Virus record (IMG/VR): IMGVR_UViG_3300020222_000082
Location: 1-37,495 of that record
Origin: a virus
Direction: 5' to 3' (one strand)
Length of the DNA: 37,495 bases
Part shown: positions 1 to 37,495 of the stretch, one piece after another
Layout of the letters: every line of letters starts with the position of its first letter
Position numbering within the stretch: the stretch's first letter is position 1
Notes under the pieces: model-generated
The model's input: only the letters and a program-made list of their open reading frames with translations
Database searches by the model: none
Told to the model about the DNA's origin: nothing
Position numbers and translations under genes: made by a program

Positions 1-127
1 AGAAACGCGTTCATTAAATCGTAGTCGTCGATCAGATCTTTAATCGGCTCAAGGTCAGTCTTGTTGTACTTGTTATTGTCGAGCCGCATGAAAGGAAGTC
101 GTCCGTAATCGCGCCCAAGCAATTCAC
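1..127. repeat. Terminal direct repeat, left copy (assembly overlap of a circular genome)
   Basis: These 127 bases are identical to 37369-37495 at the other end. Joining the ends leaves the portal gene as one uninterrupted frame. A length of 127 equals a k-mer size common in short-read assemblers, so I read this as overlap of a circular or circularly permuted genome and not as a biological terminal repeat. The unique genome length is then 37,368 bp. Confidence 0.95.
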
Positions 128-827
128 CATCTTTGTTTTCAGCTAAAACGTGAGGACGTGGATTCGGTTGCCCTTCAATCTCATCGAGTTTATACGCGCC
201 TTGATCGACAGCAGTAAAGAACCAAACATGCTCGTCAGTCCAAACCTCTGCGCGGTGAAGTACTTTGGTTTTCTTCGCAGTCGTTATCTCTTCATCATAA
301 TAACGAACGAGGCGCTGCGGCACGTTGTCATTGTCATAAACGTAAAACACACCAAGGCTGTCGGCAACTTGGAATGTCAATTTGTCTTCTGCTGTCGTGC
401 GAGCATACGCATATTCAACACCTTTTTGCGACGCACCTTCAAGCATTTCCTGTAAGAACAATTGAAACTCATCATCATAATACTCTTCGAGTTGCTCTTT
501 GAACTTATCATCTTCATTCGTGACTTCGACCTCAAGCGGTAAGCTTAAAAGATACTGCACTTTTTGATCGACGATTTCAGTGAAGAACTGATGAGGAATT
601 CGAATGTTTGTCGCAAACTTATCTTCAACGAGCTCGTCCTGATCGTTCATGTAGAAAATACGGTTGTTCTTTATTTCATGCTCGCCTTTATAGTACTCAA
701 CACCTTTGCGAGCTTGCTTTTTTGCGTCAGTGGTTGAATCGCCTTCAATAGCACTCTTAAGCGCGCCGGCAATTTGTTTTTCGTCATCACTGAGTAGCAA
801 GTCTCTATCCATGATTTTATTGTACAT
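1..827 (-). CDS. Portal protein, N-terminal half (gene continues across the ends)
   Basis: This minus-strand frame starts near 827 and runs off base 1. It continues at 37368 and ends at 36621, giving 1575 nt (524 aa plus stop). The portal forms the dodecameric ring at one capsid vertex through which terminase pumps DNA and to which head-tail connectors bind. The N-terminal part reads MYNKIMDRDLLLSDDEKQIA and later has the hydrophobic helix and acidic stretches expected of SPP1 gp6-like portals. The gene order terminase small, terminase large, portal supports the call. Two in-frame starts are possible (ATG at 827 or at 812), and neither has a clear Shine-Dalgarno sequence. The start follows the terminase stop by only about 12 bases, so translational coupling is likely. 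Family assignment rests on length, context and sequence character. Confidence 0.85.
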   Translation of the reverse strand, partial: MYNKIMDRDLLLSDDEKQIAGALKSAIEGDSTTDAKKQARKGVEYYKGEHEIKNNRIFYMNDQDELVEDKFATNIRIPHQFFTEIVDQKVQYLLSLPLEVEVTNEDDKFKEQLEEYYDDEFQLFLQEMLEGASQKGVEYAYARTTAEDKLTFQVADSLGVFYVYDNDNVPQRLVRYYDEEITTAKKTKVLHRAEVWTDEHVWFFTAVDQGAYKLDEIEGQPNPRPHVLAENKDGELLGRDYGRLPFMRLDNNKYNKTDLEPIKDLIDDYDLMNAF

Positions 828-839
828 TGTTTTATCAAT

Positions 840-2096
840 TTACACTAACCATTTGCTCTTTGTCATATACTCTTCAAGCGCATAGCGGCACGCGTCAATT
901 GAGTGATTGTCTTTGTCAGGATATTCACCTTTTAGATTTCCTGCGCGATCGTGCTCAACTTCATAACCTGAAAACTCTCTTGCTGTATTCGGGCAGCGCA
1001 CAGGATCGATAATAATTTCGTCAAGATCAGAAAGCCAATCAATACCATGCTCAACGCTACCAGGTCCTTTCTTAGCACCCTTTAACCTCAAGCCATATTG
1101 ATTCAATTCGTTGATCGTACGAGGCTCAGCAGAATCAGCTCTCACCCAGTCGTTTTGAGGATTAAACTTTTTGAGCAGCTTGACAAGCGCAGTGTTTCCG
1201 AGTTTTACCTGGTGGATCTCTTCGAAAATATATAAGCGTTTTCTCGTGTTGTCAAAATGCAATTTCATATAGTGAAGCGGGTGTCCAGCAAAACCGAAGT
1301 CCAAACCGTGCCTGATGTTGTCGAACACTTTGATCTCTTCGCTCGTTATTACTCGCAGCGTGATATTGCTGAAAACCTCTGCGCCTGTTCCCGTGACAGC
1401 TCCGAGATATTCATGTTCGTAACGCTCTGGCTTTGTTTCTTTCAGGTGTTCAGCGTCTCGTATAAAGTCAGGTCCGAGCCACTCTTTTGGAACTGATCGA
1501 TAATCGCTCGAATGCACATACGTATCAGCGCGCCGCGATTGAACATCAACCTCATCATTCACCCAGTTACCTCTTGAGCGTGGAGGGTTAAACGTGTAAA
1601 TCACAATCGTGTGCATACCACCACGAACGAGCGACTGATTTATTGAACGTATGTCTTCCATGCGGCCAAACTCGTCAACCTCTTCATAATGAATAAACTT
1701 CGGATATCCAACTTTGAACTTGGCCGACTTTATTTTCTTTGGAGAATCTGCACCACGAAAGCGTATTTGCTGCCCAGTCTTGCGATATGTCAAACGCATA
1801 GGTGAAGTCGTGGCGTGCCATAAATGATCGACGCCTAACGCAGCGATCGCCCATTGATATTGCTCAAATACAGACTCTCGAAGCGTATCGCCGACTTTAC
1901 GAAGAATGATTCCGTTTGCGAGCGGGTCGTCCATAATACCTTTTACGACTTCAACTGAAGCGAAACTCGATTTTGTCGAACCACGTCCACCTTTGAGCCA
2001 GAAGTGAGTTTTGCGTCCTTCTTTGATCGCGTGGTGAACGTCATAGAAACTAGGCGCAATGAGTTTAGTCAAGGAGACTGTCGGCGTCTGCGTCAT
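840..2096 (-). CDS. terL: Terminase large subunit
   Basis: This 418-aa packaging motor has an ATPase and a headful-type nuclease (Terminase_3 / PBSX-like). The Walker A loop GGRGSTKS lies near residues 36-43. Walker B (FIHYEE) is near 134-139 and the coupling motif YTFNPP near 167-172. Nuclease acidic residues are visible as LDFGF (D about 266), RADSAEPRT (D about 321) and NHSIDACRY (D about 401). It translocates DNA through the portal and cuts concatemers. The start overlaps the end of the small terminase gene by 32 bp and the portal gene follows directly, the normal packaging order. Length is typical. Nothing looks broken. Confidence 0.95.
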   Translation of the reverse strand: MTQTPTVSLTKLIAPSFYDVHHAIKEGRKTHFWLKGGRGSTKSSFASVEVVKGIMDDPLANGIILRKVGDTLRESVFEQYQWAIAALGVDHLWHATTSPMRLTYRKTGQQIRFRGADSPKKIKSAKFKVGYPKFIHYEEVDEFGRMEDIRSINQSLVRGGMHTIVIYTFNPPRSRGNWVNDEVDVQSRRADTYVHSSDYRSVPKEWLGPDFIRDAEHLKETKPERYEHEYLGAVTGTGAEVFSNITLRVITSEEIKVFDNIRHGLDFGFAGHPLHYMKLHFDNTRKRLYIFEEIHQVKLGNTALVKLLKKFNPQNDWVRADSAEPRTINELNQYGLRLKGAKKGPGSVEHGIDWLSDLDEIIIDPVRCPNTAREFSGYEVEHDRAGNLKGEYPDKDNHSIDACRYALEEYMTKSKWLV

Positions 2097-2562
2097 TTAT
2101 GACATCTCCTTCAATATAGTCTGTTCTAGTTTTTTGTCCAAGTTTTGGTATATCGTCCACGATTGTGACATTGCCGATTGCGATCAGAGGGTCGTCAGTG
2201 ATTCGGCGTTTCAGTTTATTATATTCGCGAATGCCTTGAATCTTCGCGCCGAAGTCAGCGTTTTGTGTGATCACAAAAGCGAGCTGCTTGTCAACGAATT
2301 CATCGTTAAGTTGTCCTAACTCTAGTAATTCATTGATTCTTTCTAAAACTTTAACATTCCTGAGCAAACGTGACGCAGCAGAGCTTGCAACTGCATAGTA
2401 GTTCGGTTTTGTGGTGTCTACATCGTAAGCCTCAATATAAGATTCTACGCCATTTCCAAAAAACTCTCGATCTGAAGCATATAATTCGCAGAAAATATTT
2501 TGCTTCATCGTGAGATTTTTAGCTTTCGGAACGATCGCTTTAACGTCTGATTTGATGGCCAT
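2065..2562 (-). CDS. terS: Terminase small subunit
   Basis: This 165-aa protein recognises packaging DNA and recruits the large subunit. The N-terminal region contains a phrase typical of small terminases (LTMKQNIFCELYA, then a helical segment with SYIEAYDV and AASRLLRN), consistent with a helix-turn-helix DNA-binding domain. The middle is alpha-helical and the tail acidic. ATG at 2562 has a good RBS (AGGAG). It lies directly upstream of the large subunit with a 32-bp overlap. Its leader contains the covarying hairpin described at 2585-2612. The family call depends on position plus the N-terminal helical pattern, since small terminases diverge widely. Confidence 0.88.
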   Translation of the reverse strand: MAIKSDVKAIVPKAKNLTMKQNIFCELYASDREFFGNGVESYIEAYDVDTTKPNYYAVASSAASRLLRNVKVLERINELLELGQLNDEFVDKQLAFVITQNADFGAKIQGIREYNKLKRRITDDPLIAIGNVTIVDDIPKLGQKTRTDYIEGDVINDADADSLLD

Positions 2563-2584
2563 TTTTCTCCTATAGCATTTTTAT

Positions 2585-2612
2585 AGTTGTCGCTAGCAAC
2601 TTTTTGGAGTTG
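2585..2612 (-). promoter_or_regulatory. Leader with two mutually exclusive hairpins before terS
   Basis: On the minus strand the order is CAACT (2612-2608), AGTTG (2601-2597), CAACT (2589-2585). AGTTG can pair with either flanking CAACT, giving a 6-base loop or a 7-base loop (CTAGCGA). A matching arrangement occurs before the scaffold gene at 32802-32827, where the 17-nt hairpin keeps loop bases AGCGA but has a changed base pair in the stem. It sits 23 bases upstream of the terS ATG and just downstream of the SNF2 helicase stop. No T-run follows, so this is not a simple terminator. It may be an attenuator, an RNA-protein binding site or a processing site. Confidence 0.5.
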
Positions 2613-2629
2613 TTTATGTTTTTATTATA

Positions 2630-3982
2630 TCAAGAACGTGTGATATCGGCTTTCACAGCTTCCATGAGTGCGTCCTGAGTCTTTTCTTTATCAGAAAGTA
2701 ACTTCATGACTTGTTCGTCGAGAGTTCCTTCAGCAACGAGATGGTGAATTACAACTGTGTTTTTCTGGCCTTGTCGATCAAGCCTCGCGTTTGCTTGTTG
2801 ATATAATTCGAGACTCCATGTCATTCCAAACCAAACAATAATATGAGCTCCAGACACCTGAAGATTTAATCCGTGCCCAGCAGACGCCGGGTGTGCGTAC
2901 GCGATTCGTTGGATTCCTTCTGTGAATAGCTGCACGTCGAGTTTTTTAGCTTCTGGAATTTGTTTATTTATTTTATAAAGATCGTGCTTGAAGTTATAAA
3001 AAATGAGAATCTGCTCACCCTGCGACTCGTCGATTATGTTTTTAAGCGCGTCAACTTTCAAATCGTGAATCTCAACGACTTCTCGCTTATCGTCTTTGCC
3101 TGGTTCTGCGTCTTTATACACAGATCCATTCGCGAATTGTAATAATTTATTCGCAAGCACTGCCGCGTTGATCGCAGTAAGCTCACCCTCTGGTAATTCC
3201 AAAACCTGATCTTTTGTGTAAGTTTTATACATGTTTTGAAGCTTTTTAGAGAAAGGTAAACGAACGACGTTGTCAATTCGTGGTGGAAGATTCAAATGAT
3301 CTTTGCTTTTCATGCTGATTGTAATATCACTTATTTTCTCGTGGATTTTATCTTCAGCCCCGTCTCGAAGTTCCCAACTATAAACGATGTGTCCGTTTTG
3401 TTTTCCTGGTGTAAAGTATGAAGCGCGATATCTCGTGATATATTTTCCAAGTCTCTCACCTTGATCCGCGAGATAAACTTGCGGCCATAAATCAAGGAGA
3501 CTGTTCGGCGTCGGAGTTCCCGTGAGTCCGATGAAACGTTTTATTTTTGGTCGTACTTTCTTAAGAGCTTTGAATCGTTTTGTCGCGGGTGCTTTGAAAG
3601 CACTGAGCTCGTCGATCACAAGTGTATCAAATACCCATTCTTTTTGATTTAGGATCAACCAGGGCACATTTTCTTTGTTTATAACGTAAATGTCTGCTTC
3701 GGCTTTCAAAGCTCTCTCACGTTGTCCAGAATTGCCTAGAACAAGCGAATATGTGAGGTTCATTCCCCATTTGTCAATCTCAGAGCTCCAAGTGTGTTTC
3801 GCGACAGCAAGCGGTGCGATCACGAGGACTTTTCCAAGAAGCCCAAGCATTTTAAGATCATTCAAATGCGCGAGCGTGATCAGAGTTTTTCCGAGACCCG
3901 GCTCGAGTAGCAAGAGAGTTTCGTCGTGTTTATGTAAAAAATCGACGCAATATTCTTGATACTCGTGAAGCTTAAACGACAT
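2630..3982 (-). CDS. SNF2-family DNA helicase/ATPase
   Basis: This roughly 450-aa superfamily 2 DNA translocase carries the SNF2 motif series. Motif I is GLGKT (about 29-33), motif II is DELS (D about 124), and motif III is LTGTPTPNS (about 153-161). Motif V region is ASAGHGLNLQ and motif VI is QANARLDRQGQ (about 396-406). Such genes are common beside VRR-NUC nucleases in phages of Gram-positive bacteria and probably act in replication or recombination. I place the start at ATG 3982, which has GGAAAGG five bases upstream. An in-frame ATG at 4003 has no ribosome-binding site. The start overlaps the VRR-NUC stop by 11 bp. The stop is TGA. Confidence 0.92.
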   Translation of the reverse strand: MSFKLHEYQEYCVDFLHKHDETLLLLEPGLGKTLITLAHLNDLKMLGLLGKVLVIAPLAVAKHTWSSEIDKWGMNLTYSLVLGNSGQRERALKAEADIYVINKENVPWLILNQKEWVFDTLVIDELSAFKAPATKRFKALKKVRPKIKRFIGLTGTPTPNSLLDLWPQVYLADQGERLGKYITRYRASYFTPGKQNGHIVYSWELRDGAEDKIHEKISDITISMKSKDHLNLPPRIDNVVRLPFSKKLQNMYKTYTKDQVLELPEGELTAINAAVLANKLLQFANGSVYKDAEPGKDDKREVVEIHDLKVDALKNIIDESQGEQILIFYNFKHDLYKINKQIPEAKKLDVQLFTEGIQRIAYAHPASAGHGLNLQVSGAHIIVWFGMTWSLELYQQANARLDRQGQKNTVVIHHLVAEGTLDEQVMKLLSDKEKTQDALMEAVKADITRS

Positions 3983-4259
3983 CTCGACCTTTCCAATACT
4001 CATCGACAGCAGCTTTCGAGTCGATCACTGTTACAGTCTGGCCATATTTATTTTCGAGAAGTTTCTTAATAACGATTTGCGATGGTCGTAATTTTTCACC
4101 TGGTTTTTTAAGTTCAACGAGTTCAAACCCGCCATCTGCGCGAAAAACTAATCGATCAGGAACGCCTCTCGTGCCTGGGCTTGTGAACTTCGGGCACCAA
4201 GCGCCGGCAGCTTTTGCTTGCTTCAAAAAATACTTTTCAACATTTGATTCAATATCCAC
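3972..4259 (-). CDS. VRR-NUC domain nuclease
   Basis: This 95-aa protein is a stand-alone VRR-NUC, a PD-(D/E)XK nuclease related to FAN1 and to Holliday-junction nucleases. Visible residues are an early Glu (VEKYF), the GVPDRL motif with catalytic Asp, and VELKKPGEKL with the E-x-K pair, followed by the conserved Gln in PSQ. The whole domain is present at usual stand-alone length. The start is GTG at 4259 with GAGGAGG nine bases upstream. It is the first gene of the late leftward operon, and the SNF2 helicase follows with overlap, suggesting that nuclease and translocase act together on branched DNA. Confidence 0.92.
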   Translation of the reverse strand: MDIESNVEKYFLKQAKAAGAWCPKFTSPGTRGVPDRLVFRADGGFELVELKKPGEKLRPSQIVIKKLLENKYGQTVTVIDSKAAVDEYWKGRDVV

Positions 4260-4294
4260 GGATTATAGCCTCCTCAAAAAGCTTACTCGTTTAT

Positions 4295-4303
4295 AGTATA
4301 TCA
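4295..4303 (-). promoter_or_regulatory. Probable extended -10 promoter for the late operon
   Basis: On the minus strand TGATATACT is an extended -10 element (TG-n-TATACT). Transcription would start near 4288, about 30 bases before the VRR-NUC GTG. No good -35 is visible, as is usual for extended -10 promoters. It overlaps head-to-head with a rightward -10-like TACAAT at 4307-4312. Confidence 0.5.
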
Positions 4304-4317
4304 CGATACAATGAAGA

Positions 4318-4394
4318 CGTGGGATTCTATCGATCTCGCGCCTCCACGGATTCGCCGGCCATGCTGCCTCAAACAGCGGGCCGGTTTTATTTTA
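4318..4394 (+). ncRNA. Candidate short rightward RNA ending in its own terminator
   Basis: A plus-strand -10 (TACAAT, 4307-4312) lies 18 bases after TTACTC (4283-4288). An intrinsic terminator follows at 4355-4394. No rightward gene precedes this terminator, so it needs a transcript to stop. The predicted RNA is about 75-80 nt with no credible coding frame. It contains CCTCCACGGATT (4341-4352). This is complementary over 11 bases to the ribosome-binding region of the primase-helicase gene (8513-8523), and partly to regions near 28243, 16896, 4255 and 18243. This is an inference from sequence only. Confidence 0.4.
4355..4394 (+). terminator. Intrinsic terminator (rightward)
   Basis: CCGGCC (4355-4360) pairs with GGCCGG (4379-4384). 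An inner GCTG/CAGC stem (4363-4366 with 4374-4377) closes a 7-base loop, and TTTTATTTT follows. The reverse strand has no T-run after the stem, so it works rightward only. It insulates the rightward operon promoter at 4467-4495 from anything started upstream. Confidence 0.75.
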
Positions 4395-4431
4395 CTATAA
4401 ATAAACAGAAAAGAACATATAATATAGTATT

Positions 4432-4459
4432 GTTTACCAAAAGGCAAAAAAAGTTGACA
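4432..4459 (+). promoter_or_regulatory. 28-bp repeated operator/promoter element, copy A
   Basis: This block begins GTTTACCAAAAGGCAAA and ends GTTGACA. It matches 13822-13849 on the other strand at all 28 positions. Its first part is an imperfect inverted repeat (TTTACC, AAAA, GGCAAA), as expected for a dimeric repressor site. TTGACA at 4454-4459 is a perfect -35 hexamer. It lies upstream of the rightward operon at 4530. Confidence 0.7.
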
Positions 4460-4466
4460 AAAAGTG

Positions 4467-4495
4467 TTTGCAAAGTAAATCCTACAAAGTAATAT
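4467..4495 (+). promoter_or_regulatory. Promoter of the rightward small-gene operon
   Basis: TTTGCA (4467-4472), a 17-base spacer, then TAATAT (4490-4495). An alternative -35 is TTGACA (4454-4459), but it has no good -10 at 16-18 bases. The matching minus-strand promoter at 13786-13814 has the same geometry (TTTACT, 17 bases, TATTAT), which favours this reading. Transcription would begin near 4502, 28 bases before the first ATG. Confidence 0.6.
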
Positions 4496-4529
4496 AAGAA
4501 TATAAGCAAAGAACGAAAGGTTAAAAAGC

Positions 4530-4751
4530 ATGGAACACAATATCGAGAACGTACTTGAGCGAACGCAATCACAACACGGATTTTGGCTCATCAATCACAA
4601 GAATATTATCCGAGCAGCTCTTATCACAGCAATCATGACGAAAGGAATTCAAGAAACAGTCGATCTTCTAAACGAAACTGACAGCCAATTCTCGAAAGAC
4701 ATTTATAAAATGATTGAGACTTACAACGATCAACAGAACGGAGAAGCGTAA
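4530..4751 (+). CDS. Small hypothetical protein, first gene of rightward operon
   Basis: A 73-aa protein, not recognised. It is predicted mainly alpha-helical, with a helical segment NIIRAALITAIMTKGIQETVDLL and a charged C-terminus. It has no Cys and no clear motif. GAAAGG upstream is a usable RBS. The next gene starts immediately after its stop, so the two are translated together. The conserved 28-bp control element shared with the replication operon suggests an early role. Function unknown. Confidence 0.75.
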   Translation: MEHNIENVLERTQSQHGFWLINHKNIIRAALITAIMTKGIQETVDLLNETDSQFSKDIYKMIETYNDQQNGEA

Positions 4752-5009
4752 ATGAGCGAAAAAGTGAAAATGCGCAGAGTCACGAACCTTAATACAAAAC
4801 GAATATCACATGAGATTGAGATTGAAAACCGATGGTATAAAATCGTTTCGGTAAAAACGCCGGCAGAATATACTGGAGAAAATCGACCGAATTTGCTAGA
4901 GCACCTCGAGAAAAACAACGTTATCGCGATCGCTCAGGTGAAACGGCCGAAAGGTAAAAAGATTTACACAGCATATAAATACCGTAATGGACTAATAAAA
5001 TTCGCATAA
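4752..5009 (+). CDS. Small basic hypothetical protein
   Basis: An 85-aa, Lys/Arg-rich protein, not recognised. It has alternating charged and hydrophobic residues suggesting beta strands (HEIEIENRWYKIVSV, then NVIAIAQVKRPKG and KIYTAYKYRNGLIKF). A small nucleic-acid-binding or inhibitor fold is possible but not shown. GGAGAAG before the ATG is a good RBS. It follows the previous stop directly and is followed by a strong RBS for the next gene. Confidence 0.75.
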   Translation: MSEKVKMRRVTNLNTKRISHEIEIENRWYKIVSVKTPAEYTGENRPNLLEHLEKNNVIAIAQVKRPKGKKIYTAYKYRNGLIKFA

Positions 5010-5022
5010 GGAGGTTAAAACC

Positions 5023-5178
5023 ATGCACGAAGATGAAAAACAAACATGCGCAAAAATAATAATCGGACTCACGCTATTTGCGGCAATTGCTCTTGCAGCA
5101 GTCGCAATCCTGCAAGATCCGCAAGGCACGATCCAAGCTTTAACAACAACTCACTGTGACGCTAGGCGTTGCTACTAA
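5023..5178 (+). CDS. Small single-pass membrane protein
   Basis: A 51-aa protein beginning MHEDEKQTCAKIIIGL. An acidic N-terminus is followed by one hydrophobic segment (IIIGLTLFAAIALAAVAIL, about residues 12-30). The polar tail has two Cys (THCDARRCY). The RBS AAGGAGG is excellent. It has no recognised family. An early phage membrane peptide could act on the host envelope or in superinfection exclusion, but this is a guess from shape alone. Confidence 0.7.
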   Translation: MHEDEKQTCAKIIIGLTLFAAIALAAVAILQDPQGTIQALTTTHCDARRCY

Positions 5179-5195
5179 ACAAGGAGGGTAATCCC

Positions 5196-5285
5196 ATGAA
5201 GATCAACGTAAAATTCGACGAAACAACAACAATTTTTCTGCCGAGCCTATGGCCAAGCGATAAAGTAGTCCTGGAGGCAATCTAA
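5196..5285 (+). CDS. Very short hypothetical protein (29 aa)
   Basis: MKINVKFDETTTIFLPSLWP and nine more residues. It is supported mainly by a near-perfect RBS (AAGGAGGG, seven bases before ATG) and by tight packing: its stop abuts the ATG of the next gene and overlaps that gene's RBS region. It could be a genuine micropeptide or a translational-coupling leader for the next gene. Confidence 0.55.
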   Translation: MKINVKFDETTTIFLPSLWPSDKVVLEAI

Positions 5286-5534
5286 ATGTTTAAGAAGTTC
5301 CATAAAGTACCAGAGTTTAATCATGTGCAACGTAATCAACAAAACGCGCTACGATACATCAGAGAGCTCTCAGATGAAGAATGGAAGCGTTTTAAGCGAG
5401 CTGCTGAGTCTTACCGCAAAAGCGACAAGATCCTAAATGGCGACGACGATGACGATATCACACACCTAGCGGCTGGAGACAGTTTTATCGAAACACCTCC
5501 GGCAAATATCCCACCAGCAGCAATTGACGAGTAA
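5286..5534 (+). CDS. Small hypothetical protein, last of rightward operon
   Basis: An 82-aa protein, not recognised. The N-terminal half is basic and helical (LRYIRELSDEEWKRFKRAAESYRKS). The middle has an acidic run (GDDDDDI) and the C-terminus is proline-rich and probably disordered. RBS GGAGG lies before the ATG. Two intrinsic terminators follow at 5543 and 5603, marking the operon end. Confidence 0.75.
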   Translation: MFKKFHKVPEFNHVQRNQQNALRYIRELSDEEWKRFKRAAESYRKSDKILNGDDDDDITHLAAGDSFIETPPANIPPAAIDE

Positions 5535-5542
5535 AATAAAAG

Positions 5543-5588
5543 AAGCACCCTCTGTTAAGCTATGACGACGAGGGTGCTTTTTATTTTG
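5543..5588. terminator. Bidirectional intrinsic terminator
   Basis: AAGCACCCTC (5543-5552) pairs perfectly with GAGGGTGCTT (5570-5579) around a 17-base loop. Rightward it is followed by TTTTATTTTG. Leftward the stem is followed by CTTTTATTTT, so it can also stop leftward transcripts that read through the origin from the primase-helicase gene. Confidence 0.85.
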
Positions 5589-5602
5589 TTCAAAGTTTTT
5601 GC

Positions 5603-5629
5603 CTCAAGCGTCATGCTCTTGAGCTTTTT
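5603..5629 (+). terminator. Second, weaker rightward terminator
   Basis: CTCAAG (5603-5608) pairs with CTTGAG (5618-5623), 9-base loop, then CTTTTTC. It lies 24 bases after the main stem and probably acts as backup. Confidence 0.5.
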
Positions 5630-5752
5630 CGTTCAAACAAATATAATTACATGTTTAATTTTCGAGGGTAATTCCCTGTTAAAGAACTAGCTTACATTTC
5701 GATTCTATCACAAGCAATTTCCTGCCGTACAAACCCAGAAAAATCGCGTTTC

Positions 5753-6061
5753 TGCAACATTTTTCAACTTTTTCCCTATAAAGGGGTATATATAGGCGTA
5801 TTAGACGCGTATATATACCCCTAAATCCCTCTAATCTATATATTCCTATATATTATAAAGAAAAATGTTGCACTTGTTGCAGCAGTACGTTCCCACCGAT
5901 GTTATTTAACGCTTGGTAAGTGCAACATTTTGTGTTTTTCATGTTGCAGCAACTGTTGCACTTTACTGCAACATGTGGTGCAACACTTTTTCGCCTCGTG
6001 CAACATGCGCCAGATCAAGAGTGCAACACTCCTGCAACACGAAAAAAGCGCAACTGTTGCA
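5753..6061. other. Probable replication origin: iteron array
   Basis: This is the largest noncoding gap (5535-6097). Twelve exact copies of TGCAACA or its complement start at 5753, 5866, 5875, 5921, 5942, 5954, 5967, 5979, 5999, 6022, 6033 and 6055, with two further GCAAC cores. Fewer than 0.1 copies are expected by chance in 309 bp. Both orientations occur with irregular spacing. One pair forms GCAACTGTTGC (6050-6060). A very A+T-rich stretch and a long palindrome lie at 5770-5865. The gap separates convergent operons and adjoins the primase-helicase gene. Together these features suit an origin with iterons and a melting region. Confidence 0.7.
5782..5822. repeat. 41-bp near-perfect palindrome in the origin region
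   Basis: AGGGGTATATATA (5782-5794) and its exact complement (5810-5822) form 13-bp arms. GCGT/ACGC (5796-5799 with 5805-5808) extends the stem after one G/G mismatch, leaving a 5-base loop ATTAG. There is no T-run, so it is not a terminator. In single-stranded form it would be a strong hairpin. It could be a primase start site, an initiator site or a melting element. Confidence 0.8.
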
Positions 6062-6097
6062 CTAACAATTGCGCCTTTTTTGCCTCACGCTTTTTAA

Positions 6098-8506
6098 CTA
6101 AATATCGATCAACGTAAATGCTGTTTGGCTGCCATACCCAACACCAAAACGTAATCGCCCGCCATCACCCCTCGTATGACGTTCCCAGCCTTCTAACCCA
6201 TGAAGAGCCTGCCTAATTTGCGCCGCTTTCGCCGGGTGCATACCACGCAAATCGCCACCAAGCACCTCGACCCAAATCTCAAGAACACAGACTTTATCGC
6301 GTTTAACTTTTCCGAGTTCTTCGATATCTTCTTCAGAATCCATCGCGTTTGCGATATAGTGTTTTCGCTCGCTTGGGCTTTTCTTGTACCAGTCATGAGT
6401 AATCGGAATCTTAACGAATTCTTCAATCAAACCAAGAACATCGTCGGTTTCAGTGTGAAGAGATTGTTGCTTAAGCGCAAGAGCGTTTTCAGACGTATTA
6501 AGCGCAAGGCTTTCACCCTTCTTATAAAGATGAAGTGCCTCGGCCCAGATCTGATCTCGATCTTCATCTTTCATATTCCACGGTTTAAGCTTTCCTCCTT
6601 CTTTTGCGCACTCAACAGGCCAAAATCGTCGGTTGCCGGTGCGATCGCGAAGGAATTCATGCTCGTTCGTCGTACCCCAGAACACACATTGACGGAAGTG
6701 CGTCTCAGTGTTTCTTGCGTACGCTGCGCGGAATGAGTCCGCAGTCTTCGAAACGAATTGCTTCACGGCGTCAATATCTGCTTTTTTAGTCGCAGACATT
6801 TCACCGAGCTCGATGATCCAGTTTCCTTGTAGAGCTTCATACGCGTCTTTACCTTGTACGCTATCGAGTGAGTTGCTGAACCAAGGACCCCCGAGCTTTT
6901 CTGCGAGGAGTGTTTTGCCGATTCCCTGTTTACCCAATGTCACGAGAACGTTATCGAATTTGACTCCGGGTTTCATGATCCGAGCGATCGCGGCTACGAG
7001 GAACTTGCGCGTAACTGTTCGCACATATTTCGAATCTTCAGCGCCTAAATAATCAACGAGAAGCGTCTCGACGCGTTCCACGCCGTCCCATTCAAGCGTT
7101 TTCAAGTAATCGCGCACAGGGTGAAAGCGTTTCGCCTCAGAGGCTCTTAGAAGTGCGTCCTGGATCATATCCTTGCCGCGTTGGTTGTATTTCATTTCAA
7201 GATATACGCGCAACCCCGCGTCGTCTGAATCAGTCCAGTAGCAGCGATCTGGTGTAAGCTTGCGCCACGGAAGATCTTTCATAAGAATACGTTTGCCGGC
7301 GAACTCATCGATTGCGACTGATCCTTTGAGCGCGACGTCATTTTCCATAATGATTTTCAGGTTTCTAGCTGTGCGCGTTGGAACTCCAGAGCGATCAACT
7401 TCGAGACGCGCGAACCACGCCATGTCGTCCTCAGTCTCTTCGGTTTTGGTTCCTGTTACCTTTTCAAAATCTGAGCTTGCTTCACCAAGGTGCGTTTTCG
7501 TGAGTTCGATCTTGACGTTTTTATCGTTGCGAGCAAAATCGCTCATCGCCTTAAAGCTTTGCAGCTTATTGACGGGCGTCTCAGGATTCGAATCAACATC
7601 AAGCTCGCCGAAGCGGTGAAGTCGCACGAGGTCGAATGCGTTGACAAGTTTTCCACCCGCTGGATCCGTTGCGTGGTTTGAATACGCAAAAAGCTCGTCG
7701 TCATAAACTACGAGGCCGCCGGTTGTGTGCCCACCTAAAAACGTATAACGCCCGTTTCCTTCATCGCGGTACTCGTCAGTTAAAAACTCCGCGATCGCTT
7801 CAGGAATTGTGTAGACTTTATTGAATGCGCCAATGAGCCCAGGTTTATCGAGTGGATTCCCTTGTGTTTTTTCCTGTCGCTTTACGTAGTTTTCGCCAAC
7901 AACAGGCCATTCACTTACGTCCTGCCAATCTTTATAGCGCGAGAGCACATCTTCAGGTTGAACGAATTTGCCTTCGTGATGAGCAAAATAAGGCTCAGCG
8001 TCAATGCTCGCGCTTGGCCAATACATCAAGCGTGTGTCTTGGTAACTGGTCGGGTCGAACTGCTCGATTCCTAAATCTTCAGCGAGTTTTAGCGCGATTG
8101 GTACATACTCATCAGGTGTAACCTCGCGGGCAAGTGGAATCACAACTCGATAGCGTGGCGCTGTCGCTTGGTGCGAGTGTGTCGAATATACGACGTTTTC
8201 ATAATCAGTAATGAGCTCAAGTCGATCGAGCAGCGTATCGGTCGCACTGTCGGCGTCAAGCGTCACGAGTGATCGCGACACGCAGGCACCACGAACGCGG
8301 CGCCCGCCTTTTAGATATCCACCAACAAAACCACCGACGTCTTTGATCTCGTCTTTTTGGTTTTTCGGCATGTTTATGTAATCATGAACGGTCTCTTTCG
8401 TTCTGATCGGCTCACTCAACTTGCCGATAAAATCACTCCACGACAGTTGTTGATTTCGCCACTTCACGCTTTTGCGTGAGCTTCCAACGGCGATGTTTAT
8501 CATCAT
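6098..8506 (-). CDS. Primase-helicase, VirE/VapE type (primase-polymerase N-terminus)
   Basis: This 802-aa protein primes and unwinds phage DNA. The N-terminal part resembles archaeo-eukaryotic primase-polymerases: TLDADS (D84, D86), YSTHSH (H110/H112), APRYR, then DTRLMYWPS near 157-165. The C-terminal part is a VirE-type AAA+/SF3-like helicase. Walker A is GKQGIGKT (about 525-532) and Walker B is WIIELGEM (about 563-570). Further motifs are CVFWGTTN and NRRFWPV. ATG at 8506 has the RBS GGAGGGAG, inside the sequence ATCCGTGGAGG that is complementary to the candidate RNA at 4318. It is the last gene of the replication operon, beside the iteron origin, so it is the best candidate replication initiator or helicase. 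Confidence 0.93.
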   Translation of the reverse strand: MMINIAVGSSRKSVKWRNQQLSWSDFIGKLSEPIRTKETVHDYINMPKNQKDEIKDVGGFVGGYLKGGRRVRGACVSRSLVTLDADSATDTLLDRLELITDYENVVYSTHSHQATAPRYRVVIPLAREVTPDEYVPIALKLAEDLGIEQFDPTSYQDTRLMYWPSASIDAEPYFAHHEGKFVQPEDVLSRYKDWQDVSEWPVVGENYVKRQEKTQGNPLDKPGLIGAFNKVYTIPEAIAEFLTDEYRDEGNGRYTFLGGHTTGGLVVYDDELFAYSNHATDPAGGKLVNAFDLVRLHRFGELDVDSNPETPVNKLQSFKAMSDFARNDKNVKIELTKTHLGEASSDFEKVTGTKTEETEDDMAWFARLEVDRSGVPTRTARNLKIIMENDVALKGSVAIDEFAGKRILMKDLPWRKLTPDRCYWTDSDDAGLRVYLEMKYNQRGKDMIQDALLRASEAKRFHPVRDYLKTLEWDGVERVETLLVDYLGAEDSKYVRTVTRKFLVAAIARIMKPGVKFDNVLVTLGKQGIGKTLLAEKLGGPWFSNSLDSVQGKDAYEALQGNWIIELGEMSATKKADIDAVKQFVSKTADSFRAAYARNTETHFRQCVFWGTTNEHEFLRDRTGNRRFWPVECAKEGGKLKPWNMKDEDRDQIWAEALHLYKKGESLALNTSENALALKQQSLHTETDDVLGLIEEFVKIPITHDWYKKSPSERKHYIANAMDSEEDIEELGKVKRDKVCVLEIWVEVLGGDLRGMHPAKAAQIRQALHGLEGWERHTRGDGGRLRFGVGYGSQTAFTLIDI

Positions 8507-8524
8507 AATCTCCCTCCACGGATA

Positions 8525-10411
8525 TTATTTTTTATAGTATTCAGCTTTGAACCCCTCAGCGTTAAGCGGAAGATCCGGCGCCCAGGTTGGTCTTATAGAC
8601 ATTATATCTTCAATCTCATCAATATCAGTAGCATTTTTCTCGTCCTCGATGAGAACTTCGTCGTGAACATGCCCAATCACCTTATACCCGAGCCCGTCAA
8701 GATTGAGCATTGATTCTGCCAAAACGTCGCGCGCGATCGCTTGAGTTAAGTTTTCAACGAGCTTTCCACCCCATGTTGATTGCGTCATAAACGCGACTGC
8801 TGAACCTTGGCCTTTGTACTCGATCCGGTCGTCTACGATTTTCGCGTGCTGGTAAGCGAGTTCACGACCTGACGGCAATTTCATGAAAAGAGTTGTGCCG
8901 CGTTTTTGGAATCTTATTTTTCCACCTGCGACTTTCGTCTTAAGTCCAGACAGAGCACCCTTTGCAGCTCGTTCGACGTCATACCAGAGTTTAACGATAT
9001 TCGGATTTGCGCTTCGCCACTGGTTCACGATCGGTTGCAGCTCAGACTCAGAAAGTCCCATCTTGATCGCACCCATCGCTTCAAGTGCTTTCACACCACC
9101 ACCATAACCACAGGCAAGAACCGCGACCTTGCCTTTTTGCCTCATGTCTTTATCAACTTCGTCGATCGTTGTTTTATACATAGCCGCAGCAGTCGCTTCA
9201 TAGATTTTTCCGTGATCCGCGAACGCTTCAAGCACCCACGTTTCACTCGCAACCCACGCGAGCACTCGAGCCTCAATAGCTGAGAAGTCGCTCACGAGAA
9301 GCTCATAACCATCTGGCGCAATGATCGCGGTTCGGATCAGTTGTTTCAATTGTTCAGAATCAACGAACGCGCCGCCTCGGACCTTATCGCGAAGCGCGTC
9401 AAGCTCTTCACCTTCAACTTTATTGCGCGGCAGGTTCTGAAGTTGGATTCCTCGACCCGCCCAACGGCCCGTGCGCGCAGCACCATAAAATTGCAGCAAA
9501 CCGTGAACACGACCGTTTGAACAGGCCATGTTGTTGATTGCTTCGAATTTCTTTACGCTTGTGTTACTGATCGATTTTCGTAGCTCAAGCACTTCACGCA
9601 CGACTTCTGGAAGATCAGGTTTCGCGAGCATATCTTCGACTGCAGCCTTATCGATTGACGTCGTGTAAACTCCTTGATCACCAAGCCACTTTTTAAGTTG
9701 CAGCGCAGACTTCGGATTTGCGAGTCCAGTAAGTTCGTCGAGCTTTTCTTTCGCGTCATCTTCGACTTTCGCGTTTGCTGTGATCGCGCCAATCGTGAGC
9801 TTTCGATCGACAGCAAGTCCTGCGTCATTGATTTTCTGATCGAGTGCGTACAGCGTCCATTCATCTTCAGTCATAGGATTTTGATTCAAGATTTCTGCGA
9901 TATCCATTTCAGCCTCGACGTCTTGCTTACAGTACTCAATAAATGATTTCCAGTCCTGCGGGTGATCGAGCGGGTCGTTAAACTCGCCAGTCTTTTTATT
10001 CGGAATTGAGAACTTCGTAATCAAACGTTTACCTGCAGAATCTTTTTGCGCGTCTGTGCGCAGGAACGTTGCGAGTTTATCAAGTGAGAGAGGAAGTCCA
10101 AGCTCTGCGGCGTGAATCATCGTACAACGCCACTGAGACGCGTCTAGCTGCTCACCTAATAGTTTACCGATACACACGCGCTCGAACGTCGCGTTGTGTG
10201 CCCACTTGACGACAGACGGATCGAGAATCAGATCTCGGATCTCATCAGGTAACTCGTATTTCATTAAATCGATACATTTAACAGGACCCCCGTCATAACT
10301 ATATGCGAAAAGCATAATTTCGAACTGCGGGTCGTCGACGTAACGATAAACACCGGCTTTTCTCAAGTCGGTCGCTGATCTCGTTTCAATATCTATGTGT
10401 AATTCTTTCAT
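8525..10411 (-). CDS. DNA polymerase, family A, with 3'-5' exonuclease
   Basis: This 628-aa replicative polymerase combines a DnaQ-like exonuclease with a PolA core. Exonuclease residues are DIE (D7, E9), HNATFE (N73) and YCKQD (Y160, D164). Polymerase motif A is SDFSAIEAR (D375, E380). Motif B region is RQKGKVAVLACGYGGG (424-439) and motif C is HDE (583-585). All catalytic residues are present. The exonuclease plus polymerase arrangement without a 5' nuclease is usual for phages of Gram-positive bacteria. The start has a GGAGGCGGG RBS. The primase-helicase gene follows 18 bases later. Confidence 0.95.
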   Translation of the reverse strand: MKELHIDIETRSATDLRKAGVYRYVDDPQFEIMLFAYSYDGGPVKCIDLMKYELPDEIRDLILDPSVVKWAHNATFERVCIGKLLGEQLDASQWRCTMIHAAELGLPLSLDKLATFLRTDAQKDSAGKRLITKFSIPNKKTGEFNDPLDHPQDWKSFIEYCKQDVEAEMDIAEILNQNPMTEDEWTLYALDQKINDAGLAVDRKLTIGAITANAKVEDDAKEKLDELTGLANPKSALQLKKWLGDQGVYTTSIDKAAVEDMLAKPDLPEVVREVLELRKSISNTSVKKFEAINNMACSNGRVHGLLQFYGAARTGRWAGRGIQLQNLPRNKVEGEELDALRDKVRGGAFVDSEQLKQLIRTAIIAPDGYELLVSDFSAIEARVLAWVASETWVLEAFADHGKIYEATAAAMYKTTIDEVDKDMRQKGKVAVLACGYGGGVKALEAMGAIKMGLSESELQPIVNQWRSANPNIVKLWYDVERAAKGALSGLKTKVAGGKIRFQKRGTTLFMKLPSGRELAYQHAKIVDDRIEYKGQGSAVAFMTQSTWGGKLVENLTQAIARDVLAESMLNLDGLGYKVIGHVHDEVLIEDEKNATDIDEIEDIMSIRPTWAPDLPLNAEGFKAEYYKK

Positions 10412-10432
10412 GATTTTCCCGCCTCCATTCGG

Positions 10433-11182
10433 TTAATCTTCCCATTTTTCGAATTCGATTTTTGGTGCTTCTGGAACATCAGGAATATCGAAAATATCGA
10501 CTTCCACGGTGATCCATTCTTCACCGTCCCACCAGTGGACGCGAAGTGCCTCAACAACCCAATCAGTTTGCTCTACAATATCACGATAAAAGTTTAATTG
10601 TAGATTGTACTCACCGAGCGGCGTGTTTGGTAAAAAGTCGACTGGTGGTTTTAGGTAAGGCTCGCCGAAGTTTTTATATATGTCGCCGTTCGTTTTGAAG
10701 TCCTCGATAATACAACGCTTTTCACCAGTTATAACGACGCGGTCGATCAAACCTGATCTCAACCCGAGCGAATCTATCACTGGGACTTCATAGAGCGCAG
10801 TCTCGTGGTGCCGTTTGTTATAGAACGCTTTGACTATCGGCTCAAGTGTTTTGTGGATCCCTAATGGCCTCTCGTCAATCAAACTTAATTTGCGATATTT
10901 GCCGTAGTGTTCCATCGCTTTGTGAAGTGCAGTTCCGAATGTCTGAGCGATTTCTGTTTTCGATTGCCAGTATTCGAGCATAAGCTCAGGTTCAACTCCG
11001 AGAATGTCAGCGCGCCTTTCAGCATGTGCCTGACGCTCGAATTCATAACCGAACATGTGCGCGTAAACTGATCCACTTAGAAACTTGTCGCCGTGCTCGT
11101 CTCTGTATACGTGAGCAACTGGATCAAAGTATGCGATATCACCGGACGCGAAACATTTGAGAGTTACTATATCACTCGACAT
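10433..11182 (-). CDS. PD-(D/E)XK nuclease, RecB/Cas4-like
   Basis: This 249-aa protein is a probable exonuclease for recombination or genome processing. RecB-family motifs are in order: GTALH (H87), LIDRVV (D147), IIEDFKT (E160/D161 and K163) and the QxxxY motif QLNFY (Q195-Y199). Length fits single-domain phage nucleases, which often sit beside a single-strand annealing protein or polymerase. ATG 11182 overlaps the TGA of the upstream membrane peptide gene, indicating coupling. Whether it works as a 5'-3' exonuclease with a recombinase partner is not clear, since no obvious annealase gene is present. Confidence 0.85.
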   Translation of the reverse strand: MSSDIVTLKCFASGDIAYFDPVAHVYRDEHGDKFLSGSVYAHMFGYEFERQAHAERRADILGVEPELMLEYWQSKTEIAQTFGTALHKAMEHYGKYRKLSLIDERPLGIHKTLEPIVKAFYNKRHHETALYEVPVIDSLGLRSGLIDRVVITGEKRCIIEDFKTNGDIYKNFGEPYLKPPVDFLPNTPLGEYNLQLNFYRDIVEQTDWVVEALRVHWWDGEEWITVEVDIFDIPDVPEAPKIEFEKWED

Positions 11183-11309
11183 AAGCGCTCACAAGATGGT
11201 TAAGTTCGATCACGAGTGCGAACGTGTGAATGAGAGTCAGTATAAAAAGCACAAGTACCACGAGGCCGAGAACGAGCAGCACTAAAATTAAAGCTTCAAT
11301 TTTGTTCAT
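11172..11309 (-). CDS. Small hydrophobic membrane peptide
   Basis: A 45-aa protein starting MNKIEALILVLLVLGLVVLV. One long hydrophobic helix covers about residues 5-35, and the C-terminus is short and polar. The start ATG lies inside the 3' end of the upstream gene, and its own stop overlaps the nuclease ATG. It was chosen over a longer frame from 11366 because that would cover most of the upstream Cys-containing gene. Role unknown. Confidence 0.6.
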   Translation of the reverse strand: MNKIEALILVLLVLGLVVLVLFILTLIHTFALVIELNHLVSAYVE

Positions 11310-11466
11310 TTTCAAATTCGCTTTCATCTTCAACGCAATAATAAGAGTATGCGACAGGAAGCCCAAGCTTCTCAGCCTCTTTCAACTGTTCTTCTGTGAT
11401 CTCTGCGCCACAGTTGTGATCTTTCGTGTTGCTGCTGCAGAATGTTCGATCTTTATAACAAATCAT
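11296..11466 (-). CDS. Small Cys-containing phage protein
   Basis: A 56-aa protein starting MICYKDRTFC. It has four Cys (C3, C10, C19, C44) and ends with an acidic tail after GLPVAYSYYC. Proteins with the MICYKDxTFC opening are frequent in phages of Gram-positive bacteria and have no known function. The Cys pattern would suit a single zinc site. RBS AGAGG sits between the upstream stop and the ATG. It overlaps the next gene by 14 bp. Confidence 0.7.
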   Translation of the reverse strand: MICYKDRTFCSSNTKDHNCGAEITEEQLKEAEKLGLPVAYSYYCVEDESEFENEQN

Positions 11467-11469
11467 AAT

Positions 11470-11937
11470 TTACCTCTTTAACATTTTCTTAATTGTTGAT
11501 ATTTCGACGACTTCTACCTCATCACCGAGCGCGTCTTCAATCTCAGTTTTTTCTGCTAGTAAGCGGCGCGCGAACTGAAGTTTTTTCATGTCTGAATATG
11601 ATTCAAAAATACCGCGGATTGTTTTAACAGCTCGCTCTTCTCGTTTTTTCGCGGCCTCAGCTTGTGTAACGCTATCGCTGCGGCTGCGCCAGGTGGCGTC
11701 TCTGAGCTCGTTGATCTGATCGATGAGTGTTTGCTCAGTATCAGTTGGAAGTTCACCACCACCTGGTGAGAATGTGTTTCCGTAACCAAGTTGAGCGTAA
11801 ATGTATTGCGCGATTTCACCTTCGCCGGCTTTGTCAAGATCGTTGCATAGCGCAAACAGCGTGTCACGCCACGTAATTTCATCGTGATCAGCATGTGCCC
11901 GAACAAGTTTCAAGACCGTTTTGAGTTCGACTTTCAC
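11470..11937 (-). CDS. Hypothetical helical protein
   Basis: A 155-aa, charged and mostly alpha-helical protein, not recognised. A Gly-rich turn (GNTFSPGGGELP) separates an N-terminal domain of about 50 residues from a C-terminal coiled-coil-like region (QTLIDQINELRDATWRSRS, then EAAKKREERAVKTI). The start is GTG at 11937, overlapping the upstream TGA as GTGA, with AAAGGAAAA before it. Confidence 0.7.
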   Translation of the reverse strand: MKVELKTVLKLVRAHADHDEITWRDTLFALCNDLDKAGEGEIAQYIYAQLGYGNTFSPGGGELPTDTEQTLIDQINELRDATWRSRSDSVTQAEAAKKREERAVKTIRGIFESYSDMKKLQFARRLLAEKTEIEDALGDEVEVVEISTIKKMLKR

Positions 11938-12152
11938 TTCGTTTTCCTTTCAATAAAGTCATTTTTCTTGACCTTGTAAATACTAACGTTGTTCCCAATA
12001 GTCGGTTTATTTTCAGATTCAACATAATAAAAATCACCTTTTTCACCAACTAACACAACAGGAATTGTCTTTGTAGTATATGAATGAATTGGGAATATGC
12101 TAGATATATAATCAGTCGTTTCAACTCTAATTTCTATAAAACCGCGTTTCAT
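11934..12152 (-). CDS. Small hypothetical protein
   Basis: A 72-aa protein, not recognised. It alternates short hydrophobic strands with charged residues (FIEIRVETTDYI, PVVLVGEKGDFYYVES), suggesting a small beta barrel or an SH3-like fold. The stop overlaps the next GTG by four bases. It lies one base beyond the stop of the upstream gene, within a run of tightly packed small genes. Confidence 0.65.
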   Translation of the reverse strand: MKRGFIEIRVETTDYISSIFPIHSYTTKTIPVVLVGEKGDFYYVESENKPTIGNNVSIYKVKKNDFIERKTK

Positions 12153-12153
12153 G

Positions 12154-12372
12154 CTAGTCCTTTTTAGTTATATCAATAACATCAGGATTGAGCATAGGAA
12201 TCTCGTCAATATCTTCAAAATCCATCGACACTTTTGACGTTGATTCGACTTCTTCATCAACTTCATACGCGAGTTCGCAAAGTCCGTATTTTTCAGCTTC
12301 TTCAGCAGAATCAGCTTTTATAAAAAACTCTTCTTGAAGGATTCTCGTTACTTCAATAGCATAGATTTTCAT
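12154..12372 (-). CDS. Small acidic protein, possibly DpnD/PcfM-like
   Basis: A 72-aa protein. The opening MKIYAIEVTRILQEEFFIKA followed by DSAEEAEKYG resembles the start of the DpnD/PcfM-like family, in which a strand is followed by an 'ADSxEEA' helix. The C-terminal half is acidic. Family members are small accessory proteins of mobile elements with no settled function. The ATG overlaps the upstream gene's stop. Family call tentative. Confidence 0.65.
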   Translation of the reverse strand: MKIYAIEVTRILQEEFFIKADSAEEAEKYGLCELAYEVDEEVESTSKVSMDFEDIDEIPMLNPDVIDITKKD

Positions 12373-12581
12373 AGAACAGCGTCTCCTGCTTTCGTTTGAA
12401 TATAATCGAGTTCGAGCACAGGCGCGTCAGCATAAGCCTTGGCCTGCTCTTCTGTTTCGAAAACCATGATTGCGCCGATCAAACCCTCTGCGTGTTCTTT
12501 GAGTGGCAGCATTTGCGATTTGCCTAAAACGTTCAAACCGAGCTCGGTTATCACTTTACTATTCAAATACACTTTTGACAT
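12369..12581 (-). CDS. Small hypothetical protein downstream of the structured RNA
   Basis: A 70-aa protein, not recognised. The segment AIMVFETEEQAKAYADA resembles small ferredoxin-like alpha/beta folds. RBS AGGAGG lies close to the ATG at 12581. It is the first gene after the structured 12604-12829 region, so its translation could be controlled by that RNA. Its TAA/ATG overlap with the next gene indicates coupling. Confidence 0.7.
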   Translation of the reverse strand: MSKVYLNSKVITELGLNVLGKSQMLPLKEHAEGLIGAIMVFETEEQAKAYADAPVLELDYIQTKAGDAVL

Positions 12582-12603
12582 AAAATCCTCCTACAGATTA
12601 TTT

Positions 12604-12829
12604 TCGCGGGTGCATAGAGATGATGAACTCCTCTCCCATCACGACGGTCCACCACAGAAGTCGTGAAAAATTGCTCATCATCTCTAAACACCCGCGAGTG
12701 ATCGAGCGCGCGACGCGGGCCACAACCTACAGTTTCTGTTTGCTTATGGCTATACTTATTGCACGTGACCTGGAAGCGTAAACTTGAAGTTTCTGTTTCC
12801 GGTTTTCTGCCCGCGTCACACGCTCGATC
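12604..12829 (-). ncRNA. Structured noncoding RNA or leader between small early genes
   Basis: Two adjacent long hairpins fill this gap. Hairpin 1: TCGCGGGTG (12604-12612) pairs with 12689-12697. A perfect 12-bp helix then joins 12615-12626 to 12675-12686, and a 7-bp apical stem joins 12639-12645 to 12660-12666. Hairpin 2: 12700-12708 pairs with 12821-12829 (9 bp) and 12712-12720 with 12809-12817 (9 bp), around an 88-base region with an 11-bp direct repeat AGTTTCTGTTT (12731 and 12788). CGCGGG and CCCGCG segments recur, so alternative pairings between hairpins are possible. It lies in the leftward operon, so I assign the minus strand. No credible protein is encoded here. Confidence 0.65.
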
Positions 12830-12836
12830 GATTAAA

Positions 12837-13112
12837 TTATTTTTTAGGTACGCCGTACTGCGCGACATAGCGCAGTGTCTCGTTCAGTTCTTCTTCGCTT
12901 AAGCCCATAACAGTAACTTGATTATAAACCTGCAGCGCCTCAAGAACGATCACCGGTTCGTTATTGCGAGTCGGAAGTGGCGTCAACGACTTTGCGACCA
13001 TGAGCTGATTGTTGATTGCGTCCGCAACCGTTCGGCCCGTAGCGTCATCGACAATGCTTTTTCCGGCTTCTTTGAGTTGTTGTAAAAGTTCTTTTGCGTA
13101 AGTCATATTCAT
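12837..13112 (-). CDS. Small hypothetical protein
   Basis: A 91-aa, helical protein, not recognised (TYAKELLQQLKEAGKSIVDD, then a C-terminal helix LSEEELNETLRYVAQYG). The ATG overlaps the upstream TGA (ATGA). The stop lies just before the structured RNA region, which is therefore transcribed with it. No motif gives a function. Confidence 0.65.
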   Translation of the reverse strand: MNMTYAKELLQQLKEAGKSIVDDATGRTVADAINNQLMVAKSLTPLPTRNNEPVIVLEALQVYNQVTVMGLSEEELNETLRYVAQYGVPKK

Positions 13113-13390
13113 AGCCTATATTTCTCAACGTATGAGACGCCTTCTGGGCTTAAGCACCAACCTGATCCGAGCACATCACCATCTTCGTTCATAAGTCCGG
13201 TGTGGTGCTCGATCAATCCAGCCGTGCGAAGTTCGCGAACGAGAGATTGATTCTCTTTTGTTTTGCCACCAAGGCTATTATAATTTATGCATTCACGTTC
13301 TGGGAACAGGTGCAAGATTGCTTCTGCGTCTTCGCTTATTATTCGAGCTCGTCTTTTTATACCCATTACACCCGCTATTCTTTGAAACAT
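13109..13390 (-). CDS. Small hypothetical protein, possibly winged-helix
   Basis: A 93-aa protein. The layout (basic N-terminus GIKRRARI, then helices, then NQSLVRELRTAGLIEHHTG, then a Gly-containing turn and CLSPEGVSYVEKY) resembles a small winged-helix domain. The call is from shape only. The RBS AGGAGGG is strong. It could be a DNA-binding protein of the replication operon. Confidence 0.65.
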   Translation of the reverse strand: MFQRIAGVMGIKRRARIISEDAEAILHLFPERECINYNSLGGKTKENQSLVRELRTAGLIEHHTGLMNEDGDVLGSGWCLSPEGVSYVEKYRL

Positions 13391-13399
13391 ATTACCCTC

Positions 13400-13591
13400 C
13401 TATTTTTTAATATATTCGTATGATAGTTCTTCGTAGCACTTATCTTGTTCTGATTGTGATTCAAACCAGTGCATTTCGCTTGATCCTTGCGTAGGATCTG
13501 ATTCGCTGCAGTCGATCAACAGTTCTACACCAAATGGTGCGTCAGGTGATCGTTCTTCACTATATATTCTATTTAGTACTATGTTTTCCAT
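13400..13591 (-). CDS. Small acidic hypothetical protein
   Basis: A 63-aa, very acidic protein, not recognised (Glu, Asp and Ser rich; MHWFESQSEQDKCYEELSYE). The AAAGGA RBS is followed by AATCC and the ATG. It is the second gene after the promoter at 13786-13814. Small acidic early phage proteins are often inhibitors or DNA mimics, but nothing specific supports that here. Confidence 0.65.
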   Translation of the reverse strand: MENIVLNRIYSEERSPDAPFGVELLIDCSESDPTQGSSEMHWFESQSEQDKCYEELSYEYIKK

Positions 13592-13615
13592 GGATTCCTT
13601 TCAGAGTTAACAGGT

Positions 13616-13747
13616 TTATGCCTGTACCTCATCAGCTATAGTTAGTATAAGTTCGCGAACGACACGTATTTGTGCGTCTGTTAGCAACGCAGCAACTTGT
13701 ATATCGTCATTAACGGCTAGCGTTACCTGATGAGTAGGTTTATTCAT
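13616..13747 (-). CDS. First gene of the replication operon (43 aa)
   Basis: MNKPTHQVTLAVNDDIQVAA followed by a helix (LLTDAQIRVVRELILTIADE). Not recognised. RBS AAAGGA lies eight bases before the ATG. It sits about 40 bases downstream of the -10 element of promoter B. Length and RBS quality support it being translated. Confidence 0.6.
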   Translation of the reverse strand: MNKPTHQVTLAVNDDIQVAALLTDAQIRVVRELILTIADEVQA

Positions 13748-13785
13748 TTGGTAGTTCCTTTCGTTTATGTTATTGATCTATATTG

Positions 13786-13814
13786 ATAATACTAGGCTGT
13801 AGTTAAAAAGTAAA
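13786..13814 (-). promoter_or_regulatory. Promoter of the leftward replication operon
   Basis: On the minus strand TTTACT (13814-13809), a 17-base spacer and TATTAT (13791-13786). Geometry and upstream context match the rightward promoter at 4467-4495. Transcription would begin near 13779. Confidence 0.6.
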
Positions 13815-13821
13815 CACTAAA

Positions 13822-13849
13822 TGTCAACTTTTTTTGCCTTTTGGTAAAC
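13822..13849 (-). promoter_or_regulatory. 28-bp repeated operator/promoter element, copy B
   Basis: On the minus strand this is identical to 4432-4459 over 28 bp, including the inverted repeat TTTACC-AAAA-GGCAAA and TTGACA. Similarity resumes three bases later with AGTGTTT. Having it upstream of both convergent early operons implies shared control. Confidence 0.7.
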
Positions 13850-13859
13850 TATGGGGCTC

Positions 13860-13896
13860 TATAATAAAAACTCACGCGCTAGAGCTGCGCGTGAGT
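13860..13896 (-). terminator. Terminator of the XRE/nucleotide operon, overlapping the last codons
   Basis: ACTCACGCGC (13870-13879) pairs perfectly with GCGCGTGAGT (13887-13896), 7-base loop. On the minus strand TTTTTATTAT follows. The right arm and loop lie inside the end of the dCMP deaminase gene. It separates this operon from promoter B. Confidence 0.88.
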
Positions 13897-14298
13897 GATT
13901 CCTGCTTTTGTGAGTAGATCAAGAGGTGATTCGTCTCGATATATCTCTCTGTAATAGAGTTCTGATATACCCGATTGAATTATCATCTTTGCACATTCGA
14001 AGCAAGGTGAGTGTGTTATCACGAGAATCGTGTCATTTGTCGAGATTCCGTTTTTTGCTGCGAACAATATTGCGTTTGCCTCTGCGTGAACGACCTCAGG
14101 CTTTGTAACTTTCAACGAATCATCGAGATGATCTTCGCACGTGTTATCAAACCCGGTTGGAGTTCCGTTATATCCGATTGAAACGATCCGATCGTCTTTC
14201 GTTATAACAGCACCAACCTTAAGGCGTTCTGCGTGGCTGAGGCTTGAATAAACCTCAGCAGCACGCATGTGCGCGTTAAGCTTCTTCAAAGAGCTCAT
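13879..14298 (-). CDS. dCMP deaminase (deoxycytidylate deaminase)
   Basis: A 139-aa zinc enzyme that converts dCMP to dUMP. The zinc site is visible: HAEAN (H71, E73 as proton shuttle) and PCFEC (C99, C102). GAVITKDDRIVSIGYNGTP is the usual substrate-side strand. Length is normal. Last gene of its operon, overlapping the MazG-like gene by 23 bp. With the neighbouring hydroxymethylase-like enzyme, kinase and pyrophosphohydrolase it resembles the T4 dCMP/dCTP diversion pathway, supplying dUMP while cytosine nucleotides are altered. Confidence 0.93.
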   Translation of the reverse strand: MSSLKKLNAHMRAAEVYSSLSHAERLKVGAVITKDDRIVSIGYNGTPTGFDNTCEDHLDDSLKVTKPEVVHAEANAILFAAKNGISTNDTILVITHSPCFECAKMIIQSGISELYYREIYRDESPLDLLTKAGITHAQL

Positions 14299-14659
14299 CT
14301 AAAACCCCGTGATTGTCTGAATGATCTGGACCAGTCCAACCTGCAGGTTTAATCACGTCATAACCACCTGATTGCTCACGACCAGGCTTGACGCCACGCT
14401 CTTTGCTCATATTCGCGCGAACAACTTCGTCCCACGCCTTTTGCGGATCGACGCCGGCAAGATAAAGATTTCCAAGCGCGATCACGATTATATCAACATG
14501 ACCATCGACCCACTCTTCAGGATTCTTTTCTTCGATTGCCTTTTGAATTTCGTGAAACTCTTCACTCAGAAGATCATTTCGAAACTGCATTTTCTCTTCT
14601 GTGAAAGGTTCTTTGTCAAATTCGAATTTTTTCTGGAATCGCTCGTTATCTTCAATCAT
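14276..14659 (-). CDS. MazG-like nucleoside triphosphate pyrophosphohydrolase
   Basis: A 127-aa all-alpha NTP pyrophosphatase. The metal-binding helices show SEEFHE (E33, E34, E37) and VDGHVD (D52, D56), followed by the family's ALGNLYLAGVDPQKAWDEVV segment. It would convert a dNTP to dNMP and pyrophosphate. In this operon a dCTP-hydrolysing role (like T4 gp56 in function) is attractive, because it would both remove dCTP and supply dCMP. Substrate cannot be read from the sequence. The gene overlaps both neighbours by a few bases. Confidence 0.88.
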   Translation of the reverse strand: MIEDNERFQKKFEFDKEPFTEEKMQFRNDLLSEEFHEIQKAIEEKNPEEWVDGHVDIIVIALGNLYLAGVDPQKAWDEVVRANMSKERGVKPGREQSGGYDVIKPAGWTGPDHSDNHGVLDELFEEA

Positions 14660-15165
14660 CGTGTAATCTCCTCTACAAATTCATTCATATTTACTTTATT
14701 AAAATCGTACCGGATCCAATTCAGTGTTGTTTTACCAAGATATCTTTCATACTCATCAACAATTGGCTGCATGTCATCGAACATCTCCGGTCGCAGCTTC
14801 ATATTTTCTTTATGGTTCGCAATAACATTTTCGTTTTCGCAATAGATGTATGCAACATCGTTAATGTCGCACGCTTGAAGCATAAACTCCATGAATTCAT
14901 CAGCTTCAAAAAACTTCGATCCACCACGAAACGCATTTGCATATACATTTTCAGAAACGGCCCAGCGATCAATAATCACGTCCTGGTAATCCATTAGACG
15001 CCCCGCAGCTGATATCATGACTTTGTGATATTGATCAATTGCCCATTCTTTTTTCCATGATCCGTGCAGCAAATGGCCTTTTGTCTTTTCAAGAAGCGCG
15101 TTTGCGAGTGTGCTTTTGCCTGTTCCATCAGCACCTTCAAGAACGTAAAGTCTAGTCGTTTTCAC
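14656..15165 (-). CDS. P-loop nucleotide kinase (thymidylate kinase-like)
   Basis: This 169-aa kinase has a Walker A GADGTGKST (11-19) and the DR motif IIDRWAVSENVY (D66, R67) typical of thymidylate and deoxynucleoside kinases. The lid region is short. It would phosphorylate a deoxynucleoside or its monophosphate. Next to the dCMP-hydroxymethylase-like gene, a job analogous to T4 gp1 (phosphorylating hydroxymethyl-dCMP) is plausible but inferred. Overlaps with both neighbouring genes indicate one transcript. Confidence 0.85.
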   Translation of the reverse strand: MKTTRLYVLEGADGTGKSTLANALLEKTKGHLLHGSWKKEWAIDQYHKVMISAAGRLMDYQDVIIDRWAVSENVYANAFRGGSKFFEADEFMEFMLQACDINDVAYIYCENENVIANHKENMKLRPEMFDDMQPIVDEYERYLGKTTLNWIRYDFNKVNMNEFVEEITR

Positions 15166-15925
15166 GTCGAGATTCCTTCTTTAGCAATTCGATGAATTCG
15201 GGATATGTTTCAGCCGCCATCACTCGAAGCACACGTGATCCAATTTCATTATTGATATTCTTAGGCTCGAGCCATTCTTCAACCTTGTCATAGTGTTGTT
15301 CATACAAGTGCATAGAAGCGGCCGTCACGGTTAGATCGCCAAGTTCGTAGTCAATACCGCGCTCTTTCAATAGAAGCCGCACAGAGTTGGCTACAGCGCT
15401 AAACGTAGGCATGTCGTATGTTGCGCCAAGCACAATATCGTGACTTCGCATGTAAACGCTCAGATTGAGCTTCTTATCACGAACGAGAAACGTCATTCCA
15501 GTCGTGCACGGCTTATCTTTCGAGTCACGTGGGTTTTCACGCCATATATTCAAATGTGCTTGGCGCGTATCTTCGTCGGCTTCGATCATGTCAACAATAT
15601 AACGATATTGATCAACTATTTTCGGGCCATACGCACCTGATAGAAAGATTCCGTCATCACTGAAACGCTCATACGATTTCATCGTTTTAGTTAGATCAGC
15701 GAGTCGATTCGAACCACCAGCGACCCATGCCATTTCAGCGAACATAAAATCGTAATTGACTTTACGCTCTTCATTATCGATAAACGCCATCATAGGCACT
15801 GTATATTGCCCACCGATTTGTTCACGAACCTCTGCACCGCGCGGTGAAACTACGTGATCAGGATTGTCACGAAGCTCTTTAACTTTCGCAGCCCAAATCT
15901 CATTTGTTTGATTCATTTTTTCCAT
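15152..15925 (-). CDS. Thymidylate synthase family enzyme, likely dCMP hydroxymethylase
   Basis: This 257-aa protein has the TS fold signature: catalytic Cys in KPCTTG (C140), MRSHDIVLG (R160, D163), then ATYDM (D171) and SMHLYEQH (H206, Y208). In thymidylate synthases the position of D171 is an Asn (PFNIA) that reads the uracil base. In T4 dCMP hydroxymethylase it is Asp179, 31 residues after catalytic Cys148. Here the Cys-to-Asp distance is also 31. The segment LVRDKKLNLSVYMRSHD also closely resembles LIRDKKINAVVNMRSND as I recall it from T4 gp42. Hence dCMP, not dUMP, is the likely substrate. ATG 15925 has an AGGAGA RBS. Confidence 0.85.
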   Translation of the reverse strand: MEKMNQTNEIWAAKVKELRDNPDHVVSPRGAEVREQIGGQYTVPMMAFIDNEERKVNYDFMFAEMAWVAGGSNRLADLTKTMKSYERFSDDGIFLSGAYGPKIVDQYRYIVDMIEADEDTRQAHLNIWRENPRDSKDKPCTTGMTFLVRDKKLNLSVYMRSHDIVLGATYDMPTFSAVANSVRLLLKERGIDYELGDLTVTAASMHLYEQHYDKVEEWLEPKNINNEIGSRVLRVMAAETYPEFIELLKKESRREND

Positions 15926-15934
15926 CAGCTTCTC

Positions 15935-16747
15935 CTAAAATGACTTTTCTTGCCAGATTTTAACTCCTGGAATAATAACGCCAGGATTTTCTTTTATGAA
16001 TGCTCGGATCGCTTTATCAGATGGTTCGCACAAAACAACCTCGTTGAAAATCTTCGGTACTTGAAGACTATCGAAAACTTCAAACTTCGTAACCATTTTG
16101 GTTCCTGTTTTTGGTGCGAGTTTCTTTGCTTTTTTCTTAAGCTTAAGCTCGAACTCAGCGTCCTCTGAATCAGCAATCGCTGTTGCAGTCTCTGCCTCGT
16201 CGCTGCTTACACCAAGCATGAGCTCGTCAAGGAGCTCAAGCAAAGCAAACTTCTGATTCGAATACGCGAGTTTGATATCAGCGTTTTCTTGATCTTTCGC
16301 AGGAAGAGCCTCATAAACTTCACCAATTCGCTTGATTTCAGCTTCAATTGCAATCTCATCTTCTGAGTCGATACTACCTTCAAACTTCTCGACGATTTCG
16401 TTCACGCGAGCTTCTTCTTTTAGTCGAAGCTGCTCCTGCTCGTTTTCGTATTCGATAATTTTATCTTGAATTACTTTTTGAGCTTTTTCTGCGTCTTTCA
16501 AAACATCTTTTTCACGCTCGATAAATTGCGACTTCACTTCGTCAAATTGGCGTGTGATTTCTTTTCGAGCTTCTGCGACAGCAGTTCTGTGCCCAGTAAT
16601 TTGTTTGCGAAGCGCTGTTGCTTCTCGGACGGTTTTAGCGTCTGAGAGCTTAAGAGCATTCGCGTCTTTCAACAATGCTTGCGACTTCAACTTAAACGGA
16701 TTGATTTCCTCAAGTTGAGAGTCAACATACAACTGTAGTTGCGACAT
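15935..16747 (-). CDS. DUF1351-like coiled-coil phage protein
   Basis: A 270-aa protein with a long charged coiled coil (about residues 25-130: EARKEITRQFDEVKSQFIER and following). After an acidic middle, the C-terminal strand-rich part ends with IKENPGVIIPGVKIWQEK. This organisation fits the DUF1351 family found in early operons of phages of Gram-positive bacteria beside ssDNA-binding and recombination genes. Exact role unknown. The RBS includes AGGAGGGAAAC upstream of the ATG. Confidence 0.75.
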   Translation of the reverse strand: MSQLQLYVDSQLEEINPFKLKSQALLKDANALKLSDAKTVREATALRKQITGHRTAVAEARKEITRQFDEVKSQFIEREKDVLKDAEKAQKVIQDKIIEYENEQEQLRLKEEARVNEIVEKFEGSIDSEDEIAIEAEIKRIGEVYEALPAKDQENADIKLAYSNQKFALLELLDELMLGVSSDEAETATAIADSEDAEFELKLKKKAKKLAPKTGTKMVTKFEVFDSLQVPKIFNEVVLCEPSDKAIRAFIKENPGVIIPGVKIWQEKSF

Positions 16748-16782
16748 GTTTCCCTCCTAGGATTTCTTAATATATTATTTGA

Positions 16783-16890
16783 TTATACTATCCAGACAAT
16801 AATCTTATATGTAATAGCGCCGATTATTGCAAGAACACATGCGAGCAAAAATATTCCTACAGCAGCACCAATTTTATCTGATAAACTCAT
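16783..16890 (-). CDS. Small single-pass membrane peptide (35 aa)
   Basis: MSLSDKIGAAVGIFLLACVL followed by AIIGAITYKIIVWIV: almost the whole protein is a hydrophobic helix. The RBS GGAGG is excellent, seven bases before the ATG at 16890, and forms part of AATCCACGGAGG, a variant of a motif seen upstream of other genes. It lies between the ssDNA-binding and DUF1351-like genes. Role unknown. Confidence 0.65.
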   Translation of the reverse strand: MSLSDKIGAAVGIFLLACVLAIIGAITYKIIVWIV

Positions 16891-16912
16891 AATCACCTCC
16901 GTGGATTTGAGC

Positions 16913-16943
16913 GAGCCCAGGCCTTACGCACTGGCCTGGGCTC
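16913..16943 (-). other. Perfect 11-bp hairpin between two early genes
   Basis: GAGCCCAGGCC (16913-16923) and its exact complement (16933-16943) enclose a 9-base loop. On the transcribed (minus) strand no T-run follows, so it is unlikely to terminate the operon. It may protect the 3' end of the upstream message or reduce read-through. Rightward it is followed by only TGTTAATATTT. Confidence 0.6.
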
Positions 16944-16952
16944 TGTTAATAT

Positions 16953-17510
16953 TTAGATCAAATCTTCGTCATCTTCGTCGTCATCGAGAAGATCGCCGAA
17001 GTCGCTTTCAGGTGAAGAGGCAGATCCGCCTAGTGGCTCACCATCAGCAATTTTTTGAACGTTGTTAAGTCCAGCAGAGATTCCTTGTTTTCCTGCAACG
17101 TTGTATGCGAAGAAGTTAAGGCTAACTCGAGCATAGCAACCGCTATAAACTTCACCGGCGTCAATAATCGGATTTAGATCGCGATCGACAACACCTGGCT
17201 TGTTCTTGCTCGAAACATTCATGTAGAAGTGTCCTGTGTATTCAGGATTCTGCATTGTGTCTGCGTCTTCGTCACCATCGCGAAGAGTTGTTGCAAGATT
17301 CTTCGGAATCGTCTTGTTTTTGAATTTGTCCTTACCAGCCTCAGCCGCAGCAGCTTGAGCGTTTCGGATTTTCTTTAGAGTTTCCTTATCGCTTTTCGGG
17401 ATTAGGATAACAGTGCTATATTTTGGATCGCTTCCGTTAAACGACTGTGCTTCGAATAAACGAGCATAACTTAAACGGACTTTTCCTGTAACAACTTTAG
17501 TGCTTGACAT
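16953..17510 (-). CDS. ssDNA-binding-like protein (DUF2815 type)
   Basis: This 185-aa protein starts with a strand-rich OB-like domain (KVRLSYARLFEAQSFNGSDP, then YSTVILIPK). It contains YSGCYARVSLNFFAYN and ends in a strongly acidic tail (DDEDDEDLI), a hallmark of single-strand-binding proteins that recruit partners through the C-terminus. DUF2815 proteins occupy this place in many Gram-positive phage replication modules. It would coat ssDNA for the polymerase and primase-helicase encoded downstream. Confidence 0.85.
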   Translation of the reverse strand: MSSTKVVTGKVRLSYARLFEAQSFNGSDPKYSTVILIPKSDKETLKKIRNAQAAAAEAGKDKFKNKTIPKNLATTLRDGDEDADTMQNPEYTGHFYMNVSSKNKPGVVDRDLNPIIDAGEVYSGCYARVSLNFFAYNVAGKQGISAGLNNVQKIADGEPLGGSASSPESDFGDLLDDDEDDEDLI

Positions 17511-17543
17511 AATTATTTCCTTACTTTCCTTAATTTCAATTAT

Positions 17544-17903
17544 TTACGCAATGTCGTTCGCGGCGCCAATAAACTGGCCATACTGCTCAGCGGTGAGCTT
17601 TGTTACTCGATCAACACCAAGATCTTCGAGAATCTCTTTCACCGCGTCACGATTGCCGCCGGCGATAAGTTCTTTTGCTTTGGTGCGAACGTCGTCGATA
17701 GTGAACTCAGAATCTTCTTCATCAGTTTCCTCGACTTGCTTTTTTGCCGGTGCGGCTTTTGCCTTTTTAGCTTTTGGCTTTTCAGTTTCAGCGGCGACAG
17801 GTGCCGAAGCGCCAGCTGTATTCGATTGATATGTCTGTAAAAGCGCGATTGTGTTGTCGACTTCAAGACTACTATCAAGATTGATCTCGAGTGTAATTTT
17901 CAT
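17544..17903 (-). CDS. Hypothetical protein with Ala/Lys-rich linker
   Basis: A 119-aa protein. A short beta N-terminus (MKITLEINLDSS) and an Ala/Lys/Pro linker (EKPKAKKAKAAPAKK) precede a compact helical C-terminal domain (DVRTKAKELIAGGNRDAVKE, then GVDRVTKLTAEQYGQFI). Similar C-terminal domains occur in small phage proteins next to ssDNA-binding proteins. Biochemical role unknown. It lies between the XRE regulator and the ssDNA-binding gene in the same operon. Confidence 0.7.
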   Translation of the reverse strand: MKITLEINLDSSLEVDNTIALLQTYQSNTAGASAPVAAETEKPKAKKAKAAPAKKQVEETDEEDSEFTIDDVRTKAKELIAGGNRDAVKEILEDLGVDRVTKLTAEQYGQFIGAANDIA

Positions 17904-17912
17904 TTCGAAAAA

Positions 17913-18206
17913 TTATCCTTCCACGTTAATTTTCTTCTTATTCGCTTCAAGATGTGCCTTGTAAGCTTCTTGAATCTGATCACTGAGTTCTTTTGAATTA
18001 CCGAAATAAATATCATCATAACTCACTCGATACAGTTTCTTAATATGCTCGATCTGGTTTATACTGATCGAACGGCTATCTGCTTCCCACTTTGCGAGAG
18101 TAACTTTACTCACGCCTAGTCGATTCGCAGCGTCTGCTTGACTATACCCAGCCCGGACTCGAAGCGCCGCGAGCGTCATAAGTTGATTTTGCGATTTCTC
18201 GTCCAT
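17913..18206 (-). CDS. XRE-family helix-turn-helix regulator
   Basis: A 97-aa protein. The Cro/C1-type HTH spans about residues 11-66: LAALRVRAGYSQADAANRLG, VSKVTLAKWEAD, ISINQIEHIKKLYRV. The short C-terminal helix has no peptidase domain, so it is not a LexA-like repressor. It is the first gene of the leftward early operon, behind promoter 18268-18296. A perfect 6-bp inverted repeat right after the start site suggests autoregulation. It may also bind the 28-bp elements near 4432 and 13822. No integrase is present, so a lysogeny role is doubtful. GGAG precedes the ATG. Confidence 0.9.
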   Translation of the reverse strand: MDEKSQNQLMTLAALRVRAGYSQADAANRLGVSKVTLAKWEADSRSISINQIEHIKKLYRVSYDDIYFGNSKELSDQIQEAYKAHLEANKKKINVEG

Positions 18207-18245
18207 ATAACGATCTCCTTTCTCCCTCTTTAGATAATTCGTTCC

Positions 18246-18259
18246 ACGGATTTATCCGT
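18246..18259 (-). promoter_or_regulatory. Operator-like palindrome at the XRE transcript start
   Basis: ACGGAT-TT-ATCCGT is a perfect inverted repeat with a 2-bp centre. It lies a few bases downstream of the -10 element at 18268-18273, where a bound repressor would block transcription. The left arm is part of TCCACGGATT, which also occurs at 4255 and 4343. Confidence 0.55.
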
Positions 18260-18267
18260 TACAAACA

Positions 18268-18296
18268 ATTATACAGTGATTTGAATAACAATGGAA
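18268..18296 (-). promoter_or_regulatory. Promoter of the XRE-led early operon
   Basis: On the minus strand a consensus -10 TATAAT (18273-18268) lies 17 bases from TTCCAT (18296-18291), a weak -35. Just upstream, GTTTACAAAAGG (18310-18299) resembles the first part of the 28-bp control element with one base missing. The rest of the 18207-18369 gap shows no further gene. Confidence 0.6.
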
Positions 18297-18369
18297 CACC
18301 TTTTGTAAACTTTTTTATACTTTTTGACTAGCTTTGTTTTCTATATGTAAAATAATGGCATATTTCGAG

Positions 18370-18417
18370 ACAAATAAAAATCGCTCCTGAGTAGTCGCAA
18401 TGACTCACGAGCGATTT
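18370..18417 (-). terminator. Terminator of the late operon
   Basis: AAATCGCTC (18378-18386) pairs with GAGCGATTT (18409-18417), and TGAGT (18388-18392) with ACTCA (18403-18407), leaving a 10-base loop and one C/C mismatch. On the minus strand the stem runs into ATTTTTATTTG. It lies after the holin gene and separates the late operon from the XRE promoter. Confidence 0.88.
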
Positions 18418-18447
18418 ATATCCACAAGCGGTAGTGAAACGAGGGCG

Positions 18448-18484
18448 GTCGGCTCACATGTATATTATACACTTATGAGCCGAC
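18448..18484 (-). other. Hairpin just after the holin gene
   Basis: GTCGGCTCA (18448-18456) pairs perfectly with TGAGCCGAC (18476-18484) around a 19-base A+T-rich loop that contains TATAAT on the minus strand. It has no T-run. It may stabilise the late message or be a regulatory site. The main terminator follows about 30 bases later. Confidence 0.5.
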
Positions 18485-18494
18485 ACATAGCACC

Positions 18495-18734
18495 CTAGTT
18501 TATTTTTTCAACAACGAGAGACGCGCCGCGTTCTTTTGAGCCGGTCGCGAGACTTGTAATAACTGAAAGGAACGCACCTCCTAGAAAGTAACCGCCGATC
18601 ACAGAAACATCAAGAGTGAAAAGATTAAACAATTCACTCGATCCGATTGCTAGCAAAATGGCTTGCGCACCAGTTTTGATCGCCCGCTCTGCGGTGTCGA
18701 TCCAAAATATTTTATCAGTTAGAAAAGTACTCAT
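18495..18734 (-). CDS. Holin, phage r1t type
   Basis: This 79-aa protein opens with FWIDTAERAIKTGAQAILLA, the signature of r1t-like holins (W-x-D-x-AER-x-x-K-T). Two hydrophobic segments, about 20-40 and 44-65, are followed by a charged C-terminus. It would make pores in the cytoplasmic membrane and release the endolysin encoded immediately upstream (18737-19774). Length and order fit the family. It is the last gene of the late operon. Confidence 0.93.
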   Translation of the reverse strand: MSTFLTDKIFWIDTAERAIKTGAQAILLAIGSSELFNLFTLDVSVIGGYFLGGAFLSVITSLATGSKERGASLVVEKIN

Positions 18735-18736
18735 AT

Positions 18737-19774
18737 TTATGCTCTCCTTAAATTAGAACTATTGATTGCAGCCGTAACAGCTCCGCCTCGTCCGATTACG
18801 ATACGATTACCATTGACTTGCATAACATCATATACCCCAGACGTTCCCAGGCGCGTCCCGTTGACATCAATCGGATTTGCTACTGTTACACGCTGGCCGA
18901 CAGCGAAGATCCCACCTTGTGGCGCGTTAGGAGTTGATCCGACGCCAAGTAAACGATTAACTTCACGCTGTACAGCCGCAGGATCGTGCCCAGCTCGACG
19001 CAAGTTGGCTTCACGTTGCGGGTTGTTTCCGAACGCTCCTGCGATAACTTGGCGCGCGATCGTAGTAATAGGCGCAGCAGATGGTTGTGTTGGTGCTGGT
19101 TTACCGATTCCATAACGAGCGTTGATGATTGACTGGATCGCGTCATAGTTATAACCCGCTCGTTCAAGATTTGTTTTACGTTGTGGCATATTACCCCAAG
19201 CACCACTCATCACCTCAGTCGCAATCGTGTCATTCGATTTTTGTGAAGGTTTTGGTGCAGGAGCTGGCGTCGATCCTGGATCAGTATCGTTTACACCATA
19301 CGTCGCAGAAACACCTTTCGTTTTGAACGTCGAGCCGATTACTGAGAATGTTCGAGTCGCACCGTGGTGAATAACGATTCGCTTAATTCCGCGAGGACGT
19401 CCTGCGGTAAAGAAAGGAGACAAATTATCTTTAATCTCATTGGCAACTCCTGAGACGTCACCTTTATAGTTATTCACGGCGTCAGCGTATCGCTGAAGCT
19501 GAGTGTAAAGCCAACCGGGGCAAGCTGTAGAAGAATGATCTTTGTGCCCAGAAAGCGTAAGGTTTACACCAACGCGAAGTGGTAGAAGTCCATTTCGCTC
19601 CGCGATATATCGAGATAACCGCACCGAGTTTTGAAACGTGTTATCGCTAACTTTCCAATCAGGTCCTAGTGTTGAGTTAACATGCTCAATCCCGATCGAG
19701 TCTTGATTTATAAGCCAGTTTCCGGCGTGGTAAGCGATGTTGCTTTCGTGCACGTATCTTTCATATTTACTCAT
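18737..19774 (-). CDS. Endolysin: circularly permuted amidase domain plus two Cpl-7 repeats
   Basis: This 345-aa N-acetylmuramoyl-L-alanine amidase has Amidase_2 (PGRP-like) parts in an unusual order. Residues 5-100 look like the second part of the domain: YVHESNIAYHAGN, QDSIGIEHVN, then GHKDHSSTACPG with zinc ligands H77 and C85. Residues 118-164 look like the normal first part: NLSPFFTAGRPRG, KRIVIHHGAT (zinc His 136/137), then GVSATYGVND. After a Pro-rich linker come two Cpl-7-type wall-binding repeats (about 182-222 and 238-278) and a C-terminal SH3-like stretch (about 285-345). All three zinc ligands are present but permuted. ATG overlaps a 27-codon upstream gene. Confidence 0.9.
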   Translation of the reverse strand: MSKYERYVHESNIAYHAGNWLINQDSIGIEHVNSTLGPDWKVSDNTFQNSVRLSRYIAERNGLLPLRVGVNLTLSGHKDHSSTACPGWLYTQLQRYADAVNNYKGDVSGVANEIKDNLSPFFTAGRPRGIKRIVIHHGATRTFSVIGSTFKTKGVSATYGVNDTDPGSTPAPAPKPSQKSNDTIATEVMSGAWGNMPQRKTNLERAGYNYDAIQSIINARYGIGKPAPTQPSAAPITTIARQVIAGAFGNNPQREANLRRAGHDPAAVQREVNRLLGVGSTPNAPQGGIFAVGQRVTVANPIDVNGTRLGTSGVYDVMQVNGNRIVIGRGGAVTAAINSSNLRRA

Positions 19775-19850
19775 CTTCGCCTTCTTCCTGGGTGCCCATT
19801 CCCATTGCCGCGATTTCTTCTTCTGGCATGTATTCTTGGTTTTCTGGCAT
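19767..19850 (-). CDS. Short acidic peptide coupled to the endolysin (27 aa)
   Basis: MPENQEYMPEEEIAAMGMGT plus seven acidic residues. RBS AAGGAGG, seven bases before the ATG, is the strongest in the lysis region. The stop (TAA at 19767) lies inside the endolysin gene, whose ATG overlaps as ATGAGTAA. It could be a real protein or a translational leader that loads ribosomes for the endolysin. Confidence 0.6.
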   Translation of the reverse strand: MPENQEYMPEEEIAAMGMGTQEEGEDE

Positions 19851-19862
19851 TGTAAACCTCCT

Positions 19863-19967
19863 TTATAAAGCTATTACTAAATATACAATAATTATGGCGT
19901 TAATTACAATCGCGCCTATGATAATAGTTCCAGCAATCCAAACAAAATCAATTATTTTATTTTTCAC
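19863..19967 (-). CDS. Small single-pass membrane protein (34 aa) of the lysis region
   Basis: It starts with GTG and reads MKNKIIDFVWIAGTIIIGAI, then VINAIIIVYLVIAL: one long hydrophobic helix. The GTG overlaps the TAA region of the upstream gene. Its position among lysis genes suggests a holin accessory or antiholin role, which is inference from size and place. Confidence 0.55.
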   Translation of the reverse strand: MKNKIIDFVWIAGTIIIGAIVINAIIIVYLVIAL

Positions 19968-20307
19968 TTGAATTCTTCAGATTTGAAGTTGTTTCATTCC
20001 TGAGTTGAGCGATTTGGCGCCTGAGGCTCGCGTTTTCTTTACGCAACGCTTTATTTTCAGTCTCGACTTCATCGACACGTGTTTCAGCTTTATCGACGCG
20101 GTCGCGGAGCGTTCGAATTTCATTTCGTAAATCTTCACGATCTTTAATTTGTTGCTCAATAAACTTATCCATACGTTCAAAATTGAGCTCAGTTTGATCT
20201 TTCTTTTTTACTGGCTTATGATTATTTATATACGCAGCTAAAAGCGTGCCCATAGCGGCAATTATTGCGACAATTATAGTTGCGCCAACTGGTCCTATTT
20301 CTTCCAT
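19957..20307 (-). CDS. Membrane-anchored coiled-coil protein of the lysis region
   Basis: A 116-aa protein with an N-terminal transmembrane helix (VGATIIVAIIAAMGTLLAAY, about 7-26). It is followed by a basic patch and a long coiled coil (about 45-110) with clear heptads (RDRVDKAETRVDEVETENKA). This layout recalls phage proteins annotated as hemolysin XhlA-like or DUF-type holin partners. GAGG precedes the ATG. It may cooperate with the holin or be a tail-associated membrane factor. Overlap with both neighbours shows one operon. Confidence 0.75.
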   Translation of the reverse strand: MEEIGPVGATIIVAIIAAMGTLLAAYINNHKPVKKKDQTELNFERMDKFIEQQIKDREDLRNEIRTLRDRVDKAETRVDEVETENKALRKENASLRRQIAQLRNETTSNLKNSSEK

Positions 20308-20717
20308 TGTTTAACCTCGGGGAATCTTAGATATGTGCTGACTTGTTGAACCCCAAGGGTTGTAAACATCATAATCAAAAATATATTTGTACTTGGATCT
20401 TCTAATTGTCTGAACGAAAGCGCGACGATCCAAATAAACTTCAAAAATAAACAGAAAACAAGCGCCGTGCGCATAATGCGCCAATAGTTAAAATATAGCG
20501 AAGTTAACAAAGCCGCACCTGCTGTGAAGAATAATATTCCCCAAAAGCGGTGTGTGAAAACGTCGTTAATTATGAAAAAGTCAAGAGTTTGAGCGATATC
20601 AGAATAAAGCCCAATACCTAAAGCGAGATTGAAAAAGCCGAAAATGCACACGCTGTCTGAGACCGCTTTATTGACGTCTTTCAATCGTGGGTATTCTAAA
20701 CTGATAAATTGTTTCAT
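20295..20717 (-). CDS. Multi-pass membrane protein of the lysis region
   Basis: A 140-aa protein with about four hydrophobic segments (VCIFGFFNLALGIGL, WGILFFTAGAALLTSLYF, ALVFCLFLKFIWIVAL, FLIMMFTTLGVQQV). Not recognised. I chose ATG 20717 because AAGGAA lies eight bases upstream. An in-frame ATG at 20810 would add 31 polar residues but has a poor RBS. It sits between the tail fibre gene and the coiled-coil membrane protein. Possible holin or phage membrane exclusion protein. Confidence 0.7.
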   Translation of the reverse strand: MKQFISLEYPRLKDVNKAVSDSVCIFGFFNLALGIGLYSDIAQTLDFFIINDVFTHRFWGILFFTAGAALLTSLYFNYWRIMRTALVFCLFLKFIWIVALSFRQLEDPSTNIFLIMMFTTLGVQQVSTYLRFPEVKQWKK

Positions 20718-20858
20718 GAGAAAATTCCTTCGCTTAATACCTTCAAACTGAGAGCTTCTTTTGGTTTTATCAGATCCGTTTTTATTTATATTATCCACTA
20801 GCATATCCATCTCAATTTTAACACATGAGTAGATTATATTACGATCTACGCACAGGCG

Positions 20859-22910
20859 CTAAGCGATACGCTTCCACAAGTAGCCTACTAGAGTACGTTG
20901 AATGTTATTATGGGGCTGACCCCCGCCATTAGTTGAGGTGGCTCTCGACTCCGAACCGCTTAAAGTTACCTCTCCTCTGCCACCCGCTACTCCACCACCG
21001 CCAGTAGCCCACGTTGAATTATTGCCACGATAATAAACCATATTTCCATCTGTTTGTAAGACTAGTCGTCCCGCCCCTGAACCTCTAGGAGCACTCGTTC
21101 CATACTGAGTGTGGTCATGTGGTGCAAGTTGTTCCTCAGTAAGCGTATGTGTGTCTGCACCAATAATAGTTCCTGCTGCCACATTGAATGGTGAGCCAGA
21201 TACATCAGATTTACCGCCGAGAACTACGCCTTTTAGTGCTACCCAAGTACCACCATAAACAGTCCCAGGATTTCTACTATCAGTTTCATTCCAGTAAGTA
21301 GAGCCAACAGGGTGAGCTGCTAGAAATATAAAGTCTCCGTTTCGCTCACCTGAAGCGTCAAACTGATCGGCTTTTACGCCAATTCCATCTGGCCCCGTTG
21401 ATAGTTTAGCGAGTAATGTATCATCTGCGCGCCTGAATGTAATTAAATCTTTATTTTCTTCATTACTAGTTGCTGCAATTACGTTAAACGGAAGTTTTGG
21501 GCCAATTTCAAATCGATCGGGATTATTTGAAACGCGCCCGAATGAAACAGCGCGACCTGATGAATGAAAGTCCATCATGGTGAATGCGGTAGGAACAGCG
21601 ATTGGATATTGTGTCGTTGAGAAAAAGTCTGTTGCTTCAAGAACAAAGTCGTATGGGCTATCAACGTCAATTCCAGGAATAAGCATAACGTCGTCATTAA
21701 GATCAAGCGCGTACTCACCAAATGGACCTGTACCGGTTGGAGTTATCGGAATCTCGGTCCAAGTTGTCGCACTTCGCTTTTTATATTTAAGTTTAAACGA
21801 CGCAGTGTTTTCATTTCGAAGCGGCGCGATTAAACCACCTGGATAAATAACAACATGATCGCCGTCTTCGTCCCAAGCTCCAGCACTATCGGCGCGAGAA
21901 AAAGCCATAGTTACAAATGGATCAACATATTCTTCAACTTCAATCATTTCGTAAGTCAAGCCGTCTTGTGATCTTGCGCGAGAGTCAATTGCTATAAATC
22001 CAACGAAACGCAGCCCACCAATAGGAAGTAGCGGAGATGTTGCTGTTGATTGTTGGCCATCTGATAACCAATCTTCAAATAAGAATGTCGTGAAAGCGAG
22101 TGTGCTTCCGTATGCACCTTGCGCAGTCATAGAAAGCGCTAATTGTGATTTATTTTGAATGAAAAATGAAAAGTGATCTGCGACTTCCGGGTTTGCTTCT
22201 GTAATTGAATAATCGGTGATCGTCGGCTTAAATGTTGGCGTGTTAGGAATATTTGCGGTAAAACCTCTTGACTTCGTCCCGATAACATGCCCGCCTGATT
22301 TTGTTTGAACTGTAATTGTACCGGTTCCGCTAGTATGATTCGGACGTCTCGTCGCGATCGAATTCGGAATTGCCCAAACAACAGATGATCCGGCATTTTC
22401 AGCAATAACACCACTCGCGCCGTTAAAACTATACGTGACACGGTGCGTAAAGCTTCCACTCGCTCGCGGCAGACTGATTGTCGTATTTGTTCCAATCGTA
22501 ATAGTCTGAGCCATGCTTGGCGTCGTTGCGCGCGGGATTGTTGGAAGATTCCAAGAACCTGAAACTGAGCGATTTCCATAACTATAAAGCCAACCATTTA
22601 TATGCGCCCCGAATGCACCAGTTCCATCAGCATTGTGTTGAACTGTAACTGTGCCTGATCGAAGTTGCGTTGTACCAAAAATATTACTCCACGCGCCTCC
22701 AGGAATTCCCTGGTTGTGCACGTTACCGCCATCAATTCGAACTGCGTTCAAATACCATAAATCCCAACGAGCAATTGCAAGGCCGGCGCGCCACGAGATT
22801 GTTGACGTATTGTTCGCGATGTTTTGTGAGACGAGATTCCACTCAACATAAAAACGCGAGTTTTTACCCGCAGGTGCAGCCGTTTCAATTCGTCCACTTC
22901 GTGAAGACAT
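20859..22910 (-). CDS. Tail fibre / receptor-binding protein, DUF859-like
   Basis: A 683-aa structural protein. Residues about 1-130 are rich in Trp, Asn and Gly, with repeated beta strands like the DUF859 minor structural proteins of streptococcal phages. The middle contains more beta-rich repeats (NPDRFEIGPKLPFNV). The C-terminal 130 residues look like a tail-collar or tip domain: AAHPVGSTYWNETDSRNPGT, GGTWVALKG, then HTLTEEQLAPHDH and PHNNIQRTLVGYLWKR. Such C-termini form trimeric receptor-binding tips. Location just after the Tal gene supports a baseplate or fibre role. Confidence 0.85.
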   Translation of the reverse strand: MSSRSGRIETAAPAGKNSRFYVEWNLVSQNIANNTSTISWRAGLAIARWDLWYLNAVRIDGGNVHNQGIPGGAWSNIFGTTQLRSGTVTVQHNADGTGAFGAHINGWLYSYGNRSVSGSWNLPTIPRATTPSMAQTITIGTNTTISLPRASGSFTHRVTYSFNGASGVIAENAGSSVVWAIPNSIATRRPNHTSGTGTITVQTKSGGHVIGTKSRGFTANIPNTPTFKPTITDYSITEANPEVADHFSFFIQNKSQLALSMTAQGAYGSTLAFTTFLFEDWLSDGQQSTATSPLLPIGGLRFVGFIAIDSRARSQDGLTYEMIEVEEYVDPFVTMAFSRADSAGAWDEDGDHVVIYPGGLIAPLRNENTASFKLKYKKRSATTWTEIPITPTGTGPFGEYALDLNDDVMLIPGIDVDSPYDFVLEATDFFSTTQYPIAVPTAFTMMDFHSSGRAVSFGRVSNNPDRFEIGPKLPFNVIAATSNEENKDLITFRRADDTLLAKLSTGPDGIGVKADQFDASGERNGDFIFLAAHPVGSTYWNETDSRNPGTVYGGTWVALKGVVLGGKSDVSGSPFNVAAGTIIGADTHTLTEEQLAPHDHTQYGTSAPRGSGAGRLVLQTDGNMVYYRGNNSTWATGGGGVAGGRGEVTLSGSESRATSTNGGGQPHNNIQRTLVGYLWKRIA

Positions 22911-22911
22911 A

Positions 22912-24552
22912 TTAGTTTCCGTTTCCTATCATATTGAAGCTCAAGTTTCCATTATCGCGCGGTGTGAAAGCAAACCGGCCAATCTGTAGTGAATCGAGAA
23001 TATTTGCGTCAGTGATATAGAGTTTATTATTACTCATATACGCGACTTCTGCGCCAGCTTGTAAAAAGCTAATTCGATTGTTTTGGATTCGAAGTGCAAG
23101 CTCGTTATTCACTTCTCCTAATATAATATCACCACCTTGAAAACGGATATACTTAACGAGCTCTTCAAAGCGTGTTTTTGTGTCGCCGTCAATACTTGAT
23201 ATTTGACTTTGGAGCGAGTTAAACGTAAAGTTTACGCTTTCACTGGTTTGTTCAACTATTGTGCTCAAGTGAGTCATATCAATCGCATGATTTTCTTTTG
23301 AAACGAATTCTTCTGAAACTGTCGCGAGAATACTATCCTCAGTTTGAACAAGACTTGAGCTCAAGTTTCGAATCACTTCAATGATTTGTGATGACGTCGA
23401 TATAGTCGTCGAATTGTTCTCAAGAAGATTCACACGCTTGCCTAAACTCGTATCACGTTGCGTAAATGTACCGTAGTCAGATCCGACTGTGATACTGTTC
23501 GCACCCGGATTGAGCAAATCAGTCGTCATTTTTGTAACGAGTAGCGTTCCATCGATCCCATGTTTATCGCTTTTGACTTTCACATACTCAAGAAAACGAA
23601 AACTGTCGGCAGCAAGACCAAGCTTTTTAAGATCAACTGCGCGAAGCTCGATCGAATCAAGCGGGTTTACCATAGCCGCAAGATCACGAAGCCCTGCGGT
23701 TTTCAACTGCGCCGGCGTCGTTATATTGTCGTGCGTTACAGTTCTAAAAATATGGCTTTCAAGTCCGAGCGCAATGCGCGCGTCTTCGTCTGCAAGATAA
23801 TCAAGTCCGTCATTTACAGTTTCAATTGTTATCCGGGTTTGATTATCACCCTCTTCGTCGCTTACGTTCGCACCAAGTGGAATCACAGCCGTCGCGATAT
23901 CAGAACCACGCGAGAAACGCATAAGATCGAGCATATTTTCACCAAGCTCAATCGTTTGATCGCTAATATAAGGACTATCTTCAAGATAGTCAATATAGCG
24001 CACACCTGCGCTTTTTCGAACGATTATGTGCCCACCAAGTAGAGTAGGAAGTTTGCTCAATACTTCATCAAGTGTTGAAGGATAACCGCTTGAGGCTCGA
24101 ACAATTAAGTTGTTCGGATCTACGACAGTAACTTCGCCAATCTCAAATTGTTTATCTGGGCCAACTTGTTCGTTGTGTCGATCAATAAGCATTGTGAGAT
24201 ATGCCTCGACGCCAAAATCATCTTCTGGCGCGGAGTTCGCACCCCAACTATAAGGACGCACGACGCTATCTGCGAGATAAGTCAATTCGCTTTCACATTC
24301 GAACATTTTCACGTTATCAATATCGTTATTTATATCAATTATTCGTCCACCGAAAATGCGAGCTGTACCATCGAACACTTCGATTTCAGTTACAAGCTTT
24401 TGCAGTTGATTGATTAGAGGGTGATCCGGCTCAAGCGAAAACGTAAAACTAGAGGCTGCATTATCTTCCTCTTCAAGCACGGCTGAAAGAACCGCGAGCT
24501 CTTCAACTCTCGGATCGTAAAGTATATATCCATTCGCTCTAATTGTATACAT
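22912..24552 (-). CDS. Tail-associated baseplate hub protein (Tal-like)
   Basis: A 546-aa protein. The N-terminal 370 residues have the beta-rich organisation of gp27/Tal hub proteins (MYTIRANGYILYDPRVEELA; PLGANVSDEEGDNQT). The C-terminal part has a coiled segment (about 400-470, STSSQIIEVIRNLSSSLVQT) and a beta end that often attaches fibres. It would cap the tail tube, and sits directly after Dit and before the fibre gene. No peptidase or muramidase motif was seen in its C-terminus, so cell-wall degradation is not implied. Confidence 0.85.
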   Translation of the reverse strand: MYTIRANGYILYDPRVEELAVLSAVLEEEDNAASSFTFSLEPDHPLINQLQKLVTEIEVFDGTARIFGGRIIDINNDIDNVKMFECESELTYLADSVVRPYSWGANSAPEDDFGVEAYLTMLIDRHNEQVGPDKQFEIGEVTVVDPNNLIVRASSGYPSTLDEVLSKLPTLLGGHIIVRKSAGVRYIDYLEDSPYISDQTIELGENMLDLMRFSRGSDIATAVIPLGANVSDEEGDNQTRITIETVNDGLDYLADEDARIALGLESHIFRTVTHDNITTPAQLKTAGLRDLAAMVNPLDSIELRAVDLKKLGLAADSFRFLEYVKVKSDKHGIDGTLLVTKMTTDLLNPGANSITVGSDYGTFTQRDTSLGKRVNLLENNSTTISTSSQIIEVIRNLSSSLVQTEDSILATVSEEFVSKENHAIDMTHLSTIVEQTSESVNFTFNSLQSQISSIDGDTKTRFEELVKYIRFQGGDIILGEVNNELALRIQNNRISFLQAGAEVAYMSNNKLYITDANILDSLQIGRFAFTPRDNGNLSFNMIGNGN

Positions 24553-25221
24553 CTATAAAATAGCCTCTTGATAAATAAACTTTACAGTCGTTCCTTCTGC
24601 GGCGTTAATAGTTACAGGGCTGCGGCCAGGCTCGAGAATAAAGTCGGTGAACTTAAACTCACCAGCAGACACGTTTTGCGTCACACTGTTAATCGTTATA
24701 GACGCAGGAGCGTCCGTAATTATGCGAGGTATAGTTCGGCGCCTTTCGTTCTTTAGAACGCGCGAGAGCGTACCCTCTGCGGGTAAAACAACTTGCACGA
24801 CTGTCTCTTTATTTTTATATCGCCATGGATCACAATTAACAGATACGTCGAGCTCTGCAGTTGCTTGACCGCGCGTGAAGTTTCCGGTTGAGACGCGCCC
24901 GAGTAAATAGTGAGATTGATCGTGTGGAAGCGTAATCGGAAGTTTGAGACCGTTACAAAAGTTTTCAACATCTTGCCTCAGATGTTCCCATTCAGTTTCA
25001 GCAGCGATAAACACGAGCTTAAAGTTGAGCTCGCGCCTGTTATAGCGCGGCTCACCTGAAAGCACATCAGTTATGTCGATTGATCCATCTCGAGCAGGAA
25101 CCTCAAGATATGCTGTTTTTGGTTTTGCGGCAGAGAGATTCCAACCAGATCCAAGCAACGCACCCCAAGCCTCGAAACTCCATTTGTTTCCGATCTTTAT
25201 TTGTGGGCGGTTATTATACAT
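24553..25221 (-). CDS. Distal tail protein (Dit)
   Basis: This 222-aa protein forms the hexameric ring linking tail tube to baseplate. The N-terminal half has the Dit pattern: YLEVPARDGSIDITDVLSGE followed by RYNRRELNFKLVF. The C-terminal domain is beta-rich, from VSVNCDPWRYKNKE onward. Gene order tape measure, Dit, Tal is the norm in siphophages of Gram-positive hosts. The ATG overlaps the tape-measure stop by one base. Confidence 0.9.
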   Translation of the reverse strand: MYNNRPQIKIGNKWSFEAWGALLGSGWNLSAAKPKTAYLEVPARDGSIDITDVLSGEPRYNRRELNFKLVFIAAETEWEHLRQDVENFCNGLKLPITLPHDQSHYLLGRVSTGNFTRGQATAELDVSVNCDPWRYKNKETVVQVVLPAEGTLSRVLKNERRRTIPRIITDAPASITINSVTQNVSAGEFKFTDFILEPGRSPVTINAAEGTTVKFIYQEAIL

Positions 25222-27527
25222 TATGGCGTTACTCCTCTACGGCGACGATTCGCGTCTTTTTCTAGTGCTTTATCGATTTTCTTTCGGATCGCTCCTACAA
25301 GTTCACCTGAGTCGAGTAGCACGCTCAAGCTCTTCTGATCTTCTCTGAGTCCTCGGATTTCAGCGAGCAGCGCCTCAAGCACAACTGACTCATCTGATCC
25401 CATTGTATCAGCGATACCGGCTCCGATCTTACCCAAAACTTCTCGTGTTAGAGGAAGGATCGCCTCGTCACCTGCTTCACCCCCGACCATCGCAGTCGAT
25501 CCGTTCATTCCAAATAACGTCGGTTTTGTCATGATTCCACCGAGCTTGTGAAAGCTTACATCGAGACTCGGAATTGTGCCTTTTAGAAGATCGCCAATTT
25601 TCCAACCAGCAGGCCTGATTCCGAATTTCGGCATAGGAATCTTCGGCCAGCTGATTCTGAAATTAAAGAATCCCTTAATCGCGTCGATCGCACGTTTCAC
25701 GATATCTTTTGCGGTATTGATCGGGCCTTCAATCGCATTCTTTATCGCATTCCAGACAGATGTAACTGTGTTTTTTATACCATTAAACACATTTGTTATT
25801 GTGTTTCTGATTGTGTTTACAACAGGCGTGATGAAGCTTACGATTGAATTCCAAACAGCTGTGAAAGTTGTTTTAATAGCGTTCCAAACAGAGTTCCATG
25901 TTTGCTTTATTGCATTTACAACATTTGTAATAGTAGTTTTTATGAACTCAATGATCGGAGTGAAGAACGCGACGATTCCTTCCCAAACAGCGATGAAGAA
26001 GTTGCTTATCGCAGTCCAAACGCTTTCCCAGAGCGGTAAGATGAAGTCGAGCACAGCTGTGATTATGGTTTTAACCATCTCGATGTAAAGAGTGATACCA
26101 GCGACGATCAAATTCCAGACGAATGTAACGACTGCCATCAGACCATTCCAGAACAATCCCCAGAGCGCCATAAGCGGCTGAATCAATATAGTGTTGATTA
26201 TTGCGAGCGGAATGCCAATAGCGATTGTTAGGAAGTCAAGGAAGAGCTGCCAGATTGTTTGGAATGTCGCAACGATTCCATTCCATATTCCGGTGAAGAA
26301 GTTAGCAATTCCTGTCCAAACTGATGTCCAGTAAGCCATTAGCCCGCCCCATATAGTTGTGAAAAACTCAGCAATTGCAGTCCAGGCTGTGATCGCAACA
26401 TTCTTGACCCAATCCCAGTTTGCGATGATAAGCGCTGCCGCACCTACGACAGCCGCGATAATAAGACCAATCGGACCGAGTGCCATCAACCAACCAGCCA
26501 TCATTTTCGCACCAGCGGCAAGCGCCTTAACACCTGCGAGCGTCTGAAGTTGGATATATCGCAACATCGCAGGAATCAATAGCGCGGTGATCACAATCGC
26601 GATGTTCTTGATAAGCGTTTGGTTTTCACCGATCCACCTGATAACTTTTCCAAATCCGTCAAGGAATGCACTCACAAATGCGACGATCTCATCAGAGTTT
26701 TCATCGAGCCAATTTGTCATTCCAACGAAGAAGTCTTTGACTTTTGGCATGATATCTTTTACGACAGCAGCACCAACGCGAGAAGCTGCAGCTTGCATAT
26801 TCGCAAATGCGCCGGTTGTTGTGTCGCCCATAGTAAGCGCAGCTGTACCAACACCTTTTTCCATAGCTCGAGCAAACGTCGCGAAGTCGATTTCACCCTT
26901 AGACGCCATCTCTGAAGCTTTTTCAGCCGTAACACCCATTTCATCAGCTAGGAACTGAAGCGCAGGAATACCGCGATCGTGAAGCTGATTGATCACGTCC
27001 ATTTGAACTTTGTTTGAGGTCGCGACTTTATTGAAAATCGCACCCATCTCACCCATGTCTGCACCCGCAAGCGCAGCAGAGTTCGCGACGGTTTTAAGCA
27101 CGCCCTCGAGTTGTTGTCCCGGTTTAATACCCGCAGCGACGGCATTTGCAGCCGTTGTCGCGGCGGCGTCTAATCCAAAAGCAGTACCCTTGACGGAGGC
27201 AAGTGCATTGCTCATGATTAGATCGACAGATTCTCCAGCGTGCCCGAGCCCTCGAAGTTTCGCCTCGGCGTTCTCAATATTAAGAGCTCGAGTAATACCA
27301 CCCTTTAACGCGAAGGTAGCGGCTGCCGTAGCGACACCCGCTAAAATACCTCCAACTTTGAGCACGTTGTTTCCGGCGCGAATAATACTATCATCAACTT
27401 TTTTCTGAAAAGTTAAAGCCTTCTGAGTTTTCTTACCTTTCTCAGCAGTTTTGTCTAACGCGTCATCGGCGGGCTTGGTATTTACGCCAAGCGTTCCGAA
27501 TAGCTTAAATACTTCGCCCATCGCCAT
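25221..27527 (-). CDS. Tape measure protein
   Basis: This 768-aa protein sets tail length. The N-terminal domain (about 60-280, LKGGITRALNIENAEAKLRG onward) matches TP901-type tail tape-measure cores. A long hydrophobic middle (about 300-560) contains repeated Trp-rich segments such as WNGIVATFQTIW. A C-terminal compact domain ends in basic residues. At about 1.5 angstrom per residue the tail would be roughly 110-120 nm. The gene follows the tail-assembly chaperones and overlaps their C-terminal frame, the usual arrangement. Confidence 0.93.
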   Translation of the reverse strand: MAMGEVFKLFGTLGVNTKPADDALDKTAEKGKKTQKALTFQKKVDDSIIRAGNNVLKVGGILAGVATAAATFALKGGITRALNIENAEAKLRGLGHAGESVDLIMSNALASVKGTAFGLDAAATTAANAVAAGIKPGQQLEGVLKTVANSAALAGADMGEMGAIFNKVATSNKVQMDVINQLHDRGIPALQFLADEMGVTAEKASEMASKGEIDFATFARAMEKGVGTAALTMGDTTTGAFANMQAAASRVGAAVVKDIMPKVKDFFVGMTNWLDENSDEIVAFVSAFLDGFGKVIRWIGENQTLIKNIAIVITALLIPAMLRYIQLQTLAGVKALAAGAKMMAGWLMALGPIGLIIAAVVGAAALIIANWDWVKNVAITAWTAIAEFFTTIWGGLMAYWTSVWTGIANFFTGIWNGIVATFQTIWQLFLDFLTIAIGIPLAIINTILIQPLMALWGLFWNGLMAVVTFVWNLIVAGITLYIEMVKTIITAVLDFILPLWESVWTAISNFFIAVWEGIVAFFTPIIEFIKTTITNVVNAIKQTWNSVWNAIKTTFTAVWNSIVSFITPVVNTIRNTITNVFNGIKNTVTSVWNAIKNAIEGPINTAKDIVKRAIDAIKGFFNFRISWPKIPMPKFGIRPAGWKIGDLLKGTIPSLDVSFHKLGGIMTKPTLFGMNGSTAMVGGEAGDEAILPLTREVLGKIGAGIADTMGSDESVVLEALLAEIRGLREDQKSLSVLLDSGELVGAIRKKIDKALEKDANRRRRGVTP

Positions 27528-27897
27528 TTTTCATTTCCTTACGTGCTTTTATAAACTGGCCAGCAAACTTAATTTGTTCAGTTTCTTGTTCTTTTGAAGG
27601 AACTTTCGCTTTCTTATTGATAGCGCGAATTTGAGCATTTTGCTTGGCCATTTTCTTATATTCTTCGAATCCGAGACTTTTCTCGTTTTTACCTTCACCC
27701 TTGGTCGGTTTTCGGTGCAACCAAGTTTCCCAGATGAGGTCGTCTTGCTGTTTATCAAAGAGATATAATATGAAGTCAACTGCGCCGGGCAGTGAGTATG
27801 TTCGCAAAACCGCTTTCGGATCTGCGAACTTTTCCCACAAAAAAGCTTTTAGTTGGTGCTCGCCGTCTCGTCCGTCATTAAGGACGCGGCTGAGGTA
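27505..27897 (-). CDS. Tail assembly chaperone, C-terminal extension made by -1 frameshift
   Basis: This frame contains WEKFADPKAVLRTYSLPGAV and ends with a Lys-rich tail, like the T part of the G/GT pair. It has no ATG or RBS; the only start is a TTG at 27840. The -1 frame is open from just before 27897 across the stop of the first chaperone, reading YLSRVLNDGRDGEHQLKAFL into this sequence. A run of five T (GTT TTT A, 27902-27896) is the likely slip point. A -1 slip there would give a fusion of about 242 aa with residues 1-112 of the first chaperone. Confidence 0.75.
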   Translation of the reverse strand, partial: YLSRVLNDGRDGEHQLKAFLWEKFADPKAVLRTYSLPGAVDFILYLFDKQQDDLIWETWLHRKPTKGEGKNEKSLGFEEYKKMAKQNAQIRAINKKAKVPSKEQETEQIKFAGQFIKARKEMKNGDGRSI

Positions 27898-28232
27898 AAA
27901 ACTTCTTTAATTTCCGGATTCTTAAAGAGTTGAATGACAAGTTTCGTATACTCAGCAGCACCGAGGTTTTTAATTTCCTCGATATCTTTTTCAGTCAAAT
28001 CTGAAAGCAGTGAATTGATATCTTCTTTCACAACCATGATGTTGCGTAGCACCTGCTGAAGCAGAGACGCCATGACATTCATTCCACGCTTTTGGATCTG
28101 AGCTTCAGTCAGCTTTTTATCCTCACCACTGAATTCGTTAAATACTTTTACGAGTTCATCTTTGAGTTCAAGTTTACCGAGAATGCTTAGGACCGTAAAA
28201 ACGTCATCACCTCTTAAGTTTCGAATTTCCAT
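27849..28232 (-). CDS. Tail assembly chaperone (G-like)
   Basis: A 127-aa, helical and acidic protein following the major tail protein, the position of lambda gpG-like chaperones that coat the tape measure during tail assembly. It starts MEIRNLRGDDVFTVLSILGK. The last codons run through a T-rich slip region, so a fraction of ribosomes would shift -1 and make the longer fusion. RBS GGAGGAAG overlaps the motif AATCCGCGGAGG. Confidence 0.85.
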   Translation of the reverse strand: MEIRNLRGDDVFTVLSILGKLELKDELVKVFNEFSGEDKKLTEAQIQKRGMNVMASLLQQVLRNIMVVKEDINSLLSDLTEKDIEEIKNLGAAEYTKLVIQLFKNPEIKEVFTSAASLMTDETASTN

Positions 28233-28268
28233 ATTATATCTTCCTCCGCGGATTCTTTAATTTTATTG

Positions 28269-28880
28269 TTATGGTGTTTCAGGTTCTTCAGTTGCGCCTG
28301 GAGGGTAGTAGATTGTCCATGGGAACTCATCTGCAGCCAGTTGCTCAAATGAAGCGTGAGCGGTTATAACTTGCTCGATCACAGCCTCGTTGTTGTCCTC
28401 GGTTGTGATGTTCATTGGAGAAGTTACAAGCCCGTTATCAAGAAGGAAGATAATCGGTTTTTTAGTTCCGTTGTGTACACCGACGACAGCGATTGTTGGA
28501 ATGTAATCACTCTCTTCAACGTAGCGCTTACTCTTGATTTTCTTGTAACCAGCTGGAGCCTCTTCTTCAGTTGCGTCTGTCATCGTTCCGTTCAAAGATC
28601 GGCGAAGTGCTTCAGCTGAAAGCTCCTTGAGGTTAATTGTTGCGTTTGCGGTCGCAGATTCGAGAACCTTAAGACCAACAACGTCCATGTGTCCGGTGCC
28701 GTCAACTTCAGGTTTTCGGTAAGTCTGCTCAATATTTACGCTTACACCACCACTAGTGGCGCCAACAAGCGTTCCAGTAAATTCGCCAGCTGCGAATTCA
28801 ACGTCTGTAAAGACGGTTGCAGAGTCGATCATGAAGTTTTCGACGCTGTTTTTGGTATAGCCGGTTTTAGCTAGTGCCAT
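28269..28880 (-). CDS. Major tail protein
   Basis: A 203-aa tube subunit. The opening ALAKTGYTKNSVENFMIDSA and GTLVGATSGGVSVNIEQTYR are typical of phi13/TP901-type tail tube proteins. The body is beta-rich, ending with a Pro/Glu tail. I take ATG 28880, preceded by AAAGGAC, over ATG 28901, which lies in the end of the upstream gene without an RBS. It polymerises into hexameric rings. Followed by the chaperone pair. Confidence 0.88.
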   Translation of the reverse strand: MALAKTGYTKNSVENFMIDSATVFTDVEFAAGEFTGTLVGATSGGVSVNIEQTYRKPEVDGTGHMDVVGLKVLESATANATINLKELSAEALRRSLNGTMTDATEEEAPAGYKKIKSKRYVEESDYIPTIAVVGVHNGTKKPIIFLLDNGLVTSPMNITTEDNNEAVIEQVITAHASFEQLAADEFPWTIYYPPGATEEPETP

Positions 28881-29256
28881 AATTTTTTGTCCTTTCATCA
28901 ACTTTCACGTTAAAGGTTATGTTTCTTCTATGCAAGTCCGGCACGAGCGTCGGCACGTCCATGCTAGACCCGAAGCTGTAGATCAAATTGAGATCTGTTG
29001 TAAGGTTGCGTCGAAACTTCAATGCGTCCTTGAGCTTCTCTTCTAATTTTACTACACTTAGCGCGCTTGTGCCATTGCCAAAGATGTCGATATCTAAAAT
29101 GTAATTTTCTTGATTTCGATCTCCTGTCGGCTCAACCGCAACGCTATATGTAAGATATGGATACTTGATCGTTTTCTTTCGGTTCATACCATAAAAACTA
29201 TCAGCGTGGATTGCGCGCAGAGTTGAAGTGATTTGTTGTAGTACTTTTTCCATCAT
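28867..29256 (-). CDS. Tail completion/terminator protein
   Basis: A 129-aa protein in the position of the tail terminator, between HK97-gp10-like and major tail genes. Strand-rich segments YPYLTYSVAVEPTGDRNQEN and YILDIDIFG suit the fold of SPP1 gp17 and lambda gpU-like proteins that cap the tail tube and join it to the head. Identification is by order and general pattern. Confidence 0.75.
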   Translation of the reverse strand: MMEKVLQQITSTLRAIHADSFYGMNRKKTIKYPYLTYSVAVEPTGDRNQENYILDIDIFGNGTSALSVVKLEEKLKDALKFRRNLTTDLNLIYSFGSSMDVPTLVPDLHRRNITFNVKVDERTKNYGTS

Positions 29257-29669
29257 TTCCCCTTAAAGTTTGCGCCTAAATCGTCGGCCATCATATCTTG
29301 CACACGTTTTTTGTTTTTACGAAAAGACGTTCGAAGCGCAGGATTTGGCTTCATACCTTTCGTAAATCTCTTTTCACCATCTGGAGTTGTATACCACCAA
29401 CCACCTTTGCGGCCGGATCCGTTTTCGGCAAACTCACCTGTGCCGAATTCGTTATAGATAGCATAGTCCAGAGGTGATCCGATCTTGCTCGTGATTTCAC
29501 CGTCGTTCTCTTCAAGTTCGTGAGAGAAGCTATCGCTGAGAGCGCCGGTGTCTCTTCGAGAAAGCGTTTTGACTTGTCCAACAAGAACGAGTGATCCTTT
29601 CGTGAGCGCACCCTTGACAACCTGAGTCATCTGGCGGATCACCTGATCGCTATTGTCCTGGAAGTTCAC
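29253..29669 (-). CDS. HK97 gp10-like head-tail joining protein
   Basis: A 138-aa protein with recognisable family phrases: RRDTGALSDSF, then LDYAIYNEFGTGEFA, GWWY and FTKGMKPNPALRTSF. HK97 gp10-like proteins sit at the neck and help join head and tail. Small overlaps with both neighbouring genes. Confidence high because motif spacing matches the family well. Confidence 0.9.
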   Translation of the reverse strand: MNFQDNSDQVIRQMTQVVKGALTKGSLVLVGQVKTLSRRDTGALSDSFSHELEENDGEITSKIGSPLDYAIYNEFGTGEFAENGSGRKGGWWYTTPDGEKRFTKGMKPNPALRTSFRKNKKRVQDMMADDLGANFKGK

Positions 29670-30003
29670 TTGTACCTCCTCCGACGCGCAGATATATTTC
29701 TAAATGGTGCCCGATTTGCAATGGATCATCGACGAACGTAACATCATAAACTTGCCCGTTTGGACCTTTAAGCATATCGTTATCCGTGACAGCGTGTCCG
29801 CCTGCGTCAGGAATTACCGCGATATGCGTAGAGTTGTTTATGAATGCGTTGTCAGTCGTTCCACCAGTAGGCAAATCGGTTCCAGTGATTAGATCGATAT
29901 ATCCGTAAATCGTGCCTTCTTCTGTCCAAGTATCAGTTGAGCCGCCGATACCGTCGTCGGCGTCGTGGCGGCTCAATACTTTTATCGCGTATGCTGGAGG
30001 CAT
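29650..30003 (-). CDS. Head closure (stopper) protein
   Basis: A 117-aa, beta-rich protein (AIKVLSRHDADDGIGGSTDTW; STHIAVIPDAG; VYDVTFVDDPLQIGHHLEIY) in the place of SPP1 gp16-like stoppers, between the adaptor and gp10-like protein. Phrases such as 'DPLQIGHHLEIYL' are common in this class. It closes the portal channel after packaging. Confidence 0.8.
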   Translation of the reverse strand: MPPAYAIKVLSRHDADDGIGGSTDTWTEEGTIYGYIDLITGTDLPTGGTTDNAFINNSTHIAVIPDAGGHAVTDNDMLKGPNGQVYDVTFVDDPLQIGHHLEIYLRVGGGTSELPGQ

Positions 30004-30004
30004 A

Positions 30005-30541
30005 TTAACCCCATCTCATTTTTTCGTATTTTTTAATGAAGCTCATGAGATTTGCTGGGTAACCACTCATTGACTCAGAAGAGTTTACATCATAATACGT
30101 CGTACTCATGCGGCTCACAGTCTCGGATTTTACGCCGACCTTACTGCCCATTTTCACGTCGTATTGTAAAAGCTTAATTACACCAGCTCGAATGTCAGCA
30201 GGATAAACGACAAGCGAGAGAATTGCGTTCGAGAATGATCCCGAAACTCGAGGCGGCCGATCCAACGTAATGTGGTGTTCAGTTTTCGCTTTGACAGTAT
30301 ATAAACCATCATTCGCGCCCGCGCCGTGCATTTCAAGCGTGTCGCCTTCAATAATTGATTTCGTCAACGCGTCTCGTTTGAACGAAACAGCGTCGCCCGC
30401 AATAGTTATACCGTGGGCGCGAACACCTTTAACTTGAAAGGTGTTCGCAGTAAGTTGACGGATCGTCTGCTCAAAGGCGTCAAGATCGGCCTGCGTTACC
30501 GAGGAATTGATCTGTTGTGCGTCTGAGAGCGATATAATCAT
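30005..30541 (-). CDS. Head-tail adaptor (connector) protein
   Basis: A 178-aa protein in the place of SPP1 gp15-like adaptors that dock on the portal after packaging. An N-terminal helix (QADLDAFEQTIRQLTANTF) is followed by a beta insertion and a C-terminal helical part (YPADIRAGVIKLLQYDV) ending in an extended arm (SFIKKYEKMRWG). Sequence is divergent, so the call depends mostly on gene order and fold pattern. Confidence 0.8.
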   Translation of the reverse strand: MIISLSDAQQINSSVTQADLDAFEQTIRQLTANTFQVKGVRAHGITIAGDAVSFKRDALTKSIIEGDTLEMHGAGANDGLYTVKAKTEHHITLDRPPRVSGSFSNAILSLVVYPADIRAGVIKLLQYDVKMGSKVGVKSETVSRMSTTYYDVNSSESMSGYPANLMSFIKKYEKMRWG

Positions 30542-30733
30542 TTATTTTTTCCTTACTTTAACTTTCTCGGTTTCACTCTCACCCTCTACAGGAATGTGAG
30601 TGTTTGGTGGCGTCACAGGTTCATCTTTAGATTCATCAGAATCAACTTCGACAAACCCGTGAGCTTTTAAGCTTTTAACTATGTATGGTGAATTCGCCTC
30701 TCGGACGTCATCACCTTTCTTCATGCGAGGCAT
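30542..30733 (-). CDS. Small hypothetical head-region protein
   Basis: A 63-aa, charged and probably disordered protein, especially the C-terminal half (DSDESKDEPVTPPNTHIP). The N-terminal half has a short helix with SPYIVKSLKAHGFVEV. It lies between the two-domain 134-aa protein and the adaptor. It resembles small linker proteins in head modules, function unknown. Its stop abuts the adaptor start. Confidence 0.65.
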   Translation of the reverse strand: MPRMKKGDDVREANSPYIVKSLKAHGFVEVDSDESKDEPVTPPNTHIPVEGESETEKVKVRKK

Positions 30734-30735
30734 AA

Positions 30736-31140
30736 TTAAACCTCTTCGACTTTATAGCCAGCGTCTCGGCAACGTTGAGCAAACCAAGGATTTTCAGTTT
30801 CACCAACACCGTCAGCAAATGCCACGCCGCGCTTCAGACCGTTATAACCTTCGACCGGAGCCGTGATCTTGTAGCGTTTAGCTTTCGCGACAGGCTTGTT
30901 TGTTGGTCGCGGTTTAGGCGGCGGCGTCACGTGCTCAGGAACATTTTTCTCCTGAGCTTCGCGGCGTGCAGTGCCTTGGCTACCATCAGAACCTTCGTCA
31001 TTTGTGTTTCCGTCGTCACCATCTTGCTCACCAAGCTCAGCCTGCTTAATAGCAGCCTGGATTTCAGCTTTAGTGTTGTCAGCAGTAACAGCTAGATCAA
31101 GCAATTCTGCTTCGGCTAGTAAATCTTCTTTTGAAGCCAT
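30736..31140 (-). CDS. Small two-domain capsid-associated protein (possible SAP/LEM-like N-terminus)
   Basis: A 134-aa protein. The N-terminus (SKEDLLAEAELLDLAVTADN followed by TKAEIQAAIKQ) looks like a small helical SAP/Rho-N-type domain. The middle is acidic and Pro-rich, and the C-terminal domain contains GLKRGVAFADGVGETENPWF. Similar proteins follow major capsid genes and are sometimes capsid decoration or head-fibre proteins. Not more certain than that. Confidence 0.7.
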   Translation of the reverse strand: MASKEDLLAEAELLDLAVTADNTKAEIQAAIKQAELGEQDGDDGNTNDEGSDGSQGTARREAQEKNVPEHVTPPPKPRPTNKPVAKAKRYKITAPVEGYNGLKRGVAFADGVGETENPWFAQRCRDAGYKVEEV

Positions 31141-31171
31141 AGTAGTTTTCCCTCCTACGAGATTACGTTAA

Positions 31172-32152
31172 TTATTGAACTTTGATGTTACGAAGAACAG
31201 CAGCCTTTAGAGTTTTCTTAAGAACAACACCAGCAACCATTTCAACTTCACCCTTCTTAACAGCACCAGGGCTATTTAGATCAGGCAAGTAAGCTTTCAT
31301 ACCAACGCCACCTTGTGGAGTTACGCCGTGGAAGCCGTCAAGTGAGAATGATACTGCGTAAAGATCTGTCAAGCCGGTTGTCTCTTCGCTGTTAACTGTT
31401 CGAGTTACGATCGGAACAACTGGGACTGTAGTAGTGCCATTGTAGTATGAACCAAGGTCCATGAGCTCAATTCCGTTGTAACCTTCTACAGTACGACCGA
31501 ATGCGTCTTCGCCGCTAGTCATGTAACCAGCAACGCGAGCAGCAGCCTTGATCTTGTTGATCAATTTGGTGTTGCCCATAATTGCGTCAGGCTTACCGTC
31601 AAGAAGTGAAAGGAAGTTGTCGAGCTGCTCAAGAAGGGCAAGCGCGGTGTCCTTGTCAACGGTTGTGCTTAGATCAGTAACTTCGTCCGTACCAACTTCA
31701 GTACTTGAGCCGGTCAGAATTGTGTCAAGACCATCGAAAGTCTCGGCGTCTGCAGCTTCGTCACCGTTAATAGCCTGATAGTGGAAGTAGTTTCGCGCAC
31801 CCTTGATCTTTTCCTTAAGCTGGAAGTCGATCTCGTTAAGAGCACCTGAAGTGTCTTGAAGAACACGGTCAAGCTCAAACGCACCACCAAAGATCTTCAG
31901 ATCAGTAGTAGCTTTTTCGCGCTTTGCTTCGTTTGGTGAATACTCTTCGTTGATTGAACGAGCACCAGCGGTTGAAGGTGTCTTCAAACGAGTATAACCG
32001 TAAGTTAATGTTGAACCACCGGTACCAGGAGCGACAGAATCGTCAAAGGTAAGGAGGTCGAGCAATCGTGATTCACGACGGAACTCATCGATCACAAGCT
32101 GCAGAACTTTATCCTGCATAGTTGCTTTTGCTTCAGCAAGTGTAATTGCCAT
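31172..32152 (-). CDS. Major capsid protein (HK97 fold)
   Basis: A 326-aa protein with HK97-type features: N-terminal helix (MQDKVLQLVIDEFRRESRLL), an extended E-loop-like part with LTYGYTRLKTPSTAGAR, the P-domain helix region, and the C-terminal A-domain end (GEVEMVAGVVLKKTLKAAVL). Scaffold lies directly upstream and small capsid-associated genes downstream. RBS GGAGA lies before the ATG. Codon choice looks optimised (frequent CTT, GTT, ACC), fitting the most abundant virion protein. Confidence 0.93.
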   Translation of the reverse strand: MAITLAEAKATMQDKVLQLVIDEFRRESRLLDLLTFDDSVAPGTGGSTLTYGYTRLKTPSTAGARSINEEYSPNEAKREKATTDLKIFGGAFELDRVLQDTSGALNEIDFQLKEKIKGARNYFHYQAINGDEAADAETFDGLDTILTGSSTEVGTDEVTDLSTTVDKDTALALLEQLDNFLSLLDGKPDAIMGNTKLINKIKAAARVAGYMTSGEDAFGRTVEGYNGIELMDLGSYYNGTTTVPVVPIVTRTVNSEETTGLTDLYAVSFSLDGFHGVTPQGGVGMKAYLPDLNSPGAVKKGEVEMVAGVVLKKTLKAAVLRNIKVQ

Positions 32153-32166
32153 GGATTAAATCTCCG

Positions 32167-32772
32167 TTATTTTTTATTGTAATGTTCTGTAATGGCGTCT
32201 TTTAGCGTGGCTGTGCCTTCACCGCTGCCAGGTTTGCCATTCTTAAGGCCGTTGTCAATCGGTTTGTAACCACCGTTTTTATCGTCCTTGTTTTTTGAGT
32301 CCTCGCCGCCAGAACCTTCGCCATCACCTTCACCCTCAGACACGAACCATTTTTCGTTGTCTTTCTTGAAGTTCTCAACGGCTGAAGCGATATCTTTATA
32401 ATTTCCATCGCTGTCAGCTTCGAGCTCACCGATTTTGTATAGAGCATAATCAACATCATTTGCGCCAGCTTCGCGGAGCGCCTCGCGGAGGTTAGATTCG
32501 TTCCGCGTTTTGGTAAGCTCGGCTGTTTTATCAGCTGCTTCTTGCTTATACTTTTCGATTTGATCTTGAAGTTCTTTTGCGTCTTTGTTCTCGCTTTGTA
32601 GCTGTGAAAGTGTATCGTTGGCCTTCTTCAAGTTATCCGCGACTGAATTATACTGATCTTTTGGAACAGCGTTTTTCGGGAATTCGGATTTGAGTACTGT
32701 TTCCAGTTTCTCAAGATCGATTTTTCCATCTTCGTCTTGGTTTGCCTTGATTGCGTCAATAATGAACTTCAT
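32167..32772 (-). CDS. Capsid scaffolding protein
   Basis: A 201-aa, highly charged protein with a long coiled coil (about 40-100: DNLKKANDTLSQLQSENKDA and on). The Gly/Asp/Lys-rich disordered part (EGDGEGSGGEDSKNKDDKNG) resembles phage minor structural GP20-type scaffolds. It guides procapsid assembly and is removed before packaging. Directly upstream of the capsid gene. AAGGAGG RBS, behind the covarying leader hairpin at 32802-32827. Confidence 0.9.
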   Translation of the reverse strand: MKFIIDAIKANQDEDGKIDLEKLETVLKSEFPKNAVPKDQYNSVADNLKKANDTLSQLQSENKDAKELQDQIEKYKQEAADKTAELTKTRNESNLREALREAGANDVDYALYKIGELEADSDGNYKDIASAVENFKKDNEKWFVSEGEGDGEGSGGEDSKNKDDKNGGYKPIDNGLKNGKPGSGEGTATLKDAITEHYNKK

Positions 32773-32801
32773 AGCTACGTTTCCTCCTTATAGCTGTTTA
32801 T

Positions 32802-32827
32802 AGTGGTCGCTGCCCACTTATAGGTGG
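32802..32827 (-). promoter_or_regulatory. Leader with two mutually exclusive hairpins before scaffold
   Basis: On the minus strand the order is CCACC (32827-32823), AGTGG (32818-32814), CCACT (32806-32802). AGTGG pairs with CCACT around loop GCAGCGA, or (4 bp) with the upstream CCACC. The 17-nt hairpin matches the terS leader at 2585-2601 with loop bases AGCGA kept and one stem pair changed from T-A to G-C (covariation). In both, ACTATAAA and a CTATA just before the RBS follow. It lies 30 bases before the scaffold ATG in a 106-bp gap. The rest of the gap is A+T-rich with no clear promoter. Confidence 0.55.
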
Positions 32828-32878
32828 CAATTTAATTGTACAGTATTTTATAATTTTACAACAGTTTATGCTTATCTG

Positions 32879-34252
32879 TTAAACATTCTTGCTTTTTCGC
32901 CATTCTGAATAGGTTTTGTATTCTTGATATTCGCCATCAACGAGTCGAAGCTCCGGCGCGATATTGTCAACGATTGGAATGGTTGTGCAGCGGCAATTTA
33001 TATCTTCACCTGCGTCTCCTGTCATGCGTGGACCTGGACCGCGTGCGTCACCCACGATAAAATCTTCGTCGTGATCGACCGTTTGGCCATCAGCAGCACC
33101 GTGGCTGTCGCGTGTTCGCCCATCAAGTCCAGACACCCAACGTTTTTGCAAACCGTCGACGCCAAGATCAACTGCGTCGTCATAACCACGTTGCGTTGTG
33201 ATCGTTCTAACACGCCCGGCTTCAGTTCTCGCAATTCGAAGCGACTGTTTATAATTCGCTTCAGTGAGCTCTGTAATACGCCGCGCGATATGTGCATAGC
33301 CTTTACCTTTTGACGTCTCGCGGATTATCATATTCGTAGTTTCACGCGCTAGCTTCTCGCGGTTCTTGTAGAGGCGCGTCGAGAGTCGCTTTCCTGCGAC
33401 TGGTGAGTTCACTACATTCTCGATAAACTTTTTATCAAGCCCGAATCCCTCAAGCACCATGCGATAGCGCCCTTCAAGTGAATACATCGCGCCGTTATAA
33501 CCGAGCATAGCGTCTGCAGTTTTATAATCTTTGATGATCTGATTGACTTCTTCAGAGTTGCCTCCGAGTATTGAATCGATTTGCCCGGCAGTCCTGAAAA
33601 GTCGTTCAGCCTCAAGCCTCTGACTGAAAGTCAGATTTTCATAATTATCGATGTAATCTCGAAGCTCTTTTTTAATCTCTGCGAGTGTACTTTGGTAATT
33701 CGCAAAAAGCTTATTGTTCGCGACTGCATAGTTTTTGATTGATATGCGATCAAGCTCATAATTCCAAAAATCGAGCTGCGATGTAATCATAACCGCACCC
33801 TTTGGCATTTTCGCAAGAGCCGCCGGACCTTTCAAGATTTCTTTTCGATCATAAATAAGGATTTCAGCTTCATCGAATTCGTTTCGGTGGACGCCTACAT
33901 AGCCGAGCTCTTTAACGCGTGCAGCAACATAAGAATCGGCGTCTTTTACGCTTGGATTCTTAAGCGCGAGCGCATGCACTTTATTGTAATCAGTTGACTC
34001 GCGCAATAGATTCGCATATTGTCCTTCGTCCATGATGAGATTCTCATCAACTTCAAAAACGAATATATGTGAAAACGTGTCTCGGTTTGAGCGTGCGTAT
34101 TCTTCAGCTTGCTCTTGCGTAAATGTGAAAAAGTCCGCGCCAACTGATTCAACTGAAGGAGTGATCTCACCACGATAAAAGGCTTTAACATAATCGTCGA
34201 GCTCTGCTTGCGTTCTTGCCTTTATGCCTCTATAGATTTTGATCTTCGCCAT
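32879..34252 (-). CDS. Minor head protein (SPP1 gp7/Mu gpF-like) with N-terminal ADP-ribosyltransferase-like domain
   Basis: A 457-aa protein. The C-terminal part is a head-morphogenesis domain: RIARTEAGRVRT, then KRWVSGLDGRTRDSHGAADG and AGEDINCRCTT, the conserved gp7/gpF end. Residues 1-140 form a different domain: IYRGI (R8), FFTFT (41-45), AEEYA, IFVFEVDENL, then ELGYVGVHRNEFDEAEILIY with E128/E130. This is the R, S/T, ExE layout of ART-type ADP-ribosyltransferases. gp7 proteins bind the portal and are few per virion, so the enzyme could enter the host with DNA (inference). It lies downstream of the portal, after the head-fibre-like genes. Confidence 0.85.
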   Translation of the reverse strand: MAKIKIYRGIKARTQAELDDYVKAFYRGEITPSVESVGADFFTFTQEQAEEYARSNRDTFSHIFVFEVDENLIMDEGQYANLLRESTDYNKVHALALKNPSVKDADSYVAARVKELGYVGVHRNEFDEAEILIYDRKEILKGPAALAKMPKGAVMITSQLDFWNYELDRISIKNYAVANNKLFANYQSTLAEIKKELRDYIDNYENLTFSQRLEAERLFRTAGQIDSILGGNSEEVNQIIKDYKTADAMLGYNGAMYSLEGRYRMVLEGFGLDKKFIENVVNSPVAGKRLSTRLYKNREKLARETTNMIIRETSKGKGYAHIARRITELTEANYKQSLRIARTEAGRVRTITTQRGYDDAVDLGVDGLQKRWVSGLDGRTRDSHGAADGQTVDHDEDFIVGDARGPGPRMTGDAGEDINCRCTTIPIVDNIAPELRLVDGEYQEYKTYSEWRKSKNV

Positions 34253-34261
34253 AGCTCTATT

Positions 34262-34879
34262 CTACTGGAAGAATTGCATGAATGAGCTCGAGCTTGGAAT
34301 AACGTTTATATCGTCTATATAGGCGGGTTGTTGCTCGCCGTGAATATAAAAGAACAGAGGTTTTACGCTTGCTGGAGTTGTCAGTCGATGATTACAACTT
34401 CCTCGCGCTGTCCACGTTTTTCCGTCTGGAGATGTGTCGAGATACGCTAGCGAACCAGAAACGCGTATGCGAATATATGCATGAAGCGTGCGATTATAGT
34501 TAATCGTTACATATTCACTCGCCCCTGAATAGTTCCAGTTATTGTGGCCAAGTGATATTTTTTCGCCATCTTGGTAGCCGATTATTTGTACGCGTAATTC
34601 CTCATTCGAATGTATAGCTGGGTTGTTAGGACCTTGCACACCCATCTGAAGCATTGCCGTAACAGCCTGAACACCGACCGGAAGCGTTGTCGGTGTAAGT
34701 TTTGCGGATATACTTGAGTTAGTTAAATCATGATTATCTGGAGTCGTTAATATTCCTTGCGCATATTGCGGAAGCGAAAACACACCACGCCCGTTAACTG
34801 CTGATATGTGAGTCGCAGACCATTTAGCCGAATCAATCGGTTGGCTGAATGTTTCTTGTATTGTATGAACTTTTGCCAT
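34262..34879 (-). CDS. Lectin-like beta-sandwich structural protein
   Basis: A 205-aa protein with the pattern of a concanavalin-type jelly roll: an N-terminal 'ETFSQPIDSAKW' opening, strands around GVFSLPQYAQGI, AYIRIRVSGSLAYLDTSPDG and TWTARGSC, then a final YIDDINVIPSS. Such domains bind carbohydrates. It lies between the collagen-like gene and the minor head protein, so it may be the tip of a head or neck fibre. Not recognised at family level. Confidence 0.75.
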   Translation of the reverse strand: MAKVHTIQETFSQPIDSAKWSATHISAVNGRGVFSLPQYAQGILTTPDNHDLTNSSISAKLTPTTLPVGVQAVTAMLQMGVQGPNNPAIHSNEELRVQIIGYQDGEKISLGHNNWNYSGASEYVTINYNRTLHAYIRIRVSGSLAYLDTSPDGKTWTARGSCNHRLTTPASVKPLFFYIHGEQQPAYIDDINVIPSSSSFMQFFQ

Positions 34880-34882
34880 ATA

Positions 34883-36271
34883 TTACACCTGAACCGTTGA
34901 AGCGATCGCGTGCCACTCTGAAGCCGTCGCGTTATAGATCAGCCCGATATAGAGCCATTTACCTGCGACGGTTGTCGTTGGAAGCGCTACACCAATCGGT
35001 TTATATACTGAGTTCCACGTAATTGCCCGCGCGGTTCCGTTGTCTTTGATCGCAATCATTAGTTTGTTTCCGTTCACAGGGTTGCCTGTAGGCGCGTTTA
35101 TTGTCGCGGCGCTCGATAGATTGCCGATACTATAAAAATCAACGAGAGACACATCAGGTGTTAGAGTAGCAGTCATATTTGCGGCACGTGGATTCAATCG
35201 AGTTTTCAAACCGGCGCCTGTGATCTCAACACCACCTGTTTGAGACATTTTCATTTCAACAGATCCGGCTTTTTGCTTTAACTCGCTATCGCTATCGGTC
35301 GCGATCGTAAGACCGTTGTCGTTTCGAAGCTCGCCTGCATTATACGTTAAACCCTCAGCGCGTTTTAAGTCTTTTCCTGTACCAGTTGAGAACAATACGA
35401 CTTCGTTTTCGACAGATCCGCTTGGGCCAAATACATCACCGACTTCTTCGATCTCTTCGAGCTTTGTTCGTTCTTCTGCCGTCATAATTTTAGCTGTTGC
35501 AGATTCGACCATATTATCCATGTCAAAAACGTCAGCCGCTACATTGTTCGGATCATAAGTCGCGGTTTCCATATCGCCGTCACCTTGATCACCTTTGTCG
35601 CCTTTATCACCTTTGTCGCCTTTATCACCCTTGTCGCCTTTTTGTAACGTCAAATTGAGCACTTGACTCGGGCTCGTTCCTGTGATTGTTGCGGCAGGTG
35701 ATTCACCCTGCGTAACAGTTCCGATTGAAAGTGTATTGTTCAAGCCGTTGTCGCCTTTATCACCCTTGTCGCCTTTATCACCCTTGTCGCCTTTTACGAG
35801 CGTCAAATTAAGAGTTTGGTTCGGACTAGCTCCAGTGATCGTCGCGCTAGGAGTCGAGCCAGATGAAACAGTCCCGATCGAAAGCGTGTTCGCAGGACCT
35901 GCTGGACCTTGAATTGTTCCAACATTGATCCAGTCAGAATCTGAAACAGACCAAACGTAAAGATCACCGGCAATCAAATACGCTTCACCTTGCTCACCTG
36001 AGCTTGGAAGCGCGCCCTCATTTTGTAATGTGCCGAGAATGCTAACGCCTGATCCGTCTTTTCCTGGATCACCCTTTTCACCTTTTTCTAATGTCAGATT
36101 AAGTGTTTGCGCCGGCGCGTTTCCGGTAATTTCCGCATAAGATGTTGCGCCGGTTTCGACCGTTCCAATGCTTAAGCTATTTGCAGGACCGGCTGGACCT
36201 GCTGCTGAGATTTCAGCTTCGATCTCAATAACTTTTGGTGATTCGTTCAATTCAATATTTATGTCGCTCAT
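34883..36271 (-). CDS. Collagen-like fibre protein with triplicated modules
   Basis: A 462-aa protein. It contains Gly-x-y collagen runs (GEKGDPGKDG; a GDK run of about 16 residues; and a longer GDK run). Each run follows a copy of the same module (SIGTV..G....A.ITG..P.Q.LNLTL.KG), present three times (about 31-66, 127-163 and 179-215). The C-terminal half is beta-rich (SVEMKMSQTGGVEITGAG; WLYIGLIYNATASEWHAI), like a fibre tip. Position between portal and minor head protein suggests head fibres or neck appendages, not tail fibres. Confidence 0.85.
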   Translation of the reverse strand: MSDINIELNESPKVIEIEAEISAAGPAGPANSLSIGTVETGATSYAEITGNAPAQTLNLTLEKGEKGDPGKDGSGVSILGTLQNEGALPSSGEQGEAYLIAGDLYVWSVSDSDWINVGTIQGPAGPANTLSIGTVSSGSTPSATITGASPNQTLNLTLVKGDKGDKGDKGDKGDNGLNNTLSIGTVTQGESPAATITGTSPSQVLNLTLQKGDKGDKGDKGDKGDKGDQGDGDMETATYDPNNVAADVFDMDNMVESATAKIMTAEERTKLEEIEEVGDVFGPSGSVENEVVLFSTGTGKDLKRAEGLTYNAGELRNDNGLTIATDSDSELKQKAGSVEMKMSQTGGVEITGAGLKTRLNPRAANMTATLTPDVSLVDFYSIGNLSSAATINAPTGNPVNGNKLMIAIKDNGTARAITWNSVYKPIGVALPTTTVAGKWLYIGLIYNATASEWHAIASTVQV

Positions 36272-36609
36272 GCTGTTGTCCTTCGTGTTATATCAGAGAC
36301 AATTCCGAAGCGCGCTTTTTGCGTCGATTGAACAAGATCAGGACCTCGAACAATTTGGATATCATACCAGTAAAGATCAGGCTCAATCTCGTACGTGTCT
36401 GAAGGCAAAAGCTGAAACGAGAACTTTCCTTCGGTCGGTTCGTCGAATTCAGTTATAACCTTTTTGATTATCGCGTCATCGTCATTCTCTGGATTCTCTT
36501 CTGGGCTTACAGTAAAGAAAACAGTCGATCCTGTCAGATCCTGCTTCAGGTTAATGTTTACCGTGTATGTGTCGCCTCGGATCACATTCGTGATATCGTA
36601 TTTCGCCAT
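36268..36609 (-). CDS. Small beta-sandwich appendage/attachment protein
   Basis: A 113-aa protein starting MAKYDITNVIRGDTYTVNIN, with FTVSPEENP and DLYWYDIQIVRG. This layout (polar strand pairs, 'RGDTY', 'YWYDIQ') is found in small phage proteins located before baseplate or fibre genes such as BppU-like N-termini. It probably anchors the collagen-like fibre that follows. It overlaps that gene by four bases. Function inferred from position. Confidence 0.75.
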   Translation of the reverse strand: MAKYDITNVIRGDTYTVNINLKQDLTGSTVFFTVSPEENPENDDDAIIKKVITEFDEPTEGKFSFQLLPSDTYEIEPDLYWYDIQIVRGPDLVQSTQKARFGIVSDITRRTTA

Positions 36610-36620
36610 CGGTCAGCTCC

Positions 36621-37495
36621 TTACTGTTTTACGTTAAATATGACGCCGCCTTTGTCGATACGATTTGGATCAACATTTTCATCTTCGTTTTCAGTAACAA
36701 TCGGAGGAGGCGTGTCTTGGTCCTCGTCAGTGTCGTCGTCAGCGTCTGTGTCGCTTTCGAATTCTTGCTCTTCGATTTTCTTTTTAACTTCTTCCCAGTC
36801 AAGATCATAGAGTTCACATATTTGCTGAAGCACAGTGTCATCATCAAGACGAGTCGCTGCCGCGAGAATTGTCTCAAGAAGAATCTGTTTTGTCTGAGCT
36901 TCTATTTGCTCATTCTTAACGAGGTCATTTTCGTTCACCATTGTTTCACGAACAAACTTGAATTCAACTTCGCTTGGATTGTAACTCGATCCGGTGCGGC
37001 GGTTGATATCCGCGACAACCATCTCGTTTATCCACTTAAGCAAGACGCGAAGACGCACCTCGGCTTTATTTGCTTTCATGTTTAGAAGTGCGTATCGAGA
37101 TTTAATAACGATATTCGTGATGTTACCGTCACCAATTTGCGATGAGTCAAAAGCCATGCCGAATTTGTAGATGTTCTCTTTGTCGATTTCCATTTTCGTC
37201 TTGCGACCCTCGACAGGAATCTCAACAGTCTTAACGTCAACGCCTCCGTCGTCACCAGTCGAAACGGTTTTCTTCGCTTTTAGGTTCATGCGGAGTTTGT
37301 CTAAACTGTCGCCCATATAACCGCGAACGACATAGATCGCGTCTGTGAAGTCTTGAAGATTGTTCGAGAGAAACGCGTTCATTAAATCGTAGTCGTCGAT
37401 CAGATCTTTAATCGGCTCAAGGTCAGTCTTGTTGTACTTGTTATTGTCGAGCCGCATGAAAGGAAGTCGTCCGTAATCGCGCCCAAGCAATTCAC
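36621..37495 (-). CDS. Portal protein, C-terminal half (gene continues from position 1)
   Basis: The frame is open to the window edge and joins the 1-827 part once the 127-bp overlap is removed. It contains a typical SPP1 gp6-like segment: LGRDYGRLPFMRLDNNKYNK and DLEPIKDLIDDYDLMNAFLS, then IKSRYALLNMKANKAEVRLR (clip/stem region). It ends in a very acidic C-terminus (DTDADDDTDEDQDTPPP). It occurs just upstream of the fibre-like genes. An apparent ATG at 37490 is internal, not the start. The acidic tail is longer than usual. Confidence 0.9.
   Translation of the reverse strand, partial: ELLGRDYGRLPFMRLDNNKYNKTDLEPIKDLIDDYDLMNAFLSNNLQDFTDAIYVVRGYMGDSLDKLRMNLKAKKTVSTGDDGGVDVKTVEIPVEGRKTKMEIDKENIYKFGMAFDSSQIGDGNITNIVIKSRYALLNMKANKAEVRLRVLLKWINEMVVADINRRTGSSYNPSEVEFKFVRETMVNENDLVKNEQIEAQTKQILLETILAAATRLDDDTVLQQICELYDLDWEEVKKKIEEQEFESDTDADDDTDEDQDTPPPIVTENEDENVDPNRIDKGGVIFNVKQ
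37369..37495. repeat. Terminal direct repeat, right copy
   Basis: Identical to 1-127. See the left copy. Removing one copy closes the circle and restores the portal gene. Confidence 0.95.

Follow-up and report, generated by a model that had tools for sequence, protein, structure and literature searches.

Why does one junction in the replication operon of this phage, an operon that is otherwise gapless, hold 255 nt that fold into two long hairpins? The window (the whole stretch of DNA that we analysed) is the 37,495-base record of a virus and has a 127-bp direct terminal repeat (1-127 is the same as 37369-37495). Because its two ends share these 127 bp, it is probably a complete tailed-phage genome, either circular or circularly permuted. 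A search of the phage collection gave no DNA-level match for the window. At the gene level, the replication block resembles those of streptococcal and enterococcal phages: the order of genes (polymerase, VapE-like primase, VRR-NUC, helicase, terminase) is akin, the polymerase is ~50% identical to those of Javan626 and phiFL4A, and the nearest polymerase (from locus L004) has 58% identity.

Two long hairpins between phage genes

From 13747 down to 6098, the junctions neighbouring the gap measure -4 to 24 nt (counting the short ORFs in 11183-11469), which bears out the claim of a preliminary description of this locus that a gap of 255 bp interrupts a gapless operon. The gap separates the genes at 12837-13112 and 12369-12581 (Table 1). 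For the two proteins that these genes encode, searches of viral contigs returned no relative and comparison with phage proteins gave nothing convincing (one match at E 0.2); their structure models have mean pLDDT of 62.7 and 59.3. An overlapping ORF of 101 amino acids (12563-12868) is probably spurious, as it contains both stems and overlaps both neighbouring genes.

Table 1. Features in and around the gap, with positions in the window.
Feature	Position	Strand	Description
Intrinsic-terminator-like site closing the preceding unit	13870..13896	-	10-bp stem, T run
Shared promoter-region motif heading the unit	13813..13834	-	from motif search
Upstream gene	12837..13112	-	91 aa; family and relative searches empty
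Hairpin A	12700..12829	-	outer helix ~22 bp (12829-12809 with 12700-12720), two G-U; 88-nt loop
Inverted repeat of A	12700-12720/12809-12829		21 nt, 90%
Direct repeat, copy 1	12788..12798	-	11-nt core AAACAGAAACT, in loop of A
Direct repeat, copy 2	12731..12741	-	same 11-nt core, in loop of A
Hairpin B	12604..12697	-	10 bp, one U-U mismatch, 14 bp; loop ~44-48 nt
Inverted repeat of B	12604-12626/12675-12697		23 nt, 91%
ATTATTT flank repeat	12597..12603 and 12836-12842		7 nt; 8 if base 12604 (end of B) is counted
Ribosome-binding site AGGAGG of the downstream gene	12587..12592	-	outside both hairpins; from sequence and pairing
Downstream gene	12369..12581	-	70 aa; family and relative searches empty

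Between these genes lie two long, nearly perfect hairpins, and they are real. On the - strand, which is the coding strand of the operon, hairpin A (12829-12700) comes first and hairpin B (12697-12604) follows after 2 bases. The preliminary description had given two adjacent helices of 9+12+7 and 9+9 bp; they are indeed adjacent, but the true pairing is longer, with ~22 bp in A and 10+14 bp in B (19 and 24 bp by automatic count). Its claims about the repeat and about the end of the block stand. The 88-base enclosed region with an 11-bp direct repeat is found inside hairpin A, where the repeat as a whole spans 18 nt at 83% identity around the identical 11-nt core, and no further copy of the 18-nt motif occurs elsewhere in the window within 3 mismatches. 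The block also ends just before the ribosome-binding site of the 12369-12581 gene: AGGAGG begins 11 nt past B; part of it is paired, but to bases next to it and not to either hairpin.

The fold is far stronger than expected by chance. On the - strand, a 281-nt stretch that includes the gap has a minimum free energy of -120.1 kcal/mol, as compared to -73.2 (standard deviation 4.8) for 200 dinucleotide shuffles (z = -9.7), and none of the 200 folded as well. The + strand of the same stretch reaches -103.8 (z = -8.1). When we folded 731 stretches of 255 nt from the - strand of the window, the two best (-118.1 and -97.3) both overlapped the hairpins, and the best elsewhere reached -95.8. The inverted repeats of the window score 18 and 16, and no repeat in 100 first-order Markov genomes reached 16. 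Taken alone, hairpins A and B fold at -62.4 and -53.2 kcal/mol, which 0 of 300 shuffles equalled in either case; the Markov shuffle used in our comparison with T7 gives milder z scores (-4.2 for A and -6.5 for B). The loops, on the other hand, are ordinary. The 88-nt inside of A folds at -14.6, and 78 of 300 shuffles did as well; the 48-nt loop of B folds at -10.2, and 181 of 300 shuffles did as well. Alone, on the - strand, the loops have z scores of -0.59 and 0.37, like shuffled sequence. The excess stability is confined to the two outer helices, so if selection acts here, its target is the long helices rather than a folded core.

The outer helices depart from Watson-Crick pairing at 5 positions, and 4 of the 5 are G-U pairs on the - strand: U-G at 12820/12709, 12818/12711 and 12688/12613, and G-U at 12674/12627. 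(The only U-U, at 12687/12614, is taken from the printed structure.) On the + strand these four would read as A-C. As the G-U pairs are on the - strand and none is on the + strand, the wobbles hint that the sense RNA is the functional form, with the caveat that a 4:0 count is small and would arise 1 time in 16 if the strands were equally likely.

Long inverted repeats also occur in other phages. Among 132 fetched loci (1.18 Mb, near-duplicates included), we found 11 inverted repeats with scores of at least 16, and two loci, L030 and L097, have pairs of inverted repeats within 100 nt. In L030, an unrelated phage contig, a gap at 700-1012 holds several adjacent long hairpins (z = -7.6) and matches no Rfam family at the gathering level. 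The 91 relatives (1.23 Mb, near-duplicates included) have 33 inverted repeats with scores of at least 16, many of them in the likely origin.

Known RNA classes, relatives and DNA elements

The preliminary description had also stated that the block is not a terminator, a tRNA or a recognised RNA class, and our scans agree. No T run follows the stem, as an intrinsic terminator would have; B is followed by AAATAAT, and no terminator site was called there. A search ruled out tRNA and tmRNA. None of the Rfam 15 families matched the window at the gathering score, and the best sub-threshold match in a lax search was to a microRNA model (E 0.055, 22.2 of 100 bits). Box C/D RNAs, as in TIGR arrays, pair a box C (RUGAUGA) with a box D (CUGA). 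Each strand of the gap has just one box C-like word, and CUGA is absent from both, so we rejected this class. As for a retron or an RNA partner of a toxin-antitoxin system, we rejected both, since the main ORFs that we scanned encode no reverse transcriptase and no such protein.

What did not stand in the earlier interpretation, which was otherwise right about structure, place and the lack of a terminator, tRNA or Rfam family, is the idea that CGCGGG and CCCGCG segments of the two hairpins re-pair to make a switch. The re-paired fold has -81.1 kcal/mol instead of -120.1, a cost of ~39 kcal/mol, and we therefore reject the switch; an RNA switch or riboswitch with two folds of similar energy is not what we find. 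The block does directly precede the 70-aa gene, so we also considered that it might be a riboswitch, an attenuator or a translational operator for that gene. Given the energy of the alternative pairing, a ribosome-binding site whose pairing is incomplete and involves adjacent bases, loops no stabler than shuffled sequence, and the lack of a terminator or a match to a riboswitch family, this is very improbable.

We searched for homologous hairpins in several ways. A DNA search with the block found no match in phages or plasmids. Aligning the polymerase yielded 80 loci, and of 87 polymerase relatives, 74 have at least 2.5 kb of upstream sequence: when we scanned up to 5 kb ahead of the gene in these, no locus carried a pair of strong inverted repeats spaced 60 nt or less apart, and a lone inverted repeat with a score of at least 16 turned up in 9. 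A low-stringency search of the fetched loci (212 sequences by the program's count) gave nothing convincing. The pattern of the loop's repeat pair occurs in at least 119 stretches of viral contigs. Among the matches listed (202 in 119 loci), 193 lie inside open frames of at least 100 codons, and just a single match, within a coding repeat, has an inverted repeat with a score of at least 12 nearby. A pattern search with the stems gave two matches, neither of which folds as a similar hairpin, and we take both to be due to chance. Searching genome contigs with the polymerase gave only two distant loci, and searches for related loci with the dCMP deaminase and the nuclease were unproductive. Within the DNA, pattern and protein collections that we searched, the hairpin pair thus appears to be an orphan. 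The absence of relatives from every search would be expected of leftover or drifting inverted repeats with no function. However, two near-perfect stems stand next to each other in an early operon that is otherwise gapless, and neither was reached in any of the 100 Markov genomes, so we give almost no credence to this explanation.

Could the block act as DNA instead, whether as a mobile insertion or as a site for strand-specific replication or recombination, with RNA folding as a by-product? Single-stranded DNA of the block folds strongly too (z = -8.2), and 7 (or 8) bp are repeated on both flanks. Furthermore, without the block the junction would look like the others, running from a stop codon through a short spacer that contains a ribosome-binding site to ATG. 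The flank repeat might just conceivably be an insertion scar. However, an 8-nt match at this spacing occurs at 405 of 36,995 positions in the window, and 2.1% of AT-rich flank shuffles share 8 nt (this is a null for 8 nt, and the repeat outside the block has 7). The two ends of the block do not form an inverted repeat with one another, and there is no second copy in the genome or in our phage, plasmid and viral searches. The terminal inverted repeats and further copies expected of an insertion sequence or a MITE are both absent, and we consider a mobile piece a weakly supported possibility. The wobbles, which favour sense RNA, also argue against a DNA-level element, as does the likely location of the replication origin, at 5753-6061 (5.75-6.06 kb). 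The word TGTTGCA has 12 of its 16 copies in the window there, facing either way and immediately past the primase gene. Polymerase relatives often carry inverted repeats of short iterated words just after the primase gene as well, and inverted repeats with scores of at least 13 lie 4.0-6.5 kb after the start of the polymerase in 26 loci (79 of 87 loci span that stretch). Since the cluster of iterated words is at 5753-6061, we rejected the hairpin block as the replication origin. Overall, a DNA-level element is rather unlikely.

A proposed role in dividing the early mRNA

The motif that heads the unit, AAAAAAGTTKACANNNRGTGTT, has three exact copies in the window, at 4447-4468 (+), 13813-13834 (-) and 18295-18316 (-). 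Allowing up to two mismatches adds no match in the window, and 0 of 100 shuffles contain the motif. Every copy precedes a run of genes. The copies may be parts of early promoters, or else operator sites that belong to the helix-turn-helix gene (17913-18206). (Behind the first copy, at 4530-5534, are short + strand ORFs with no Pfam match, in a genome that is otherwise mostly - strand.) The hairpins lie ~950 nt into the unit that would start near 13.8 kb. On the - strand from 13.87 kb to 11.0 kb we found no terminator-like sites, including between the motif and the hairpins; with the motif upstream and no such site in between, the hairpins appear to belong to a single transcription unit. The wobbles and this promoter map both favour a sense-strand RNA. 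A promoter-like site on the + strand (TTGACA-18-TATTTT, 12575-12604) faces the hairpins, and such matches are no commoner there than in shuffles. Elsewhere, at 16901-16960 (-), an 11-bp GC-rich hairpin without a T run lies directly after the gene for the single-stranded DNA-binding protein (SSB) and is followed by a short ORF resembling a membrane protein.

We propose, tentatively, that the hairpins are an RNase III-type cis-acting intercistronic element for mRNA processing or stability, by which the early operon mRNA is divided; this is the explanation that we prefer, at somewhat less than even confidence. We infer that the unit is transcribed as drawn, from near 13.8 kb, and that two double-stranded stems then form in the cell between the 12837-13112 and 12369-12581 genes. 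The host's RNase III would most likely cut these stems of ~22-24 bp, or the stems would at least block exonucleases. Once the transcript was split, its promoter-proximal part would carry four small genes, and its distal replication part would begin just before a strong ribosome-binding site and carry the nuclease, the polymerase and the primase-helicase. As separate RNAs, the two parts could have different lifetimes and yields.

Our proposal fits the position of the block, in mid-operon and in its only large gap, and a ribosome-binding site that the hairpins leave free. It also fits the structure. The helices of ~22 and 24 bp make about two turns each, and a fold that is confined to outer helices suits double-strand recognition and not a folded ligand pocket. 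We also count in its support the strength of the fold, the G-U pairs on the - strand, helices longer than those of the T7 early gaps, and the fact that this genome has another hairpin lacking a T run between genes, the one that follows the SSB gene. Against it, we count the lack of a homolog, the absence of the sequence that the T7 sites share, the long inverted repeats elsewhere in phages, and the small number of wobbles. RNase III targets in lambda, T7 and T3 are described in PMC5371410, which, along with titles on SP82 cited in PMC12502629, indicates that RNase III cut sites occur in phages of Gram-positive as well as Gram-negative hosts.

Alternatively, a structured RNA might be cut out of the operon and act in trans, as a decoy or inhibitor of a host dsRNA-binding or defence protein, with AAACAGAAACT as a possible binding site. 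This would account for stems that are unusually long and for the duplicated 18-nt motif (83%) in the loop of A, which is unique in the window within 3 mismatches, and there is a precedent: according to PMC10686824, a staphylococcal cyclase senses structured RNAs that phages make. However, the shared promoter-region motif has no copy adjoining the hairpins, the loops are no more structured than chance, no partner protein family is found among the neighbours, and a mere trigger of defence would not be maintained for its own sake. We consider a trans-acting RNA unlikely. Of the roles suggested in the preliminary description, a noncoding RNA standing on its own or a protein decoy keeps some probability, with the lack of an adjoining motif copy against it. 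The more specific version, in which excised stems act on a host dsRNA-binding factor (RNase III or a defence sensor) that docks at the duplicated AAACAGAAACT, is quite doubtful.

In sum, this is a strong mRNA structure whose working type is most likely already known; nothing so far shows novelty. If the processing element that we prefer is correct, the locus would be a strong example of mRNA division by long hairpins, in a little-known group of phages related to those of streptococci and enterococci. If the hairpins acted in trans, they would be a new phage RNA, and no result here shows such action. The stems are the strongest local fold of the genome, and they are chiefly useful as a starting point for RNA-seq.

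Comparison with known systems

REP and MITE-type elements are similar in that they are palindromic blocks, here with a possible short flanking duplication, but the block in this phage is single copy and lacks matching terminal inverted repeats. CBASS-activating RNA (cabRNA) is likewise a strongly structured RNA from a phage of Gram-positive bacteria; as described in PMC10686824, however, cabRNA comes from terminase genes, and these hairpins lie in a noncoding gap of an early operon.

The hairpins also resemble put of HK022, in having two adjacent stem-loops in an early transcript with no T run. As a processive antiterminator RNA of this kind, they would bind the polymerase that made them and allow it to read through downstream terminators. 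Put of HK022 has two stem-loops, put RNAs are ~70 nt, and putR lies ~270 nt from the start site (these values are from PMC9378689). The block here has 226 nt, about three times the length, and is far from the promoter (~950 nt downstream). There would also be nothing nearby to read through, as no - strand terminator-like site is found from 13.87 to 11.0 kb. An antiterminator is very unlikely.

The closest comparison for a processing element is with the gaps of the T7 early operon, where RNase III cuts (at sites that are unannotated in the T7 record). In the same analysis that gave helices of 19 and 24 bp here, the longest helices in the T7 gaps were 9, 9, 9, 12 and 17 bp, with 6 bp in a control gap. 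So the helices here are longer than the 9-17 bp of T7, and they close loops of 48 and 88 nt. The T7 sites share a sequence, AAGGTC ... GGCC, which (by eye) is absent from these hairpins, so they are not sites of the T7 type in that sense. What they have in common with the RNase III sites of T7, and of SP82 of Bacillus, is their placement: in each case, hairpins occupy early-operon gaps, shortly ahead of the ribosome-binding site of the following gene.

Follow-up and report, generated by a model that had tools for sequence, protein, structure and literature searches.

A predicted circular permutation of the Amidase_2 domain in the endolysin of a metagenome-type phage record

Introduction

Few catalytic domains are commoner in endolysins than Amidase_2, which is related to the peptidoglycan recognition proteins (PGRPs) of animals. 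IMG/VR virus record IMGVR_UViG_3300020222_000082, a single metagenome-type record of 37,495 nt (the whole of which is here called the window), carries a lysin gene in which the two halves of this domain appear in exchanged order. The locus raises the question of whether this is a natural and working circular permutant, the product of a faulty assembly, or the remnant of a former enzyme. The original prediction, made from the letters alone, had proposed a permuted domain with all three zinc ligands and the wall-binding repeats kept, and stated that no described natural permuted Amidase_2 lysin was known to its author. Our search of the open-access literature likewise found no description of a natural permuted Amidase_2.

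Results

A portal gene and a terminase gene lie at the ends of the record, one at each, and by this gene content the record is a near-complete tailed phage opened between these two genes. The capsid is similar to those of Streptomyces phages. For the DNA polymerase and the tail protein, the resemblance is to phages infecting Streptococcus and gut Firmicutes. A domain of the lysin is shared with an Eggerthella phage (see below). A gut actinobacterium is a possible host, which is offered as a lead only. The tail protein at 20859–22910 has a DUF859 part joined to a Gp10_C-type end. The genome is coded on the minus strand apart from a short run of small plus-strand ORFs at 4530–5690, where the AT skew is reversed. 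Just beyond a VapE-like gene, in a gap free of genes of at least 100 aa (5780–6100), short repeats of the GTTGCAC/TGTTGCA type occur at 5861, 5866, 5933, 5949 and 6050 along with an 18 nt inverted repeat at 5782–5822; these are possibly replication-origin iterons or operators. Genes for a dCMP deaminase, a MazG-like pyrophosphohydrolase, a kinase and a thymidylate-synthase-like protein stand in a row at 13879–15925, with a possible role in the supply of thymidylate or in a modified base.

The lysin gene (18737..19774, minus strand) is a single ORF of 345 aa with an ATG start. Its product reads, in order, as the C-half of Amidase_2, the N-half of Amidase_2, two CW_7 repeats and a C-terminal SH3-like domain. 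Directly 3′ lies a holin gene (18495..18734, minus strand; Pfam Phage_r1t_holin, 54.8 bits against a cut-off of 26.9). Upstream, an ORF of 27 aa (19767..19850, minus strand) has a strong Shine–Dalgarno sequence (AAAGGAGG), and its stop codon overlaps the lysin start codon, which suggests that the two are translationally coupled. As judged from its domains, the lysin with its two CW_7 repeats and C-terminal domain, together with the r1t-type holin downstream, is a complete lysis cassette. No second wall hydrolase was seen among the larger ORFs scanned on the contig, and 18737–19774 is the sole lysin gene found.

The wall-binding repeats are intact. Pfam CW_7 (PF08230) matches with 90.3 bits in two stretches, residues 182–219 (19118..19231, minus strand) and approximately 238–277 (18944..19063, minus strand), the second of which also aligned with PDB 4cvd and 5i8l; the repeats were thus kept, as had been proposed. 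Over 55 aa, the C-terminal domain (approximately residues 290–345; 18740..18907, minus strand) shares 71 % identity with part of a GH25 lysin from Eggerthella phage LE2-3. We read it as SH3-like, and it is apparently an unnamed wall-binding domain. The same domain occurs twice in the LE2-3 GH25 lysin (locus L114, 2371–3540) and once in another lysin (L115), to which a membrane segment is fused and which may include a CHAP-like part.

Pfam Amidase_2 (PF01510) matches residues 6–87 of the lysin with 57 bits (E 3.3e-15, cut-off 26), and this match covers only positions 54–130 of the 131 in the profile, i.e. the second half of the domain. Segment 101–171 gave no match when searched alone against Pfam, and the N-terminal half alone matched PHROG only weakly (E 0.088). 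Because Pfam was blank for this segment, 17 unpermuted homologs supplied N-halves for a profile, which was run against a database made up of the lysin, every ORF of the window and 5000 shuffled versions of residues 88–181. The profile matched lysin residues 112–164 with 30.8 bits (E 5.5e-8); the next-best ORF of the window scored 9.9 bits and the best of the shuffles 8.1 bits. At these residues the N-half model is covered from 8 to 62 of 63 positions, and our own C-half model from 4 to 97 of 98 at residues 6–100 (84.6–84.8 bits), so that each half is present in a single, nearly complete copy. Across the whole contig there is one N-half and one C-half. A split gene with its N-half elsewhere was considered and ruled out, as no other N-half occurs in any frame of the contig.

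The C-terminal part of the domain (residues 6–100; 19475..19759, minus strand) therefore stands first, with strand beta3 (YVHE), SIGIE, GHKD, TACPG and the final helix. The N-terminal part (residues 112–164; 19283..19441, minus strand) follows with NLSPFF..GR, IVIHH and SATYGV. Between the two profile matches, residues 101–111 (19442..19474, minus strand) form the junction, at which the natural C-terminal helix, extending to approximately residue 101, runs with hardly any linker into the natural N-terminal arm (GVANEIKDNLSPFF, from approximately residue 109). Alignment with relatives places the new ends in the turn between SATYGVND (156–163) and KYERYVHE (3–10), that is, at the beta2/beta3 hairpin; the unpermuted relative L062 reads SAHYGIGKNG-EIRAYVDENNTAWHAGNW across the turn that is cut in the lysin. 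Both parts thus occur once, in exchanged order relative to homologs and with the original ends joined. Since the order is reversed with respect to Amidase_2 homologs, the domain is classed as a permuted variant and not as a standard member of the family. Pfam, the N-half profile and the comparison with homologs all bear out the permuted order of the original prediction. Its residue limits (87 for the end of the C part, 118–164 for the N part) were right to within a few residues, except that the N-half starts earlier, near residue 110.

The residues expected of an Amidase_2 active site are all present. H136, the first His of IVIHH (19367..19369, minus strand), is predicted to be the first zinc ligand and is His in 30 of 30 unpermuted N-halves. 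The second and third predicted ligands, H77 of GHKD (19544..19546, minus strand) and C85 of ACPG (19520..19522, minus strand), and the predicted catalytic Glu, E30 of SIGIE (19685..19687, minus strand), each stand at an invariant column among 27 C-half sequences. These roles we take to be the ones established for the Amidase_2 family. By sequence comparison the retention of all three zinc ligands is therefore confirmed. S156, conserved in the same 30 N-halves, is also kept, while residue 158 is Thr where 25 of the 30 homologs have His; Asn and Ser occur there too. The lysin scores 29.4 bits for its N-half and 84.6 bits for its C-half, within the range of unpermuted homologs outside model building (L136, 27.6/83.8; L119, 32.3/92.9; L125, 16.5/75.5), and so neither half looks decayed.

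Homologs were sought in 50,697 phage records, in plasmids, in IMG/VR, in one genome scan and in roughly 1,590 whole-lysin genome searches. The original prediction had pointed to the unpermuted order among homologs as a check, and approximately 70 homolog ORFs with both halves, some from loci that repeat one gene, all have the N-half followed by the C-half. The lysin is the sole ORF with its N-half after its C-half among the loci from IMG/VR, annotated phages and bacterial genomes. A second permuted homolog was not found in IMG/VR, in the phage and plasmid collections or in the whole-lysin genome searches. Exact 8-mer scans of IMG/VR gave no close relatives with either the whole lysin or the C-half as query, and a degenerate C-half profile returned 20 viral and 16 genomic amidases, none of them permuted. 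Patterns for the permuted signature (CPG, 121–151 nt, IVIHH) hit 23 IMG/VR contigs, none with a permuted amidase. Only the normal order was found in genomes of Lactobacillales, of the class of Gemmiger, of the phylum of Loigolactobacillus and of a Coriobacteriia-like class, and the route through neighbouring genes (ssDNA-binding protein and tail protein) gave no usable relative lysin. One locus, L123, was raised as a candidate by a single match across residues 128–288, and its order turned out to be normal. In a bacterial lysin locus (L067) the amidase N-half and C-half lie in different reading frames, by frameshift or as a natural split. The closest amidase relatives of the lysin are only 41–49 % identical to it, thus a sparsely sequenced permuted clade could easily go unnoticed.

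Residues 1–168 were modelled with AlphaFold from two alignments, one of 27 N and 5 C rows and one of 26 C rows alone. MAFFT placed few N and C pieces jointly on the permuted query, and phage-record rows were left out. The first alignment gave a model of moderate confidence (pLDDT 69.7, pTM 0.73) with strands at 26–32, 132–138 and 157–161 and helices at 44–60, 90–101 and 143–151, i.e. beta1–helix–beta2 in the N-half and beta–helix in the C-half as expected for the amidase fold; residues 1–14 (beta3) were disordered. The second gave pLDDT 66.7 and pTM 0.65, with residues 140–168 disordered. Fold searches with the models (Foldseek, VIA-align) returned no amidase and no strong match, but both programs depend on chain order, so the absent amidase match says little. 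From the end of the last helix (101) to beta1 (130) the chain runs for approximately 28 residues, a connection long enough to cross the domain and so to allow folding within one chain.

Discussion

The evidence from profiles, conserved columns and homologs makes it probable that 18737–19774 encodes a real phage endolysin with a circularly permuted zinc-dependent N-acetylmuramoyl-L-alanine amidase domain (Amidase_2). The absence of any relative with this order from the databases searched points to a rearrangement that is probably natural to the protein. The lysin shares with the Amidase_2 family (PF01510), which has the T7 lysozyme/PGRP fold, all conserved motifs, the predicted His/His/Cys ligands and the catalytic Glu. 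It differs in that its halves are swapped, its termini lie in the beta2/beta3 hairpin and its wall-binding part follows beta2. The PHROG 7698 endolysins, which match residues 6–277 with E 8.9e-51, have a similar architecture of Amidase_2 and CW_7, however the amidase of one of them, from Streptococcus phage Javan422 (L002), has its N-half before its C-half and is without the C-terminal domain of the permuted lysin.

The permuted lysin is probably functional, and a plausible course of events can be set out. The chain would have been opened in the beta2/beta3 hairpin, so that it now starts at strand beta3, with the former C-terminal helix joined to the former N-terminal arm. On folding, beta1 and beta2 (residues 132–161) would return to their place against the C-half, so that H136 would come to lie with H77 and C85 and the three would bind one zinc ion beside E30. 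Once released by the holin, the enzyme would cleave the host wall at the MurNAc-L-Ala bond. Its CW_7 repeats and C-terminal domain would hang from beta2 and not from the final helix, and would keep it anchored to the wall.

Several other readings of the same gene deserve weight. The true phage lysin might be normal, with its blocks swapped in the contig by misassembly or chimera formation; the source is a single metagenome-type virus record, and the order is known from this one contig; the IMG/VR searches gave no second. A block swap would, however, require false joins at three places, and an assembler would need shared sequence at each. Between the junction windows the longest shared repeat is 8–9 nt, and none above 13 nt is shared with the remainder of the contig, as expected by chance (a value of 22 nt reflects one position counted in two overlapping windows). 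Every join is in frame, the first supplies the start codon, and no duplication or loss is seen at the level of residues. Given in-frame joins without shared repeats, a k-mer misassembly is unlikely, and we regard an artefact as quite improbable. Decay is hardly a better candidate, although the duplication route that could yield a permutant would also produce a remnant of two tandem amidase domains that had lost their outer halves, with no active site and a role in wall binding only, or none. The moderate confidence of the AlphaFold models would suit such a remnant. Yet the two halves make up one domain, no more and no less, none of the invariant residues has been lost, the degree of conservation is one also seen in normal homologs, and scanning of the contig revealed no other lysin; a dead remnant is thus unlikely.

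It is also conceivable that the C-half of one chain and the N-half of another form the active site in a domain-swapped dimer. Such a dimer would use the same residues and is compatible with the sequence. The connection of approximately 28 residues between the last helix and beta1 nevertheless suffices for folding within one chain, and we consider a swapped dimer very unlikely. A one-chain permuted amidase remains the preferred reading.

With regard to origin, duplication followed by trimming is the classical route to circular permutation and has been used to explain the natural permutations of swaposin and of DNA methyltransferases (PMC3320104). Those proteins have other folds, and duplicated intermediates are documented for the methyltransferases whereas none was found for the lysin. 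The lysin may have arisen by duplication plus trimming or by cut and paste. The tandem duplication with loss of the outer halves that had been proposed is consistent with natural ends joined almost without a seam; as no duplicated intermediate was found, however, this route is inferred. Among peptidoglycan hydrolases, permuted catalytic domains are established in the NlpC/P60 superfamily (YaeF/G6R, LRAT-like; PMC6403190; PMC10318531); these are papain-like cysteine enzymes, unrelated in fold and chemistry, in which permutation defines whole families.

On balance we lean towards the view that the lysin is an active enzyme and the first circular permutant from nature of the zinc amidase fold of Amidase_2/PGRP type, its chain being opened at the beta2/beta3 hairpin and its wall-binding domains re-attached at a different face. 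Linear domain searches detect just half of permuted enzymes such as this one. If the lysin is active, it shows that termini within the beta2/beta3 hairpin are compatible with the Amidase_2 fold, as is a different anchor point for the binding domains; the protein would then serve as a natural experiment on the order of folding and as a precedent for how lysins can be built.
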